DNA from: Flavobacterium sp. W4I14
GTDB taxonomy: Bacteria > Bacteroidota > Bacteroidia > Sphingobacteriales > Sphingobacteriaceae
Length of the DNA: 64,000 bases
Direction of reading: 5' to 3'
Assembly (NCBI GenBank): GCA_030817875.1
Contig: JAUSZU010000001.1
Span: 1,674,001 to 1,738,000 of the forward strand
A program made the position numbers and the translations under genes. The notes beneath the pieces are model-generated. The model did not search any database. It was given only the letters and a program-made list of their open reading frames with translations, and was not told where the DNA came from. This document shows, piece by piece, positions 1-64,000 of this stretch; position 1 is the first letter of the stretch; every line of letters starts with the position of its first letter.

Positions 1-3000
1 TGGCCTTCAGTATTGAATAAAGGCAAACCATTTTCTTCAGCTTTATATAATATAGCTGATAAATCAAGGTATTTCAATTTCCAGTCTTCAGCAGGCAATT
101 CGCGTACTTTTAAAATATCAGCCTGACCGATCATTTCGTGGATGGTTCTGAAACCTAATTCAGCCATAATCTCACGTAACTCTTCGGCAAGGAAATAAAA
201 TAAGTTCACTACATGATCAGCATCACCGGTAAATAATTTTCTTAATTCCGGATCTTGTGTTGCTACACCAACCGGACAAGTATTTAAATGGCACTTACGC
301 ATCATAATACATCCAGAAGTAACCAAGGCTGCTGTTGCAACACCCCATTCTTCAGCACCTAATAATGCAGCGATAGCAATATCTCTACCTGTTTTAAGCT
401 GACCATCTGTTTGTAACACGATTCGGTTACGCAATTTGTTTTTCACCAAAGTTTGGTGTGCTTCTGCTAAGCCTAACTCCCATGGTAAACCAGCATGTTG
501 AATTGAAGTTAAAGGAGATGCTCCCGTTCCACCATCAAAACCAGATACCAGAATCACATCGGCATGTGCTTTAGCAACACCCGCTGCAATAGTTCCCACG
601 CCAGCTTTCGAAACCAATTTTACATTGATCCTTGCTGCACGGTTAGCATTTTTCAGATCAAAAATTAATTGTGCTAAATCTTCGATCGAATAAATATCGT
701 GGTGAGGCGGAGGTGAAATTAAACCAACGCCTGGTGTAGAGTGACGAACTTTTGCAATCCAGTCATCTACTTTGTGCCCTGGTAATTGACCACCTTCTCC
801 TGGTTTAGCACCCTGAGCCATTTTAATCTGTAACTCATCAGCATTGGTTAAGTAGTAACTGGTTACACCAAAACGTGCAGAGGCAACTTGTTTAATTGCC
901 GAACGCATGCTATCGCCATTTGGCAATTTAGTGTAACGCATTTCATCTTCACCACCCTCTCCGGTATTGCTCTTTCCACCGATACGGTTCATGGCAATCG
1001 CTAAAGTAGAGTGTGCCTCATGAGAGATTGAACCGAAAGACATTGCTCCCGTTGCAAATCTTTTTAAGATTGCCTCGGTAGATTCTACCTCACTTAAAGG
1101 TACCGATGGACGGCTATAGTTAAATTCGAACAATCCACGGATGGTATAAGCTTGTTGTGTTTGCTCATTCACCAGTTTAGAGTACTGTTTGAAAATATTG
1201 TAATCGTTTTTACGTGTTGCGTTCTGCAGCAAGTGAATGGTTTGCGGGTTAAACAAATGTGCTTCACCTTTACGGCGGAATTTATAAGTTCCACCTGCTG
1301 GCAACAGGTTTTCGGTTTCTGTTAACGGACCAAAACTGCGGTGATGTTTAATTAACGTTTCTTTTGCAATTTCATCGAGTCCTAAACCACCGATACGTGA
1401 AACTGCACCGGTGAAATAAGTATTCACTACTTGTTTATTTAAACCTAAAATCTCGAAAATCTGAGCCCCCTGGTATGATTGCAAGGTTGAGATTCCCATT
1501 TTAGAGAAAATTTTAAGTAAACCACTATTTACCGCGTAGATATAGTTCTTGGTAAGCTGCTCTGTTGATAAGCCCGACTCTTGTTTAAACTCGTTAATGG
1601 TTTCCAAAGCCAGGTAAGGGTTAATCGCCGTAACACCAAAGCCCAACAATGTGGCGAAATGATGTACTTCCCAGATATCGCCAGCCTCTATCACAATACC
1701 TACAGCACCACGGTATCCTTTGCGGATTAAGTGATGGTGTACAGCAGAAACCGCCAATAAAGAAGGCATGGCAGCATGCTCAGAGTCAATAGCCCTATCG
1801 GTTAACACAATTACCTGGAAACCATCTTCAACTGCATCAACCGCATAACGGCATAAACGGTCTAAGGCTTTTGCCATAGCGCCCGGCTTGCCATCGGCCC
1901 TGAAATAAGTCTGTAAAGTTTTCGCCTGGAAAACACCTGTATCAATACTTCTTAATTTCTCTAATTCCTGATTGGTTAAGATTGGATGTTTAATGGCTAC
2001 ACAGTGCGCCTGTTTTGGCGTTTCTTCCAATAAGTTACCCATGCTACCCATAAAACTGGCCAAACTCATGACCACTTTCTCCCTGATCGGATCAATTGGC
2101 GGATTGGTTACCTGTGCAAATAACTGCTTAAAATAAGACGATAAATGCTGGGGACGTTTTGATAAAATAGCCAATGGCGTATCGGTACCCATCGAACCAA
2201 TTGGTTCTTTACCTTCAATGGCCATAGGTTTAAGCAAAAGATCTACATCTTCTCTGCTGTAACCAAAAACCTGTTGATATTTAAAAATAGACTCTGTAGA
2301 TAAGCCGGTGAACATTACACGTGGCTCAGGTAATTCCTCTAAACGGATCTGGTATTGGTTAATCCAATCGGCATAAGGGCTTTGACCACAAACTTCTTCT
2401 TTAATTTCGTTATCGCTGATAATCCTGCCCTGCTCCATATCTACTACGAACATTTTGCCTGGCGTTAAACGGCCTTTTTCGATTACAGTACTTTGGTCGA
2501 TGGCTAATGCACCAGCCTCAGAACCCATAATTACACGGTCATCAGAAGTAATGGCATAACGGGAAGGACGAAGACCATTACGGTCTAAAGTAGCACCTAT
2601 TAATTTACCGTCGGTAAAAGCAATGGCCGCAGGTCCATCCCATGGCTCCATTAAAGTAGCGTGGAATTCGTAGAATGCCCTTTTAACAGGATCCATATCT
2701 TCGTTACCATCCCAGGCTTCTGGCACCAACATCATTAATACATGAGGCAGGGTTCTTCCAGAGTGAAGTAACAGTTCAATAACATTATCTAAACAGCCTG
2801 AATCTGAATTGGTTTCGTCAATTACAGGCAATAACATATCTAATTCTTCTGGCGTAAAGTAGGCAGAAGCAAAAGATTTAACGCCTGCTCTAAACCAGTT
2901 TAGATTTCCTTGTAAAGTATTGATTTCACCATTATGTGCAATAAAGCGGAATGGCTGGGCCAACCTCCATGAAGGGAAAGTATTGGTAGCAAAACGTGAG

Positions 3001-3680
3001 TGAACTAAACCTAAAGCAGAAACCATGCGCTTATCGGTTAGATCGGTGAAATATGTACGTACCTGTAAAGAAGTAAGCTGACCTTTATATATAATGGTTT
3101 GCGCTGAAAGCGAAACAATATAAAAATCTTTACCACCGTGAACGGTGTTTACGATCAGTTTAATCAGGTAATTTTTAAAAATATAAAGTTTGCGTTCGAA
3201 ATCTGCCCCTGGTGCCACTGCATACGGACGGGCAATAAATACCTGCTCAATTTCTGGTTCAACAGAAAGCGCCATGTTGCCGATATCTGTTGTGTCAACA
3301 TCAACTTTTCTAAAGCCTAAAATTTCCAGGCCTAATTTTTCGGCGGCACGGTAAATCAATTCTCTGCACTCTTCTCTCGATCTGATATCTTTTGGCATAA
3401 ATAACATACCTACACCATAATTATTGGTTTCTGGTAGGCTAAAGCCAGCTTTTAAACATTCGTCGTAAAAAAATTCGTGAGGAATCTGAATCATAATACC
3501 TGCACCATCGCCTGTATTTGGTTCTGCTCCACATGCCCCTCTATGATCTAGATTCTCTAAAATAGTAAGTGCATCAGAGATGATTTGATGCGATTTTCGC
3601 CCTTTCACATGTGCAACGAACCCAATACCGCAGGCATCGTGTTCAAATTGCGCATCGTACAATCCACTGTTTGGTTCCAT
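1..3680 (-). CDS. gltB: Glutamate synthase (GOGAT) large subunit, 5' part only
   Basis: The gene starts at 3680 and runs off the left edge, so about 1,226 N-terminal codons of a protein usually near 1,500 residues are present. It makes glutamate from glutamine and 2-oxoglutarate in the cytoplasm. The start is followed by a short leader and then DACGIGFVA, with Cys17 the expected N-terminal nucleophile of the glutaminase domain after propeptide removal. [17 protein letters not shown] follows in the same domain. Near nt 920-1040 the frame reads [16 protein letters not shown] and [12 protein letters not shown], typical of the FMN domain. Near nt 270-305 [14 protein letters not shown] carries iron-sulfur cysteines. 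I saw no interruption in the stretches I translated. The small subunit gene is not in view. Confidence 0.97.
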
Positions 3681-4066
3681 TCTTTGCTCGTTAGTTGTTA
3701 GTGTATAGGAAACACTAAGATACGAAAAACAAATCTTAAATTACAGAGTTGACACGATTTTTTGAAAAATTTTAGTTCTTAAGTAATTTAATGCTTTAAA
3801 ATTAGAATAATGATAATAATTAAGCTTTGTATTTACAATATTCATAATGATAATATTGTACAATAAATCCTGTTTTCTTGCGAAAAATACGGCTAAAACG
3901 TTTTATTTTATTGATTTATATATAAAAAACGAATTCATAAATAAATGCAAAACGGTGTAGCCCGTTGTTTGCTGTTTATTTTGCTTGTTTAAAAATACAC
4001 ATTTAAATTTTATTAATTTACTAATCAGCTACATAGCGTAAATGACTAAAAAATTAGAAAAATGCA
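3681..4066. other. AT-rich intergenic region between gltB and the SRP RNA
   Basis: About 390 bases, strongly AT-rich, with no convincing open frame. It must hold the gltB promoter on the minus strand, but I could not pick a clear TAnnTTTG box there. The right end runs into the SRP RNA promoter. Confidence 0.6.
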
Positions 4067-4097
4067 TTTTGTGAAACAACATCTTTTTCTACCTTTG
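4067..4097 (+). promoter_or_regulatory. Bacteroidota-type promoter of the SRP RNA
   Basis: TTTTG at 4067-4071 and TACCTTTG at 4090-4097 are 18 bases apart, matching the Bacteroidota sigma factor pattern (TTTG, about 19 bases, TAnnTTTG). The RNA 5' end is predicted a few bases downstream, where the SRP stem begins. Confidence 0.75.
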
Positions 4098-4101
4098 TGG
4101 C

Positions 4102-4198
4102 GGGCAAGTCTTTTACGACCAGCTCCCTTTGAACTCCCCCAGGGTGGGAACACAGCAAGGGTAGAAGGTTGTAGCGGTGCGATAGAAGGTGCTTGCCC
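4102..4198 (+). ncRNA. ffs: Signal recognition particle RNA, small bacterial type
   Basis: The 97-nt segment begins GGGCAAG and ends CTTGCCC, which pair to close the helix, and a T-rich tract follows as terminator. The middle carries the SRP domain IV signature: CCAGGGTGGGAACACAGCAAGGGTA holds the conserved GGAA-type tetraloop and the AGCA and AGGT-like internal-loop bases that bind Ffh (quoted here only in part, see 4139-4163). The RNA joins Ffh to target nascent membrane proteins to the Sec translocon. The antisense frame over this region is a shadow, not a gene. Confidence 0.93.
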
Positions 4199-4288
4199 TT
4201 TTTTTTCTTTTCCCTTAATCCCCTGAAGGGGGAACTAAATTCTTCAGGGTTCAATCATAGAAACTCAAATATTTAAGAATTTATAAAC

Positions 4289-4948
4289 ATGAAATTTTTT
4301 ATTGACACAGCAAATCTTGATCAAATCAAAGAAGCGCAAGATCTTGGCATTTTAGATGGCGTAACCACCAACCCTAGCTTAATGGCGAAAGAAGGTATTA
4401 CTGGCGAACAAAATGTAATTAACCACTACAAAGCGATCTGCGATATTGTTGATGATAACGTAAGTGCAGAAGTTATTGCTACTACTTTCGATGAAATTGT
4501 TAAAGAAGGTGAAGCTTTAGCCGCTTTAAACCCGAAAATTGTAGTAAAAGTACCAATGATTAAAGATGGTGTTAAAGCCATTAAATATTTCTCGTCAAAA
4601 GGAATTAAAACAAACTGTACTTTAATTTTTTCTGCCGGACAGGCATTATTAGCTGCTAAAGCTGGAGCTACTTATGTTTCTCCGTTTTTAGGCCGTTTAG
4701 ATGATATTTCTAGCGATGGTTTGGTTTTAATTGAAGATATCAGAACTATTTTTGATAACTACGGTTATGAAACTCAGATTTTAGCTGCATCAATCCGCGG
4801 ACCGTTACACATCGTTAACTGTGCTAAATTAGGTGCTGATGTAATTACTGCACCATTGGCTGCTATTGCAGGTTTATTAAAACACCCACTAACAGATAGC
4901 GGTTTAGCTACATTCTTAGCTGACCACGCTAAAGCTGCTGGAAAATAG
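4289..4948 (+). CDS. fsa: Transaldolase / fructose-6-phosphate aldolase-like (TalC/FSA family)
   Basis: The 219-residue protein has the compact length of the FSA/TalC subfamily, against about 320 residues for classical transaldolases. It starts [13 protein letters not shown], with the conserved Asp of the first strand. [13 protein letters not shown] is the family's N-terminal signature, and VKVPMIKDG carries the Schiff-base lysine in a KVP motif. [20 protein letters not shown] and SPFLGRLDD follow as expected. Family members transfer dihydroxyacetone units in the non-oxidative pentose phosphate pathway or cleave fructose 6-phosphate; the sequence alone does not decide between these. A terminator hairpin follows at 4975, so it is probably monocistronic. 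Confidence 0.93.
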
Positions 4949-4974
4949 AAATAATAAAGTCGAGAGTCTTTAAG

Positions 4975-5020
4975 TCCTAAGTCTTGAGTCGGATTTCCGG
5001 TTTAAGACTTAGGATTTTTT
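4975..5020 (+). terminator. Rho-independent terminator after the transaldolase gene
   Basis: TCCTAAGTCTT (4975-4985) pairs perfectly with AAGACTTAGGA (5004-5013), and a TTTTTT run follows. It lies 27 bases after the stop codon. Confidence 0.8.
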
Positions 5021-5102
5021 GTTTTATGGCATCTTGCGAAATCTCAATGGGCAACGCGTGGAAGGATTTCGTAAGTATGAGGTGGGGGAAAGTATAGAAA
5101 TA

Positions 5103-5247
5103 TCGTCATTTCGACTGAAGCTTACCGATCCTTCATCGGTAGCGTAACGGAGAACCCGAAGGCTCTGCGAAGCAAAATCACTAAACTTTTCGTCACATAG
5201 TTCAAAGATCTCTCCACTCCGCGTTGCTCCGGTCGAGATGACGATTT
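5103..5247. repeat. Palindromic intergenic repeat, family B
   Basis: Starts CGTCATTTCGACTGAAG and ends GTCGAGATGACG, so the tips are inverted copies. It contains AAAGATCTCTCCACTCCGCG. Related copies are at 5758, 17597, 19328 (split by IS110), 48309 and 54900. Confidence 0.75.
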
Positions 5248-5600
5248 TTCTACTGGAGTCTGACTTACGAAGTTTTTCATCCGCTCCTTCCCTTTCTAAA
5301 CTTCGTAAGTCACCGCGTTATTCTTTTTTTTGAGAGCAGTAATAGTGCTAATCGGGGCCTGTAGTCCTGCTTTCCATTATATTCCGGTGAATGTTCGATA
5401 AAGATAAATTAGTCGAAAACCGGAATGTCATTTCAATCAGGTCTAGGTGGCCAGGCACTTACGAAATCTCAAAGGACAAGGCGCGCGGAAGGACTTTGTA
5501 AGTATAAGGTAGAGAAAGCGTAACAGAATTTCAGAAGTTTCTGACTTACGACGTTATTCATCTGCTCCTTCTGGAATTGCAGTAATTTAGGTTGTGCAGA

Positions 5601-5699
5601 ATCGTCATTGCGAGGAACGAAGCAATCTTAAAGCGCACGCTAGTAGCCATCGTTGTAAGATTGCTTCGTCGGCTAAAAAAGCCTTCTCGCAATGACGAT
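5601..5699. repeat. Palindromic intergenic repeat, family A
   Basis: A 99-base inverted repeat running from ATCGTCATTGCGAGGAACG to CTCGCAATGACGAT, with the pair GAAGCAATCTTA and AAGATTGCTTCGTC inside. Near-identical copies occur at 17831-17929 and, inverted, at 49822-49919; diverged copies are at 48448 and 62486. Confidence 0.85.
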
Positions 5700-5757
5700 C
5701 TATTTAAGAAATCTGTCAATGATAGGGATTCGTAATTTAGCAATAGAGCGTAATCGA

Positions 5758-5848
5758 CATCAGAAGGTTCTGCGAAGCAAATCTTTAAACTTTCGTCAAC
5801 ATAGTTCAAAGATCTCTCCGCTACGCGTTGCTCCAGTCGAGATGACGA
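5758..5848. repeat. Palindromic intergenic repeat, family B, partial
   Basis: Only the right-hand part of the family B unit is kept, from GGTTCTGCGAAGCAAATC through GATCTCTCCGCTACGCGTTG to GTCGAGATGACGA. Confidence 0.65.
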
Positions 5849-6059
5849 TTTTTCTATTGGAGTCAGACTTATGAAGTTATTTATCCGCTCCTTCTCTTTC
5901 TAAACTTCGTAAGTCATTGCGTTATGCTGCGTTAACGATGGAAACGGCATCCTTTTTGGCTGGCATCCTGTCCAAAGGACTCCTGTGGAGAGTTTAGTCG
6001 AAGGACAGCCAAAAAGATACAGTGTACAGCGTGTTAAAACGCCCAAATGATAAAAGACT

Positions 6060-6566
6060 TTAGACTAAAGACTCCCGATTGAGGACTTCTTTAATCTTCT
6101 CATAACTGATCTGCTCATCAGGTTCGATTAGAATGCCCTTTACTCCTGCCCCATTCGCAGCCTCAACATCTCTTGGCTTATCGCCGATCATAATAGATTG
6201 TGCCGGGTCGATATCGTACATATCAATTGCATCTAAAATCATTCCCGAAGCAGGTTTTCTGCACTTACATTCGCCACCAACAGTTGGATGATGCGGGCAA
6301 TAATAAAACCCCGCAATATCGGCTCCTTTAGCTATAAAAGCATTTCGGAGCATTTGATGCATGATGGCCAGCTCTTGCTCGGTATAACGTTTTAAGGCAA
6401 TACCGCCCTGGTTGGTAATTACAATTAAAAGATAACCTTCATCGAATAGTTTTTTTAATACCAGAATCTGGTAATCCAGGATTTTAAAATCTTCAACACG
6501 GCAGATGTAATCATATATTTCGTGATTGAGCACACCATCACGGTCGAGAAAAATAGCTTTATTCAT
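6060..6566 (-). CDS. gmhB: D-glycero-D-manno-heptose 1,7-bisphosphate 7-phosphatase (HAD family)
   Basis: The 168-residue cytoplasmic HAD phosphatase removes the C7 phosphate in ADP-heptose synthesis for lipopolysaccharide core. FLDRDGVLN near residue 6 is the DxDG nucleophile motif, VITNQGG is motif II, and MIGDKPRDVEAANGAG is motif IV. YYCPHHP, then CKCRKP, forms the zinc loop that sets GmhB apart from histidinol-phosphatase relatives. Length fits a stand-alone GmhB. It stands alone between the repeat mosaic and the sugar permease. Specificity for the alpha or beta heptose anomer is not visible. Confidence 0.9.
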   Translation of the reverse strand: MNKAIFLDRDGVLNHEIYDYICRVEDFKILDYQILVLKKLFDEGYLLIVITNQGGIALKRYTEQELAIMHQMLRNAFIAKGADIAGFYYCPHHPTVGGECKCRKPASGMILDAIDMYDIDPAQSIMIGDKPRDVEAANGAGVKGILIEPDEQISYEKIKEVLNRESLV

Positions 6567-6707
6567 TATTGAGATATGAGTATTGTGATTTGAGATATGA
6601 GATTCAGACCTCGTTTATAATTCGCCAAAATAACTGAAAATTAAGGACAAAAGAAAGCCCCATCTAATTAAAGACCGGGCTTAATCATAAAATTTATTTG
6701 GTTTTGG

Positions 6708-7994
6708 TTATTTCACATTCAATCCTGCTTTATGGCCTTTTATAGCAAAATACAAAATGTATAAGTAACAAGGTAATACAGTTAAAAGATAGGCGAGTTG
6801 AAAGTTAATATGTAATTTTTCATTTAAGAAAGCATATAATAACGGCATTAAAGCACCACCTGCAATACCCATAATCATAATTGCAGAACCGATTTTGGTA
6901 AATTTACCCAAGTGGCTAATGCCCAGAGGGAAAATTGCCGGCCACATTAATGAATTGGCTAAACCCAATAAGGCTACAAAAATTACGGCAAACCAGCTGG
7001 AAATAGCAAAAGATAAAATGGTAAATATGATGCCTAAAATAGCACAGATTCTAAGGGCTTTTTGCTGGGAGATGTATTTTGGAATGGTAACAATACCAAT
7101 AATATAACCGATTAACATACTGAAAAGCGTAATAGAGGTTAACTTTCCGCTAATTTCAGCACTAATGCCTAACTCGCGACCGTAAATACCGATAATATCG
7201 CCAGCCATAACCTCTGCACCTACATATACAAAAATACAAAGTGCACCCAGGAACAAATGTGGGAACTGAAAAATGCTGGTATGTTTTACCACCTCTCCTT
7301 TGCTTTCATCGATCACATCTTCTTCTACTTCAACTTCTGGAAGGTTGGTGAATTTAATAAAAACGGCAAAAAGACAGAAAACGATTGCCAAAACAATGTA
7401 GGGCATATTTACACGACCCAAAACATCATTTAATAACTGCTCGTGCACAGCGCCGCTAGCCGCTTTGATCTGTTTCTCTACTTCTGAAGCATTTTTCAAA
7501 AACAGACTGCCCATAATCAAAGGCACAATCATTCCGGCAAATTTATTACAGATACCCGCAATACTGATCCGTTTTGCAGCACTTTCTATTGGACCGATAA
7601 TGGTTAAATACGGGTTTGAAGCGGTTTGCAACAAAGCCAATGCCGCACCCTGAACAAAAATTCCGGTTAAAAACAAACCAAAAGTTCTGGTTTGGGCCGC
7701 AGGTATAAATATCAAAGAACCCAGACCTAAAATAACCAGGCCTAAAACAATTCCATTTTTAAAGCCAACTTTTTTAAGTATCCACGATGATGGCAGCGCT
7801 AAAAAGAAGTAAGCCATGTACGATGCAAAGGTTACGAAGAATGCCTGTAAGTTTGATAAGCCGAAAGATAATTTAAAGAAAGGAATTAATGTTCCGTTTG
7901 CCCAGGTTACAAAGCCAAAAATAAAGAATAGGGCACAAATGATAATAAGCGGTTTTGGCCCTTGCGTTTGACCTGATTTTGTTGTTTGTTGCAT
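6708..7994 (-). CDS. Sugar:H+ symporter, MFS, FucP/GluP-like
   Basis: This 428-residue membrane protein has about 12 hydrophobic segments. FIFGFVTWANGTLIPFF in the first segment and the ALALLQTASNPYLTIIG stretch are hallmarks of the FucP/GluP (glucose/galactose and L-fucose) permeases of Bacteroidota. ESAAKRISIAGICNKFAG and GWGIYG-like loops are also typical. It should import a monosaccharide with protons across the inner membrane; the sugar cannot be read from sequence. It is separated by 141 bases from gmhB and shows no linked catabolic genes. A second permease of the same family is at 60564. Confidence 0.88.
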   Translation of the reverse strand: MQQTTKSGQTQGPKPLIIICALFFIFGFVTWANGTLIPFFKLSFGLSNLQAFFVTFASYMAYFFLALPSSWILKKVGFKNGIVLGLVILGLGSLIFIPAAQTRTFGLFLTGIFVQGAALALLQTASNPYLTIIGPIESAAKRISIAGICNKFAGMIVPLIMGSLFLKNASEVEKQIKAASGAVHEQLLNDVLGRVNMPYIVLAIVFCLFAVFIKFTNLPEVEVEEDVIDESKGEVVKHTSIFQFPHLFLGALCIFVYVGAEVMAGDIIGIYGRELGISAEISGKLTSITLFSMLIGYIIGIVTIPKYISQQKALRICAILGIIFTILSFAISSWFAVIFVALLGLANSLMWPAIFPLGISHLGKFTKIGSAIMIMGIAGGALMPLLYAFLNEKLHINFQLAYLLTVLPCYLYILYFAIKGHKAGLNVK

Positions 7995-8098
7995 AAAGTT
8001 TTGGTTCGGTTTAATTTGTTTGGGCCAAACTAAACAATAATATTTAATAAAATAAGGATCAAACGTTTGCGTAATTTTAACTTTAACAGAAAAGGGCT

Positions 8099-9220
8099 TT
8101 AGTTAGTGCTCACGCACCTAAAACCGGTATGTTCTAAGCCGGTATCAACAGAAGTTTTCATTCTCGAAGTTACCCGGTAACCTTTACAGTAAGAGGCATT
8201 ACACATAAAAGAACCACCCCTTACCACTCTTTTGGGTATAGTTGGCTCCATAGGGTCGTAGCTGTATGAAGGACCTTTAGGATTGGTGCTCAATCCTGAA
8301 AGCTTGCTATAATAATCAGGCCGGTACCAATCGCTGCACCACTCCCATACGTTGCCCGCCATATCATAAAGCCCATAACCGTTCGGCTTAAATTTTTTCA
8401 CTGCAGCTAAACCATTAAAACCATCCCAATTGGTGTTTTTAACCGGGAAACTCCCCTGCCAGGTATTGGCTTTTACCCTACCTTTTTCTATGTCTTCATT
8501 CCCCCATGGATATTTTTCATTTTTCAGCGCACCTCTTGCGGCATACTCCCACTCTGCCTCTGTTGGTAAGCGTTTACCCGACCATTTACAATAGGCCATG
8601 GCATCATCCCAGGATACGTGTACAACCGGAAAGTTCTCTTTCCCTTTAATATCGCTGTCAGGGCCATGAGGATGTTTCCAATTGGCGCCTTTAACCCAAC
8701 GCCACCATTGTGAAGCATCATTTAAAGAGGTAACACTTTTAGGCTGATAGAAGACCAAAGAAGCTGCGACAAAAACACTGTCAGGCGGTTTTGGTGTTCC
8801 TGCCGGAAGCTGTTTTTTCATCTCTTCCCAATCTGGTTTACGCTCGGCCGTAGTAACATACCCGGTAGCATCAACAAACTTTTTAAAACTGGCATTGGTT
8901 ACTTCGGTAGCATCAATCCAGAAAGAAGAGACTTTAACCTGATGTTGCGGGTATTCATCATCTCTACCCTCTTGATCAGAAGCACCCATGGCAAACTCAC
9001 CTGCTGGAATTAAAATCATGCCTTCATGACTTGCTTTATTATTGGAAGCGAAACTTGAAGCATCTTTTACCGCACCAAAACGGCTAGGCATATTTTTTTC
9101 GCATGAGGCTAAAGAATCTTGCTTGTGTTTAGCCCGTTCTTCTTCTTTAGCCTGGTTAGATTGACAAGAAAGTGTAAAGAGCAGCGGCAAAAAAAACAAA
9201 GCAGAAAGAAATCTATGCAT
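8099..9220 (-). CDS. FGE/SUMF1-family lipoprotein with both active-site cysteines
   Basis: The 373-residue protein starts with a hydrophobic signal ending in FTLSC, so Cys19 is a likely lipidation site and the protein sits in the periplasm or outer membrane. The rest is one FGE-sulfatase domain: GEFAMGASDQEGRDDEYP, VSWDDAMAYCKWSGKRLP, TEAEWEYAARG, GNVWEWCSDWY. Near the end GGSFMCNASYCKGYR puts Cys340 and Cys345 five residues apart, as in the redox-active pair of human formylglycine-generating enzyme. Many bacterial homologues without enzyme activity lack this pair. True FGE would activate sulfatases, but no sulfatase gene is in this window. Family assignment is firm; activity is open. Confidence 0.85.
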   Translation of the reverse strand: MHRFLSALFFLPLLFTLSCQSNQAKEEERAKHKQDSLASCEKNMPSRFGAVKDASSFASNNKASHEGMILIPAGEFAMGASDQEGRDDEYPQHQVKVSSFWIDATEVTNASFKKFVDATGYVTTAERKPDWEEMKKQLPAGTPKPPDSVFVAASLVFYQPKSVTSLNDASQWWRWVKGANWKHPHGPDSDIKGKENFPVVHVSWDDAMAYCKWSGKRLPTEAEWEYAARGALKNEKYPWGNEDIEKGRVKANTWQGSFPVKNTNWDGFNGLAAVKKFKPNGYGLYDMAGNVWEWCSDWYRPDYYSKLSGLSTNPKGPSYSYDPMEPTIPKRVVRGGSFMCNASYCKGYRVTSRMKTSVDTGLEHTGFRCVSTN

Positions 9221-9329
9221 GATTGATATTAAATTAGGAGCGATAAAAATATCAATTAAGTTTAAAAAAGAGAAGCTAAATAATTAATTCGCCTATAAAT
9301 CAATACACTAACGCATTTAGCGATTTTTT

Positions 9330-9362
9330 ATTTGCAGGAAATGCTTCATAACCCTATATTTG
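9330..9362 (+). promoter_or_regulatory. Promoter of tRNA-Lys
   Basis: TTTG at 9331-9334 and TATATTTG at 9355-9362 are 20 bases apart, a close match to the Bacteroidota promoter pattern. The tRNA begins 40 bases further on. Confidence 0.75.
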
Positions 9363-9402
9363 CACCACTTTAAAGGAAACGGATAACGTTTTAAGCAAAG
9401 TA

Positions 9403-9475
9403 GATTCCGTAGCTCAGCTGGTAGAGCATTACACTTTTAATGTAGTGGTCCTGGGTTCGAATCCCAGCGGGATCA
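9403..9475 (+). tRNA. tRNA-Lys (anticodon TTT)
   Basis: A complete 73-nt cloverleaf without encoded CCA. The acceptor GATTCCG pairs with CGGGATC (one G-T pair), the D stem is GCTC/GAGC, the anticodon stem TTACA/TGTAG encloses CTTTTAA with anticodon TTT, and the T arm is CTGGG TTCGAAT CCCAG. The last 20 bases are repeated at 11650, which marks this gene as a probable integration site. Confidence 0.97.
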
Positions 9476-9480
9476 CAAGA

Positions 9481-9508
9481 AACCTCACAGAAATGTGAGG
9501 TTTTTTTG
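9481..9508 (+). terminator. Terminator after tRNA-Lys
   Basis: AACCTCACA (9481-9489) pairs with TGTGAGGTT (9494-9502) around a four-base loop, followed by a run of T. Confidence 0.85.
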
Positions 9509-9515
9509 TTTTATG

Positions 9516-9540
9516 TCCGCTGGGATTCGAACGGAAGCGG
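9516..9540 (-). repeat. Inverted fragment of a tRNA 3' end
   Basis: CCGCTGGGATTCGAAC is the reverse complement of the T-arm and acceptor region of a tRNA-Lys-like gene. The 19 bases from TGGGATTC to GGAAGCG (9521-9539) recur exactly at 31177-31195. It is probably debris of integration or excision events at this tRNA locus. Confidence 0.6.
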
Positions 9541-9592
9541 ATCAATACCAAAACTTGGGATCAAGCTAAAAGTTGGGGGGATAAATAATACT

Positions 9593-9985
9593 TTACCAGC
9601 TCTTTAAATTCAAGTTGTCAATTTCCTTAAAGTGTTTGTCCTTGGTGTGTAACTTTAAGTCAAATTGCTTTGATACTGCGGCGATCCACATGTCATTCTC
9701 TGGTATTGGCTTTCCTTTTTGCAGCAATGCTGTTTTGATTAGAGCGTAATAATTGGCCGTTTCATCATCAGCAATAAGTACATTACACCGTTCTAGAAAG
9801 GAGTTGATCTGCCTAATGTGTTTTTTTGGATTGGCTGATCTGTAAGCACCCAGATATAGTTCTCCTAATACAGCAAAAGGAATGTTTATTTCCTCTTCTA
9901 AGGTTTCAAGAAAAGCAGTAATTGTAGAATTGCCTTTAAATAACTCAATAACAATATTGGTATCCAATAGATTACTTCCAGTCAT
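9593..9985 (-). CDS. vapC: VapC-like PIN-domain toxin
   Basis: A PIN-domain ribonuclease of the type II toxin family, 130 residues when started at MTGSNLLDTN (9985). The acidic metal-binding residues are in place: LLDTNIVIEL (first Asp), LGELYLGA (Glu), ENDMWIAA (Asp) and TKDKHF (last Asp). A longer start at 10003 exists but would overlap the antitoxin by 32 bases; the chosen one overlaps by 14, typical for coupled pairs. Such toxins cleave tRNA or rRNA and are held silent by the upstream antitoxin. It lies just inside the tRNA-Lys island. Confidence 0.88.
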   Translation of the reverse strand: MTGSNLLDTNIVIELFKGNSTITAFLETLEEEINIPFAVLGELYLGAYRSANPKKHIRQINSFLERCNVLIADDETANYYALIKTALLQKGKPIPENDMWIAAVSKQFDLKLHTKDKHFKEIDNLNLKSW

Positions 9986-10202
9986 CTGGATGGATTGTTT
10001 CACAGGATTCTGTAATTATACGTTCCATTTCTTCCGCCTCGTCCTTAGACCAGATTCCAGAAAAATCTTTTAAGCTTGGTGTTTTCTTAACTGTTTTATT
10101 ATTGGTATTCTTTAGTAGCTTCTCCAAAGCAGACAAAGTAGCTTCACTCTTTACTTTGAGCATTTCTTCTATCAAATGTAATTTACGTGTTTCTATGTGC
10201 AT
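9972..10202 (-). CDS. Putative antitoxin of the PIN-domain toxin
   Basis: A 76-residue protein counted from MHIETRKLHLIEEML (10202); an in-frame ATG eight codons upstream is possible. It directly precedes and overlaps the PIN toxin. The N-terminal half is predicted helical (LHLIEEMLKVKSEATLSALE) and the C-terminal part has the acidic FSGIWSKDEAEEMERII stretch, as in antitoxins that wrap the toxin with their tail. I recognise no specific DNA-binding fold. The call rests mainly on gene order and size. Confidence 0.75.
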   Translation of the reverse strand: MHIETRKLHLIEEMLKVKSEATLSALEKLLKNTNNKTVKKTPSLKDFSGIWSKDEAEEMERIITESCETIHPDDWK

Positions 10203-11149
10203 AGATATGATATTGAGTGTTAACACAAAAATAAAGAATTATTTCTACAATAACCATACTCCTAAATCATAATGAATATAAGCATGTGATTTGAAGTTTT
10301 TAATTTTTCGTGATCTTTATTTATCAATAAACCTATATCGCTTCCTTAGCCGATCAATAAATTCGTTAAAATCAGCATAATAACGCTTCTTCATTATCAA
10401 TAGTTGAAAGTGGATTTTTTGGAAAACTAATAAGTTCGCTATCGATAACCGAATTTAAAAGCGCATATCTCCTCCGATTGTAGAACAGCATAGCAAAAAA
10501 AGCCGTTCGTATATCTCTTCTTTATGTTCTTTAACAAACGGATTTTCTGGACGCTTTAATGTTTGTGGAAATGCAGCAGGCCCTAAGAAATCAATTAGTT
10601 CTTTATCGCTTAACACAGCTTCCTGTTTTCCCTTGCTGGTATTCATAGTCGCAGTTAATATCCGCCATATTGCCGTCACCTCTTCCAAATTACACATTAC
10701 TTCAATACGTGGGAAAGCAGTCAATCGACTCCTTTCTATGACAGGTATATCTTTAGGTTAAAGATTTTCAGTGGGTTCCTCTTTTTTTGGATTTTTGAAA
10801 TGTCAAGCACCTTTAGGTGGCTGTCAAAACATAAACGTAATCCTAGACTTCCTTCCGGCAGACTGCTGTTAATATTATTGATTTCTATAAACCCTCTCTA
10901 CAGACTGGCTCGCAAATAGCCCAAATTATAAAACAAATCTTTATCAAGATCACCATCAAAATATAGAAAATCAAGGCAATACAGGCAGAACACTTTTAGG
11001 TACTGTACTTTTTGCTCATGTAGGAGTGCCGGATAAGACACACCTAGACTAAGTTCAAACACACTAATACCCTTATTTTAACCATTGAAAAAGCATAGCT
11101 CAATGGTTTTTGTTTTATATACCCATTCATCGTAAGATTCATTTGTGCA
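10203..11149. other. Degenerate stretch of the tRNA-Lys island
   Basis: Apart from the uncertain frame at 10455-10724, nothing convincing is coded. A 23-codon minus-strand frame (around 10325-10395, MKKRYYADFNEFIDRL) looks like a gene end cut off from its start. The rest has scattered stops in all frames and no strong repeat, consistent with decaying mobile DNA. Confidence 0.5.
10455..10724 (-). CDS. Hypothetical protein, possibly a gene remnant
   Basis: An 89-residue open frame starting MTAFPRIEVMCNLEEV. It has plausible composition (helical, charged: PFVKEHKEEIYERLFLL) but I recognise no family. It sits among degraded DNA inside the tRNA-bounded island, so it could be the surviving part of a longer gene. 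No clear promoter. Confidence 0.35.
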   Translation of the reverse strand: MTAFPRIEVMCNLEEVTAIWRILTATMNTSKGKQEAVLSDKELIDFLGPAAFPQTLKRPENPFVKEHKEEIYERLFLLCCSTIGGDMRF

Positions 11150-11530
11150 TTGACACTGTTACTTTTCGGTCATATTCAGGAAATCGTACAGGTCTGTATC
11201 ACTGATAAAATAAGTCTTACCGCCTCTAACTCCCAATCAAATTATTTCAGGTATGATGCCTCAAGTACGGGCTATAGTCCTTTGATCCATTCGTTTTCAC
11301 ATCTCCATATTGGATTAAATCAAAATGTAAGGATTCCAGTATCGCTATTATTAACACCTTTAAAGTTTACAAAATTTAGCATAAAAAATACGTATTTCGA
11401 TCAGTGGAAAAAATATGCTTTAGGAAGGGTTGATTTAGATAAGGAATTGGGTGAAATAAAAAAACATTGTATGAAATTGAGCGGTACACAATGGAACTCA
11501 ATAGAAGAAAATGAATTGTATATTAGATAA
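11150..11530 (+). pseudogene. C-terminal remnant of a DUF2290-like protein
   Basis: The open frame of about 126 codons begins only at a TTG and has no good start, so it appears to be the 3' part of a longer gene. FRYDASSTGY, then HSFSHLHIGLNQNVRIPVS and LTPLKFTKFSIKNTYF, resembles the conserved core of DUF2290 proteins, which are often found near phage-resistance genes. This family assignment is from memory of the pattern and is tentative. It lies just before the right-hand tRNA-like repeat, so it may be cargo broken by island decay. Confidence 0.45.
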
Positions 11531-11885
11531 TGCTTTTTTCTTATATTTATACAGCAATTGCATCTAAAACGTATTAAAGAATAGTGAGTAATTCAATGAG
11601 TTTTACAAAACATCCTCGATACTATTTAAACGCTGATTTTTACATTAGATTCGAATCACAGCGGGATCACACCAGAGACTATCAAAATACATATAACCCT
11701 GCAATCGCACGATTAGCAGGGTTTTTGCTTTTAGGGAATTGCTAAATCGCACGAATTCACAAAAATTGATGAGTGATTCGGTGTTAAGGCAAAACGCTAA
11801 ACTGACTCGCCGAATAGCATATAATCAATTATTATACAGGATGTTATAGACTATATTTCTTGTATCTATTAAAGATGATTACTAT
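11531..11885. other. Gene-free junction region holding the attachment-like repeat
   Basis: No gene is visible. The stretch holds the tRNA-like repeat and hairpin at 11650-11746; the remainder is ordinary AT-rich sequence before the end of the convergent GntP gene. Confidence 0.6.
11650..11746 (+). repeat. tRNA 3'-end copy plus terminator hairpin (attachment-site-like)
   Basis: Bases 11650-11670 match 20 of 21 bases of the tRNA-Lys 3' end (9456-9476). The following 76 bases, including the hairpin AACCCTGC/GCAGGGTT and T run, recur at 27184-27269 at roughly 85-90% identity by eye. This arrangement is what a tRNA-targeting integrase leaves behind at an island's far end. Confidence 0.7.
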
Positions 11886-13205
11886 CTATTTAAACAGTAC
11901 CTGGTTCATGATCAGTATTCCAATAAGTCCGATAACTGAAACCAGCGTTTCCATCAGCGACCAGGACAAAAATGTTTGTTTTATAGATAATCCTAAATAC
12001 TCTTTGAATAGCCAGAAAGAGGAGTCATTTACGTGAGAACAAAATAGGCTTCCTGATCCAACCGCGAGCACCATTAAATTTGGATCGGCACCATGAGGTT
12101 CAACAAGCGGATAAACGATACCAGCAGCTGTGAGGCCAGCTATGGTAGCCGAACCCAGGCAAAGTCTTAACACAGCCGTTATTAACCAAGCCAATAATAA
12201 AGGTGGCAGGGTTAACCCTTTCAAAATTGCAGCAAGGCTGTTGCTCACCCCTGTTTCTACAAATACTTGTTTCAAAATACCTGCACTACCGATTATTAAA
12301 AGGATCATCGCTATATCTTTTGTTGCATCAACAAAAATTACCATAATGTCAATCAGCTTTTTACCTGACCTAATCCCAAGTGTAAATGTTGCAATACAAA
12401 TGGTTAATATCATGGCAATAGTGGGGTCACCGATAAATCTGGCAAGATTTACAACAGCCATATTATCAATATATATCCTGGTTATCAACGTGGTACACAA
12501 AATTATAAGTATAGGTAACAAGGCAGAAATTACACTATTTGCTATCCCTGGCAATTCATTATCTGGCAGTTCATCAGCCTGCAGGGTAACTGTCGGGCCA
12601 GATTGCATATTTATTAACGCTTTTGCGAAAAGAGGGCCTGCAATAATGATAGCAGGTACGGCCACGATTATACCATAGATAAAAGTCTTAACCAAATCTG
12701 CATTAAACTGCGTAACTAAAGCCATGGGCGATGGATGTGGTGGCAAAAAACCATGCATTACGGAGAGCGATGCAAGCATAGGCAAGCCTACATATACCAG
12801 AGGTAACTTATAGTTGTACGCTACCGAAAAAATAATTGGAATAAGCAATACAAACCCAACATTATAAAATAATGGAATGCCCACTATTAAGCCTGTTAAA
12901 GACATGGCCCAGGTGACGTATTTAGCGCCGAATGTCTTTTTTAATACTGTGGCTATTTTTTGAGCGGCACCACTGGAAGCCACGAGTTTTCCAAGCATAG
13001 CGCCCAAAACGATGATAATGGCCAGTGATCCTAATGTATCTCCTAATCCTTTATTAATAGTTTGCGGAATACTGGCGGCGGGCATCCCTAACAATAGAGC
13101 TGCCCCCACAGATACAATTAAAAATGCAAGGAAGGTATTAACCTTTGCCCAGGCAATTAATAATACAAGTAAGACTATACAGCCAAAAAGAATCAGTACA
13201 TCCAT
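11886..13205 (-). CDS. GntP-family gluconate/sugar-acid:H+ symporter
   Basis: A 439-residue inner-membrane permease with about 12 to 14 hydrophobic segments. LGAMLGKLVASSGAAQKIA, GFLPPHPSPMALV and GSGSLFCSHVNDSSFWLFKE are family signatures of GntP/GntT. It is the last gene of a four-gene operon, 9 bases after the dehydratase, and so most likely imports the pentonate or other aldonate that the upstream enzymes break down. A paralogue with the same signatures is at 38758 in a D-amino-acid operon. Confidence 0.9.
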   Translation of the reverse strand: MDVLILFGCIVLLVLLIAWAKVNTFLAFLIVSVGAALLLGMPAASIPQTINKGLGDTLGSLAIIIVLGAMLGKLVASSGAAQKIATVLKKTFGAKYVTWAMSLTGLIVGIPLFYNVGFVLLIPIIFSVAYNYKLPLVYVGLPMLASLSVMHGFLPPHPSPMALVTQFNADLVKTFIYGIIVAVPAIIIAGPLFAKALINMQSGPTVTLQADELPDNELPGIANSVISALLPILIILCTTLITRIYIDNMAVVNLARFIGDPTIAMILTICIATFTLGIRSGKKLIDIMVIFVDATKDIAMILLIIGSAGILKQVFVETGVSNSLAAILKGLTLPPLLLAWLITAVLRLCLGSATIAGLTAAGIVYPLVEPHGADPNLMVLAVGSGSLFCSHVNDSSFWLFKEYLGLSIKQTFLSWSLMETLVSVIGLIGILIMNQVLFK

Positions 13206-13214
13206 GTTCCTGCT

Positions 13215-14930
13215 TTAATGAGAGTCTCTGGTAACTGTTGAACCTGAGCCGCCTACTAAAAAGTCCAGATCAGCACCTTTATCTGCCTGCTGAACATGGT
13301 TGACATATAAGTTTACATAACCACGTGTTGCAGAAAGAGTTGGCTGTACCCAGTTGCTGCGCCTCAGGGCTAACGCTTCATCACTCACTTCAAGGTGGAT
13401 ACGTTTATTGGCTACATCCAGCTCAATGATGTCTCCGTTTTCTACCAGCGCTAAATTTCCACCAATAGCAGACTCTGGCGATACGTGAAGTATAACTGTA
13501 CCATATGCTGTACCACTCATCCTACCATCCGATATCCTTACCATATCGGTTACGCCTTTGTCAAGTAGCTTTTTTGGTAAAGTCATATTACCAACCTCAG
13601 GCATACCTGGATAGCCGACCGGACCAACCGTTTTCAAGACCATTACACAAGTTTCATCGATATCCAGATCAGGGTCATCTACTCTCGCATGGTAATCCTC
13701 AATGTCTTCAAACACTACTGCCCTACCTCGGTGTTGCATTAAACTGGGCGTAGCTGCAGATGGCTTTATAACCGCTCCGTTAATTGCAAGATTACCCTTT
13801 AGTACAGTAATTCCGGCTTCCTGAATAATTGGCTGCTCAAATTCATAAATAACTTCCTTATTATAATTTATTCCTGTAACAGCAATGTTCTCGGCATGCG
13901 TTTTCCCGCTTACCGTTAGGGTATCCATTTTTAAAACAGATTGCATTTGTTTTAAAACAGCAGGTACACCACCAGCATAGTAAAAATCCTCCATCAAAAA
14001 TTTCCCTGAAGGCATAAGATTTACAAGAAGCGGCATTTTGCTGCCAATATCATCAAAATCGTCTAAGTTTAGCGCTACACCCATACGCCCTGCAATAGCG
14101 GTAAGGTGAATAATAAAGTTTGAGGAACCTCCTACCGCAGCATTTACCTTAATTGCATTTTCAAAAGCATCGCGTGTGAGTATTTTAGAAATTTTCAGGT
14201 CTTCTTTAACCATTTCAACTATTCTCCTTCCAGATAGCTGAGCAAGCCTTTTCCGCCGGGAATCAACGGCAGGTATAGCCGCACCGCCGGAAAGGCTCAT
14301 GCCTAACGCTTCTACCATGCAGGCCATTGTAGAAGCCGTTCCCATTGTCATACAGTGACCCGGACTACGAGACATGCAACTTTCTACTTCTGCATATTCA
14401 TCATAAGTAATTTCGCCTTTCTTTAATTCCTCTGTCAGCTTCCATACACTTGTTCCTGAGCCTATGTCATGTCCGTGATATTTTCCGTTTAACATTGGTC
14501 CGCCAGGAACCACAATGGTTGGCAGATCTACACTTGCCGCTCCCATTAGCGTAGAAGGCGTAGTTTTATCGCAGCCCGTAAGGAGTACAACACCATCAAT
14601 AGGGTTGCCTCGTATTGATTCCTCTGCATCCATACTGGCAAGATTACGGAACAACATGGCGGTGGGTTTCATGAGCGTTTCTCCCAATGACATGATGGGG
14701 AATTCCAGCGGAAAGCCGCCAGCCTCCAATACCCCCCGACGAACACTTTCGGCAATATCACGCAGGTGGGCATTGCAAGGTGTGAGTTCAGACCACGTAT
14801 TACAAATCCCGATTACCGGTCTGCCGTCAAACATGTCTTCGGGCATACCCTGGTTTTTCATCCAACTGCGATAGATGAGGCCCATTTTATCTTTTTTCCC
14901 AAACCAGGTCGAACTTCTATATGATTTCAT
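13215..14930 (-). CDS. IlvD/EDD-family sugar-acid (pentonate) dehydratase
   Basis: The 571-residue cytoplasmic iron-sulfur dehydratase should convert an aldonate to its 2-keto-3-deoxy form. The cluster cysteines lie in NTWSELTPCNAH, LLTGCDKTTPSTLMGA and SPGHCMTMGTAST. AAVGGSSNFIIHL and VRISDGRMSGTAYGTV carry substrate and metal residues. The start RSSTWFGKKDKMGLIYRSWM is typical of the L-arabinonate/D-xylonate/D-galactonate subgroup rather than of IlvD itself, which lacks this opening. Its neighbours encode the two later Weimberg enzymes, supporting a pentonate substrate (D-xylonate, L-arabinonate or D-arabinonate). Confidence 0.9.
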   Translation of the reverse strand: MKSYRSSTWFGKKDKMGLIYRSWMKNQGMPEDMFDGRPVIGICNTWSELTPCNAHLRDIAESVRRGVLEAGGFPLEFPIMSLGETLMKPTAMLFRNLASMDAEESIRGNPIDGVVLLTGCDKTTPSTLMGAASVDLPTIVVPGGPMLNGKYHGHDIGSGTSVWKLTEELKKGEITYDEYAEVESCMSRSPGHCMTMGTASTMACMVEALGMSLSGGAAIPAVDSRRKRLAQLSGRRIVEMVKEDLKISKILTRDAFENAIKVNAAVGGSSNFIIHLTAIAGRMGVALNLDDFDDIGSKMPLLVNLMPSGKFLMEDFYYAGGVPAVLKQMQSVLKMDTLTVSGKTHAENIAVTGINYNKEVIYEFEQPIIQEAGITVLKGNLAINGAVIKPSAATPSLMQHRGRAVVFEDIEDYHARVDDPDLDIDETCVMVLKTVGPVGYPGMPEVGNMTLPKKLLDKGVTDMVRISDGRMSGTAYGTVILHVSPESAIGGNLALVENGDIIELDVANKRIHLEVSDEALALRRSNWVQPTLSATRGYVNLYVNHVQQADKGADLDFLVGGSGSTVTRDSH

Positions 14931-14954
14931 ATCTAGAATATACTATGTTAATTA

Positions 14955-16532
14955 TTAATCCTTAGTTAGATTGCCGTTTACCAGTCGCCAGATATTTAAC
15001 GGGTTTGCATTTTTTAATTCATTTGGCAGTAATTGATCCGGCATATTCTGATAACATACCGGCCGCGTAAACCTGTCAATTGCAGTTGTGCCTACTGATG
15101 TTGTTTTTTGGTCTGTTGTAGCGGGAAATGGCCCTCCATGAACCATAGCGCTACAAACTTCAACACCTGTAGGGAACCCATTAATGAGTAACCTGCCCAC
15201 TTTTAGTTCTAAAATATCGAGTAAATCTTTGTACTCAACCAGATCACTATCGGTTCCGTGTACTGTAGCGGTTAAATGCCCGCTAAGATTCTTTGCTATT
15301 TCAATGACATCCTTTTTAGCGCTTGCTTCTACAACCACGCTGGCTGGCCCAAAAAGCTCTTCAGACAAGTCAGGATGAATTTTCAATAAATCACTTGTTG
15401 TTTTGAATAAAACCGGGGATGCAATATTTAAATCCGCCGGGTAATTGCCTTTTGCAAGTGTTGTGACGCCAGACATTTCGCTGCGTTTTTCAACGCCGGC
15501 TGTGTATGATTTATGGATATCGCCCGTAAGCATTACGCCTCCTAAAGTTTGTCCAAATTCTTCTTCAAGCTTCCGGATAAAACCAGGTGCGGCATCAGCA
15601 CTTTCATAAATAAGCATGCCAGGATTAGTGCAGAACTGGCCTACACCCAGCGTTACTGAGCTAGAAAACGCATTAGCTAACGACTGGGATTTTTCTAATA
15701 AAGCCTGTGGAAGAATAAACACCGGGTTGGTGCTACCCATTTCAGCATAAACCGGAATAGGTGTTTCCCGGCGCACGGCCATATCGTATATGGCCTTACC
15801 AGCACCAAATGAACCTGTAAATGCAACAGCCTTTATGCCTGGGTGCTTAACTAATTGAGCGCCTAAAACAGGACCATCTCCAAAAAGAAGCGAAAAAACA
15901 CCGTCAGGCATTTCAGTTGAAATAGCGGCATTATTGATGGCCTTACCTATTAGCGAGCTGGTTACAAGATGTGCAGGATGTGCCTTTACTATTGTACAGC
16001 AACCCGCTGCCAGTGCAGATGCGGTGTCGCCCCCGGCTACAGAAAATGCAAGCGGAAAATTACTCGCTCCAAAAACGACTACTGGCCCCAGTGGTATTTG
16101 CATCGAGCGGATATCCGGTTTAGGGAGCGGTATGCGGTCTGGGTTCGCTGTCTCAATCCGGGCATCCAGCCAGGATCCTTCTTTTAGTAAATCGGCAAAT
16201 AACCTTAACTGGCCCACAGTCCGCCCTCTTTCACCTTCTATACGGCCTTGTGGTAGTCCGGATTCGGCGCAGCAAACCGTTATCAGTTCCTCTCCAAGGC
16301 CAATAATCTCATCAGCAATCGCTTCTAAAAATGAGGCTTTTTTTACGCCGGATATTTTGCGGTAAACCTGAAATGCAGCTGTTGCCTTTTCAACAGCCCT
16401 GTCAACTTCAGCTACTGTAGCTACAGAAAAACTCGCTATTTTTTCGCCGGTTAACCTGCTTATTGAACTAATCGTTTCACTTGCTTCGGCAGAGGTTTCG
16501 AAACCTATAATTTGTTCGCCAATGTTTATCAT
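14955..16532 (-). CDS. 2-oxoglutarate semialdehyde (2,5-dioxovalerate) dehydrogenase
   Basis: A 525-residue NAD(P)-dependent aldehyde dehydrogenase of the ketoglutarate-semialdehyde class, oxidising 2,5-dioxopentanoate to 2-oxoglutarate. [19 protein letters not shown] is the cofactor region, [14 protein letters not shown] the glycine turn, [14 protein letters not shown] the general-base Glu region and [13 protein letters not shown] the catalytic Cys. The FCTNPG version is typical of this class. The start overlaps the upstream FAH-family gene by 4 bases (ATG inside its end), so the two are translationally coupled. Confidence 0.9.
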
Positions 16533-17365
16533 GCTACGATATTGATAAGTGAACCAATCGCTGAAATGGTTATTTTTACAATATCTCCGCTGTGTAAAGT
16601 AAAATCATCAGTGGGGATTATTCCAGTACCTGTCATTAAATAGGTTCCATGAGGGAAATCCAATTCGCGAAACAAGTAGGCCACTAGATCCCTGTGCTTA
16701 CGTTTCATTTGGTTAATGGATATCTTCTCCTTAAAAAGGACCTCAGAATCTCTGGATATTTCGATGCTGATATTGGTATCCGGATCTATTGGTCCATCTG
16801 TAACTAAAAGGCAAGGACCTAAAGCGGTAGCACCATTGTATGATTTGGCCTGCGGGAGGTAAAGCGGATTTTCGCCCTCGATATCCCTCGAAGATACATC
16901 ATTACCTATTGTATAACCTTCTATAGTGCCTGCTGAACAGATAAATAAGGTCAATTCCGGTTCAGGTACATTCCACTTAGAATCTGCCCTGATCCGTATG
17001 TTTCCTCCGGAACCTACTGTACGGTAAGGTGGTGACTTAAAAAAAAGTTCTGGCCGGTCTGCATCATATACCCTGGCATAAAAATCCCCACCTTTTGCTT
17101 CTTTTGATTCCTCTATTCTGGCTTCCCTGCTACGAAAATAAGTTACGCCAGATGCCCATACTTCCTGACTGCCTATAGGCGTTAAAACAGCTGAATGGGT
17201 GAGCGCTTGTAAGTCTTCGTTAGGTTGGAGCTGTTGCAATTCACTACTCACTACTTTAAAGAGGTTGCTCCTGTTTACAAATTTATCCCAGCTTTTCTCT
17301 TCTGTTAAAAAATATTGGTTATTGTGGTGTATAATAATCCCGCTAGAGGTGTTATAAATTCTCAT
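16529..17365 (-). CDS. FAH-family 2-keto-3-deoxypentonate dehydratase
   Basis: This 278-residue fumarylacetoacetate-hydrolase-fold enzyme is the first gene of the operon. [11 protein letters not shown] holds the two metal-binding Glu residues, and [21 protein letters not shown] is the signature loop shared by dehydratases acting on 2-keto-3-deoxy-D-arabinonate or the L-isomer. [12 protein letters not shown] near residue 72 is also typical. It should yield 2,5-dioxopentanoate for the dehydrogenase that follows. FAH-family hydrolases cleaving C-C bonds are the alternative, but the context favours the Weimberg step. Confidence 0.87.
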
Positions 17366-17596
17366 AATTATTTGGTTAAGTTTTTTTGGATACTAAATTA
17401 AGTTTGAACTTATTTAAGTATCCAGGCGGTAAAATCTAAAGCCAAATAAGTCCTTTTGACGCACATTTATAGCATAATGTTAATATAATACAATAAAATG
17501 CTTCAATACTAAAATTACGGGTTTACGTTGCCTGATTTGATCGTGATTAACTAAGATATTTTTGGTAGCAGGCTAATGACAGATTTAAAAAATCGC

Positions 17597-17714
17597 CGTC
17601 ATTTCGATCCGATAGCTATCGGATGGAACACAGTGGAATGGAGAAATCTTTGAACTATGTTAAAAGATCTCTCCTCCAAAGAAATTCCTTTGGAACACTA
17701 CGGTCGAGATGACG
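17597..17714. repeat. Palindromic intergenic repeat, family B
   Basis: Begins GTCATTTCGATCCGATAGC and ends GGTCGAGATGACG, with AAAGATCTCTCC inside. The left arm holds a secondary hairpin, GATAGCTATC. Confidence 0.7.
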
Positions 17715-17830
17715 CTCCTTGTATATCTGTCTTCAACCTCATACCGAGGACAAGAAAAGACAATTATACATCACTCATATTGATTTTAACAATTAATTAA
17801 CCCTATCAATGACAGACTCCAAATAGAAAA

Positions 17831-17929
17831 ATCGTCATTGCGAGGAACGAAGCAATCTTAATGCGCACGCTAGTAGCGATCGTTGTAAGATTGCTTCGTC
17901 GGCTGAAAAAGCCTTCTCGCAATGACGAT
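17831..17929. repeat. Palindromic intergenic repeat, family A
   Basis: Nearly identical over 99 bases to the copy at 5601-5699, including the asymmetric centre GCGCACGCTAGTAGC. Confidence 0.85.
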
Positions 17930-18104
17930 TCCTCACAGTCTACAGCTCGTTAAAAATTCTTCTGTCCATTCATGTTAATTTTAACAATTAATTAACCCTA
18001 TCATTGACAGACTCTAATAGAATAGTCGTCCTTTAGATTTGTTTTGATATTTTATTTAAGGATCACAAGTATTTACTTTGCTTAAATTATAAATCAGATT
18101 ACCT

Positions 18105-18240
18105 AAAACGGTAGCGGCACATTAAAAGTTCGTCAAGGTTTTTATGCCTATGAGATGATGCAATCCGCTACCGTTTTTTCCCTTAGTGACCAGATAACAA
18201 TTAGGGTATTCCCCATTATTAAGGACTAGGATCGATGGGG
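18105..18240 (+). ncRNA. Candidate bridge RNA of the IS110 element
   Basis: The leader folds into a 13-bp stem (18105-18117 with 18165-18177) enclosing a large loop, followed by a second structured region (18181-18240). In the first loop TCGTC (18130-18134) equals the left target flank at 18026-18030, and GAGATGA (18152-18158) is complementary to the right target TCATCTC at 19326-19332. In the second, ATAACAAT (18194-18201) equals the element's right end at 19319-19326, and AAGGA (18221-18225) is complementary to TCCTT at 18029-18033. Both guides of each pair include the TC core. This is the arrangement known from IS621. The RNA boundaries are estimates. Confidence 0.8.
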
Positions 18241-18280
18241 TAAAAATTAGGTAACCATTACAAACATAAAAAATAACAGG

Positions 18281-19304
18281 ATGATTGTCACTACAAAATT
18301 TTTTATCGGGATCGATGTTTCAAAACCTTATTTTGATGTTGCATTAATGGCAGTTGTAAACCATGTAAAGCAAGAGATAGAAACCGCACGGTTTGACAAC
18401 ACAGCACCAGGGATAAAGCTATTTGAGAAGTGGTTGAAATCGTACAAGACCGCATTCAATACGGACTCTTTAGTTGTGATGGAAAATACCGGTATCTATC
18501 ACCGTCTGCTCTGGTCTTTCTGCAGTAACAGAGGTTTGCCCATCCACATCGGCAATGCGGCCCGTATTAAATGGAGCTTTGGGATAGTGCGGGGTAAAAA
18601 TGACAAAATAGACAGTATCCGTTTATGCAACTATGCATTTAAGGAAGCGGATGATCTAAAGGCGACAGCTGCCCTAGATCCCGAACTGATGCTCCTGAAA
18701 GATCTGATATCAGCAAGGACAAAGCTGCTCAAACAAATGTCCGCCATTAGCGTTTCGGTAAAAGAACTTGGCAATGTCAATGGTAAAGAACATCAGAAAC
18801 TGATTGAAAAAGCACTTAAAAATGCAATTGAGGGTATAGCCAGGTCAATCGGAAACGTTGAAGATAAGATCAAAAAAATCATCACGGGAAACCACGATTT
18901 CAAGCGGAACTACAAACTGTTGCTCGGTATACCTGGGATAGGACATGTTACCGCAGTATACCTGATTGGCTGCACGGGAAATTTTGCAGGTCGGCCCAGG
19001 CGGAAAAGAGCTGGCCTGTTATGCAGGAGTTGCACCATTTGAACACAGTAGCGGTATAAGTATCAAAGGTAAGACCAAAGTACACAGGATGGCCAATAAA
19101 GAGCTTAAAAAGCTGCTGCACATGTGCGCATTATCTTTAATACAGCACAATCAGGAATTCAAAACATATTACAATAGAAAAAAGGACGAAGGGAAGCACA
19201 GCATGAGTATAATTAATGCCGTTAGAAACAAAATAGCACTGAGAGTTGCAGCAGTTATAAAAAATCAGGCCAGCTATAAAAATAACTATAATATAGCTGC
19301 CTAA
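18281..19304 (+). pseudogene. IS110 transposase (recombinase), frameshifted
   Basis: Two overlapping frames (18281-19042 and 18966-19304) together encode one IS110 recombinase of about 340 residues. The first holds the RuvC-like DEDD domain: FIGIDVSK, VVMENTG and KNDKIDSIRL. The second holds the end of the Transposase_20 domain with ELACYAGVAPFEHSSG, where the catalytic serine of this family lies. The switch is needed near 18985-19005, in TTTTGCAGGTCGGCCCAGGC. A one-base change would repair it. It could be a decay mutation, a read error or, less likely, programmed frameshifting. Confidence 0.88.
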
Positions 19305-19327
19305 AATTTGTTTTTATCATAACAATC

Positions 19328-19413
19328 ATCTCGACTGTAGCGCAGCGAAATGGAGAGATCTTTGTACCATGTTAAAGATCTCTCCACTGCGGTCGAGATG
19401 ACGATACCTCATT
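19328..19413. repeat. Right part of a family B repeat split by IS110
   Basis: Starts ATCTCGACTGTAGCGCAGCG directly at the element's end and finishes with GCGGTCGAGATGACGAT. Its missing tip, AGTCGTC, is at 18024-18030 on the other side of the insertion. Confidence 0.8.
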
Positions 19414-19516
19414 CATATCGATTTTAAACAATTAATTAATCATCAAGGTGACGGCTATAAACGAAAAATATCTGTAGTAGACCTTTAAAAGAATATTAAT
19501 AACCGAACTGAGGTTA

Positions 19517-20404
19517 CTAGGCAAATTTTCTCTCCTCAGTTTTAAGATAATTGTATCTGTAATCCATTGGATTTTTTTTCGTAAGTGTTTTAAATTGATG
19601 ATAGAAGTGAGAAATATTATTGTAGCCACAGGCATAGCCTACCTCAGTCATATTAAATTCTTCTTCTAATAACAATCTGCATGCATTTCCAATTCTCACT
19701 TCCATTAAAAACTGGATATATGTTTTCTTTGTTTTGGATTTAAAGTACCTGCAAAAAGAGTGCTTTCCCATGTTAATTAATGCAGCCACATCTTCCAGCC
19801 CTACTTTTTTGTGGTAATTATTAAATGTGTATTCGAATATGGTGTTAATGCGACTTTGATCGATGCTATTCACTTCTGGGTTAAAGCCGTTGGATGATAT
19901 AATTTCATATTCTTTCGAAGCAGCTATTATTTCTAAAGCAGACAATAAATTGATCAACTTACGGGCAGGCGATTCGTTGAGCATTTCCTCCGCTATTTTG
20001 CCAACCTTTCGTCTGGTTGCGCCTTTTAAACGCAAACCCAGCTTACTTGTGTTCAGTAATTTAACAATCGGACTAATTTCAGGAAGATTTAAAAATGCAT
20101 CACCCCAGATGTTGTTTTGAAAAAGAATCACAATTGTTTCTCCAACTTTTTCGGTATCGCTCTCCAGATATTTTTGTTCACACCGGAAAGTATGGGGCAG
20201 GTTTGATCCAAATAAAAATACATCACCATTTTTAAAAGGACCAACGTGGTCGCCTATCAGGCAGGTACCGTAGGTTCTTTTAACTACCAATAATTCGCAC
20301 TCGGGATGATAGTGCCATGCACTTAATATCGCATGCCCTATATCCTTATGGATATTAAAGGAATGCTCCGGGTTTGGAGTAGCCTTTTTTAAAGTAGCCT
20401 TCAT
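19517..20404 (-). CDS. AraC-family transcriptional regulator
   Basis: A 295-residue protein with an N-terminal cupin sensor (WHYHPECELLVV, GDVFLFGSNLPHTF) and a C-terminal double helix-turn-helix: VGLEDVAALINMGKHSFCRY for the first and EVGYACGYNNISHFYHQFKT for the second. The final KKNPMDYRYNY is the usual AraC end. It is transcribed away from the SusC gene at 20966 and lies between it and the Weimberg operon, so it is the natural candidate regulator of one or both. The ligand, probably a sugar or aldonate, is not visible. Confidence 0.9.
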   Translation of the reverse strand: MKATLKKATPNPEHSFNIHKDIGHAILSAWHYHPECELLVVKRTYGTCLIGDHVGPFKNGDVFLFGSNLPHTFRCEQKYLESDTEKVGETIVILFQNNIWGDAFLNLPEISPIVKLLNTSKLGLRLKGATRRKVGKIAEEMLNESPARKLINLLSALEIIAASKEYEIISSNGFNPEVNSIDQSRINTIFEYTFNNYHKKVGLEDVAALINMGKHSFCRYFKSKTKKTYIQFLMEVRIGNACRLLLEEEFNMTEVGYACGYNNISHFYHQFKTLTKKNPMDYRYNYLKTEERKFA

Positions 20405-20965
20405 GTTTATAATTGGTTAACTATAGCATGAAATTATAAATTATGTACGATATAATGTATATCTATTACCGATTAATGGTAGTTATATTAACAACGCCAG
20501 GTTTTATGATTTGCGGATCAGATTGGTTTTATATCGAGAAAATTCTGTAAGTAATTGATAAACAGACATATTTTATATGTTTTATCATACAACAGCTCAT
20601 ATCACAAGGAAATAGCTATGTTAATATGTTACAATTTTTTGCTGTAATACTGAAATTGCTTTTCATTAAAGTTGTCTTTATTTGCTTGTGTAACATAACT
20701 GTTTCGAAACCAAATATAAAAGGAAAGTGATGCTGCTATTCTTCGCAGCTGCTTTCTTCAAATAAACTATTTAGCCTGAGCATATTTGCCTTAGCTAATT
20801 AGAACAGGGATTGATTAACTAGCAAACCAATATAATCATTATGAGATAGACTTACTTAACATTCAACCACCATACTTAAGCGCTAAACGCCACGTATGTT
20901 CCGAACTGACAGCACCGCCCCTTCTGCGGTTTATTACAAAAAACAATTCTAACCAAACAACAATT
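20405..20965. promoter_or_regulatory. Divergent control region between araC-like and susC-like genes
   Basis: The 561 bases have no gene. They hold the start regions of both divergent genes and so probably the AraC-type binding sites. I see no perfect direct repeat or TAnnTTTG box that I would commit to; TTTATTTGC near 20686 is a weak promoter candidate for the SusC gene with a long untranslated leader. Confidence 0.45.
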
Positions 20966-23900
20966 ATGAAAAAAAAATTACTTCCACCGGTATTTATTTG
21001 TACTGTGTTAACGGTATTCATGCTTTTCGAGTCCGCAAGCGCATCAGTTGGTGGGCTAACAAACGTAATTTTTAGCAAATCTTTAACAAGCAAAAAGTTA
21101 AAATTAGCGCCGATAGGAATTACAGGTAAAGTTACCGATGAACAGGGAGTTGGCTTACCCGGCGTTAGCGTTGCTGAAAAGGGAACGCGGAATGCGACTA
21201 TAACCAATTCATCCGGCAGTTATACAATAAATGTTGCCAATACCAATGCGGTGTTGGTGTTCACATCCATTGGCTATAAGCCCGTAGAGATAACTGTAAA
21301 TACAAAAACCGTTGTTAATGTTACTATGCTAACGGTTACAAATGCTTTGAATGAGGTGATCGTAACTGCCCTCGGTATAAAAAGAGAGGCCAAAAGCCTG
21401 GGCTACTCGGCTCAAAAAGCAGACGTAGAGGCATTACAAACCAACCGCACAACCAACCTTGCCAATGCGCTTGAGGGCCAAATCTCCGGATTGGACGTTT
21501 CTCCACCCGCCGCAGGGCCGGGCGGAAGTACAAAGATCCGTTTGCGTGGACAATCTTCTTTTACCGCAGACAATTCACCGCTGATCGTCATCAATGGCCT
21601 GCCAATGTCGCAGGGCGCAAGCAGTAGTAATGGTTATACACAAAATGTAGATCAGGGAGATAATCTGCAAGGTATCAATCAGGACGACATTGAATCGATG
21701 ACTGTGCTAAAAGGATCTACCGCTGCAGCCTTGTATGGTTCGCGTGCAGTTAACGGTGCAATCATTATTACAACAAAGTCGGGGTCCAAAAATAGTGGAT
21801 TAGGTATTGAGTTCAACTCTAATTTTACTGTAAACCAAGCGTTGGATTATACAGATTTTCAATATGAGTACGGGCAAGGTGAAAATAATATCCGTCCCTC
21901 ATCACAAGGAACTGCACAGAGTTCTGGTGCCTGGAGTTTTGGTGTGCCATTTGATAATGTACCAACGTTTCAATTCGACGGTGTTCAGCGTCCTTATGCG
22001 CCTGTTAAAGACCGGATAAGTACGTTCTTTAGACTTGCACCATCGTGGAACAATACCGTTGCACTTTCTGGCGGTAATGACAAAGGAAGTTTTCGGGTGT
22101 CTCTTTCTAATCAAGACGCTCAGGGCATCATACCAAACAACGATTATCATAAAAAGATTTTTAACGTTGGCATTAACTATAAACTTACCGATAAATTATC
22201 TGCACAGTTTTACGTTAACTATGATCATCAATTTAATAACAATCCGCCACTTGTAGGTGTACAGGGAAATGCAATTCCTACATCAATTTACAGGTTGGCT
22301 AACTCCATTTCTTTTGATGTACTCGAGGCAGCCGCAACGGATGCCAACGGAAATGAAACACCTACTTCGAGGTTTGCTACTGTTACCAACCCCTACTGGA
22401 TATTAGCGAACCAATTTCAAAGACAAACGAAAGATCATTTGTTAGGTACTGCTGTGGTACGCTATCAGTTTTTCGATTGGCTATATTTTCAGGGCAGGGC
22501 AAATATGGACCTTTTGCACTCTACCTATGAATCAAACACGCCGACGGGCACGCTGGCTGTATCTGCAGCACCAACAGGGTTGTATAATGGTAGCTATGGA
22601 ATAAGTACAGCAAGTACACGCCAAAATAATTTTGACTTCTTGCTGGGCGGTGGGCATAAGTGGAAAGATTTTTCATTTAATGCAACGGTAGGTGGTAATA
22701 ACTTTCCCTTAATTACTTCTACATTTAGTGAAGCGGTAACAAACTTTTACATCAGAGGTTTATATACGATTGGAAACGGTGTTACGGCAAATTCTAGCTA
22801 CAACCAGACTAAACAAACCGTAAATTCATTGTATGGTACAGCAGAATTGTCCTACAAAAATTTATTGTACCTCAATCTTACCGGCCGTACAGACTGGTAT
22901 TCGGTACTGGCCAGAGATATCGACCATTATTTCTATCCTTCAATTAGCGGAAGTTTCGTTTTTTCGGAATTACTTCCAAAAACAAAATGGTTAAATTTTG
23001 GAAAGATCAGAGTTGCTATTGCAGAAACGGGAAGTGCCCAGGGGGTTGCCCCCTACAATGCATTAACATTTGCGCTTGCTCAAAATTCATTCAATGGGCT
23101 TCCCTTAGGAAGTATAAACGGGACAGCTTCACCAAACACCCAGATTAAACCTTTTGGCGTAAATGAAAAAGAAATCGGTATCGAGTTACGCATGTTCAAC
23201 AACAGGGTAAACCTGGACGTAGCTGCTTACGATAAAAAAACGACTAATCAAGCCGTTCCAATAAGCCTGTCTGCAGCAAGCGGATACAGCACCACGCTGG
23301 TTAACTTAGGTGGTTTAAACAATAAAGGATTAGAATTTAACCTGGAATTAATCCCTATCCAAAACAAGAACTTTACCTGGAAAACGACTTTTAATTCTGC
23401 TTTCAACTCTTCAAAAGTATTGTCGTTAGCTAATAACCAATCGCAACTTGTAGTGGGCAGTCCTGAGTTTTTTGGGTCTATTGTTCACGTGGTAGGTTTA
23501 CCCCTTAACCAGATTGTAGGTTCAACTTACAAGCGGGATGCTTCCGGAAATATCGTATTATCGGGAGGCAAACCCGTAGCAAGTGATAAACCGGTAAATT
23601 TCGGTAGTGGCCTTCCTAAAGCAACAGGGGGTTGGCTAAATACGTTCAATTACAAAGGCTTCACCTTTATTGCCCATATTGATTATAAAGCAGGTGGTAA
23701 AGTGCTTTCGAGCACAAGTTTAAACTTATTAAGAGAAGGTTTATCAAAAGAGTCTTTACCTGGCCGTGTGGGTGGCGTAATTTTTCCTGGCGTAAACGCT
23801 ACTGACGGGTTACCAAATACCACCGCTGTAAATGCAGAAGACTTTTACGCAAATTACCGTTCAACGAATATCCTGGATCCATTTATCTACAGCTCTAGCT

Positions 23901-24136
23901 TTGTTAAATTAAGAAGCCTTTCGTTGGGATACGACCTGTCTAAATTTATCAATAAAAAATATGTGAAAGGCTTAGTGTTATCTGCGGTATGTCGTAATGT
24001 ATGGATCATCAAAAAGTATACGCCCAACATTGATCCCGAAGCAATAGCCTCAAGCGGAGATAACCTAACCGGTTATGAGCAGGCGTCACTACCAACAACA
24101 CGTACTTACGGATTTAACTTAAATGTAAAATTCTAA
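20966..24136 (+). CDS. SusC/RagA-family TonB-dependent outer-membrane transporter
   Basis: The 1,056-residue protein has a signal peptide (VFICTVLTVFMLFESASAS), a carboxypeptidase-regulatory-like domain (ITGKVTDEQGVGLPGVSV), the plug domain (TNLANALEGQISGLDV, then IRLRGQSSF and TVLKGSTAAALYGSRAVNG) and a long beta-barrel ending in a terminal Phe (NLNVKF). Such proteins import oligosaccharides or glycosides through the outer membrane with their SusD lid. The lid gene follows after 13 bases. Position next to a pentonate pathway suggests a pentose- or uronate-containing substrate, but this is inference. Confidence 0.93.
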   Translation: MKKKLLPPVFICTVLTVFMLFESASASVGGLTNVIFSKSLTSKKLKLAPIGITGKVTDEQGVGLPGVSVAEKGTRNATITNSSGSYTINVANTNAVLVFTSIGYKPVEITVNTKTVVNVTMLTVTNALNEVIVTALGIKREAKSLGYSAQKADVEALQTNRTTNLANALEGQISGLDVSPPAAGPGGSTKIRLRGQSSFTADNSPLIVINGLPMSQGASSSNGYTQNVDQGDNLQGINQDDIESMTVLKGSTAAALYGSRAVNGAIIITTKSGSKNSGLGIEFNSNFTVNQALDYTDFQYEYGQGENNIRPSSQGTAQSSGAWSFGVPFDNVPTFQFDGVQRPYAPVKDRISTFFRLAPSWNNTVALSGGNDKGSFRVSLSNQDAQGIIPNNDYHKKIFNVGINYKLTDKLSAQFYVNYDHQFNNNPPLVGVQGNAIPTSIYRLANSISFDVLEAAATDANGNETPTSRFATVTNPYWILANQFQRQTKDHLLGTAVVRYQFFDWLYFQGRANMDLLHSTYESNTPTGTLAVSAAPTGLYNGSYGISTASTRQNNFDFLLGGGHKWKDFSFNATVGGNNFPLITSTFSEAVTNFYIRGLYTIGNGVTANSSYNQTKQTVNSLYGTAELSYKNLLYLNLTGRTDWYSVLARDIDHYFYPSISGSFVFSELLPKTKWLNFGKIRVAIAETGSAQGVAPYNALTFALAQNSFNGLPLGSINGTASPNTQIKPFGVNEKEIGIELRMFNNRVNLDVAAYDKKTTNQAVPISLSAASGYSTTLVNLGGLNNKGLEFNLELIPIQNKNFTWKTTFNSAFNSSKVLSLANNQSQLVVGSPEFFGSIVHVVGLPLNQIVGSTYKRDASGNIVLSGGKPVASDKPVNFGSGLPKATGGWLNTFNYKGFTFIAHIDYKAGGKVLSSTSLNLLREGLSKESLPGRVGGVIFPGVNATDGLPNTTAVNAEDFYANYRSTNILDPFIYSSSFVKLRSLSLGYDLSKFINKKYVKGLVLSAVCRNVWIIKKYTPNIDPEAIASSGDNLTGYEQASLPTTRTYGFNLNVKF

Positions 24137-24149
24137 CTCTATATACAAT

Positions 24150-25700
24150 ATGAAGAATTTAATCAGAATTATAGCCATCGCAATTTGGATTCCAGTAATT
24201 TCCAGTTGCAACAAAGGGTTTGATAAATTGAATATTAATCCAAATAATCCAACAGAACTCGATGCGGCATTCTTGTTTACGAGTGCGCAATTTGGAACAC
24301 ATGGAGCGACGATGGAAACTGAGCCAACAATTGTACAGCAATTTGTAAATCCGTTTTCGGGAATCACCTCGGCATTTAATTTTAATCAGCTGAATCAAAC
24401 CTATACTTCGCAAAATTGGAATGCCGAATATACGGGAACAAATAGTGGCGCAACAAGCTCTTCAGGCCCTGTTCAATTACTGGTCCAGATTTTAAGCCAG
24501 CTCAAAGGCAATGCAGCAAGAACAAATTTATATAACGAAGCCAGAATCTGGAAAGCCTACCAATTTATGATGCTGGTAGACAGTTACGGAAACGTACCCT
24601 ACAGTGAAGCCGGACAAGCCTATTTATCAAATGTGCTTACCCCTAAATATGATAATCAGGCAGCGATTTACACCGACCTGATTAAAGAAGTTACTGAGGC
24701 AACGGCAGCTTTAGATCCGGCAAAGGATATCGTAAAGGCTGATGTGTTTTACGGTGGCAATATCGCCCAATGGAAAAGATTAGGTTATTCCTTATTACTT
24801 CGATTGGGCATGAGGTATAGTAAACTAGATCCGGTAAAAGCGCAGGCTATTGTACAAGCTGCCGTAACTGGTGGTGTAATGACATCAAATGCCGACAACT
24901 GTTATCTGAAATACAATACCACTTACGTGAATCCCGTGAGCCAGACGATTACTGCGATAGCGAATACTTATTATTTAGCGGCTCCCTTTGTAGATCAACT
25001 CAAAAACAGTGGCGATCCGCGATTGAAGTTTATATCCGGCAAATATGCTAACCCATTAGCGGCACCTACAAGCGTACCAGATACCGTATCTGCAAATCAG
25101 TTCGGACTTCCTGTAGGCTATAGCAGTGCTACTTTATCAACTGCTCCTGGATTTAGAGGTGCTAACGGCTCGGGTTTTAATTATTCGCAGGTTAATTATA
25201 GTATTTTCGGTAGTTTAACCGCTCCGCAATTTTTTATCACTCACGCTCAAACGCAATTGTTGCTGGCAGAGGCCGCTTTTAGAGGCTGGGTACCGGGTGG
25301 TAGTACACCTGATGTTTATTATGCTAATGGTATACGTGCAGCAATGGACCAATGGACAACCTATAACGCGGCAGCCATTATTCCTTTAGCTACGCAAAAT
25401 GCATTTATTAATCATCCCGTTAACGCTTATACAGCGGCAAATGCCCTCAACCTCATTAATACGCAATATTGGGTGGCTTCCTGGGGTAATGGTACCGAGG
25501 CATTTGCTAACTTCAGGAGGAGCGGTTTTCCAGCCTTATCGCCCAATACCATCGCAGGACAAAATATAACCGGTGGTTTTGTTCGCCGCTTTGTTTATCC
25601 AACGCTTGAGCTTTCTGCAAATGCAACGAATTACCAGGCAGCGGTTGCAGACAATGGCGGGCCGGATAATATGGATACACGGGTTTTTTGGGATAAATAG
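24150..25700 (+). CDS. SusD/RagB-family surface lipoprotein
   Basis: A 516-residue lipoprotein with a signal ending VISSC, so Cys20 is the lipid anchor. FDKLNINPNNPTELDAAFLF and the later EARIWKAYQFMMLVDSYGNVP are typical of the SusD-like_2 branch, as is the late EAFANFRRSGFP motif. It caps the SusC barrel encoded just upstream and binds the imported ligand at the cell surface. The C-terminus ends normally in FWDK. Ligand specificity cannot be read. Confidence 0.92.
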   Translation: MKNLIRIIAIAIWIPVISSCNKGFDKLNINPNNPTELDAAFLFTSAQFGTHGATMETEPTIVQQFVNPFSGITSAFNFNQLNQTYTSQNWNAEYTGTNSGATSSSGPVQLLVQILSQLKGNAARTNLYNEARIWKAYQFMMLVDSYGNVPYSEAGQAYLSNVLTPKYDNQAAIYTDLIKEVTEATAALDPAKDIVKADVFYGGNIAQWKRLGYSLLLRLGMRYSKLDPVKAQAIVQAAVTGGVMTSNADNCYLKYNTTYVNPVSQTITAIANTYYLAAPFVDQLKNSGDPRLKFISGKYANPLAAPTSVPDTVSANQFGLPVGYSSATLSTAPGFRGANGSGFNYSQVNYSIFGSLTAPQFFITHAQTQLLLAEAAFRGWVPGGSTPDVYYANGIRAAMDQWTTYNAAAIIPLATQNAFINHPVNAYTAANALNLINTQYWVASWGNGTEAFANFRRSGFPALSPNTIAGQNITGGFVRRFVYPTLELSANATNYQAAVADNGGPDNMDTRVFWDK

Positions 25701-25717
25701 AAAAAATGCCGGCGACA

Positions 25718-25753
25718 GATATGGGTAACATTCTTATTAATTTTACCCATATC
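25718..25753. promoter_or_regulatory. Inverted repeat between susD-like and oxidoreductase genes
   Basis: GATATGGGTAA (25718-25728) pairs perfectly with TTACCCATATC (25743-25753) around 14 bases. There is no T run, so it may be an operator or an RNA-processing hairpin that lowers expression of the next gene rather than a terminator. Confidence 0.5.
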
Positions 25754-25812
25754 CTGGATGCTCCACTAATTATTTTGTAATTTACTTTCAGTATAAATCT
25801 AACCTAAATTAA

Positions 25813-27144
25813 ATGTTAAACCGTAGAAATTTCCTTAACTACGCTGCAACTGCAGTAGGAACCACTGCCCTGCTTTCTGCTTTAGACAATCCTGCCTATG
25901 CCCTTTTCAGTAAGACTTTTGGCGCAAACGACCAGATCAACATTGGTGTAATCGGAATCAAAGGCATGGGATGGTCCGACCTCAAAGCGGCCCTAAAAGT
26001 ACCGGGCGTAAACCTGATCGCCCTGTGCGACAGTGATGCGAATGTGCTTGATGAAAGGATGGCCGAATTAAAGTCGATGAATGTTGACTCAGCAAAAGTA
26101 AAAAGATATAAAGATTATCGTGCGCTGCTCGATAATAAAGATGTCGACGCCGTAATTATCGGCACACCCGATCACTGGCATGCCCTAATGATGATTCATG
26201 CCGTACAGGCAGGTAAAGATGTATATGTCGAAAAGCCGGTCGGCAACTCTATTGTCGAATGCAGTACCATGGTCAGAGCGCAGGAAAAATACAATAAGGT
26301 GGTACAGGCAGGTCAATGGCAGCGCAGTCAGCAACATTTTAAAGATGCTGTCGATTTCGTAAAGAGCGGCCAGTTAGGAAATATCAGAACAGTAAAAGTA
26401 TGGTGTTACCAGGGCTGGATGAAACCTGCTCCCATAGTACCAGATACCTTACCCCCTGCAGGCGTTGATTATGCCATGTGGCTTGGGCCGGCCAATAAAA
26501 GAGCATTCAATGCCAGCAGATATCACTTCAATTTCCGCTGGTTCTGGGATTATGCCGGTGGCTTAATGACCGACTGGGGCGTGCATTTATTGGATTATGG
26601 CTTGCTGGGTATGAATTCGCCTGTACCAAAAACCATATCTGCATTGGGTGGCCGCTTCGCCTATCCCGATCTGTATGAAGAAACGCCTGATACGCTGACT
26701 ACCTTATATGAGTTTGACAAGTTTAACATGGTATGGGATTCTGCCATGGGCATTGATAACGGCTCTTATAACCGCAACCATGGCATTGCCTATATCGGTA
26801 ACAACGGCACGCTGATCCTCAACAGGCAAGGCTGGGAAGTTATTGAGGAAAAGGTAAGCGGCAATAAAGTGAGCAAGCCCTTTGTCAAATCTTCAGATAA
26901 CGGACTGGACAATCATATGGTCAATTTCTTTAGTGTGGTTAGATCCAGAAAAAAAGAAGAACTGAATTGTTCTATACACGATGCTGCACATGTAGCTACC
27001 GTTGCCCAAATGGGAAATCTTGCCTTCAGAAGCGGACAAAAATTATCATGGGACCATGCCAAACATCAGTTTACAGATCAGAAGGTAAACGATAAATACC
27101 TATTGGCCCAGTATCACAACGGCTACAGCTTACCCAAAGTTTAA
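25813..27144 (+). CDS. Exported Gfo/Idh/MocA-family oxidoreductase
   Basis: A 443-residue protein whose start, LNRRNFLNYAATAVGTTALL, is a twin-arginine-type signal, so it is folded with its cofactor before export. The Rossmann motif is variant (INIGVIGIKGMGWSD), followed by VDAVIIGTPDHWHALMM and the EKP motif YVEKPVGNS. The C-terminal part has GGLMTDWGVHLLDYGL with the usual catalytic-region His. Members oxidise or epimerise sugars, or act as NAD-dependent glycosidases (GH109-like). It follows the SusCD pair and is probably in the same operon. Substrate unknown. Confidence 0.88.
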   Translation: MLNRRNFLNYAATAVGTTALLSALDNPAYALFSKTFGANDQINIGVIGIKGMGWSDLKAALKVPGVNLIALCDSDANVLDERMAELKSMNVDSAKVKRYKDYRALLDNKDVDAVIIGTPDHWHALMMIHAVQAGKDVYVEKPVGNSIVECSTMVRAQEKYNKVVQAGQWQRSQQHFKDAVDFVKSGQLGNIRTVKVWCYQGWMKPAPIVPDTLPPAGVDYAMWLGPANKRAFNASRYHFNFRWFWDYAGGLMTDWGVHLLDYGLLGMNSPVPKTISALGGRFAYPDLYEETPDTLTTLYEFDKFNMVWDSAMGIDNGSYNRNHGIAYIGNNGTLILNRQGWEVIEEKVSGNKVSKPFVKSSDNGLDNHMVNFFSVVRSRKKEELNCSIHDAAHVATVAQMGNLAFRSGQKLSWDHAKHQFTDQKVNDKYLLAQYHNGYSLPKV

Positions 27145-27183
27145 GCCTACAGTTTAAACAGATCGGGAGGTATACATTTCCCT

Positions 27184-27269
27184 CCGGGATCACGGCAAAG
27201 GCTATCGAAATATATAAAACCCTGCAATCGCACGATTAGCAGGGTTTTTGCTTTTAGGGAATTGCTAAA
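27184..27269 (+). repeat. Second copy of the attachment-like repeat, with terminator
   Basis: CGGGATCAC and the following sequence match 11662-11746 closely, with the last 52 bases (from CCCTGCAATCG onward) identical. The hairpin AACCCTGC/GCAGGGTT (27218-27246) with its T run can also serve as the terminator of the susCD operon. Confidence 0.75.
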
Positions 27270-27289
27270 ATATGCAGCGAACTCACATG

Positions 27290-27424
27290 TCTGTCCGTAG
27301 CGTTCCGCAGGGCTCTACGGATTAGTAAATAGAAAAGAGTCTGTGACTCGCTTTTATTTGAGTTTATAAGTTCAATTTTATTCTAATATCCGTAGAGACG
27401 CTATGCTTAACGCTAACGGACAGA
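27290..27424. repeat. MITE-like inverted-repeat element, copy 1
   Basis: About 133 bases with ends CTGTCCGTAG and CTAACGGACAG, and an inner inverted pair CTCTACGGAT/ATCCGTAGAG. It matches copy 2 (27911-28043) at all but about four positions. Confidence 0.75.
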
Positions 27425-27526
27425 GGGGTTTAAAAGTAGACGGTATTATGCATCATGATTAATATTCTATTATCATTCAAAAGAATTTCTTACATTTTGA
27501 CTTTAAGTAATCTAAAATTAACCTAC

Positions 27527-27892
27527 ATGAAACGAACCATCTCAACAATCTCCTTAGGCATAATTGGAATTCTAATGCTAGCATCCTTTAATATCTCAAA
27601 AAAATCAGAGTATGACATTGCAGATTTATATCAATCGACCGACTTAAATGCTAATACAAAAGCCCTCACCGAAGACGGCGTGAAAGAAGTGAGTGTATTG
27701 TTAACTCCTATCAAATTAGATGTTGGAAAATATGTGGTTTCGCTAACAAAAAAAGGCAAAGACCTTTATAAAGTTGATGGTAAAAACATCTACATAGAAA
27801 CAAAATACTGTTATGAATATGCTACAGGCGAAGAAGTTGTTTTGAAAATAGAATCTACTTATGGTTACTCAAAGGGCAAAGTAATTTTTTGA
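27527..27892 (+). CDS. Small exported hypothetical protein
   Basis: The 121-residue protein starts at MKRTISTISLGIIGILML, a good signal peptide, in preference to an in-frame ATG 24 codons upstream that gives no better context. The mature part (YDIADLYQSTDLNANTK, then VGKYVVSLTKKGKDLYKVDG and a GYSKGKVIF end) looks like a small beta-rich secreted protein. I recognise no family. It stands alone between two nearly identical 133-base inverted-repeat elements, as if carried by them. Confidence 0.6.
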   Translation: MKRTISTISLGIIGILMLASFNISKKSEYDIADLYQSTDLNANTKALTEDGVKEVSVLLTPIKLDVGKYVVSLTKKGKDLYKVDGKNIYIETKYCYEYATGEEVVLKIESTYGYSKGKVIF

Positions 27893-27910
27893 TAAAGTGA
27901 TATTCCATGC

Positions 27911-28043
27911 CTGTCCGTAGAGTTCCGCAGGGCTCTACGGATTAGTAAATAGAAAAGAGTCTGTGACTCGCTTTTATTTGAGTTTATAAACTCAATTTTA
28001 TTCTTATATCCGTAGAGACGCTATGCTTAACGCTAACGGACAG
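27911..28043. repeat. MITE-like inverted-repeat element, copy 2
   Basis: Same orientation as copy 1 and about 97% identical by eye. It ends CTAACGGACAG and is followed by a run of T. A third, cut copy is at 31090-31147. Confidence 0.75.
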
Positions 28044-28074
28044 AGTTTTTTTTTCAGCAAACGAAAGTATCACA

Positions 28075-28716
28075 TCATTTAACCTTATCAGTAATTAAAT
28101 GCTTTATCTTCCCTATTCCCATAATCGATGAGCCTTCTCTAAATTCAAACTCCATCCCCTCTGTCAGCCTGCCTGCAAAATAATCTGCCGAAACAATCTT
28201 TATCTCAGCGTCTACCTTTTCTCCTGGATAAACCCATTCACAGTCAATAAAAAGTTGTTGTCCAGAAGTTTGCATTTCATCAAAATCAAATTTAATTTGT
28301 GATCTGTACCCTGTTTTAGCAGGAGTTTTCCGACCTCCCTCCTCAGTAGTTCTATAGGTTAAAGTTGCTATAAAATCTGACTGGGAATTTTTTCTTTCAA
28401 ACTCATAATTGTGGAAGTACTCCCATGCATAACTTTCGATTTCGCCACTTAATATGTTTCCATTTTCATCTTCTATTTTATAATTTTCTTGTTGTTTGCC
28501 AATTTGCGCTTCTCCATCCAACCCTAGCAATACGGTATACAATGCATCTCTTAGCACCCCATTCAGAACCTGGCGAAGCTTGGCCAACTTTTCATGATTA
28601 AGTTGTAGGTCTGCAATGAGCATAGAGACATCAGACTTGTTTTTTTGGCCTAGGTAAAGGTTTATGATTGACCTACGCTCCAGGTAAAAGTTTTCGACGA
28701 ATTGCTGTGGTGTCAT
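28075..28716 (-). CDS. Protein with a stand-alone EF-Tu domain-3-like barrel
   Basis: A 213-residue protein. Residues about 113-207 follow the third domain of elongation factor Tu step by step: EEGGRKTPAKTGYRSQIKF (EF-Tu has EEGGRHTPF..GYRPQFYF), WVYPGEKVDAEI for the MPGDN region, and GMEFEFREGSSIMGIGKI for GMRFAIREGGRTVGAGVV. There is no GTPase or second domain. The N-terminal 100 residues (LRDALYTVLLGLDGEAQIGK, YKIEDENGNI) are a separate module I do not recognise. It follows the XRE-like gene after 5 bases. A role as EF-Tu mimic or sensor in defence is possible but unproven. Confidence 0.7.
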   Translation of the reverse strand: MTPQQFVENFYLERRSIINLYLGQKNKSDVSMLIADLQLNHEKLAKLRQVLNGVLRDALYTVLLGLDGEAQIGKQQENYKIEDENGNILSGEIESYAWEYFHNYEFERKNSQSDFIATLTYRTTEEGGRKTPAKTGYRSQIKFDFDEMQTSGQQLFIDCEWVYPGEKVDAEIKIVSADYFAGRLTEGMEFEFREGSSIMGIGKIKHLITDKVK

Positions 28717-28721
28717 TATTA

Positions 28722-29042
28722 TTATTTAGAATACTTAGCTTTATTCTCTCCGATCTTATTTAAGATCTTCTTCTCTGTTTCTGCCTGTATCACATTGATG
28801 ATAAGGTTCGGATCAATGTTAAATATATAGGCCAAACGTAACACCTCTGAAACTGTAAATTTTTCGGGATTAGATAGCTTTACAGAGTACCGTTCCGAAT
28901 TGATGCCTAGCAATTTAATAATCTTCGTTGGGTACAATTCGGAAATATCGTACATCTTTTTAATCTTGTTGGTTTCAAACATTGCGCCTATTGACGAAAG
29001 GTCTTTTTCGGGACTATTATTGTTGTTCTTCCAATTAGCCAT
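28722..29042 (-). CDS. Small XRE-like helix-turn-helix protein
   Basis: The 106-residue protein has a helical core at about residues 38-85 (KIIKLLGINSERYSVKLSNP, then TVSEVLRLAYIFNIDPNLII) laid out like a Cro/C1 fold, with recognition-helix and 'which conserved loop' spacing as in XRE proteins, though the usual QxxLA is degenerate. It starts at 29042 and is the first gene of a pair with the EF-Tu-domain protein. It might autoregulate the pair. It is transcribed away from the HEPN operon. Confidence 0.55.
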   Translation of the reverse strand: MANWKNNNNSPEKDLSSIGAMFETNKIKKMYDISELYPTKIIKLLGINSERYSVKLSNPEKFTVSEVLRLAYIFNIDPNLIINVIQAETEKKILNKIGENKAKYSK

Positions 29043-29230
29043 ATTAATGCATTTATAACTAAAGTCGTCAATAGATTACTATTCATTTATAAAAAAGAAC
29101 TATTAGTAATTTTAAAAATACGAATAGTTTGTTTTTGTCTACACTTATCACTATGTTTGGGTATGAAAGAATAAAGAATTATTTTTGGCGATTACTTCAC
29201 AAAATATTGAAGCATTCGCACTTCGAGTCT
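29043..29230. promoter_or_regulatory. Divergent promoter region between the XRE-like and HEPN transcripts
   Basis: AT-rich stretch with no gene. Both divergent transcripts should start here. GTTTGTTTTTGTCTACACTTATCACTATGTTTG contains possible TTTG and TAnnTTTG-like elements on the plus strand (TATGTTTG at 29152-29159), which would place transcription start before the structured leader. Confidence 0.4.
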
Positions 29231-29382
29231 CGTCTTAGAAACCTGAGAAATTTCAAACGGATACGAGAGGTAAGTGTAGTGCTCACGTCATAGGCGTGGG
29301 CCTGCTTTTCCGTATCCAAGGCTTCTCAGGGCCACTAAGACGGGAAGTGGGTTCCACGCCTTATTTTGTGCCTTCCACTTCC
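29231..29382 (+). ncRNA. Structured leader RNA upstream of the HEPN operon
   Basis: Four helices nest in order: CGTCTTAG (29231-29238) with CTAAGACG (29335-29342), CCTGAGAA (29242-29249) with TTCTCAGG (29323-29330), GGATACG (29259-29265) with CGTATCC (29311-29317), and GCTCACG (29281-29287) with CGTGGGC (29295-29301) around a 7-base loop. A further hairpin, GGAAGTGG (29343-29350) with CCACTTCC (29375-29382), follows. It ends 36 bases before the HEPN gene. No riboswitch class is recognised. It may be a regulatory leader or an RNA that controls the HEPN protein. Confidence 0.7.
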
Positions 29383-29417
29383 ACGACTCATTTGAAAGAA
29401 ACTTAAATGAGATCAAT

Positions 29418-30329
29418 ATGGAACCAAAATTATCAACAGAAGCCGAACACGCTGTCCATTTTAGGGAGTTTATCCATCGGCTTGCCCAGAAGTTCGAACC
29501 GCTCCAGATCTTCAGCTTTTCGAAGAACAGCTATACTCATAATTCTCAAGGCTGCTTTAATGACAATCAAGGCTATTTTAAATGTGACTATTGCCTATTC
29601 GTAGTTACCGAAACGGCAACCCGGATAGATTATGAAATGCAGGATTTTGCTAACAGCTATTATCAGCATGGAACGATTACGGTGATCTCCCATGGCAAGC
29701 AATCTGTTATGGACGCGGTACAGCAAAACAGCCGCTTTTTTATCGGCGTGCTTACCTATGGAAAACTGCTCTACAGTAAGGATGGACTGTTAGACAGTGA
29801 TCCAATATCTCCTTTTATCCCTTCGAAGGGTGCAATCAAGGCAATAAGACATTACGAACATCGCATACCGCTAGCTGATGGATTTTTGATGTGTGCATCC
29901 GAATGTTTGGAGAAGGAACAGTTCGGGATTTGTGCCTTTATGCTCCATCAGGCCGTAGAACAGACTTGTATCTGTTTGGTGAGGGTTCATATCGCCTACC
30001 GTTCCGAATTTCATAACCTTTACCGCCTGCTCCGTTTGTGTACTTGCTTTTCCGAACGCCCTTTTCAACTTTTCCTGTCCACTCCCGAAGACGAAAGGCT
30101 GTTTGAAATAATGGCAAAAAGTTATTCTGGTTCACGTTATAAAGATGATTTTACGGTTTCCCGGCAGGATGCGGAGGGTCTTTATCTACGGGTCGCCTCT
30201 TTTCTTTTGTTGGCAAAGGAGATGTGCAACGAAAAAATAGAACTGCTTGCCAAATCGGCATCAGATTATGTAGTCTTAAAAAACGCTGATGATGTACAGC
30301 TCGAAGAAATATTACAGACCAATATTTGA
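29418..30329 (+). CDS. HEPN-domain protein with nucleotidyltransferase-like N-terminal part
   Basis: The 303-residue protein has an N-terminal half (FREFIHRLAQKFEPLQIFSF) with an outline like a minimal nucleotidyltransferase but without its GSxxxG-DxD motif. The C-terminal half is HEPN: EQFGICAFMLHQAVEQTCI, FHNLYRLLRLC, then SGSRYKDDFTV and DAEGLYLRVASFLLLAKEM. A clear R-x4-6-H nuclease motif is lacking; RSEFH is the nearest. Fused or paired MNT-HEPN proteins act in toxin-antitoxin and defence systems. It has a structured leader and a coupled downstream gene. Confidence 0.75.
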   Translation: MEPKLSTEAEHAVHFREFIHRLAQKFEPLQIFSFSKNSYTHNSQGCFNDNQGYFKCDYCLFVVTETATRIDYEMQDFANSYYQHGTITVISHGKQSVMDAVQQNSRFFIGVLTYGKLLYSKDGLLDSDPISPFIPSKGAIKAIRHYEHRIPLADGFLMCASECLEKEQFGICAFMLHQAVEQTCICLVRVHIAYRSEFHNLYRLLRLCTCFSERPFQLFLSTPEDERLFEIMAKSYSGSRYKDDFTVSRQDAEGLYLRVASFLLLAKEMCNEKIELLAKSASDYVVLKNADDVQLEEILQTNI

Positions 30330-30333
30330 AACG

Positions 30334-30921
30334 ATGAAAAAGCAGACAAAAAAAACATCTGATAACAGGATCGTTTATCTTAACAACGATGAAATAACAG
30401 GTCCGATAAAAGTGGTACACGATTTTTTCAGTCACTCCTGGTTGCCCAATCATTTGAAAATGCTGAAACGCTGGAGAAACGATGCAGCGCTTGAATCCGA
30501 AGAATCAAAAAAATGTAGCCCAGACAGCCTGGTCTATCATTACGAACTGACCATAAAGCTGATAGAGGCCGCCTGGCTCTTAAAGCGCCACAAGCTTGGC
30601 AGGCTCGATTTCGAGGACAAACAGGAAAATGATATCGCAAAATGGTACATTAAAACGGAAAGGAAGAAGCTACGGGACTATCCTGAAAATCTGAGCATTC
30701 GGGAGATCGTAAAGCCTTCATCTGTGTTAAAGAAAATGTTCAGGATCTATAAACTAAACGGGTACAAAAAAATCCTGCACACATGGCTTCACAATGCGCT
30801 GAGCAGCTCCTTCATTGAAGAAAGCCTGTCCAAATCTGAAGTAATCACAGTTTACGAACAATTGGTCAAACTGTTCGAGGCTACGTGGCTGATTAGTGAG
30901 CGTTTAAAAGCCGGCAATTAA
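30334..30921 (+). CDS. Hypothetical protein coupled to the HEPN gene
   Basis: The 195-residue protein is counted from MKKQTKKTSDNRIVYLN, 4 bases after the HEPN stop; an earlier ATG at 30289 would overlap. It is all-helical and charged, and two segments look alike: ELTIKLIEAAWLLKRH in the first half and EQLVKLFEATWLISERL at the end, suggesting an internal duplication. I recognise no family. Its constant position behind the HEPN gene suggests a partner, perhaps an antitoxin or adaptor. Confidence 0.65.
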   Translation: MKKQTKKTSDNRIVYLNNDEITGPIKVVHDFFSHSWLPNHLKMLKRWRNDAALESEESKKCSPDSLVYHYELTIKLIEAAWLLKRHKLGRLDFEDKQENDIAKWYIKTERKKLRDYPENLSIREIVKPSSVLKKMFRIYKLNGYKKILHTWLHNALSSSFIEESLSKSEVITVYEQLVKLFEATWLISERLKAGN

Positions 30922-31089
30922 ACTTTATTTTTCGTCCTGAATGAACGAACGGCCTAGCGGAATATACAGGCAAACCGCAAACCGTTTCCGTAGATGTCTT
31001 CATTATCAACTGGTTGCGGTAGAGCAGCATCCTCCTCAAATACCAAACCCTTAATTTCTCGGAACTTTTAAGATCCTTCTCATTTTGTG

Positions 31090-31147
31090 TTTGTAAACTC
31101 AATTTATTCTTATATCCGCAGAGACGCTGCGCTTAACTCTACGGACA
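31090..31147. repeat. MITE-like element, truncated third copy
   Basis: Right-hand half only: TTTGTAAACTCAATTTATTC, TATATCCGCAGAGACGCTG and the end CTACGGACAG. It is more diverged than copies 1 and 2. Confidence 0.65.
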
Positions 31148-31158
31148 GAGGGGGAGTT

Positions 31159-31195
31159 TCTTTGCTTTATCCCCATTGGGATTCGAACGGAAGCG
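31159..31195 (-). repeat. Inverted tRNA 3'-end fragment, second copy
   Basis: TTGGGATTCGAACGGAAGCG matches the fragment at 9520-9539, 19 bases exactly, and the preceding TTTATCCCC also resembles the sequence before that copy. It is not a complete tRNA. Confidence 0.6.
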
Positions 31196-31257
31196 CTGGC
31201 CTAGGTTCGATTTGTAAAAGGCTCAGGGCCGGGTTAATATTGCAAACTTTAATTTGT

Positions 31258-33681
31258 TTATTTCCAATCGTATTTGGTAGCATCACAGCCGCATCGGATT
31301 TTTTTTGCTACTGTATCATAATTCTTAAGAGAGACTTGAGGCTTTGTACAGGTAGACTGCTGACATTTGAAAACACTTTCGAATTCTATAATATCGTTCC
31401 AAAAGGCTTTTAAATCACCGATCTTCGGATCAAAAGGGTTATCATGGGATAATAAGTTTCCAAATACATTAGAACTGGTCAATCTTTCAATAATTGGAAG
31501 CTTTAATTTTAATTCTGCACTTGCCTTGTTTATTTTAGCCTTTAACTCATTAATCATCTCATCGGGCATCCTTTTTTCATTGACCTCATTATATCTAAAA
31601 TTTAATTTGACTTCAAGATTGAAGCAGATGGTTTTCAAAATATACTCCAAGTATTTCCGAATTGGGTTACCTAATAAAGTTACATTTCCATTTGTTAAAT
31701 CGGCTTCAACCAATTCCTTCAAATCTGATGGATTTTCATCAAGATGGGTTCCCTTTGTTTCAGTCCACTTGATTTTACCAATGATCCAGCCCTTTCTTTT
31801 CGAGATTTGTTTTACATACTGAAACCATTGTTCTTCATGGGTCAGGAGAATAATCTGATAATCTGCAAATTTTTCAAAGAGCAGGTCGGCAAATCTCTTA
31901 CGATGGTTAGTATCAAAACTTGATATAATATCATCTAGTAACAGAAACTTATTCTCTTTATTGAAAGCTATCACTGAAGCAAGGAAAAAAGAAATGCCAA
32001 AGCAATTCAAATGGGATTCACTAAAATATTTCTGAGGAGGAGAAACCCAGTTACCTTTGTACTTGAATTCAATTGTTATTCCATTCAGTTCATTTTCTTC
32101 ACCCATTGTTACAATTCGAATCTCTTCGAATAATTCTCCAGGATTCATGTACTGATAGAACTCATTAATGGTGTCCGAAAAATTATCTATAAAATCCTGC
32201 AACCCATCTTTTTGTTTCTTCACAAAACCATCGAATATAATGCCCAAAGATTTTTTTTGCGCTTCTAGCTTCTCCCTTTCAGCTTCAAATTTCTTAATCT
32301 TTTGAAAGGCATCTTTGGCGGCCGAAATATTAGCGAAAAGCAAGGTCGTATTATCCGTTGCCAAAGCTTTTTTAATTTTTTCTATGCGGCCTAAAACTGC
32401 TTTTAACTCAGAAAAATCTCTATCAACTAGTTTTAAACTATTTGGAATAGCTATTTTATTACCAGAGGTTACTTTTTCAGAGATAGCCTTCTTATAAGCT
32501 TCCATTTTCTTTTTAAGCTCATCAAGTGCATTTTTAGCCGTACTGTTGGAAGTATCCGATATTAATACCTCTGAGCCGAGCGTTGCAAGCCGCTTTATCC
32601 TTTCATCGACAATCGCGGTTGCAGAGATTTTTGCATTGTCAAATACAGCTTTCTTTTTTGAAGATTCCTCAATCTCAAGAAGCCTAACCTTAATTTCACT
32701 TTGGAGGTCGTTTAAGTCCTTCGGCTGTAAACATAAAGGACAGCTACTTTCTGTGTGGAATTTCTTTGATATAAGATTGCAACCAGATTTGAGCATTTCA
32801 GCAAAATAAGTCTGCATTATACTTTGTACATCGGCAGCAATCTTTTCAAACTCCTTAAAATACTTATCGTATTCTTTATCAATTAAGTCAATTTCAGTTT
32901 TTAAGGTTGTAAGTGAGCTTTGGTAAGTTTCTAAAAATCTTAGCTCTGCTACAATCTTTGTGGTAACTGGAGTTTTTAGCTTTAGTAGAACCTTGTCAAC
33001 ATCTTCCATTAAGCCAACAGTAATTCCAGTTCCATAATCAGCAATAATCTCGTTTATTTTTTCATAGAAATTATTTTCCTGACTTACAGCCGCACCTATT
33101 TTTTCAATAAGAGTCTGTTTTTGAGTGTTGATTTGATTCTCAAAATTTTGTGACTTTATTTCGGATTTAAGGGAGTTGAATGACTTTCTAAGCACGTCCT
33201 TTATCTTGGTCACCTCGGAAAAACCAATAATATCCGATAAATTCTTTAGTTTATCTCCTTTTGTCCTATCAATGAAATCCCTCAGAAATTGGTAACGCAG
33301 AATTAGGTTCTCCTTCTTTGAACTTTCTAGGTAGTTTGAGAAATCTGTAGTTACATTGGAGTATTCACTCACCAATTTACCTTTCTTGGTTAACAGTTTT
33401 TTTTGTGAATTAATAACTGCCTTGTTATAATTAACGCTGATATTGGATTCCTCCTCCGAAGCAAAATATGCGTTTCTTAATGCTTCTTTAAGATCAATCT
33501 CTTCTCCGCTTAAATGTGAAACTGCATCAGTATAGTACCATTCCACAGAATCTGAAATGCTGCTTTTACCTGTTCCATTGTCACCATAAAGAAGTACAGA
33601 TTTTTCGCCCAATGCAAGTGAAAGTGTGTCTCTAATGCCCCTAAGCCCTGTAATTTCCAGTTGTTTGATTTTAATCGCCAT
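31258..33681 (-). CDS. SMC/Rad50-like ATPase with zinc hook and Cys-rich tail
   Basis: An 807-residue protein. Walker A is GDNGTGKSS (33-41); a coiled-coil arm runs from about 100 to 300; CPLC (314-317) at its apex is a Rad50-type zinc hook; the second arm runs to about 500. The signature region is KYFSESHLN (about 551-559), Walker B FLLLDD (579-584) and the H-loop THEEQW (614 on). A C-terminal domain of about 150 residues carries R675, E679 and H746, then four Cys (773, 778, 797, 799), probably a zinc ribbon. It is the last gene of a three-gene operon. The build resembles RloC and Lamassu LmuB, but the tail matches neither from memory. Confidence 0.85.
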   Translation of the reverse strand: MAIKIKQLEITGLRGIRDTLSLALGEKSVLLYGDNGTGKSSISDSVEWYYTDAVSHLSGEEIDLKEALRNAYFASEEESNISVNYNKAVINSQKKLLTKKGKLVSEYSNVTTDFSNYLESSKKENLILRYQFLRDFIDRTKGDKLKNLSDIIGFSEVTKIKDVLRKSFNSLKSEIKSQNFENQINTQKQTLIEKIGAAVSQENNFYEKINEIIADYGTGITVGLMEDVDKVLLKLKTPVTTKIVAELRFLETYQSSLTTLKTEIDLIDKEYDKYFKEFEKIAADVQSIMQTYFAEMLKSGCNLISKKFHTESSCPLCLQPKDLNDLQSEIKVRLLEIEESSKKKAVFDNAKISATAIVDERIKRLATLGSEVLISDTSNSTAKNALDELKKKMEAYKKAISEKVTSGNKIAIPNSLKLVDRDFSELKAVLGRIEKIKKALATDNTTLLFANISAAKDAFQKIKKFEAEREKLEAQKKSLGIIFDGFVKKQKDGLQDFIDNFSDTINEFYQYMNPGELFEEIRIVTMGEENELNGITIEFKYKGNWVSPPQKYFSESHLNCFGISFFLASVIAFNKENKFLLLDDIISSFDTNHRKRFADLLFEKFADYQIILLTHEEQWFQYVKQISKRKGWIIGKIKWTETKGTHLDENPSDLKELVEADLTNGNVTLLGNPIRKYLEYILKTICFNLEVKLNFRYNEVNEKRMPDEMINELKAKINKASAELKLKLPIIERLTSSNVFGNLLSHDNPFDPKIGDLKAFWNDIIEFESVFKCQQSTCTKPQVSLKNYDTVAKKIRCGCDATKYDWK

Positions 33682-33856
33682 CTTTTTCTCTTAGATTTTG
33701 AAGTTCATTTTTGACATTTGTATCAGTTAGCTTTCCCTGTTCATATAGAGAAGCCAAAGATTTTGCAATTTTTTGGTTAACTTCTGGCATCTTTTCTATG
33801 TCTCTGAAGAAATCATCTAAAATCTCTTTTCCAGACTTAACTTCTCTTTTATTCAT
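33671..33856 (-). CDS. Small protein between nuclease and SMC-like genes
   Basis: The 61-residue acidic and lysine-rich helical protein (MNKREVKSGKEILDDFF, KSLASLYEQGKLTD) is the middle gene of the operon. It starts 2 bases after the GIY-YIG stop and overlaps the ATPase start by 11 bases. The tight fit supports that it is real. I recognise no family; a bridging or inhibitory subunit is a reasonable guess given its place. Confidence 0.75.
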   Translation of the reverse strand: MNKREVKSGKEILDDFFRDIEKMPEVNQKIAKSLASLYEQGKLTDTNVKNELQNLREKDGD

Positions 33857-33858
33857 AT

Positions 33859-34323
33859 CTATTTAAAATAATTCCAATCAATTTTAAAATGTGTTGCGAT
33901 ATTATTGCTCATTACATCAAGCCCTGTCTTATTGTTGCAAATTGGGTATACGCCAAAATGCTGTACAAAATTTAATATGAAGTAGCTTTCTAGGTCTTCA
34001 ATTCTGTAAGCCCATATATTCTTAAGCATGTCAAAATTGATGTAAGTGAACCATAGTGGTTCAACTTGTCTGTAATTGGTTAGTCCGACGTTTTTAGACT
34101 TACCTCCAAAATGGCCATTTAATCGACTTCCAATACTATTTGTTCTTTTTTCACTCATCCCGATATATAAAAGCCTTGATTTGTCGAAAGGATATTGGAT
34201 TTGGATAGACGATGAAAAAATAAAATACAATCCAGCTATTCCATTCAATGGGAGAATATTACTCGCTTCAAAATTTTTGGGAGAGTCAAAGTAGATATTT
34301 ACAGTTTGATTTGGTCGGCTCAT
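33859..34323 (-). CDS. GIY-YIG nuclease
   Basis: A 154-residue protein made almost wholly of one GIY-YIG domain: GLYFIF (31-36) is the GIY strand, LLYIG (51-55) the YIG strand, IGSRLNGHF carries Arg67, LESYFI carries the metal-binding Glu112, and YPICNNKTG (126-134) the conserved Asn. All catalytic positions are thus filled. It is the first gene of the operon with the 61-residue protein and the SMC-like ATPase, so it is likely the DNA-cutting effector. No DNA-binding extension is present, so targeting may come from the ATPase. Confidence 0.83.
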   Translation of the reverse strand: MSRPNQTVNIYFDSPKNFEASNILPLNGIAGLYFIFSSSIQIQYPFDKSRLLYIGMSEKRTNSIGSRLNGHFGGKSKNVGLTNYRQVEPLWFTYINFDMLKNIWAYRIEDLESYFILNFVQHFGVYPICNNKTGLDVMSNNIATHFKIDWNYFK

Positions 34324-34492
34324 TAAATTGGATGGTATTTTTCATTAAAGTTAAGAAATTGATCTCTATATAATTTCTTCATTATTTCTAAGATCATTTA
34401 ACCACTCACTATCGAGATTTATTAAGATTAATGGCAATCCATAGCTACTAAATCGCTGGTAAAAAATGAAAATTCTTGAAAAAAACTAATCT

Positions 34493-34687
34493 TTAGGTTA
34501 TATCCGACAGTTTTATCATAATTAAATCTATGCACTGTTGTCCAAGACTCACAGGAACATTAAATGCTAGTTCTAGAAGTTGATTCGAATAATTACCGCT
34601 TCTGATGGCTAATGTCCATCTAGTCAGATCATCTTTATAGTAATAAATTCTTGCTTCGTTATTAGACAGAAATTGATGGCCACTCAT
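34493..34687 (-). CDS. Hypothetical small protein, maybe the detached end of the upstream gene
   Basis: 64 residues, starting MSGHQFLSNNEARIYYY. Its ATG overlaps the stop of the upstream frame (TAATG), which fits either coupled translation or a frameshifted end of one former gene. RWTLAIRSGNYSNQLLELAF gives no family match. Confidence 0.4.
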   Translation of the reverse strand: MSGHQFLSNNEARIYYYKDDLTRWTLAIRSGNYSNQLLELAFNVPVSLGQQCIDLIMIKLSDIT

Positions 34688-35073
34688 TATTTCCCTAACA
34701 CTTTCCAGTCTTGAAAATAGAAAAAGTAGGTCGCCTGTCTCAGCAATCGAATCATAAACCTGTTGATTGTTCTATCAAACTCCCTGAATATTGCGTCCAT
34801 TGTTAAATCTCCTCTAAAATAATCGATCTCAAACCCAGTCCAATTGTTTATCATAGCTTTGCATACAAACAGCAATCTTGAAGGATAAGAAAACGGCATT
34901 AGTATGGGAGGCTCCATTAGTCCATCTGCATCATGAGCTGCGCCTTTTCCATTTATAAAAAATAGTCCAGTTCCATTTTGCTGAAATATATAATTTGCAT
35001 CTGGTCTCACAGAAGTAAAACCACAATTTAACATCAAGTTCCTTATTATAAATTCCAAAAGAGCTCTTTTCAA
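34687..35073 (-). CDS. Restriction-nuclease-like N-terminal fragment
   Basis: The 128-residue protein opens with IIRNLMLNCGFTSVRPDAN and FINGKGAAHDADGLMEPP, then PSRLLFVCKAMINNWTG. The order, with an Asp-rich loop before a strand ending in CKA, resembles the PD-(D/E)XK core of Mrr-like nucleases, with Cys in place of the usual Glu before Lys. Relatives are usually more than twice as long, so this is probably truncated, the rest perhaps in the frame at 34493-34687. It lies upstream of the GIY-YIG operon on the same strand, separated by 169 bases. Confidence 0.5.
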   Translation of the reverse strand: MKRALLEFIIRNLMLNCGFTSVRPDANYIFQQNGTGLFFINGKGAAHDADGLMEPPILMPFSYPSRLLFVCKAMINNWTGFEIDYFRGDLTMDAIFREFDRTINRFMIRLLRQATYFFYFQDWKVLGK

Positions 35074-35152
35074 TTATCTTGAAGAGATTAGCCGTTATTT
35101 CCACCACAAGATAGCACTACTGGAGAACGTCAATTCTTAACTTCGTTTATTA

Positions 35153-35467
35153 CTAACTATGAATTCCCCAATCTCTTAACGCAAACCAATTACAAGGCCA
35201 TGTAATAAATTCTGCAGGATCAAATTCGTCATCTACAAATTCCATATGATGTATTTGATCGGGTAGTAATGATAATACGTGATTGGTAGTATCACTTTCA
35301 TAATCCCAAAAATGATAGCGATCATCTTTATTTTTTGCACGTCGGCTTGGACCGAAGTCCATTGGCGCGCACATTCGAATTAAAATTGTGCCATCTTGTT
35401 TTGAAAAAAAAGAAAGGCGAATTTTCCGTTTAGCATTAATTGCTGCTATAAAATTTACTTGATACAT
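35153..35467 (-). CDS. WYL-like small protein
   Basis: A 104-residue protein. INAKRKIRLSFFSKQDGTIL, CAPMDFGPSRRAKNKDDRYH and FWDYES form a beta-rich core like the WYL ligand-sensing domain, followed by the acidic LLPDQIHHMEFVDDEFDP and a Trp-rich end. There is no helix-turn-helix. Proteins of this shape often sit beside defence genes, where WYL proteins act as regulators. The assignment is by pattern only. Confidence 0.55.
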   Translation of the reverse strand: MYQVNFIAAINAKRKIRLSFFSKQDGTILIRMCAPMDFGPSRRAKNKDDRYHFWDYESDTTNHVLSLLPDQIHHMEFVDDEFDPAEFITWPCNWFALRDWGIHS

Positions 35468-36074
35468 TGGCGATAATTTAAGTTAAACTAATATAGATAA
35501 TTAGATATCAAAATTTGTAATGCAATTTTCAATATTTAATTCAAAATATTTTATGGATTCCCGTAACATTAATTCATCTGTTCTTAAAGCTATTATTTTC
35601 TTACAATCTTTAATAAAGATGTTTGGTATTTCGACTATTGTAGTCACAGAAAGCCTTACAGAACGTGAGTTTTTTTATTTACAAAGGATTTCACTACGCT
35701 AAATCCCAACAGCCGTTTATTACCCCTTTTCCCAGGCTGCTCCGACACAGCTATACACCAACAATACCTTAGGCTAACTTTCTCCTTACCTGTTATTGAG
35801 CTATTGTTAACCTGCCAACCTAAAGCGAGGCAAATCTTTGACCTACCTGATCTACAACAGGGCTACAACTCAACCGAAGTAAGTGCGAAGCAGTGTGCAA
35901 GCAGGTACCACGCAAGCCTGGCCGGAAGGTGGCCTAAACGTGGGGTAAATGTGGCGTGAAAGTGGACTTTAGATATTTTTTTTTGAGGATTTTTAATCAG
36001 ATGGATTGATTTGGGTTATCATCTCTTTTTGATTAACCTAATATACTAAATTATTTTTTTTTATGCGCATGAAT
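35468..36074. other. Gene-free segment with a GC-richer block
   Basis: No gene is supported; the 60-codon frame at 35520 has no family features. The block at 35700-35970 is richer in G and C than its surroundings, with phrases such as GGCCGGAAGGTGGCCTAAACG and GTGGGGTAAATGTGGCGTG, and looks like an inserted repeat. The right end holds the terminator region of the convergent dipeptidase operon. Confidence 0.5.
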
Positions 36075-37145
36075 TTATGCCCAGGCTTTTCTTAAAAAAC
36101 GTAACCAGTTGCCATGCATCAGGTTTTCCACATCGGTATCGGTATAGCCTCTTTTCTTAAATAACGCCGGTATTTTTTGTAAGTCTGCAATGGTTTCCAG
36201 GTCGTAAGGGCATTGTTCTTTTCCAAAAGCACCATCCAGATCAGAACCGATTCCGACATGATTGGTATTCCCGGCCAGCTGGCAAATATGGTCAACATGG
36301 TCGATCATCACCTCCAGGTTACAGTTCATTGCTTCTGGTTTGGAGATCCCCCTCTCCCAGCCCGGAACCATCATCCAGGCATCCAGCGCGCCACCAATTA
36401 CGGCGTCTCTTTTGATCAGTTCTTTTATCTGCTCATCACTGTACTGGCGGTTATGGTTTACCAGGCTACGGCAGTTGTTATGCGATGCCCAGACAGGACC
36501 ACCGAAGCGGCTCAATGCATCCCAAAAACTGTCATCGCAAAGGTGTGTGGCATCGAGGATCACCTTTAGCCGTTCCATTTCTTTCAATAATTCCCGACCG
36601 ATTGTAGTCATTTTACCTGTTGCATTGGTACCCTGCGCATAACGTCCGGGTCCGTAATGCGCCGGACCAACGGCTCTCAGGCCATTTTGCCAGGCTTTTT
36701 CTAAATGGCCAACCGTTACAAGAGAATCAGCACCCTCTAAACTCAAAATATAACCTACAGGCTTTTTATCGCTAACACGTCCATCATTCCACAATTCAAG
36801 GTGTTGCTCAAGGCTTTCTAAATTGTTCACCTGGAACATTTCACCAGCATCTTCCATCGCTTTATACCAGGCCAGCTGACCCTGCGTTTGGGCCCAGGCT
36901 TGTTCAGGCGAATGCCAGCCCGATAAGTGATTATCAGGCGCAACATAACGGGCAATCTGCGTAGCCACAACCAAACCAATATTACCCTTACGCAATTCGG
37001 GGAGTGAAACGGTTCCATTACTGCGATCGGGTTTGTCTGTTAATCCGGCTTCCCTTTTATTGATATCGGCGATATTTTTGGTCAGATCGCGGTTCCACTC
37101 CAGGGCATTCATACTTAAATCTAAATGGGCATCTATGATAAACAT
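36075..37145 (-). CDS. Membrane dipeptidase (renal dipeptidase family M19)
   Basis: The 356-residue zinc peptidase cleaves dipeptides, including ones with a C-terminal D-amino acid. Metal ligands are visible: IIDAHLDLSM gives the HxD pair, LSLEGADSL the bridging Glu, ILDATHLCDD and WASHNNCRSL the two His, and GIGSDLDGAFG the conserved Asp. There is no signal peptide, so it acts in the cytoplasm. It is the last gene of a four-gene operon with a D-threonine-aldolase-like enzyme, which fits release and breakdown of D-residues. Confidence 0.92.
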   Translation of the reverse strand: MFIIDAHLDLSMNALEWNRDLTKNIADINKREAGLTDKPDRSNGTVSLPELRKGNIGLVVATQIARYVAPDNHLSGWHSPEQAWAQTQGQLAWYKAMEDAGEMFQVNNLESLEQHLELWNDGRVSDKKPVGYILSLEGADSLVTVGHLEKAWQNGLRAVGPAHYGPGRYAQGTNATGKMTTIGRELLKEMERLKVILDATHLCDDSFWDALSRFGGPVWASHNNCRSLVNHNRQYSDEQIKELIKRDAVIGGALDAWMMVPGWERGISKPEAMNCNLEVMIDHVDHICQLAGNTNHVGIGSDLDGAFGKEQCPYDLETIADLQKIPALFKKRGYTDTDVENLMHGNWLRFLRKAWA

Positions 37146-37153
37146 GGCTATGA

Positions 37154-38266
37154 TTAAATGGTGATTTTTCTTTTCCTGGAGATGATATCCCAGTATTTTA
37201 GTGATTGATCAGCCCCCACACAAAGCGCTTTATCATGCAGGGCAACTGTCGGGCAAATGTGATAGGGCAAGCCATAAAGCATGTCGCCCACCTTATAGTT
37301 TTCGGGATTTTCTGCTTTTAAAACCAAATGTTCTTCACTCTGACTTTGCACTTCGAGCTGCGGGGCATTCAGGAAGAATACCCGGTTTTTCAGCTCCTTT
37401 TCGGCAGCAACGGCTTTATGCCCTAAATCTGTACAGATTAAATCTTCTGTAGGTTTAGATACGATGCGGCTGATCACAAGCGCTGCGGTACTAAATTGCT
37501 GTTCAGCAAAAGCATCCTGGTAGCCTTTGTCCCATAAAATAAAAGTGCCGGGGCTGCAGTCAAAATCTGTATGCTCGGCATATACCGGAAAAGTTGGCGT
37601 TCCACCGGCGATAACCGCTAAATGCGCAATGCCTAAAGCTGCTAAAGTTTCTTTTAAACGATGAAGCTGCGCAATAATAGGTTTTGCTTTTTGGGAGCGA
37701 ATATCAATGGACGAATCATGAATGTGGCCATCATAAGCATGCAAGCCTTTTACATTGATGTTAGGAAGGTTAAGTAACGCTGCAACTAAACCGTGAGCAA
37801 GTTCAGGCAAAATTCCTGTCCTGTTCATGCCTACGTTTAAATCGATATATACGTCAACCACTTTATTTTCCGAAACCGCCATATCAGAGATTGCGCTTGC
37901 GGTTTCAATATTATCAAGCAAACAGCTGAAACTGGTGCCTGAATATTGATATATGAGTTTAAAGAAACGGTTAATGTTTTCGCCAACGGGCTGGTAGGCC
38001 AATAAAACATCTTTGGCCTTAGCCAAGCCAAGCATTTCAGCTTCGGCGATGGTTGCGCATTTGAATTTATGAATACCGGCATCGATTAGCATGTGGGTAA
38101 TTTCCAAACATTTATGCGTTTTAACATGCGGCCGAAGTCTGCCGACATCATTGATCATACCTTTCAGTATGCCAATGTTTTCACGGATTCTTGTTTCGTA
38201 AAAAACAAGCGCAGGTGTTTCCAGCGCCTCCTCATTCGGGATTATGTACCAGTCTTGCTGCTGCAT
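37154..38266 (-). CDS. D-threonine aldolase / D-serine dehydratase-like PLP enzyme
   Basis: A 370-residue fold-type III PLP enzyme with an alanine-racemase-like barrel. RPHVKTHKCLEIT carries the PLP lysine, VIAGGTPTFPVY a phosphate-binding loop, and YGLPYHICPTVALHD near the end the His-x-Cys metal site found in D-threonine aldolase and eukaryotic-type D-serine dehydratase. It cleaves or deaminates a D-hydroxy-amino acid. It starts 2 bases after the RidA gene and ends 8 before the dipeptidase. Confidence 0.9.
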   Translation of the reverse strand: MQQQDWYIIPNEEALETPALVFYETRIRENIGILKGMINDVGRLRPHVKTHKCLEITHMLIDAGIHKFKCATIAEAEMLGLAKAKDVLLAYQPVGENINRFFKLIYQYSGTSFSCLLDNIETASAISDMAVSENKVVDVYIDLNVGMNRTGILPELAHGLVAALLNLPNINVKGLHAYDGHIHDSSIDIRSQKAKPIIAQLHRLKETLAALGIAHLAVIAGGTPTFPVYAEHTDFDCSPGTFILWDKGYQDAFAEQQFSTAALVISRIVSKPTEDLICTDLGHKAVAAEKELKNRVFFLNAPQLEVQSQSEEHLVLKAENPENYKVGDMLYGLPYHICPTVALHDKALCVGADQSLKYWDIISRKRKITI

Positions 38267-38268
38267 CG

Positions 38269-38739
38269 TTAAAAAAGTTCGAACAATGCTTCAACTTCTA
38301 CAGGAATATTATCCGGCAAAGAGCCAAAACCAACAGCGCTTCTTACACCAATGCCATTTTCCTCACCCCAAACTTTTGCAAAAAGCTCACTGCAACCATT
38401 AATAATATAGGGATGTTTTTCAAACTCCGGTGTACAATTTACCATGCCTAAAACCTTAATTACCCGTTTAACCTTGTTTAAACTACCGATGTTTGTTTTT
38501 ATGGTAGAAAGCATGGTTAAGCCCACCTGCAACGCGGCAGTCTTACCTTCTTCCTGAGATAAGTCAGACCCGATCCGTCCAATAATTAATGATTTATCAT
38601 CCTGAACCGGGCCATGGCCGCTTAGGTAAAGGTATTTCCCATCAACTAAACACGGTTTGTAAACGCCAAGTGGCGCGGGTGCGGGAGGTAAATTAAGTTT
38701 CAGTTGTTCGAAGCGTTCGTCGGGAGTTAAATTTTCCAT
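38269..38739 (-). CDS. RidA-family enamine/imine deaminase
   Basis: The 156-residue protein belongs to the longer RidA branch. VRSAVGFGSLPDNIPVEVEA carries the conserved Arg and the terminal Glu-Val-Glu segment; YLYLSGHGPVQDD is the N-terminal motif. RidA proteins destroy reactive enamines made by PLP dehydratases, which makes sense directly ahead of a D-serine dehydratase-like gene. Confidence 0.92.
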   Translation of the reverse strand: MENLTPDERFEQLKLNLPPAPAPLGVYKPCLVDGKYLYLSGHGPVQDDKSLIIGRIGSDLSQEEGKTAALQVGLTMLSTIKTNIGSLNKVKRVIKVLGMVNCTPEFEKHPYIINGCSELFAKVWGEENGIGVRSAVGFGSLPDNIPVEVEALFELF

Positions 38740-38757
38740 ATGATGTATTTGTTATTT

Positions 38758-40074
38758 TTAAGCGATGATTATTTTAAGCAAAAGTACACCCAAAAGGCCT
38801 GCAATGCCAACAATAGATTCCATTAAAGCCCAGGATTTGAAGGTATCTTTCAAAGTTAAACCGAAATATTCTTTAAACATCCAGAATCCGGCGTCGTTAA
38901 CATGAGAAAACATTAAGCTCCCGGCACCAACCGCTAAAACCATCAGGTTAGGATTGGTATGCGTATGCTGCATTAAAGGGACAATAATGCCAGCCGTGGT
39001 TAAACCGGCAACTGTTGCCGAACCCACACAAAACCGGATGATTGCGGCAATCATCCAGGCCAGAAACAATGGCTCTGCTTTAACATACTGCAAATAAGCG
39101 GCAATCTGATTACTTACACCGCTCTCTGTCAAAACCTGCTTTAAAGCCCCGGAGCCTGCAATGATCAAAAGAATTAAGGCGATATCTTTAATGGCATCAG
39201 CATAAATATGCATGATCTCCGTAATTTTTTTTCCTTGCGATATGCCCAGTAACCATGTGGCAACAATCAATACAATAAGCATCACAACAGATGGATTTCC
39301 GGCAAATAAAATATAAGGCAGGATAACAGCATCAGGCCTTAAAAGCATGGGAACAAAGGAAGCAACTGCAAGTAATAGTACAGGAAGTAGAGCTGTAAAA
39401 AAGCTTTTAAATCCACCTGGAAGTTGTTCTTCAGTTAACTCTTTTGGACTGAAAGAAGCCAACGGGTTTGCAGGAATGGCTTTGAGCGTACGGGCGAAAA
39501 TGGGGCCGCCTAATATAATTGCAGGAATGGCAACAGCTAAACCATAAAATAATGTCAAACCCATATCAGCCTGGAATTGAATTACTAATGCTGCAGGAGA
39601 AGGATGCGGAGGCAAAAATCCATGTGTTACGGATAAGGCGGCTAACATGGGTAAACCGATGTATAACGCAGGCAATTTATAACGGTAAACTACGGAGAAT
39701 ATTAAGGGAACCATCAGCACGAAGCCTATACCGTAATACAAGGGAATGCCAATAAAAAAGCCGGTTAAAACCATGGCCCATTGAATATATTTTTCACCGA
39801 AAATAGTCATGCTCACCTGGGCGATCTTTTGCGCTGCACCACTTTCGGCCACCAGTTTACCAAGCATTGCCCCTGCCGTAATGATAATGGCTAAGGAGCC
39901 TAAAACATCGCCCATGCCTTTTTCGATACTCGATGGAATTTTTGAAGGTGGCAAGCCCAAAGCCAGGCCCGCAATAAAAGATACCGCTAAAAAGGCCAAA
40001 AAAGCATTGATCTTAAATACAGAAATCAGTACAATTAATAAGGCAATGCAAATAAAAACAATGAGTATAGTCAT
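38758..40074 (-). CDS. GntP-family permease of the D-amino-acid operon
   Basis: 438 residues, strongly hydrophobic. AGAMLGKLVAESGAAQKIA, HGFLPPHPSPAALV and GAGSLMFSHVNDAGFWMFKE parallel the permease at 11886. Some GntP members carry D-serine (DsdX) rather than gluconate, and the linked D-amino-acid enzymes point that way here. It is the first complete gene of the operon, starting immediately after the stop of a gene remnant. Confidence 0.9.
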   Translation of the reverse strand: MTILIVFICIALLIVLISVFKINAFLAFLAVSFIAGLALGLPPSKIPSSIEKGMGDVLGSLAIIITAGAMLGKLVAESGAAQKIAQVSMTIFGEKYIQWAMVLTGFFIGIPLYYGIGFVLMVPLIFSVVYRYKLPALYIGLPMLAALSVTHGFLPPHPSPAALVIQFQADMGLTLFYGLAVAIPAIILGGPIFARTLKAIPANPLASFSPKELTEEQLPGGFKSFFTALLPVLLLAVASFVPMLLRPDAVILPYILFAGNPSVVMLIVLIVATWLLGISQGKKITEIMHIYADAIKDIALILLIIAGSGALKQVLTESGVSNQIAAYLQYVKAEPLFLAWMIAAIIRFCVGSATVAGLTTAGIIVPLMQHTHTNPNLMVLAVGAGSLMFSHVNDAGFWMFKEYFGLTLKDTFKSWALMESIVGIAGLLGVLLLKIIIA

Positions 40075-40200
40075 TTAATTTACGATAATTTCATCAACCA
40101 TTAACCAGGCTTTTGTGCCTGCACCATAAAAACCGTCAGGGATAATGCCAATATTGGCGGCATTAATCCCATTCGTTTGATTATTCAAAATTATTTGCGG
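40075..40200 (-). pseudogene. C-terminal remnant of a lost operon gene
   Basis: About 41 codons remain open before a stop at 40201, reading GINAANIGIIPDGFYGAGTK and AWLMVDEIIVN, then TAA directly against the permease ATG. There is no start codon in context. It resembles the end of a secreted beta-sandwich or sialidase-like protein. The exact abutment with the permease suggests a former upstream operon member removed by deletion. Confidence 0.55.
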
Positions 40201-40237
40201 CTATATTTATCAGAAGGCATAAACCCAAATTCAATGA

Positions 40238-40588
40238 TCAACCTGCATCGCAGCTCACCGTTTCCATTTCAGTAAGTTCGAAGGTAAGGTTCATCGAACG
40301 TCCACCAAGCGGCCTGGTGCAGTGCTTAACCATTGCAGGAATGGTGAATAGCTGCCCTGGTTTAAGCTCAACTGTACGGCCCTCAAGATCAATTAATAAA
40401 GTACCTTCAATGCCTATAAAGGTTTCATCACTATTTGGATGGTAGTGCCAGTAAAATGGCTCCGTCATAACCCCCACCCTTACAACATGGTCATTAAAGA
40501 GGGAAAGCGGAATATTTTTGTAGCTGCTTACGCCGGCGGTTTCCTGCTCAATATCAATCACCGTAAGCTGAGGTATGGTCCTGATCAT
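40238..40588 (-). CDS. Cupin-domain protein
   Basis: A 116-residue single cupin. YWHYHPNSDETFIGIEGTL gives motif 1 (two His and a Glu), and LKPGQLFTIPAMVKHCTRP gives motif 2 with the last His, so the metal site looks complete. Such proteins bind or isomerise small molecules; substrate unknown. It is 37 bases upstream of the gene remnant, on the same strand as the D-amino-acid operon. Confidence 0.85.
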   Translation of the reverse strand: MIRTIPQLTVIDIEQETAGVSSYKNIPLSLFNDHVVRVGVMTEPFYWHYHPNSDETFIGIEGTLLIDLEGRTVELKPGQLFTIPAMVKHCTRPLGGRSMNLTFELTEMETVSCDAG

Positions 40589-40749
40589 TTTTAAAATTAC
40601 ATATTTTCTAATTTAAACCCTATTAATAGGTGATTACATCTTTAATACCGGAGTTATCACTGATTGAAAGATAGATAGACACCCGGAGTGGATATTGCAT
40701 ATCATACCCGCTGTTCCGATTTATACAATTTATTTTATAAAGCATCGGT

Positions 40750-40757
40750 TAGCTTTG
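40750..40757 (+). promoter_or_regulatory. Possible promoter of the VOC gene
   Basis: TAGCTTTG fits the TAnnTTTG box, 36 bases ahead of the ATG. The upstream TTTG partner is not clear, so this is tentative. Confidence 0.4.
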
Positions 40758-40793
40758 TGAAATTCCTTAATTTTAAATTATAAGCAAATTCTT

Positions 40794-41246
40794 ATGGAAC
40801 AGAACCAATTGATCAGAATGGATAATATGGGCATTGTTGTGGCATCGCTTGACAATGCAATCTCTTTTTTCACCGAAATCGGACTGAAACTTGAAGGCCG
40901 GGCAACAATCGAGGGTGAATGGGCAGGTAAGGTTACCGGGCTGGGCAACCAGCACGTGGAGGTCGCCATGATGGTGACCCCTGACGGCCATAGCCGACTT
41001 GAAATTTCGCAGTTTCTTAGTCCGCTTACCATTTCAGACCACCGCGAAGCACCGGTTAATTCCCTTGGCTACCTGCGTGTAATGTTTACGGTTTCAGATA
41101 TCGACGAGTTATTGCCTAGATTGCAAAAATACGGCGCCACACTTGTTGGTGAAGTTGTTGAATATGAAAACGTTTACAAACTTTGCTACATCAGGGGGTC
41201 AGAAGGTCTTCTAATCGGGCTTGCGCAGGAGCTTCACAAAAAATGA
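40794..41246 (+). CDS. VOC-superfamily (glyoxalase/dioxygenase-like) protein
   Basis: The 150-residue protein has two beta-alpha-beta-beta modules: MDNMGIVVASLDNAISFFTE opens the first and GYLRVMFTVSDIDELLPRL the second, and LCYIRGSEGLLIGLAQEL closes it in the glyoxalase manner. Metal-binding positions are only partly kept. Members include glyoxalases, dioxygenases and resistance proteins; no specific function can be assigned. It is monocistronic and divergent from the cupin gene. Confidence 0.85.
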   Translation: MEQNQLIRMDNMGIVVASLDNAISFFTEIGLKLEGRATIEGEWAGKVTGLGNQHVEVAMMVTPDGHSRLEISQFLSPLTISDHREAPVNSLGYLRVMFTVSDIDELLPRLQKYGATLVGEVVEYENVYKLCYIRGSEGLLIGLAQELHKK

Positions 41247-41459
41247 CGAAATTGATAACCCATAGCGTCTTTAAAAGGAAAGCACATCAGGTCCATCCTT
41301 ACAGCGACCTCTGCGGAGTATTGCTCATAAATATGTTCGCTTGATAAGCAAAAATACCTATAAATGGGCTTGCCTCCCAAAAAATATTGTTTTGGTTTCA
41401 AGATGCTTTCCTAGTTAATGGTACAGACAACCTTCGCCTGTACCTTTAACCATCCCGTC

Positions 41460-42206
41460 TTAGGCTTTCAGGCTCATGCCCCCGTCCATTACGATTTCTG
41501 CCCCTGTAATATAAGTGGCATCATCACCACAAAAGAAGGTAACCATTTTGGCCACATCCTCAGATTTTCCGATTTTGCCGAGCGGAATACGGCCGATCAA
41601 CCACTGATTAATGCCTGCTAACTGCTCTCTGCTCAGTCCTATTTTGTTCATGATTTCTGTAGCGATAGGGCCTGGACTCACGCTGTTCACCCGGATCTGG
41701 CGCGGTGCAAGCTCTACCGCTGCAATACGCATCACCGAGTTCAGTGCTGCTTTGCTTGAAGAATAAATTGAGCTGTTTGCCCCGTCCATATGTGCGGTAT
41801 TCGAAGAAAGGAATACTACAGAACCACCATCATTCAGCAATGGGATAAATTTGCTCAAGGTAAAATAAGCGCCTTTAAAATTAACACCAAAAATGTTATC
41901 AAAACTTTTTTCAGTGGCATCAGCAATGCTGCTCTGCTCCACTACACCCGCATTAATAAATAGGATGTCGATTTTACCAAAGATTGTTCCTACCTCACTC
42001 GCCAACCCTTCAATTGCGGTGATCTGGCTTTGATCTGCCACCAATCCTATCACACCAAGGTCTGATGCAGCCTTTTCAACGGCATCTTTTCTCCTTCCGG
42101 TAATAATCACCTCTGCACCCAGGGCTTTTAATTCTTTTGCGGTGGCATAACCGATGCCGCTATTTCCGCCGGTTATCAGCGCTTTTTTTCCTGTTAAATT
42201 GTTCAT
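41460..42206 (-). CDS. Short-chain dehydrogenase/reductase
   Basis: A 248-residue SDR counted from MNNLTGKKALITGGNSGIGY (42206); an upstream in-frame ATG adds 46 residues of no value and would run through the regulator's promoter. TGGNSGIG binds cofactor, NAGVVEQ and SSNTAH follow, and YSSSK is the catalytic Tyr-Lys pair. The end DGGMSLKA is typical. It is divergent from an HxlR regulator, which usually controls such a neighbouring oxidoreductase in response to reactive compounds. Confidence 0.92.
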   Translation of the reverse strand: MNNLTGKKALITGGNSGIGYATAKELKALGAEVIITGRRKDAVEKAASDLGVIGLVADQSQITAIEGLASEVGTIFGKIDILFINAGVVEQSSIADATEKSFDNIFGVNFKGAYFTLSKFIPLLNDGGSVVFLSSNTAHMDGANSSIYSSSKAALNSVMRIAAVELAPRQIRVNSVSPGPIATEIMNKIGLSREQLAGINQWLIGRIPLGKIGKSEDVAKMVTFFCGDDATYITGAEIVMDGGMSLKA

Positions 42207-42245
42207 GATAAAAAAATAAATTTTATACCTCCAAAAATACGGCTG

Positions 42246-42288
42246 TATTGATATACTTTTGTAGTCAGTATAACAGAGTATACCAATT
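42246..42288 (+). promoter_or_regulatory. Promoter/operator between SDR and HxlR genes
   Basis: TACTTTTG (42254-42261) is a likely -7 box of the HxlR gene. GTATTGATATAC and AGTATAACAGAGTATAC around it form imperfect dyads of GTATAC-like half-sites, as expected for an HxlR operator that controls both genes. Confidence 0.5.
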
Positions 42289-42672
42289 ATGGAGACAGAA
42301 AAAACAATCCAGCTTGCGACAGAGTTGCTGTCCAATCCACGCAACCAAAAAGAAGAGGTACAGGCTTTACAGGATACGCTTTATGTGCTCGGGGGCAAAT
42401 GGAAACTGCCGATCATTAATTCCATCTGTAACGGCAATAAAAGATTCCGGGATATTGAAAGAAGCATTCCGGGAATTACCACGCGGATGCTGAGTAAGGA
42501 ATTAAAGGAAATGACGGCAAACCAACTAATCAAAAGAACAGTGATAGACGATACTCCTGTAAGTATTGAATATACTTCCACTGAATACTGCCAGTCTTTT
42601 GGTGGTATCATCTTGGAAATGATCAGGTGGGGCAAAAGCCACAGGCAACGCTTGAAGGGAGCTGCTGATTAG
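42289..42672 (+). CDS. HxlR-family transcriptional regulator
   Basis: The 127-residue protein has one winged helix: LYVLGGKWKLPIINSI, then GNKRFRDIERSIPGITTRML and SKELKEMTANQLIKRTVI. PVSIEYTSTEYCQSF forms the wing and end helix, as in HxlR/YodB. No cysteine is present at the usual N-terminal redox position, so it may sense a ligand other than electrophiles. It probably represses the divergent SDR gene and itself. Confidence 0.9.
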   Translation: METEKTIQLATELLSNPRNQKEEVQALQDTLYVLGGKWKLPIINSICNGNKRFRDIERSIPGITTRMLSKELKEMTANQLIKRTVIDDTPVSIEYTSTEYCQSFGGIILEMIRWGKSHRQRLKGAAD

Positions 42673-42883
42673 GTAAATGGCTAACCATTTTTATTGATGT
42701 AAAGTTCCATGATCTAAAAAGAACGGGACTAACCAAATCTATCTTTGTCTTAGCCAAATCGACTAAGAGAAAATTATCTTATTGGTATCAATTTTATCGG
42801 GCCGAATGAAAATTGTATTTTTCCAAAAAAACGGCAGATAAATTAAGCACAGCTTAATGTACCAAACACCCTACAAGTAATAT

Positions 42884-43756
42884 ATGAATAAAGCATTTCT
42901 AATTCTTCTCTTAACTTTTTTTACGGCAGTAGTTTTTGGACAGAAAAACAGACCAAATGAAAGCGATAAAAGTAAACCCTTTGTTTTGGGGCGAATAGAC
43001 GAAATCCAATCAAAAGAACTGGCTGAGAAAAGAATCTTGAACATTTACCTTCCTGAAGGCTATAACCAAAATGATACTACAAAATATCCGGTAATTTATT
43101 TGCTTGATGGTTCTGCCGATGAAGATTTTATCCATATTGTAGGGCTTGTACAGTTTAACAGTTTCGAATGGGTAAATCAGGTGCCTAAATCAATTGTGGT
43201 GGGCATTGCTACTGTAGATCGGAAACGGGATTTTACTTTCCCCACCGCTATTGAGGGCGACAAGAAAAGCTATCCTACAACAGGCCATTCGGATAAATTT
43301 ATTTCGTTCATCGAAAAAGAGCTTCAACCCTATATTCAGGCAAAATATAAAACGAATGCGAACAAAGCCCTTATTGGACAATCTTTAGGCGGTTTGCTGG
43401 CTACAGAAATCCTGATTAAAAAACCTGCACTTTTTAATAAATACATCATCATTAGTCCTAGTTTATGGTGGGACAATGCTTCGCTGTTAAATCAGGATTC
43501 CGAAATGAAGGGAAATACTTTTAAGCAACAAACTGATGTTTACATTGGTGTAGGTAAAGAAGGCCTTACGCCAACTGAAATACCCAGGGTGATGGAAGTG
43601 GATGCAAATTTATTGACTGAAAAAATAAAAGGTTTCAAGAACAAAAACGTAAAAGTATATTTTGATTTTTTACCACAGGAGAACCATGCAACGATTATGC
43701 ATCAGGCGGTATCCAATTCTTTTAAATTCCTATACCCGGTAGTGAAAAAAGAATAG
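42884..43756 (+). CDS. Exported esterase (Fes/EstD-like alpha/beta hydrolase)
   Basis: A 290-residue protein with signal peptide (LILLLTFFTAVVFGQ). YNQNDTTKYPVIYLLDGS and LIGQSLGGLLATEI give the PF00756 esterase outline with the serine in GQSLGG; ENHATIMHQ holds the catalytic His. Family members hydrolyse acyl esters of siderophores or carbohydrates in the periplasm. It is monocistronic, with no siderophore genes nearby. Confidence 0.88.
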   Translation: MNKAFLILLLTFFTAVVFGQKNRPNESDKSKPFVLGRIDEIQSKELAEKRILNIYLPEGYNQNDTTKYPVIYLLDGSADEDFIHIVGLVQFNSFEWVNQVPKSIVVGIATVDRKRDFTFPTAIEGDKKSYPTTGHSDKFISFIEKELQPYIQAKYKTNANKALIGQSLGGLLATEILIKKPALFNKYIIISPSLWWDNASLLNQDSEMKGNTFKQQTDVYIGVGKEGLTPTEIPRVMEVDANLLTEKIKGFKNKNVKVYFDFLPQENHATIMHQAVSNSFKFLYPVVKKE

Positions 43757-43869
43757 GGTTTAAAAAATATCCAACACGAATGGGTGCAAAATTCCATATC
43801 CAAAACCATGCTACTAAAACGTTAAAATGAAGGTTTTTGATTAAAAAAGCAATAAAATTTTTTAATTCA

Positions 43870-43902
43870 AATAAATAAACGTTAATTAGACATTTATTTA
43901 TT
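43870..43902. promoter_or_regulatory. 33-base inverted repeat just before araB
   Basis: AATAAATAAA (43870-43879) and TTTATTTATT (43893-43902) are perfect inverted arms around 13 bases, ending 3 bases before the araB ATG. The position suits an arabinose-responsive operator or a translational control hairpin. Confidence 0.45.
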
Positions 43903-43905
43903 GTT

Positions 43906-45606
43906 ATGAGCACAGCAAACTATGTAATTGGAGTGGATTACGGGACAGATTCTGTCCGGTCAGTTCTAGTCGATACCGCAAACGGAAAGGAAATAGCATC
44001 GTCTGTTTTTCTTTATCCAAGATGGCAGAAGGGTTTATATTGTAAACCGGCCGTTAATCAGTTCCGCCAGCATCCGTTAGATTATATTGAAGGTTTAACA
44101 CACACTATAAAAGATTGTTTAACAAAAGCAGGTGGTGCCGATATTGCACATCTGGTAAAGGGAATTTCGGTAGATACAACCGGATCAAGTCCGGTGGCTG
44201 TTGATGCAACGGGTACTCCCCTTGCCCTGACCAAAGGTTTTGAAGAAAATCCAAATGCCATGTTTGTGCTTTGGAAAGACCATACCTCAGTTAAAGAAGC
44301 CGCAGAAATTAATGAACACGCTACTAAATTTAGCACCAATTACCTTAAATATGTAGGTGGCATTTATTCATCAGAATGGTTCTGGTCTAAATTATTACAC
44401 ATACTAAGGGTCGATTCGACTATTAAAAAAGGTGCTGCATCGTGGGTAGAACATTGCGACTGGGTTCCGTTTTTACTTTGTGGCGGAAACGACATAACGA
44501 CAATGAAACGCAGCCGTTGTGCCGCCGGGCATAAAGCACTTTGGGCAGAAGAGTTTAACGGTTTACCTCCTGAAGATTTCTTTAGCAGTTTAGATCCGCT
44601 TTTAGCAGGCTTTAGAGATAAATTGTTCGCCGATACCTATACTTCTGATATTTCTGCGGGAACATTGAGCGAAGAATGGGCAACTAAACTGGGCTTAAGT
44701 ACAGATGTAGTTGTGGGCGTTGGTGCATTTGATGCACACATGGGTGCGGTTGGCGGACAGATTGAACCTTACTACCTGAGTAAAGTAATGGGTACGAGTA
44801 CCTGCGATATTTTGGTTGCACCCAATCAGGATTTACATGGAAAATTGATTAATGGGATCTGTGGACAGGTTAATGGCTCGGTAATTCCGGGTATGGCAGG
44901 TTTAGAGGCCGGTCAATCTGCTTTTGGTGATGTTTATGCCTGGTTCAAGAATTTAATCAGCTGGCCATTAAATCATTTACTTACTGAATCTGATGTAATT
45001 GATGAAGCTACAGCTACGGCATTAAAGGCAGAGCTCGAAGGAAAAATAATCGCCAATTTAAGCAAGCAGGCTGATGCTTTACCAGATGGCGACTACGCCG
45101 AACTGGCTATCGATTGGCTGAACGGCCGTAGAACACCAGATGCAAATCAGGAACTTAAAGGCGCCATAACGGGTTTAGGTTTGGGAACCGATGCACCACG
45201 GTTTTTCCGTGCCTTAGCTGCTGCCACCTGTTTTGGTGCGAAAGCCATTGTGGATCGTTTTAAAGAGCAGGGCGTTCCGGTAAAAGGAATTATCGGGATT
45301 GGCGGTGTAGCAAAAAAATCGGCCTATATTATGCAAATGATGGCAGATGTATTGGAAATGCCCATCAGAATCCATCGTTTTGAACATACCTGTGCATTAG
45401 GTGCGGCGATGTTCGCTGCCGTAGCAGCTGGCATTTATCCAGATATCGAAGCAGCAATGGCGGCCATGGGAACAGGCTTTGAGAAAGAATATAAGCCAAA
45501 TCTAAAAAAACAAAAACTTTACCGCCAGCATTACCAACAATATTTGGGATTAGGCAGGTACCTGGAGAAATACAATAAAAAAGATGTAAAACCTTACTTA
45601 TCATGA
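43906..45606 (+). CDS. araB: Ribulokinase
   Basis: The 566-residue FGGY-family kinase phosphorylates L-ribulose. YVIGVDYGTDSVRSVLVD is the N-terminal phosphate loop, GISVDTTGSSPVAVD the second motif, HCDWVPFLLCGGND a ribulokinase signature, VGAFDAHMGAVGG the catalytic Asp region, and GIIGIGGVAKKSAYIMQMM the FGGY end motif. Length matches ribulokinase. The araD ATG overlaps its stop by 4 bases. Confidence 0.95.
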   Translation: MSTANYVIGVDYGTDSVRSVLVDTANGKEIASSVFLYPRWQKGLYCKPAVNQFRQHPLDYIEGLTHTIKDCLTKAGGADIAHLVKGISVDTTGSSPVAVDATGTPLALTKGFEENPNAMFVLWKDHTSVKEAAEINEHATKFSTNYLKYVGGIYSSEWFWSKLLHILRVDSTIKKGAASWVEHCDWVPFLLCGGNDITTMKRSRCAAGHKALWAEEFNGLPPEDFFSSLDPLLAGFRDKLFADTYTSDISAGTLSEEWATKLGLSTDVVVGVGAFDAHMGAVGGQIEPYYLSKVMGTSTCDILVAPNQDLHGKLINGICGQVNGSVIPGMAGLEAGQSAFGDVYAWFKNLISWPLNHLLTESDVIDEATATALKAELEGKIIANLSKQADALPDGDYAELAIDWLNGRRTPDANQELKGAITGLGLGTDAPRFFRALAAATCFGAKAIVDRFKEQGVPVKGIIGIGGVAKKSAYIMQMMADVLEMPIRIHRFEHTCALGAAMFAAVAAGIYPDIEAAMAAMGTGFEKEYKPNLKKQKLYRQHYQQYLGLGRYLEKYNKKDVKPYLS

Positions 45607-46304
45607 GCAACTATCAGGATATAAAAGAACAGGCTTACCTGGCCAACATGCAGTTGCCCAAATTGGGGCTGGTACTTTTTACCTTCGGTAATGTGAGTGC
45701 TGCAGACAGATCGAAAGGTGTTTTTGCTATTAAACCAAGCGGTGTGCCTTACGAAGATTTATCGCCGGAGAAAATGGTGATTGTAGATTTTGACGGAAAT
45801 ACTGTTGAAGGAAGTTTACGTCCCTCATCAGATACCAAAACCCATGCGGTTTTATATAAACACTGGGCAGAAATTGGCGGGATTGTACATACCCATTCTA
45901 CTTATGGCACAGCCTGGGCGCAGGCGCAAAGGGCAATTCCAATTTTCGGAACTACTCATGCCGACCATTTAACCGTAGATATTCCATGTGCACCCCCCAT
46001 GGCTGATGAAATGATCAAAGGGAATTATGAGTACGAAACGGGGTTTCAGATCATGAACCATTTTGAAAGTTTGGGTTTAAGTTATAAGGAGGTCGAAATG
46101 ATTTTGGTGGGTAACCACGCTCCTTTTACCTGGGGAAAAACGGCCGAGAAAGCAGTTTATAACAGTGCGGTTTTAGAAACTGTGGCACAAATGGCTTTGT
46201 TAACAGAACAGATCAATCCGCAGGCCCCAAAGCTGAAAGATTCGTTGATAGAGAAACATTACGAGCGTAAACATGGTGATGGTGCTTATTATGGACAGAA
46301 GTGA
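45603..46304 (+). CDS. araD: L-ribulose-5-phosphate 4-epimerase
   Basis: A 233-residue class II aldolase-fold epimerase. LVLFTFGNVSAADR and IKPSGVPYEDLSPE bind phosphate; IVHTHSTYGTAWAQA gives the two zinc His, and TTHADHLTVDIPCA the third region. VGNHAPFTWGKTAEKAV is the C-terminal signature. It converts L-ribulose 5-phosphate to D-xylulose 5-phosphate, closing the arabinose route with araA and araB. Confidence 0.95.
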   Translation: MSNYQDIKEQAYLANMQLPKLGLVLFTFGNVSAADRSKGVFAIKPSGVPYEDLSPEKMVIVDFDGNTVEGSLRPSSDTKTHAVLYKHWAEIGGIVHTHSTYGTAWAQAQRAIPIFGTTHADHLTVDIPCAPPMADEMIKGNYEYETGFQIMNHFESLGLSYKEVEMILVGNHAPFTWGKTAEKAVYNSAVLETVAQMALLTEQINPQAPKLKDSLIEKHYERKHGDGAYYGQK

Positions 46305-46710
46305 GTTTAGCGTTGGGAGTTTGGTTGTATAAATTGAATTAAGGGTTATGGAAAGCAATTGCAGTGGTGCTTAGGAAACGAAAGCCCCGCCATTTGCTAT
46401 AGTCCCGATGCTAATTTAGTGCCGATTCATCGGTAAAGAATCGGGAGCTGCCGCTGCTGTCGGGTTTAACCTAGTAAGGTTTACCTAAGTAAGCTAAACC
46501 TGATTGGAGTGAGCATGAACCCATCCGCAGGTGGGTGAATAAAACGGAAAGCAGGACTATCCTAACCGATGAAATACGGAACCTTGCTTTTCAAAAAAAG
46601 AATAGGAATAATGGTCTGTGAGGACACAGACCACGGAAGAGAAAAACATTTCAGTCTGTGAGGACACAGACCGGGGAGAATTGAATAAATTAAAAATAAC
46701 ATAAATAGTA
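46305..46710. other. Intergenic spacer between araD and araA
   Basis: 406 bases without a gene. It includes two copies of a short palindrome at 46613 and 46653, and a Pedobacter-like spacer with GGTGGGTGAATAAAACGGAA. The spacing means araA may have its own promoter. Confidence 0.55.
46613..46672. repeat. Twin 20-base palindromes upstream of araA
   Basis: GGTCTGTGAGGACACAGACC (46613-46632) and AGTCTGTGAGGACACAGACC (46653-46672) have perfect 8-base arms (seven in the second) around AGGA. They lie 20 bases apart, ending 38 bases before the araA start. Confidence 0.8.
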
Positions 46711-48201
46711 ATGATTGATTTAAAAAAATTACAAGTTTGGTTTATTACAGGTACGCAACATTTGTACGGTGAAGAAACCTTAAAACAAGTAGCGGAGCAC
46801 GCTCAGCAAGTAGCCGATTCGTTAAACAAGAATGGAAGTATTTCTGTTTCGGTAGTGTACAAGCCGATTGTAAAAACTACCGAAGAGATTTTCGAGACTT
46901 TACAACAAGCCAATATTGATGAGAACTGTATCGGCGTAATTACCTGGATGCATACCTTCTCTCCTGCTAAAATGTGGATCAGGGGCTTAAATGTTTTGCA
47001 GAAACCATTATTACACTTACACACACAGTTTAACCGCGATATTCCATGGAATACCATTGATATGGATTTCATGAACCTGAACCAAAGTGCACATGGCGAC
47101 CGTGAATTTGGTTTTATGGTATCACGCATGCGTAAAGACCGTAAAGTGGTTGTTGGGCATTGGCAGGATGAAGAAGTAGCTAAACAGATTGATACCTGGT
47201 GCAGGGCTGCTGCCGGATGGCACGATTGGCAAGGCGCCAAATTCGCTCGTTTTGGCGATAATATGCGTTATGTTGCGGTTACCGATGGCGATAAGGTAGA
47301 AGCTGAAATGAAATTTGGTTTCGCGGTAAATACCTATGGTATAGGTGATTTAGTAGCGGTAATTAATGGAATAAGTGAGGAGTCTATTCAAGCGTTATTA
47401 AAAGAATACGAAGCTACTTACGAGATGACTGCTGATTTAAAAGTGGGTGGTGCCAGACATTCATCTGTTTACGAAGCGGCTAAAATTGAACTGGGTTTAA
47501 GGAAATTCCTGGAAGACGGAGGTTTTAAAGGTTTCTCTGATACTTTTGAAGATCTACATGGTATGATCCAGTTACCAGGAATTGCAGCACAACGTTTAAT
47601 GGCCGATGGTTATGGCTTTGCGGGTGAAGGTGATTGGAAAACGGCCGCTTTGGTACGTGCCTGTAAAGTAATGGGCGCTGGTTTAGCTGGTGGAAATGCA
47701 TTTATGGAAGATTATACTTATCACTTCGATCCGGCAAACTCGATGGTTTTAGGCTCACATATGCTTGAGGTTGATGCTTCATTGGCGAGCGGTAAAGCGA
47801 GTTTAGAGGTTCACCCACTAGGTATTGGCGGTAAAGCAGATCCTGCGCGTTTGGTCTTTAACGTTGCTGGTGGCGACGCTTTAAATGCATCTTTAATAGA
47901 TATGGGTAACCGTTTCCGTTTATTGGTGAACGAAGTAAAAGCTGTTGAAGCTGAACATGATTTACCAAACTTACCGGTAGCCCGTGTATTGTGGAAACCA
48001 CTACCTGATATGAAAACGGGTTGTGCAGCATGGATTTATGCTGGTGGTGCCCACCATACCGCTTATAGTCAGAATTTAACTACCGAGCATTTATTGGATT
48101 TTGCGAATATTGCCGGCTTAGAATATGTAAATATTGGTGCCGATACCAAAATCAATCAATTCAGAAATGAATTGCATTGGAATGAGGTTTTTTATAAATA
48201 G
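46711..48201 (+). CDS. araA: L-arabinose isomerase
   Basis: The 496-residue enzyme isomerises L-arabinose to L-ribulose. [19 protein letters not shown] is the standard start; [28 protein letters not shown] and [10 protein letters not shown] follow. Metal ligands appear in [16 protein letters not shown] (Glu) and in [10 protein letters not shown] (Glu) with [11 protein letters not shown] and [10 protein letters not shown] (His). Full length. A terminator hairpin follows at once. Confidence 0.96.
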
Positions 48202-48223
48202 TTTCAATAAATTAATGCTCCAT

Positions 48224-48260
48224 AAAAGCCGATAACCTTATGGTTATCGGCTTTTTTATG
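48224..48260 (+). terminator. Terminator after araA
   Basis: AAAGCCGATAACC (48224-48236) pairs with GGTTATCGGCTTT (48242-48254), followed by T residues. Confidence 0.85.
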
Positions 48261-48308
48261 CGATTATCATCCTGAAACAAGTACCATTGACAGGTTCAAA
48301 TAAAAAAA

Positions 48309-48436
48309 AACGTCATCTCGACCGAAGCAACGCGAAGTGGAGAGATCTATTAGGTAAAGTAAGTCGAAAATAGATTTTGCTTCGCTGAGCCTTCGGGTTC
48401 TCTGCTGCGTTGCATTTTGCTCAAAATGAAGGGTTG
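48309..48436. repeat. Palindromic intergenic repeat, family B, diverged
   Basis: CGTCATCTCGACCGAAGCAA with AGTGGAGAGATCTATTAGG and, on the far side, GAGCCTTCGGGTTCTCTGC. Similar in layout to the copy at 54900. Confidence 0.65.
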
Positions 48437-48447
48437 CGACAAAAAAA

Positions 48448-48549
48448 ATCGTCATTGCGAGGAGGAACGACGAAGCAATCTTTTATACACAGCCATTTTT
48501 GCTAAAAAGATTGCTTCGTCGGCAGAAAAAGCCTTCTCGCAATGACGAT
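48448..48549. repeat. Palindromic intergenic repeat, family A, diverged centre
   Basis: The outer arms match (ATCGTCATTGCGAGGAGGAA and CTTCTCGCAATGACGAT) but the centre differs from the 5601/17831 type. Confidence 0.75.
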
Positions 48550-48731
48550 AATTGAGTAGGTTTAGTTCAGGATCTTTTTAGGAGCGCCTAGCAGGATAGA
48601 TCCTGAACAAGTTCAGGAGGACGGGTGATTAAAATATCACTTGCAGTTATTTTGCTGATAAAGTATTTCAAGCGCTTTAAGATTCCCGCCTGCGCGGGAA
48701 TGACGACCACGTTAGAATTAGATGGATGATG

Positions 48732-49748
48732 TCAGTTCATACTAACCATCGCTTTAATCACCCCATTCTTTGGGTCTAACCAGCTTTCAAACTCATCTTT
48801 TACTTCCTCAAATTTAACCTGATGCGTAATATAGTTGGTAGGATTAACCAAACCGGCTTTCATTGATTTGATTACATGTTCAAAATCTTCAATGGTGGCG
48901 TTTCTACTGCTCATTAATGTCGATTCGCGCTTGTGAAACTCAGGGTGGTTAAAAATTAAATCTCCTTTTTGCAAGCCGATTAAAATGAATCTTGCGCCAT
49001 GTGCCATGTAGTTTATGGCATTGTTAATGGCCTTCTGATTACCTGTAGCATCGATTACTACCGTCGGCATATCGCCATTGGTAATATCGCTCAATTGTTG
49101 CACAACATCAGGCGAAAGCGCATTAACCACATGTGCTACCTTTAATTTATCTTTACAGAAAGCCAGGCGGTCTTCGTTAATATCTAAGGCGATTACGTTG
49201 GCCCCGGCAATTCTGGCGAATTCCATTGTGCCCAAACCAATTGGCCCGGCACCAATAACCAGAACAAATTCTCCAGGCTGAACGTCTGCCCTACGCACAC
49301 CATGTGCACCGATAGCTAAAGGTTCAACTAAGGCGAGTTCATCATAACTCAAGCCCTCGCCATGTAAAAGCGTTCTCGATGGAACCTGTAAATATTCGCG
49401 CATACCACCATCAACATGTACTCCACAAACCTGCATTTTAACACAGCAGTTTGGTTTGTTCATCCGGCAGGCAATGCAATCGCCACAATTAAAATAGGGA
49501 ATAAAAGTAACAGCCTCTCCTATTTTGAAGCCGTTAGCTCCATCGGCTTCAACCAATTCGCCAGATAACTCGTGACCTAAAACTCTTGGGTAGTTAAAGA
49601 AAGGTTGGGTACCTTCAAAGGCATGTAAATCGGTTCCACAAATACCGATTCTTTTAATTTTTATAATGGCATGGTCTTTTTTAAGCTCAGGTTTTTCTGT
49701 TTCTGAATATTCAAAAGTTCCAGGTGTAGTACAGGTAAGGGTTTTCAT
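48732..49748 (-). CDS. Zinc-dependent sugar/polyol dehydrogenase (MDR family)
   Basis: A 338-residue medium-chain dehydrogenase. IGICGTDLHAFEG holds the catalytic-zinc Cys, LGHELSGELV the His and Glu; structural zinc cysteines lie in FNCGDCIACRMNKPNCC. VIGAGPIGLGTMEFA binds NAD. Such enzymes oxidise sugar alcohols, 2-keto-3-deoxy-sugar acids or similar. In deoxysugar loci a relative acts on the later fuconate intermediates. It is on the same strand as the SDR upstream, with a family A repeat between. Confidence 0.87.
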   Translation of the reverse strand: MKTLTCTTPGTFEYSETEKPELKKDHAIIKIKRIGICGTDLHAFEGTQPFFNYPRVLGHELSGELVEADGANGFKIGEAVTFIPYFNCGDCIACRMNKPNCCVKMQVCGVHVDGGMREYLQVPSRTLLHGEGLSYDELALVEPLAIGAHGVRRADVQPGEFVLVIGAGPIGLGTMEFARIAGANVIALDINEDRLAFCKDKLKVAHVVNALSPDVVQQLSDITNGDMPTVVIDATGNQKAINNAINYMAHGARFILIGLQKGDLIFNHPEFHKRESTLMSSRNATIEDFEHVIKSMKAGLVNPTNYITHQVKFEEVKDEFESWLDPKNGVIKAMVSMN

Positions 49749-49821
49749 TGTAATTTATTTGTTGTCAGTCTGAGGGATGATTTATTGGAGAATGTTTTTA
49801 TCGTATTGTAAGCTGCGAGGA

Positions 49822-49919
49822 ATCGTCATTGCGAGAAGGCTTTTTCAGCCGACGAAGCAATCTTACAACGATCGCTACTAGCGTGCGCATTAAGATTGCT
49901 TCGTTCCTCGCAATGACGA
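49822..49919. repeat. Palindromic intergenic repeat, family A, inverted
   Basis: Reverse complement of the 17831 type, including GCTACTAGCGTGCGC at the centre. It sits between two co-directional genes, so it may form a hairpin in their shared transcript. Confidence 0.85.
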
Positions 49920-50006
49920 CCCTTCTTAAGAGATCTGTAATTGATAGCCTGCGAAGACCATCAATAGTCCTTCGACAGGCTCAGGATGACATGATCTCGT
50001 AATTAA

Positions 50007-50795
50007 TTAAGCATTGGCCAAAGCTCTGTCTAAATGAACATAACCGCCATCAACATGGATAATCTGTCCGGTGGTATGACTTGATCTGTTAGACATTAAA
50101 AAAGCTGTCATGTTTGCAATTTCTTCAGCAGTTGTCATTCTATTTTCCAATGGAATTTTGGAAGTGATCTCTTTTAGTTTTTCTTCTGCATTATCCAAAG
50201 TCTCTATCCAGGTTTCGTAAGCAGGTGTCCAGCATTCGGCAACCACTACGGCATTTACTCGGATGCCGTATTTTAACAACTCAACAGCCCACTCTCGGGT
50301 TAATGCATTTCTACCGCCATTTGCGGCAGCATAGGCTGAAGTATTTCCTTGTCCGGTTTCAGCCGTTTTTGAAGTGATGTTTACAATTGCTCCTTTGCTT
50401 TTAATCAATTCTGGCAAGGCATGGTGTGCCATCAGATAATAATGCACTACATTTTTATGTAATGAAGCCATAAAGTCTTTATAATTACCACTTTCTAAAC
50501 CTACTCCATCGTTAACGCCCGCATTATTCACTAAACCATCAATCCTTCCAAATTTAGCAACGATTTCTTTAACTACTTTTTCGCAATCAGCCGGATCGGA
50601 AAGTTCTGCAACAAATTGTTCTGCTTGCTTGCCTTGTGCGATAATCTCATCAACTACTTTTTGATTATCTGCTGCTTTTCTTCCTACGATTACGGCAATT
50701 GCATTTTCTTTGGCAAATACTTCTGCAATGCTTCTACCAATGCCTTTTGCAGCACCGGTAATGATAATAACTTTTTCTTTTAATTGTAAATCCAT
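50007..50795 (-). CDS. SDR, L-fucose dehydrogenase-like, with Asn in place of catalytic Lys
   Basis: A 262-residue SDR. ITGAAKGIGRSIAEVF binds NAD(P), VNNAGVNDGVGLE and the strand NITSK (Ser142) follow. Tyr155 is in NTSAYAAANGGRNAL, where the usual YxxxK Lys is Asn159. GQIIHVDGGYVHLDRAL ends it. The long shape and end resemble L-fucose dehydrogenases, which start oxidative L-fucose breakdown. The missing Lys is odd for an active SDR, though the context is otherwise well kept. Confidence 0.82.
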   Translation of the reverse strand: MDLQLKEKVIIITGAAKGIGRSIAEVFAKENAIAVIVGRKAADNQKVVDEIIAQGKQAEQFVAELSDPADCEKVVKEIVAKFGRIDGLVNNAGVNDGVGLESGNYKDFMASLHKNVVHYYLMAHHALPELIKSKGAIVNITSKTAETGQGNTSAYAAANGGRNALTREWAVELLKYGIRVNAVVVAECWTPAYETWIETLDNAEEKLKEITSKIPLENRMTTAEEIANMTAFLMSNRSSHTTGQIIHVDGGYVHLDRALANA

Positions 50796-50870
50796 GTTTC
50801 TTTTTAATTAGTGAATGAGAGATTGTAGAATGAGTGAATGCAAAATGCAATTCAATCATTCAAAATTCGA

Positions 50871-53408
50871 TCACTCTATCATTACTTTTATATCTGCCTT
50901 TCTTGATTCAGGCCATACTTTTAAATCTATTAATTTTCCATTCTTCAATTGTCCTTCAACGGTGGTTTGATAAGGCGCATAGAGTTTGAAATGTACATCC
51001 CACTCTTTAGGCCATGCGGGGTAAAGATAAATCTTTTTCCCGTCTACCTGCATCAGCATTTCCTGTAAACCGATCATACCGGAGCCGCCCCAATTATGGT
51101 CTGGCGTCCAGTCGAAGCCAGGTCCCCAGAATGCCGGGAATCTCCTTCCTGAATCTTTTAACTTTGCGGTGGTTAGTTTTGCAGCATCTTCAGTTAAACC
51201 TAATCTTGCTGCAAAAATATTGTCCTGTTTCCAGCCTATATAACTGCGGAATTTCAATACATCTGTATCGTATTTAAAGGTGTTGATGGCGGTGTCTAAA
51301 CCAGGTTTACCAATTCCATAAATACCCCATGGATAAACAGGATACAACTGCGGACTTTCGGTATTGTTAATGCGTTCCCAAAGTTTTGCCGGAGCAATTG
51401 TGGTATGACCGTCAAATGCCCTAAAACTGATGGGTGGAATGGTTTTTAGCATGGCTTCCCATTCCGATTTTTGCTTTTCGGATAAATTGGGATGCTCCAG
51501 AAGTCTTTCTAAAACGGTTTTTAGTGCAGCAATAGTTGAGCTGGGGTTATAGGCCATTTTATAGGTTTCGGCAGCAGACCCAGGATACAAAACCAAATGT
51601 CCATCGGCATCTAAAGCTTTCGCACCACGTTGTTTGGCTAAATAGGTATAGTGCGCTTTGAAAAAGCTAAGTGAACTTTCAATCAATGGAAGATATTTTT
51701 CGATGTTATTGCCATTATACCTTTCTGTTTCCAAAATCATCATACAGAACTCTAAAACAGTATCCCACTGGTATTCTAACCAGGCATTGTATTCCATGCC
51801 CTTGTTAAAATCGGCAGGACGTTTCCAGCCATATTCCGCTGGGTTTGGTAATCCGAAATTTTCCAATTGCTCTGTAAAACTGGCGCCATGATGTCCCCAG
51901 GCAGCCTGCGTTCTGATTTGAGCATTTTTTAACAAATCCAGATAGAAATCGAATTGAGGCTTCATCATTTCAAAATCGCCGCTTTTTAACATCGGCCAAT
52001 AGACTAAACGTTGGTTTTGAGCGGTGTGCGTACCTCCTCCCCAATTCCTGAAATCGGGTGTATATTTCAGTGCCGTATCAGTAAGTTGTGGATCGAAGGT
52101 AAATAAACCGCCATTAAATTTCGTAGGGTATTTGCCAAAGGCATTGCAACCTAACATATACCTGAATAACTGATAATTTTTAGCCGATTGATTGGCCGAT
52201 TCATCTTTCGAATTGATGTAAATGAAACTCTTTTCAAAGTAATCATTCCACCATTTTATACTGGATTTATGATTGTTATTTATTTTTAGTGAAGTTAACT
52301 GTTTTTCCCAATCAGAAACTGATTCAGTTTTAACGGTATGTAAAGCAATGGTAATGTGGCTTGAACGCGAAGCTTTTTTACTTTTCAGCGTCCAGGCTTT
52401 AAAAGGCGTATTTAAATAGACACCTTCATCATTCCCTACCGGAAACAGGTTATCGCCCTGCATGGAGCCACCGAAAATCAGGTTTTTTAGCGGATTGAAC
52501 AATTCGGCCTTTCTATCATCAAGACCTTGCTGTTTCACTGTAATATCGAATACAGTTTCGGGTTTATTTTGATGGTAAAATTGAATGGCATTGTTTTTAA
52601 AAGCAATTTCATCTTTAAAGGTTTTTACAATGCCCTGAGGCGCCCATTTATACGAATTTTGGTTGTTCTCTTTGCCTTTTGTAATGCGGTCTTCAAAGCG
52701 CCAGCTTTCGTAACTGGCTTCTGTTGTGGTATTTTGGCTGGATTTAATGTCTAAATGGATAACAGGATTAAAAACATCTACCCAAACATTGATTTTTGTA
52801 TTTAATTTACCATTTGAGCCCGAAATCTGTGCGTAACCGTCTTTTAAGATCAGTTCTTGTTTAAATGATTTTCCCTGGAAAGGGTTTGGGGATAATTTGA
52901 GTTTTACACGACCAAGTTTAAGTAAGGTATTGTTTTCGTCGAAGGTGCCGCTTTTGGATAGATAGAGGTAAACATTACCATTTTCTACCCAGAGGTTAAG
53001 GCCGATATCGCCACCGCCTACAGGCATGGATGCTGAGGAATTAAGGCTTTGGGTATTCCAAACCACGTTGTTTGAGGCTTTTTCTTGCGAAAAGGCGCTT
53101 GAGGTTAGTAACCACAAAGACACGGAGCACACCAAGAAAAGGTTGGTTCTTTGTGACCACCTAAGACACCTCAGAACACCTGAGGCATGGTTCAAAACAT
53201 TTGACCATATAAGAATATTTAAGTTGCTAAATGAAATACTTAGTGTGCTTGGTGTCTTTGTGGTTAATGTTTTTTGGCCTATTGTATTTGACCACCTAAG
53301 ACAGCTGAGCACACCTGAGGTAGGGTTCAAAAATTTTGACCATATAAGACATATAAGAACATTTAAGTTCCTAAATAAAATACTTTGTGTCTCCGTGGTA
53401 AAATTCAT
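50871..53408 (-). CDS. DUF5703-containing glycoside hydrolase-like protein
   Basis: The conserved part starts near NNVVWNTQSLNSSASMPVGG, followed by GDIGLNLWVENGNVYLYLSK, the DUF5703 signature. A predicted (alpha/alpha)6 barrel holds GGGTHTAQNQRLVYWPML and RTQAAWGHHGASFTEQ, and FWGPGFDWTPDHNWGG comes near the end. Relatives are exported and linked to fucosidase-type (GH95-like) enzymes. The start is uncertain: the ATG at 53408 is inside or next to a repeat insertion, and the signal-like LFLVCSVSLWLLTSSAFS is itself repeat-encoded. About 845 residues from that start. Confidence 0.78.
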   Translation of the reverse strand: MNFTTETQSILFRNLNVLICLIWSKFLNPTSGVLSCLRWSNTIGQKTLTTKTPSTLSISFSNLNILIWSNVLNHASGVLRCLRWSQRTNLFLVCSVSLWLLTSSAFSQEKASNNVVWNTQSLNSSASMPVGGGDIGLNLWVENGNVYLYLSKSGTFDENNTLLKLGRVKLKLSPNPFQGKSFKQELILKDGYAQISGSNGKLNTKINVWVDVFNPVIHLDIKSSQNTTTEASYESWRFEDRITKGKENNQNSYKWAPQGIVKTFKDEIAFKNNAIQFYHQNKPETVFDITVKQQGLDDRKAELFNPLKNLIFGGSMQGDNLFPVGNDEGVYLNTPFKAWTLKSKKASRSSHITIALHTVKTESVSDWEKQLTSLKINNNHKSSIKWWNDYFEKSFIYINSKDESANQSAKNYQLFRYMLGCNAFGKYPTKFNGGLFTFDPQLTDTALKYTPDFRNWGGGTHTAQNQRLVYWPMLKSGDFEMMKPQFDFYLDLLKNAQIRTQAAWGHHGASFTEQLENFGLPNPAEYGWKRPADFNKGMEYNAWLEYQWDTVLEFCMMILETERYNGNNIEKYLPLIESSLSFFKAHYTYLAKQRGAKALDADGHLVLYPGSAAETYKMAYNPSSTIAALKTVLERLLEHPNLSEKQKSEWEAMLKTIPPISFRAFDGHTTIAPAKLWERINNTESPQLYPVYPWGIYGIGKPGLDTAINTFKYDTDVLKFRSYIGWKQDNIFAARLGLTEDAAKLTTAKLKDSGRRFPAFWGPGFDWTPDHNWGGSGMIGLQEMLMQVDGKKIYLYPAWPKEWDVHFKLYAPYQTTVEGQLKNGKLIDLKVWPESRKADIKVMIE
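53110..53399. repeat. MITE-like inverted repeat with a second partial copy, in the DUF5703 5' end
   Basis: The first unit (53110-53265) has ends AACCACAAAGACACGGAGC and GCTTGGTGTCTTTGTGGTT, inverted copies of each other. Its inner segment, from TGACCACCTAAGACA to TTTAAGTTGCTAA, recurs at 53289-53399 as a second, partial unit ending in TTTGTGTCTCCGTGGT. Both lie inside the open frame of the hydrolase gene. Confidence 0.8.
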
Positions 53409-53418
53409 TTTATAATTA

Positions 53419-54846
53419 TTAATTCTCCCAATCATCAGTACGGAATGAAGAAACGGGTAAGCCATCGTTCCCAAATAAATCGCCGGTTACAAAATCTTTG
53501 AAGGCGTAACGAATGGCTGCAGGTACTTTAACTTCGGGAGCAGAAACCGTTATGCTGCTTCCTTTTATGGTCGCCTTTGCTGGATAAAATTTCTTATCGG
53601 CACCTGCAATTTCGAATAAAGATAGTTCTTTACCAAAAGCAGTTAAGCCGTTTGAAACATTTTGAAACTTGATCACAGCAGTATTCTTTTCAACAGTAAA
53701 TGATTCGTAATTCGGGCTTAATGCACCAAAACCTTTTATACCATAAGTTTGAGACAAGGCCAGGTAAGCCAAACGTGTTCCTCCCTGTTTTTTGTTTGCG
53801 GGATGGATGGATTTTTCCTCGCCGATATCCATTAAAACCGCCATCCCCGAATTTGGAATTTTAGTCAGGGATTTACGCTGCGCATCCCGTAAAAAGGCCG
53901 AGTTAAATTTCTCACCAACATGATAAGGCGGCAATTGGGCATAGTTGTAGGGCGCGATTTGCGCATAATAGAAAGGAAAATTACCATTATCCCAATTTTT
54001 TCTCCAGGAAGAAACCATCGCCGGGAATAAATCTTCGTAGCGGTCTGGACGTTCATAATTCGATTCGCCCTGATACCAGATGGCGCCTTTTATGCCATAA
54101 CCGATTACAGGATAAAGCATGCCGTTGTATAAAGTTGTGGGCGTTCTGCTTACTTCTTTTATGCTGTCGGTTTTTGAGGGGATTTTAACCTCGGGGAATG
54201 CTTTTAAATCCTCGGGCGACATCCAGGCCTCAATTGTAGAACCACCATAACTATCGTTGATGATCCCGATAGGAACATTTAACATTTCGCTTAATAAGGA
54301 ACCAAAATAATAAGCGGTTGCGCTAAAATTGGCAACGGTTTCCGGGGCAGCTAATTTCCATTGTGAAGCTTTGCTGTTTTCTTGTCGTTCGGTGATGGAA
54401 GAACGCGGAACCGTATAAAGCCTGATGTTTTTATTGGTAGATTTTAGAATGACCTCATTGGAACCAATTATCGGCTGACTTTTAAAACCTTTCATGGGCA
54501 TTTCCATATTTGATTGGCCACCACAGAACCACACTTCACCAATTAGAATATCGGTCAGGACAAGTTTTTCACCATCATTTAATTCGATATTATACGGGCC
54601 ACCGGCTGATGGAGTAGCAACTTTTATTTTCCATTTACCAGCCTGATCAGTAATAACGGTATAGTGCTGTTTGTTCCAGGAGGTAGTGATTTTTACCCTG
54701 GTAGCGGGTTTGGCCCAGCCCCATATGGCAACATTGCTTTGTTGTTGTAACACCATATGATCGGTAAAAATCGATGCAGGCTTTACTGTGGCTGATGTAA
54801 TAAGGCCACATGCGAAGTTTAAGAATATGAAGATTTTTAGTTTCAT
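53419..54846 (-). CDS. Sialate O-acetylesterase family (SGNH) protein
   Basis: A 475-residue exported esterase counted from MKLKIFIFLNFACGLITSA (54846), a signal peptide; an ATG nine codons earlier is weaker. EVWFCGGQSNMEMPMKGF is the nucleophile block (Ser in GQSN), GIINDSYGGSTIEAWMSPED the Gly block, and IWYQGESNYERPDRYEDLFP the Asn block; IHPANKKQGG carries the Asp/His block. It removes O-acetyl groups from sugars, which can unmask pectin-type chains for the neighbouring hydrolases. Confidence 0.92.
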   Translation of the reverse strand: MKLKIFIFLNFACGLITSATVKPASIFTDHMVLQQQSNVAIWGWAKPATRVKITTSWNKQHYTVITDQAGKWKIKVATPSAGGPYNIELNDGEKLVLTDILIGEVWFCGGQSNMEMPMKGFKSQPIIGSNEVILKSTNKNIRLYTVPRSSITERQENSKASQWKLAAPETVANFSATAYYFGSLLSEMLNVPIGIINDSYGGSTIEAWMSPEDLKAFPEVKIPSKTDSIKEVSRTPTTLYNGMLYPVIGYGIKGAIWYQGESNYERPDRYEDLFPAMVSSWRKNWDNGNFPFYYAQIAPYNYAQLPPYHVGEKFNSAFLRDAQRKSLTKIPNSGMAVLMDIGEEKSIHPANKKQGGTRLAYLALSQTYGIKGFGALSPNYESFTVEKNTAVIKFQNVSNGLTAFGKELSLFEIAGADKKFYPAKATIKGSSITVSAPEVKVPAAIRYAFKDFVTGDLFGNDGLPVSSFRTDDWEN

Positions 54847-54899
54847 TTTTTTAACATTAAATATTTGATCCAATCAATTGATAGAATCTTGTAAAAGAG

Positions 54900-55010
54900 T
54901 CGTCATCTCGACCGGAGCAACGCGAAGTGGAGAGATCTATTTAGTTAGATTTAGCTTCGCTGAGCCTTCGGGTTCTCGACTGCGTTGCACTCCGCTCGAA
55001 ATGACGACCG
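54900..55010. repeat. Palindromic intergenic repeat, family B
   Basis: Opens CGTCATCTCGACCGGAGC, contains GAAGTGGAGAGATCTATTTAG and ends GCTCGAAATGACG. With the preceding AGT it forms an intact AGTCGTCATCTCGAC, the empty-site form of the IS110 target. Confidence 0.75.
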
Positions 55011-55014
55011 CACA

Positions 55015-57039
55015 TCATCTACTCACCGGCAGCCATACCGACATTTCGGAATGCCCTCTGTTTCCCCAGGCAAAGTATGGCACCAGTTTAATTTCTGTTG
55101 TTGTATTTTTATCTTCAATGGGCCTGTATAACACATTTTTCCAGTTGTTTGGCACTACCATTTTTGCATTTCCTACTAAACTCATCATCGCAGCCCCATC
55201 AATATTAATGGGTTTGGCCTCAAATTTCGTAGAAGTTGGAATAAAGGCGTTAAAAATACTTTTACCAGGTAAATCTGTCGATTCCAGGCAGTAGACAATT
55301 GGTCCGCGTTTTATAGCTACCTGGTTCCTGTTTTCTTCGACCAAAGGATTAGCTTCAATCAAAGTGGCATCCATAGGGAGATCTAATTCTATTACATCAC
55401 CTTTTCTCCAAACGCGGCTGATTTCTGCGTAAGTTCCCGAAATGGCTTTAATATTTTCAGTTTTCCCATTGATTGTGATCTGTGCATCATGTGTCCACGA
55501 AGGGATTCTCAAAAATAAAGAATAAGCTTTATTCCCTATTTCCTTAATGCTGATTTTGATTTTCCCATCCCAGGGATAATTAGTTTCTTGCGACAAAGAA
55601 ATTTTCTGACCATTGGTTAATGTAGTATTTAGGTTATTGCCGCCATATAAATTAAACCATAGCCCTTTATCTGAAGTACTGTAGGCATAATCGCTAACTT
55701 CTGCAATCGTTCTGACTACGTTTGGTGGGCAGCAATTGGACAATGCGATATAAGGCACCCTATCTTTCGACCAGCGTTGTTTAAAAGGTAAATCATCAGA
55801 TTGCGCCAAAGGATTGGTGTATAAAAAGTTTTTTCCATCCAAACTAATTCCCGATAGAACGCTGTTGTGTAAAGCAAGTTCCATTACATCAGCATATTTT
55901 GCATCGCTTGTAATCTGCAACATGCGCCAGTTCCAGAGTACGTTACCAATGTTGGCGCAGGTTTCGTTATGTGCCGTAAAATTGGGCAATTGAAAATCGC
56001 GACCGAAAGCCTGGTGGATTTTCTGCACATCGGCCGGATTATAGGATGTGCCATCGGGCGAAGTTCCATCGTAAAGCGAGCCACAGCCACCCGTAATGTA
56101 CATTTTGTGCTGATTGACATCATCCCACATTAAATTCAATGTTCTTAAAAGTGAATCTTTACCCGTTTCGGCATATAAATCGGCTACACCCGCATAAAGG
56201 TAGTTTGCACGTACGGCATGGCCCATGGCTTTGGTTTGTTGTAGAAAAGGAATGCGATCCTGGTTATCGTCCGTTCCGTCATTAATTTTACCTTTTATGG
56301 CAATTAAATGCTGTGCCAGTTCTAAATACCGGGGATCTTTCGTGGTGCGGTACATTTCTACTACGCCCATGTAATGCGATGGACAAATGGCGTTTCTTGC
56401 CAATGTCGGTGAAGCAGTTTTATAGAAATTATACAGATAATCTGTTGCTTTTTTTGCAATGTTGAGCAAAGTGGTTTTTCCGGTTGCACGGTAATGGATG
56501 CAGCCGGCCGTCATTAAATGGCCAATATTGTACGATTCGAAGCTTAACCGATCCTGAAATTGATTTTTAGCGCCAGTTTTGCGTTGCTCAATCATGGCTT
56601 TGGTGTAGATGTAACCATCGTCGCGTTGTGATTTACCGATTACCACAATGGCTTTATCCATCATTTCGTTCAGTTTTGGATTTTTGGTTGAAGCGTATAA
56701 AACAGCTACAGCCTCCAAAGTTTTATAATAATCGCCATCATGGAAAGAAGGACCAGCATGCGAACCTGTATCTAAACCTGCTGCAATTTTGAAATTTTCA
56801 AAAGCGTGACTGATCTTGGGATCGTTATAAACGGCCCACATATTCGGTACCATGGTTTCGGTTGCTACTTTAAACCGATCGGCCCAAAATCCTTTTGTCC
56901 AGGTTACATCCGTCATATTGATGCTGTGCAATTTCGCATAAGGTGAATTTGACGTATTAACCAAAGCTTTGTCCTGTGCGTTAACACAGAGCGAAACCGT
57001 TGAAAAAATAATAAATAACGTAATTCTGAAAATGCTCAT
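55015..57039 (-). CDS. GH127 beta-L-arabinofuranosidase-like protein
   Basis: The 674-residue protein has a signal peptide (ITLFIIFSTVSLCVNAQ) and the DUF1680/GH127 (alpha/alpha)6 barrel: VTWTKGFWADRF, GSHAGPSFHDGDYYKTLEA, MYITGGCGSLYDG. HNETCANIGNVLWNW carries the zinc-site Glu and Cys, and ALSNCCPPNVVRTIAE the two cysteines of which one is the nucleophile in the characterised family member. It releases L-arabinofuranose in the periplasm, which araBDA then uses. It stops just beside the family B repeat. Confidence 0.93.
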   Translation of the reverse strand: MSIFRITLFIIFSTVSLCVNAQDKALVNTSNSPYAKLHSINMTDVTWTKGFWADRFKVATETMVPNMWAVYNDPKISHAFENFKIAAGLDTGSHAGPSFHDGDYYKTLEAVAVLYASTKNPKLNEMMDKAIVVIGKSQRDDGYIYTKAMIEQRKTGAKNQFQDRLSFESYNIGHLMTAGCIHYRATGKTTLLNIAKKATDYLYNFYKTASPTLARNAICPSHYMGVVEMYRTTKDPRYLELAQHLIAIKGKINDGTDDNQDRIPFLQQTKAMGHAVRANYLYAGVADLYAETGKDSLLRTLNLMWDDVNQHKMYITGGCGSLYDGTSPDGTSYNPADVQKIHQAFGRDFQLPNFTAHNETCANIGNVLWNWRMLQITSDAKYADVMELALHNSVLSGISLDGKNFLYTNPLAQSDDLPFKQRWSKDRVPYIALSNCCPPNVVRTIAEVSDYAYSTSDKGLWFNLYGGNNLNTTLTNGQKISLSQETNYPWDGKIKISIKEIGNKAYSLFLRIPSWTHDAQITINGKTENIKAISGTYAEISRVWRKGDVIELDLPMDATLIEANPLVEENRNQVAIKRGPIVYCLESTDLPGKSIFNAFIPTSTKFEAKPINIDGAAMMSLVGNAKMVVPNNWKNVLYRPIEDKNTTTEIKLVPYFAWGNRGHSEMSVWLPVSR

Positions 57040-57042
57040 ATC

Positions 57043-60000
57043 TTATTTCTCCTCCATTTGTATCATTATCGGCCCAAGCAATCCTGCAGGATTTAAAGGT
57101 TTAGCTTCCAAGCGGAAAGGTGCAGTTGTTTTGGTAATTCTTTTATTCTCTGGCAATTTGCTGTCGCCAATTAAACGGTTAGCCCAGGTATTTGTCACTT
57201 CGATGGTAATTTGGTTCTCGCCTTTTTTAATGGCTTTACTGATTTCTAAACGGTGCGGAGCAGTCCACAAAGTGCCGCAGTTTATTCCATTGATTTTTAC
57301 TTCGGCAATACTGGAGAATTCTCCTAAATCGAGCCAGATTTTACCTTTAAAATCTTCATTGAAGGTGAAATTTTTAATATATGTTGCGGTTCCGGAATAA
57401 TATTTAACCAAACTATCGGTATTTTGTGTCCAATCGGTTAAATCGTTAAAGATTATTGGTTTTGATGGACCTGAATAAGCCGTATCAAATTTCGCTTGCC
57501 AGGATTTGGAAATATCTTGAATGGATTTGAATCTGCTTGAATTTGATCCAATATTTAATTGAGTTAAATCTGTTTTCTCTCTAAAAATCACGAAAATTGA
57601 ACCATTTGCTGGCAATTTCAGATTAAAATAAGTTCTACCATCTTTAAACGACCAACTTTTTAAATCAATATTATTATTTGTTACAGCATCATAAATTCGA
57701 GGAATTCTGCCAATCAGTCGAAACGAAAAATTAAATTCCCTCTCCTTATCCTCTTGATTTGTAATGAAATAAATATCATTATCTATAGTTTTTCTGTGTG
57801 CAAATGCTACTTTTCTGGTTGGTGAAATGTGTGAGCTTAACAACGGCTGAAATTCGTTGATATCTAAATCCTTTTCCAAACCAAGACTTGTAAAATCATT
57901 ACCTTCAAACGGAGCTTTGAAGATTTGTCCTAAACCAAGTTTTTTAACATAAATTGGCTTACCACCATTTTTGAATGACTCAAAATTCCCACCCCAAATT
58001 TCCGCTACAGCATTATTAAAATCAGCGTTACTAACTTGTTTAATTCCAGATTGATACAAAGGCTTATCTGCTATAATTACTTTAGCTCCAGCCTTAATCA
58101 ATTCTAAAAGTTTTTTAATTGTTGGATAGCTGATGTATTGGTAATTTGAATTCAATTTTAATTTTCCGGTAAATACCAAAATTTTATAGGTTGCACCACT
58201 TTCGAAAACAACACTGCCATTTTTAACAGTTGCTGTACTCAATACATCTGGATTAAAACTATCGTAAGCATACCCACGTAATGGGTTTACCCAATTTTCT
58301 GGATCGGCCATATTTGCCGAATGGGTTACACCAGCTGGCATTTGTCTTAAAGTTTCACCAACATTTGCGAGGCGTTTCTTTTCAGCCGCCACTACATCTG
58401 CACCAAAAACCCCTGGCAAGGTTTCAACCAATCTATCTGGTAAAACAGAACGGCGTGGTAATTCTTCACCAGTGAAAACGGCGATATCGACAACTGGCTT
58501 GCCTTGTTGTAATAGGTTTTGCGTTCTTTCCGCATAATCTATCCATGCTTTACCAGCCTTCCACCAGGTTTGGTCGCGTTGAAAATAAAGGCCAACACCA
58601 TCCAAGGTCATTCCAGGTTTCCGATCTGTCCAGGGATTGTGTGTAAAAACGTGATACACTAGTTTATTGATCCCTAAAGCATAATTACGATCCTGTAAAG
58701 CTTTCATATTGGCCGGACTTTCGTTCCAGTCCATTCTGACCGTTGTAAAAGCCTCGGCCTGGATAATGTTTTTTCCATAAACATGTGCGCCGGAAATGGC
58801 ATCCAACATATCATTTGGTTTATCGTGTGTCGGACTGTTTAACCAGAACTCGCCCATGGGTACATCAACCGTTTTGTAGTGCATCAATCCGTCACTCATC
58901 ATCGTTGGTGCTATGCTTTCTGCCGTAAAAGTTACGCCATGATCCTTTGCCAGTTTAGCCAGGGTTTTATAAAACTGATCTACAACCAATTCCGAAATTG
59001 TTTTTCTAACATCGTAAAGGAAATTTTCGGACACAGATACATTCTCTACAGGTAATCCCGTCATAATGGGTAAATAAGGCGTTAAATCATAACCTCTACG
59101 CTTTAAAAACTCCGCTTTAAATACCGGCGACCAATTCTGGCTGCCGCATTCCCAACTGTCTACATGGAAAATGCTTAATACTTTTTTGGCTATTTCTGGC
59201 CCGCCATGTTTTAAAGCTTCACCATACCAATTATCGAACTGTAATTTTACCGCTTCCGGATTGAACTTATCGCATTCTAAGCCCTTTCCACCGCCACCTG
59301 TTGCATTGGTATGCCCTGTAGAAGTATGACCAATCCGTAAAATTGTCCAGTTTCCTTTCGGCGCTTTCCAGTTTAAGGTTCCATCTGGATTTAATTTATC
59401 CGTTAAGTTAATGATCGTATTCAAGGGCACACACAGGTTTTTGGCAATTTCTGCTTCTGTACTTCTCTTACTTACGCGCCAAACTGAACCATTTTTACCT
59501 TCGAACTGATTGAGCTGTGCTTCGGAAGATAATTCGAGGTTAACGAGCTTTAATGATGGCTTCCATTTGGCTGCATCCAGATCCTCTGAACCTGGTTCGG
59601 ATCCTTTTTTATCATAAATAAACCTGAAAAACTTAGCAGTGGTAGGTACAATGGAATGGGTAACGTCTTCATCGGTATCCTGCCAGCCATGACGGGGCGC
59701 TTCCAACCTACCGATAGATCGGAAGTTTTTCCCATCATCACTTACCTCAATAGCCAAACGTTGTGCCTGATAGTTATTTCCGCTGATTTTAATGGTTATC
59801 GTTCGGCAGGTGAAAGGTTTTTCAAATTCGTATTGAATATAACATGGCTCATTTGAACCGAAGTTTTTCTTATTCCCTGGCTGAACGAGACCAGTGGCAT
59901 CAGCACCATTGCTTGCTGTAATTTTTGGAATAACCGTTCTTGTTGAAATGCCTTCACCAATTGGTGAAGGGTAAGCGTAAACGGCAATATCTTTATAATT

Positions 60001-60463
60001 AATTTTCTTTTGATTGTGGTTGAGGTAAATTGATTTTAGTAGCTGTATTACTGACATTTATTTTAGACCAAACGACTTTCTGCATCGAAAGTTCCGGCCT
60101 TATCCATGGTCCACCTGCTAAAGCAAAACCATCACTCACATGCATGCCTAATTTCAGATCCAACCGTTTCGCCTCACTCATTGCAAACTCAACCATTTGC
60201 CACCATTCTGGTGTAAGTTGAGCGGCGGGTGGTGAATAAACTAGCACTTTATCAGGCCCTTGAATGCTCATTAAATAAGCACCCGCGATGCCGTTCGATT
60301 TCATGGCTTCCAGATCGGCTGTGATGCCGGCTTTTGAAACTGCACCTTTAACCCAATACCAAAATACCCAAGGTTTTGCACTTTCGTTCTGTTGCGCAAA
60401 AAGGCTTGCTGAAAAGCAAAACAACAGCATGAATATAAAAACCTTGTTAAACCTAAATTTCAT
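57043..60463 (-). pseudogene. GH106-like alpha-L-rhamnosidase gene, frameshifted
   Basis: Two frames make one protein of about 1,140 residues. The first (60463 to 59999) has a signal peptide (IFMLLFCFSASLFAQQ) and PWVFWYWVKGAVSK, GIAGAYLMSIQGP, MHVSDGFALAGGPW. The second (57043 to about 60010) goes on with NYKDIAVYAYPSPIGEG, IFHVDSWECGSQNW, GVTFTAESIAPTMMSDG and a beta-sandwich end (GINCGTLWTAPHRLEI). The break is near 59999-60015 in the A-rich coding-strand TCAAAAGAAAATTAATTAT. Rest intact, so either a recent mutation, a read error or a recoding site. It would cleave L-rhamnosides. Confidence 0.83.
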
Positions 60464-60563
60464 TTTTTTTATTTTATAAATACAAAAGGTAGCTTTCAAC
60501 CCGCGAAACAATTTTTATTTGAGAATAGATTGCCACGTCGTTTCTCCCCGTAACGACTTATAT

Positions 60564-61865
60564 TTATTTGTGTGCGATTTTATAACCCCGTAAGCCGAAA
60601 TAAAGGACGAAAGCAAAACAAACCAAAGGGATACTATAACCAATCTGGATATTGTCGCCATACATATCGATTAAACTACCCATGCCGAATGGTAAAATTG
60701 CGCCACCCACAATCGACATGATCAACCATGAAGAGCCTGGTTTAGTATCATCACCTATGCCATCAATTCCCAGGGCAAAAATGGTTGGAAACATAATTGA
60801 CATAAAGAATCCGATAGCGCCTAAAGCATAAACGACATAAGAACCTTTACCTAAAATGGCAACTAAACACAATAGAATAGAGATTACCGCATAAATAGCG
60901 AGCAGTTTATTCGATGATACAAACTGTAAAATCGCCGTCCCCGCGAAACGGCCTACAGTAAATAAAAAACCATAAATAGCTAAGTAAGATGCGGCTGTTT
61001 TTTCATCAAATCCCCCGCCCTGTTGAGCCATTCTAATAAAAAAACTGGTAACACAAACCTGCGCACCAACATAAAAGAATTGAGCAACAACCGCCCATTT
61101 TAAATGTTTGTGACGTAATGCGCCAAAAAAACTTCCCTTAGCCTCACCATCAATACTTTTGGTTTTAATTTCAGGAAGGTGGATAAAGTAAAATACAGCG
61201 GCTATTATCAATAAAACAATGCCAAGGGAAATGTATGGTGTTTTAACTGATGCTGCCTCTTCTAAGAAATAATTGTTTCTACCTACCTCCGTCATGGCTG
61301 CCAATTCTTCTTTGGTGTGCGATTTGCCTGAAAGAATAAACAATCCGCCAATCATGGGTGCCACCATAGCAGCCAGTCCGTTGAAAGATGCAGCAAGGTT
61401 TAATCTGCTTGTCGCTTTTGCAGGATCGCCCAATACAGCAGCATAAGGATTAGCAGAAGTTTCGAGCATGGTTAAACCACAACCTATAATAAAAAGTGCA
61501 ATTAAAAATGTAATATAGGATAAGTTATTGGCGGCAGGAACAAATAAAAATGCACCGAACGCAAAGGCCAACAAACCTGAAATCATCGTTGCTTTATAAC
61601 CCCACTTTTTCAAAATCATTCCGGCTGGAATAGCCATTAAAAAGTAGGCAAAGAAAACTGAGGTATCAATTAAAGTAGACTGCCTATTATTGAGGTTACA
61701 GGCTTTTTTTAAGTGTGGAATCAGGATGGAATCGAGGTTATGTGCCATTCCCCAAAGGAAAAACAAGCTGATTACGAGTATAAAAGGCAATAGATACTTC
61801 TTTCCTGATGACGGATCGCCCTCAGTTACAATTTCTGGCTGTGTGGTTATTGGTTCATTAGTCAT
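60564..61865 (-). CDS. Sugar:H+ symporter, FucP-like MFS permease
   Basis: A 433-residue 12-helix permease. FLWGMAHNLDSILIPHLKKA is the FucP signature (helix 1 Asp and loop), LETSANPYAAVLGDP the helix 4 motif and RLNLAASFNGLAAMVAP the next helix. This pattern is closer to L-fucose/L-rhamnose permeases than the one at 6708. Neighbouring rhamnosidase and fucose-type dehydrogenase genes point to a deoxysugar. The first codons lie inside a short tandem repeat. Confidence 0.88.
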   Translation of the reverse strand: MTNEPITTQPEIVTEGDPSSGKKYLLPFILVISLFFLWGMAHNLDSILIPHLKKACNLNNRQSTLIDTSVFFAYFLMAIPAGMILKKWGYKATMISGLLAFAFGAFLFVPAANNLSYITFLIALFIIGCGLTMLETSANPYAAVLGDPAKATSRLNLAASFNGLAAMVAPMIGGLFILSGKSHTKEELAAMTEVGRNNYFLEEAASVKTPYISLGIVLLIIAAVFYFIHLPEIKTKSIDGEAKGSFFGALRHKHLKWAVVAQFFYVGAQVCVTSFFIRMAQQGGGFDEKTAASYLAIYGFLFTVGRFAGTAILQFVSSNKLLAIYAVISILLCLVAILGKGSYVVYALGAIGFFMSIMFPTIFALGIDGIGDDTKPGSSWLIMSIVGGAILPFGMGSLIDMYGDNIQIGYSIPLVCFAFVLYFGLRGYKIAHK

Positions 61866-61955
61866 TGGTTCATTAGTTAGGTTATTGGTTCATTAGTCAT
61901 TAGTTCATTTGTTGTCAGCGATAGGTTTATTGGTTCATTAGTTCTTTGTTCATTG
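61848..61955. repeat. Degenerate tandem repeat of TTGGTTCATTAGT
   Basis: Five or more copies of about 12-15 bases around TTCATTAGT. The first copies code for the permease N-terminus (MTNEPIT). Confidence 0.7.
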
Positions 61956-62019
61956 GTGTCTGTCGGTCGTTTTAATGATCTTTGGTAAGACTGTCGCTAT
62001 AGGCACCCAGACCATTGAA

Positions 62020-62463
62020 CTAATGAACCTTTTTCACCACCAAAAGATGGTCACAAACTAATACAACCGCTCCGTGTTGGTTGATAATTTCTACATGTTC
62101 GGTTACGGTACCATATTCTGGTCTTTTGCTCTCTCCTTTTTCGGATATCGTGATTTCAGAATGAATGGTATCACCAATAAAAACAGGTTTTACGAACCGC
62201 AATTTATCATATCCTTTGCTCATGGCTTCAGGATTGATTTCTGAAGCTGTTAAACCGATCCCAATGCTAAAGATCATCGTTCCGTGGGCGATTCGTTGTT
62301 TGAACGGTTGTGTCGCACACCATTCAGCATCCATATGGTGCGGAAAAAAATCGCCAGTATGACCTGCATGAACTACAAAATCGGTTTCGGTTATGGTACG
62401 ACCTAAGGTTACACGTTTATCCTGTAATTGATAATCTTCAAAAAATGTTGATTTGAAATACAT
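62020..62463 (-). CDS. MaoC-like hot-dog-fold dehydratase
   Basis: The 147-residue protein has the R-hydratase motif region [20 protein letters not shown] and [13 protein letters not shown], then [19 protein letters not shown]. The catalytic Asp-His pair of MaoC enoyl hydratases is in the first motif in altered form (GDFFPHH). Similar proteins accompany deoxysugar-acid pathways. It probably hydrates or dehydrates a small acyl or sugar-acid compound. Confidence 0.85.
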
Positions 62464-62485
62464 TTTGCTCTTTTTATACTGTTTC

Positions 62486-62573
62486 CGTCATTGCGAGCCT
62501 TCGATTTTCATCGAGGCGAAGCAATTTTTCTTTCTAAAAAGATTGCTTTGTCGTGCCTCCTCGCAATGACGAT
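62486..62573. repeat. Palindromic intergenic repeat, family A, diverged
   Basis: Outer arms CGTCATTGCGAG and CTCGCAATGACGAT with AAGATTGCTTTGTCGTGCC inside. Short centre. Confidence 0.7.
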
Positions 62574-62585
62574 TTTATTAATAAT

Positions 62586-63668
62586 TTACCCTTTTAATTT
62601 CTCTATAATCTTTACGCCACCAATATCACTCGATTGGTAGGCACTTTCTACCACGGCCATGGTTTGGATTACATCTTCCACACTGGTGTATAAAACATCG
62701 CTTGAACCTTCATTATAGCACATCAAATTGGCCATTGTGCCAATAAATGCCTCTGGAAACCAGGATCCCTCTAACTTAACTGTTTGCCATTCTGGTGATT
62801 TTTCGTCTTCTACAATACAGTATTCAAAAACATCAGGTACGCCATGCGGATAATCCATCAATAAGCCAATTTTAGCCACAATGGCGCCTTTGGTGCCCTC
62901 CCACTTGATGTAACTTTCCTGATGATTTGGACCGAAATCATGGTCGTGATTGGTGTTAATTACCGCATGCATCGTATCTCCATAATCGAATAAGATCGTA
63001 GAACGAGATGATGACAAACTTTTTGCCGGATGTTTTAAGGTTTTTGCTAAAATACTCTCTGGATTACCCAAAAACGAACGGATTAAATCGACATAATGAA
63101 TGCTGTGGTACTGAATTTCTAAACGTGGATGAATAATTACATGCGGAAAAATCTCCCAGGGTGTTTTAATCGTTATACGGACTTCCATATCGTATAATTC
63201 GCCGATTAAACCTTTATCGATGATGTATTTTGCTGCACTTACAAATGGTGCAAAACGTAATTGAAAGTTTATAGCCGCTTTTAAATTCTTGGTTCTGCAG
63301 AGTTCGAGGATTTCTTTTGCCTGTGTAAAATCATCGCCCATTGGTTTTTGAATTAACACCGCACTTCCATCAGGCAACTGCTTTAATGTTTCGATGTATT
63401 GCTCGGGCATGATCGTTAAATCGTAAACTGCATTTGTTGGTGCCAGTTTTACGGCTTCGGCTACTGAATGGTATACGTTTGGAATTCCAAAAGCATCAGC
63501 CAATTTCTGTGCCCGCTCTTTGGTCCGGTTTACAATTCCATGCACCTCAAAACCAGCAATTTTATACGCTGGAAGATGCGCATCGGCCACTATTCCCCCT
63601 GCACCAATGATAATGATGGGCTGTTTGGAGTGTGGGAGTTGGGGTTTATATTTGATATCAATACTCAT
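62586..63668 (-). CDS. Gfo/Idh/MocA-family oxidoreductase
   Basis: A 360-residue cytoplasmic NAD(P)-dependent oxidoreductase. IIIGAGGIVADAHLPAYKIA is the Rossmann motif, VLIQKPMGDDFTQA the (E/Q)KP motif with Gln in place of Glu, and HYVDLIRSFLG the C-terminal His region. It lacks a signal peptide, unlike the one at 25813. Its start overlaps the stop of the ABC sugar-binding gene by 4 bases, so both are coupled. Substrate probably a sugar or sugar acid. Confidence 0.88.
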   Translation of the reverse strand: MSIDIKYKPQLPHSKQPIIIIGAGGIVADAHLPAYKIAGFEVHGIVNRTKERAQKLADAFGIPNVYHSVAEAVKLAPTNAVYDLTIMPEQYIETLKQLPDGSAVLIQKPMGDDFTQAKEILELCRTKNLKAAINFQLRFAPFVSAAKYIIDKGLIGELYDMEVRITIKTPWEIFPHVIIHPRLEIQYHSIHYVDLIRSFLGNPESILAKTLKHPAKSLSSSRSTILFDYGDTMHAVINTNHDHDFGPNHQESYIKWEGTKGAIVAKIGLLMDYPHGVPDVFEYCIVEDEKSPEWQTVKLEGSWFPEAFIGTMANLMCYNEGSSDVLYTSVEDVIQTMAVVESAYQSSDIGGVKIIEKLKG

Positions 63669-64000
63669 TTGTCAATTTCATTAATCTGGTTCTGTGCACG
63701 CTGGATAAGCGTTTCGGTTGCGGCATCGGTATTGATGGCCTGTAAAACCATTTGGTCGATGATGGCGGCAATAGCAGCCCAATTTTGTTTCTGCGGCAAC
63801 ATATTGGCCACCTCATGTAATTGTTCCAGTTTATGGTAATAAGGAATAACCTGATTGATCTCTTCATCTTTCCAGGTCGAAATCCTGCAACCGATCCCTC
63901 CTGCTAACGTCAGCTGTTTATCCTGTTCTGCAGCCATTGCAAAGCGGAGAAAATCGTAAGCAATGTCTTTATTTTTACTACCCTTTGCAATGGTGTAAAG
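63665..64000 (-). CDS. C-terminal end of an extracellular sugar-binding protein (ABC type)
   Basis: The frame is open past the right edge, so only the last 111 residues are present. YTIAKGSKNKDIAYDFLRFA, then AGGIGCRISTWKDEEI and LEQLHEVANMLPQKQNW, is the usual end of type 1 extracellular solute-binding proteins, with the 'pa.s....' region. Such ABC sugar uptake parts are not common in Bacteroidota, which favour SusCD. Membrane and ATPase genes would lie to the right. Confidence 0.8.
   Translation of the reverse strand, partial: LYTIAKGSKNKDIAYDFLRFAMAAEQDKQLTLAGGIGCRISTWKDEEINQVIPYYHKLEQLHEVANMLPQKQNWAAIAAIIDQMVLQAINTDAATETLIQRAQNQINEIDK

Follow-up and report, generated by a model that had tools for sequence, protein, structure and literature searches.

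A GIY-YIG protein, a small partner, and a hook ATPase with a predicted HEPN tail form a candidate defence operon in Flavobacterium sp. W4I14

What might an operon do that joins a GIY-YIG nuclease to a small protein and a zinc-hook ATPase? We asked this for three genes within a stretch of 64,000 nucleotides (the window) from a host genome of 6.45 Mb in a single contig. A first-pass annotation of the window had described three minus-strand genes as a defence candidate, and the genes lie where it placed them, with the spacing given below. Our preferred reading, which we hold with moderate confidence and by analogy, is that the trio is a defence module: an RloC-like hook ATPase would sense aberrant DNA and trigger both its own HEPN suicide RNase and a GIY-YIG DNase. 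What is new here is the tail of the ATPase, a predicted HEPN domain with a PrrC/RloC triad, plus a Cys tail. The features are:

33859..34323, minus strand: GIY-YIG protein, 154 aa (open reading frame; sub-threshold Pfam matches; invariant residues; structural rows)
33671..33856, minus strand: 61-aa partner protein, 2 bases after the GIY-YIG gene and overlapping the ATPase gene by 11 bases
31258..33681, minus strand: ABC/zinc-hook ATPase, 807 aa, with a predicted HEPN tail (SMC_N; PADLOC LmuB; alignment)
33559..33585, minus strand: Walker A, GDNGTGKSS, ATPase residues 33-41 (sequence; alignment)
32731..32742, minus strand: zinc-hook motif CPLC, residues 314-317 (listed homologues)
31369..31740, minus strand: predicted HEPN domain, about residues 648-771 (model and structural rows)
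31645..31659, minus strand: Arg675-x3-Glu679, part of a PrrC/RloC-type triad (listed homologues; motif from the portion of PMC2610378 consulted)
31444..31449, minus strand: Ser745-His746, part of the triad (120 of 120 listed homologues)
31285..31365, minus strand: Cys tail, C773, C778, C797, and C799, probably a zinc ribbon (alignments; pattern in 119 of 120 listed homologues)

The ATPase matches SMC_N in Pfam (E 1.2e-14), and its profile matches Rad50 and SMC heads in the PDB. In our alignments, Walker A, a signature-like SESH, Walker B, the H-loop, and CPLC are all in place, so the Walker and hook motifs named by the first-pass annotation are real; a coiled-coil insert is putative. Among the 120 homologues listed of 770, the hook is CPLC in 119 and CPMC in one. 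In PADLOC, the best rows for the ATPase are LmuB models (E 2.1e-26, 90 bits, with no curated cut-off), and another LmuB model covers nearly its full length (E 8.5e-22). PF13166 (AAA_13) was not among the Pfam families of the window's ATPase at E <= 1; it is a precomputed domain on some of the homologues (e.g., P0024 and P0081). A search of viral contigs gave 91 pattern matches, none of them relatives of the ATPase.

The C-terminal part had been described as a novel domain with four Cys. The four Cys are there, and the domain itself is better described as a predicted HEPN domain plus the Cys tail. It carries a triad of the PrrC/RloC anticodon-nuclease type, Arg675-x3-Glu679-x66-His746, which is kept in all of the 120 listed homologues (Arg-x3-Glu in 114 by a strict pattern and in six by the printed sequence). 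The spacer between Glu and His is 66-67 residues in 119 of these 120; spacers of 57-63 are common in the proteins matching PF13166 that served as our RloC comparison set. The HEPN motif Rx4-6H is absent: all 120 read G-N-x-L-S-H, and the Arg is at Rx3E instead. The HEPN fold is predicted from a model of modest confidence (pLDDT 66.6). Foldseek with this model gave no row at E <= 0.001, and a PDB search with the tail profile gave three rows (E 0.23-0.96) that we took as chance. Compared with an RloC profile, the tail gave a weak match (probability 26.8, pairwise E 7e-4; E 0.1 for a reversed control), and each of two profile alignments put only one motif in register, never both. We also considered that, in the clade with GIY-YIG, the HEPN tail has lost its activity and GIY-YIG has replaced it. 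The premise was the missing Arg of Rx4-6H, and we dropped the idea because most relatives without GIY-YIG also lack that Arg and carry Arg-x3-Glu instead.

The main rival, which we consider unlikely, is that the trio is Lamassu-like (ABC-3C), with the GIY-YIG protein as an LmuA-type effector, the 61-aa protein as the middle component, the ATPase as an LmuB-type sensor, and the tail as a structural or docking element. The first-pass annotation had seen the logic of Lamassu in the trio. The gene order and the LmuB matches above agree with this, and the extra tail of about 180 residues, with its predicted HEPN domain and PrrC/RloC triad, does not. As far as the consulted portion of a review describes it (PMC10586767), Lamassu has the operon order effector, small component, ATPase, which the trio shares with Lamassu, ABC-3C, and DdmABC, and many LmuB proteins have a zinc hook. 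According to the same portion, LmuB is about 650 aa, versus 807 aa here with a conserved triad-bearing tail, and the Walker B Glu of LmuB is generally (not absolutely) changed to Gln, versus Asp-Asp here and in 24 of 24 aligned members of the wider family described below; the effector domains listed there do not include GIY-YIG (PMC10586767). Further points against a Lamassu-like trio are that a 154-aa GIY-YIG protein is too short for a sizeable C-terminal docking domain and that, against their best LmuB model, members of the wider family reach just 20 to 104 bits. Neither the GIY-YIG protein nor the small protein had an LmuA or LmuC row in PADLOC at E <= 1. We did not adopt membership in Lamassu.

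In the GIY-YIG protein, we take G31-L-Y33, Y53-I-G55, R67, H71, E112, and N130 to be the active-site motif residues. They are invariant in 11 aligned sequences (one of them 40% identical), except that L32 is L or I. The two signature motifs, GIY and YIG, are present together with the Arg, Glu, and Asn expected of the GIY-YIG superfamily, and all five motif patterns occur in 117 of 120 listed homologues. The protein scored below the Pfam GIY-YIG cut-offs (17.3 vs 22.4 bits and 16.9 vs 22.6 bits), and the best Pfam GIY-YIG match among 11 relatives had E 2.4e-4. A PDB sequence search with the GIY-YIG profile found nothing at E <= 1. The structural model is poor (pLDDT 54.8); GIY-YIG entries were absent from the 50 Foldseek rows shown of 83, and a second structural comparison did give a GIY-YIG entry. 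Phage records searched with the protein gave no match. A single-sequence search across 395 genomes from the phylum recovered the window's copy alone, so the family is rare. The 61-aa protein had no convincing family match in Pfam, PADLOC, or further family searches, and in PADLOC 2023 neither it nor the GIY-YIG protein has a row below E 0.01.

Is the trio conserved as a unit? The first-pass annotation had suggested checking the gene order across genomes, and the order is kept at 17 distinct loci (16 in Bacteroidota and one in an Endomicrobium MAG). An 18th distinct locus, on an alphaproteobacterial plasmid from Aliiroseovarius, has the GIY-YIG gene inverted; the total of 18 counts this plasmid and the window. 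Thus it is not the case that homologues of the ATPase always lack the other two genes, which the annotation had named as a refuting outcome. Within our genome collection, all 12 loci with a close relative of the ATPase have GIY-YIG, small gene, and ATPase in that order. Three of these loci (L002, L005, and L009, each in a Pedobacter record of a different name) share at least 99.98% identity across 14.4 kb, which reflects either recent spread or very close strains and leaves 10 distinct loci. (Another record, L014, of 5.4 kb, is identical to L002 and appears to be the same contig.) The closest locus that we found is in Pedobacter xixiisoli, with an ATPase that is 87% identical. Across the 17 trio loci measured, the distance from GIY-YIG to the small gene is -4 to +8 bases, and the overlap of the small gene with the ATPase is 11 to 20 bases, save at L012 (53 bases), where an upstream start codon had been picked. 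Two of the 10 distinct loci are damaged: the ATPase of L010 (the Endomicrobium MAG) is split between two frames, and that of L012 stops short of the tail, at about 649 codons. At three loci, a small protein that is presumably KTSC-like precedes GIY-YIG (L004 414-632; L010 836-973, which is short; and L011 5140-5355).

In a genus sample of 299 genomes around a Flavobacterium locus, GIY-YIG was found in seven and the ATPase in eight. All seven GIY-YIG-positive genomes have the whole trio (one is L007 again). The eighth genome, G499, retains the small gene (45%) together with the ATPase (53%), and a search of it for GIY-YIG gave no match. Because G499 pairs with a trio locus in our tree (support 99/96), the best reading is a loss of GIY-YIG; either this genome can do without GIY-YIG or its locus is in decay. 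Among 72,556 plasmid records, the ATPase matched 57 and GIY-YIG matched one. This record, from Aliiroseovarius crassostreae, is also the best match to the ATPase; it has GIY-YIG (40%) and the ATPase (30%) side by side, with GIY-YIG on the opposite strand and a 71-aa gene between them whose product resembles the window's small protein by eye. Support for placing the plasmid locus with the trio clade is 89/86, short of the 95/80 that the tool stars. On the simplest reading, GIY-YIG was probably gained once, at the clade's base, with one or more losses later. Beside the plasmid trio (L018 8473-12010) are TniQ, TniB, and Mu-type transposase genes, a possible vehicle.

Not every member of the wider ATPase family comes with GIY-YIG: pairs of a small protein and a hook ATPase with an HEPN-like tail occur without it in bacteria and haloarchaea. 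We collected eight ATPases at a greater distance (17-29% identity to that of the window) and added twelve further ones, for 20 in all, from Bradyrhizobium, Rhizobium, Sphingomonas, Phaeobacter, Hymenobacter, haloarchaea, and others; L091, whose ATPase is annotated at 574 aa, was left out. (A wide-family search of 385 genomes had 15 matches, four over nearly the whole ATPase and 11 partial.) All 20 have an open reading frame of 53-93 codons directly upstream. This frame runs 4 to 26 bases into the ATPase gene, or 56 at L074, where the start was picked mechanically. Only L018, the plasmid locus, had a GIY-YIG match within the stretches covered (about 1.5 kb or less per side at L015 and L073-L075). 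The core unit is therefore the small protein and the ATPase. In Halorhabdus, such a pair lies between BREX-5 pglX and pglZ (L021 4811-7475). At another haloarchaeal locus (L088 2501-4465), a 654-aa ATPase stops before the HEPN tail, and the small upstream gene is kept.

This two-gene core and the GIY-less G499 would fit a second alternative, which we judge improbable: the HEPN-like tail is the sole effector, and GIY-YIG is an accessory (e.g., a processing or regulatory nuclease). Yet GIY-YIG is the most conserved protein of the trio within the clade (72-95% identity in A2 versus 57-87% among close ATPases), and its linkage to the ATPase persists even when the gene is inverted.

In the predicted HEPN tail of the wider family, the catalytic Arg has two locations. 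We aligned 23 members with complete tails (the tailless L088 was left out), and the positions aligned to Glu679 and His746 do not vary in any of them. The Arg is at Rx3E in 17 members; in the other six, it immediately precedes the His motif's Asn (RNx3H or RNx4H) and lies four to five residues ahead of the His. No member has both sites or neither, and one of the 17 (L094) has an additional Arg three residues before the His. In the tree, the six members with a His-proximal Arg are L015 alone and one clade of five, i.e., two changes. (The tree's group test left most Rx3E rows unlabelled.) The forks between L015 and this clade are weak (85/86 and 92/90), so the Arg may have swapped sites once or twice, and the 23 members are not independent cases.

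The surroundings are rich in defence genes. The first-pass annotation had argued for a defence role from its neighbourhood, and 105 neighbour proteins from 16 trio loci match 352 PADLOC models at E <= 1e-10, versus 7 for 100 control proteins; these tallies count models matched rather than proteins and include many redundant methylase models. The controls were 100 of 148 proteins, hand-picked in order along 16 stretches of 12 trio-bearing genomes, and the neighbour count leaves out L004, whose contig is short, as well as L005 and L009 as near-copies. Restriction-modification genes are common: type III res-mod that ends 4 bases before GIY-YIG (L034), mod-res that follows the trio (L010), hsdM-hsdS ahead of it with hsdR after it (L011), HsdR (L006), an Eco57I-type enzyme (L035), or a DNA methylase (L033) before it, and a type ISP enzyme (L002) or a GmrSD-type gene (L007) after it. 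Overall, at least eight of the 16 trio loci have restriction-type or GmrSD-type neighbours of these kinds. At L008 (8692-10989), a PF13166 (RloC-like) gene directly follows the trio, so both types of hook ATPase can share an island. Given these neighbours, the plasmid copy, the patchy presence in the genus sample (ATPase in 8 and GIY-YIG in 7 of 299 genomes), and the near-identical 14.4-kb copies in Pedobacter, it is very improbable that the trio is a housekeeping DNA-repair complex, an analogue of Rad50-Mre11 with a GIY-YIG nuclease, even though a hook ATPase with a nuclease has that layout and the profile matches Rad50 and SMC heads.

Within the window, the annotated neighbours fared less evenly. 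Of the supposed HEPN pair (29418-30921, plus strand), a 303-aa frame does match HEPN (PF05168, E 8.1e-8) and may be a second RNase module beside the trio; the overlapping 210-aa frame has no family match. No family confirms the supposed toxin-antitoxin pair (28075-29042, minus strand; 106-aa and 213-aa frames, 5 bases apart), and a profile of EF-Tu domain 3 matches the 213-aa frame below threshold (E 1.5e-5). Upstream of GIY-YIG there is indeed a broken gene (34381-35073, minus strand), for which a nuclease fold is a guess from an ExK-like motif. The intact form of this gene, encoding 359 aa, is at L001 (4226-5305), with a relative at L002 (3398-4540); the pieces in the window match in different frames, and about 130 middle residues have no match. 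The intact protein has no Pfam match.

How would the proposed defence module work? By analogy with RloC, DNA ends, e.g., from restriction of phage DNA, would engage the heads and the hook, the nucleotide cycle would free the HEPN domain, and this domain would cleave tRNA and stop translation (PMC2610378 and PMC3874168, in the portions consulted). The small protein may bridge or restrain the ATPase and may recruit the GIY-YIG enzyme to cut DNA; both of these steps are without precedent. More tentatively, we propose one hook ATPase with two killers, a tRNase in the tail and a DNase joined through the small bridging protein, so that a single signal of DNA breakage would stop translation and destroy DNA; the trio would descend from a two-gene family of bacteria and archaea that moved its catalytic Arg between two HEPN sites while Glu and His stayed fixed. 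The spacer of 66-67, the missing PF13166 match, the body that scores best with LmuB, the weak match of the tail, its modest model, and G499 all count against the RloC-like reading. If it is true, then suicide nucleases of the RloC/PrrC type belong, as a single branch, to a broader group of hook ATPases with partners, the trio branch puts the destruction of both RNA and DNA under a single sensor, and the choice of effector by such ATPases becomes testable. The Arg at either of two sites would be a natural swap for dissecting the HEPN active site. The two-gene core, which has only partial scores with PADLOC 2023 models, is also a defence candidate.

How does the trio compare with known systems? 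We know of no ATPase or small partner of the trio's kind in PD-T4-3 or PD-lambda-1. A match to a named system with all three subunits would have contradicted the first-pass annotation, and no PADLOC model matched all three proteins. Literature on GIY-YIG together with Menshen, Lamassu, RloC, zinc hooks, or ABC ATPase/HEPN contained no account of the trio in the portions available, and the survey of Krishnan et al. 2020 may mention it. The suggested likeness to Menshen does not hold. As partly described in PMC10952713, NsnABC has a DUF262 gene and a predicted OLD nuclease; this make-up differs from the trio's, and the sole related PADLOC row, NsnC to the 61-aa protein (E 0.011), is at chance level, which together rule out Menshen. 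The CxC ABC-ATPase systems (PbeABCD) also combine a zinc-hook ATPase, a small protein, and a nuclease, but the HKD nuclease-helicase and DndE-like protein given in the consulted portion of PMC10853773 are absent from the trio. PrrC, an ABC-HEPN anticodon nuclease inside a type I restriction-modification locus (part of PMC3710099), shares the ABC-HEPN layout and the restriction-modification setting; unlike the trio's ATPase, it lacks the zinc-hook insert and is about half the size (part of PMC2610378), and it is silenced by its restriction enzyme. RloC, as described in parts of PMC2610378 and PMC3710099, is a wobble-nucleotide-excising tRNase of 658-897 aa, with an ABC ATPase interrupted by a coiled coil that bears a CXXC hook, a C-terminal HEPN RNase, and the motif Arg-x3-Glu-x36-52-His, often with Ser before the His. 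The trio's ATPase likewise has an ABC head, a CPLC hook, an HEPN-like tail, and Arg-x3-Glu...Ser-His; the residues agree and the spacer differs (66-67 versus 36-52). The trio adds the GIY-YIG protein, the small partner, and the Cys tail, and a long branch separates its ATPase from PF13166 proteins. Judged from sequence, this ATPase is built like RloC, and we do not file it as RloC because it has no PF13166 match and its body scores best with LmuB models. The extra tail, with its predicted HEPN domain and triad, therefore makes RloC and PrrC nearer mechanistic relatives than Lamassu.
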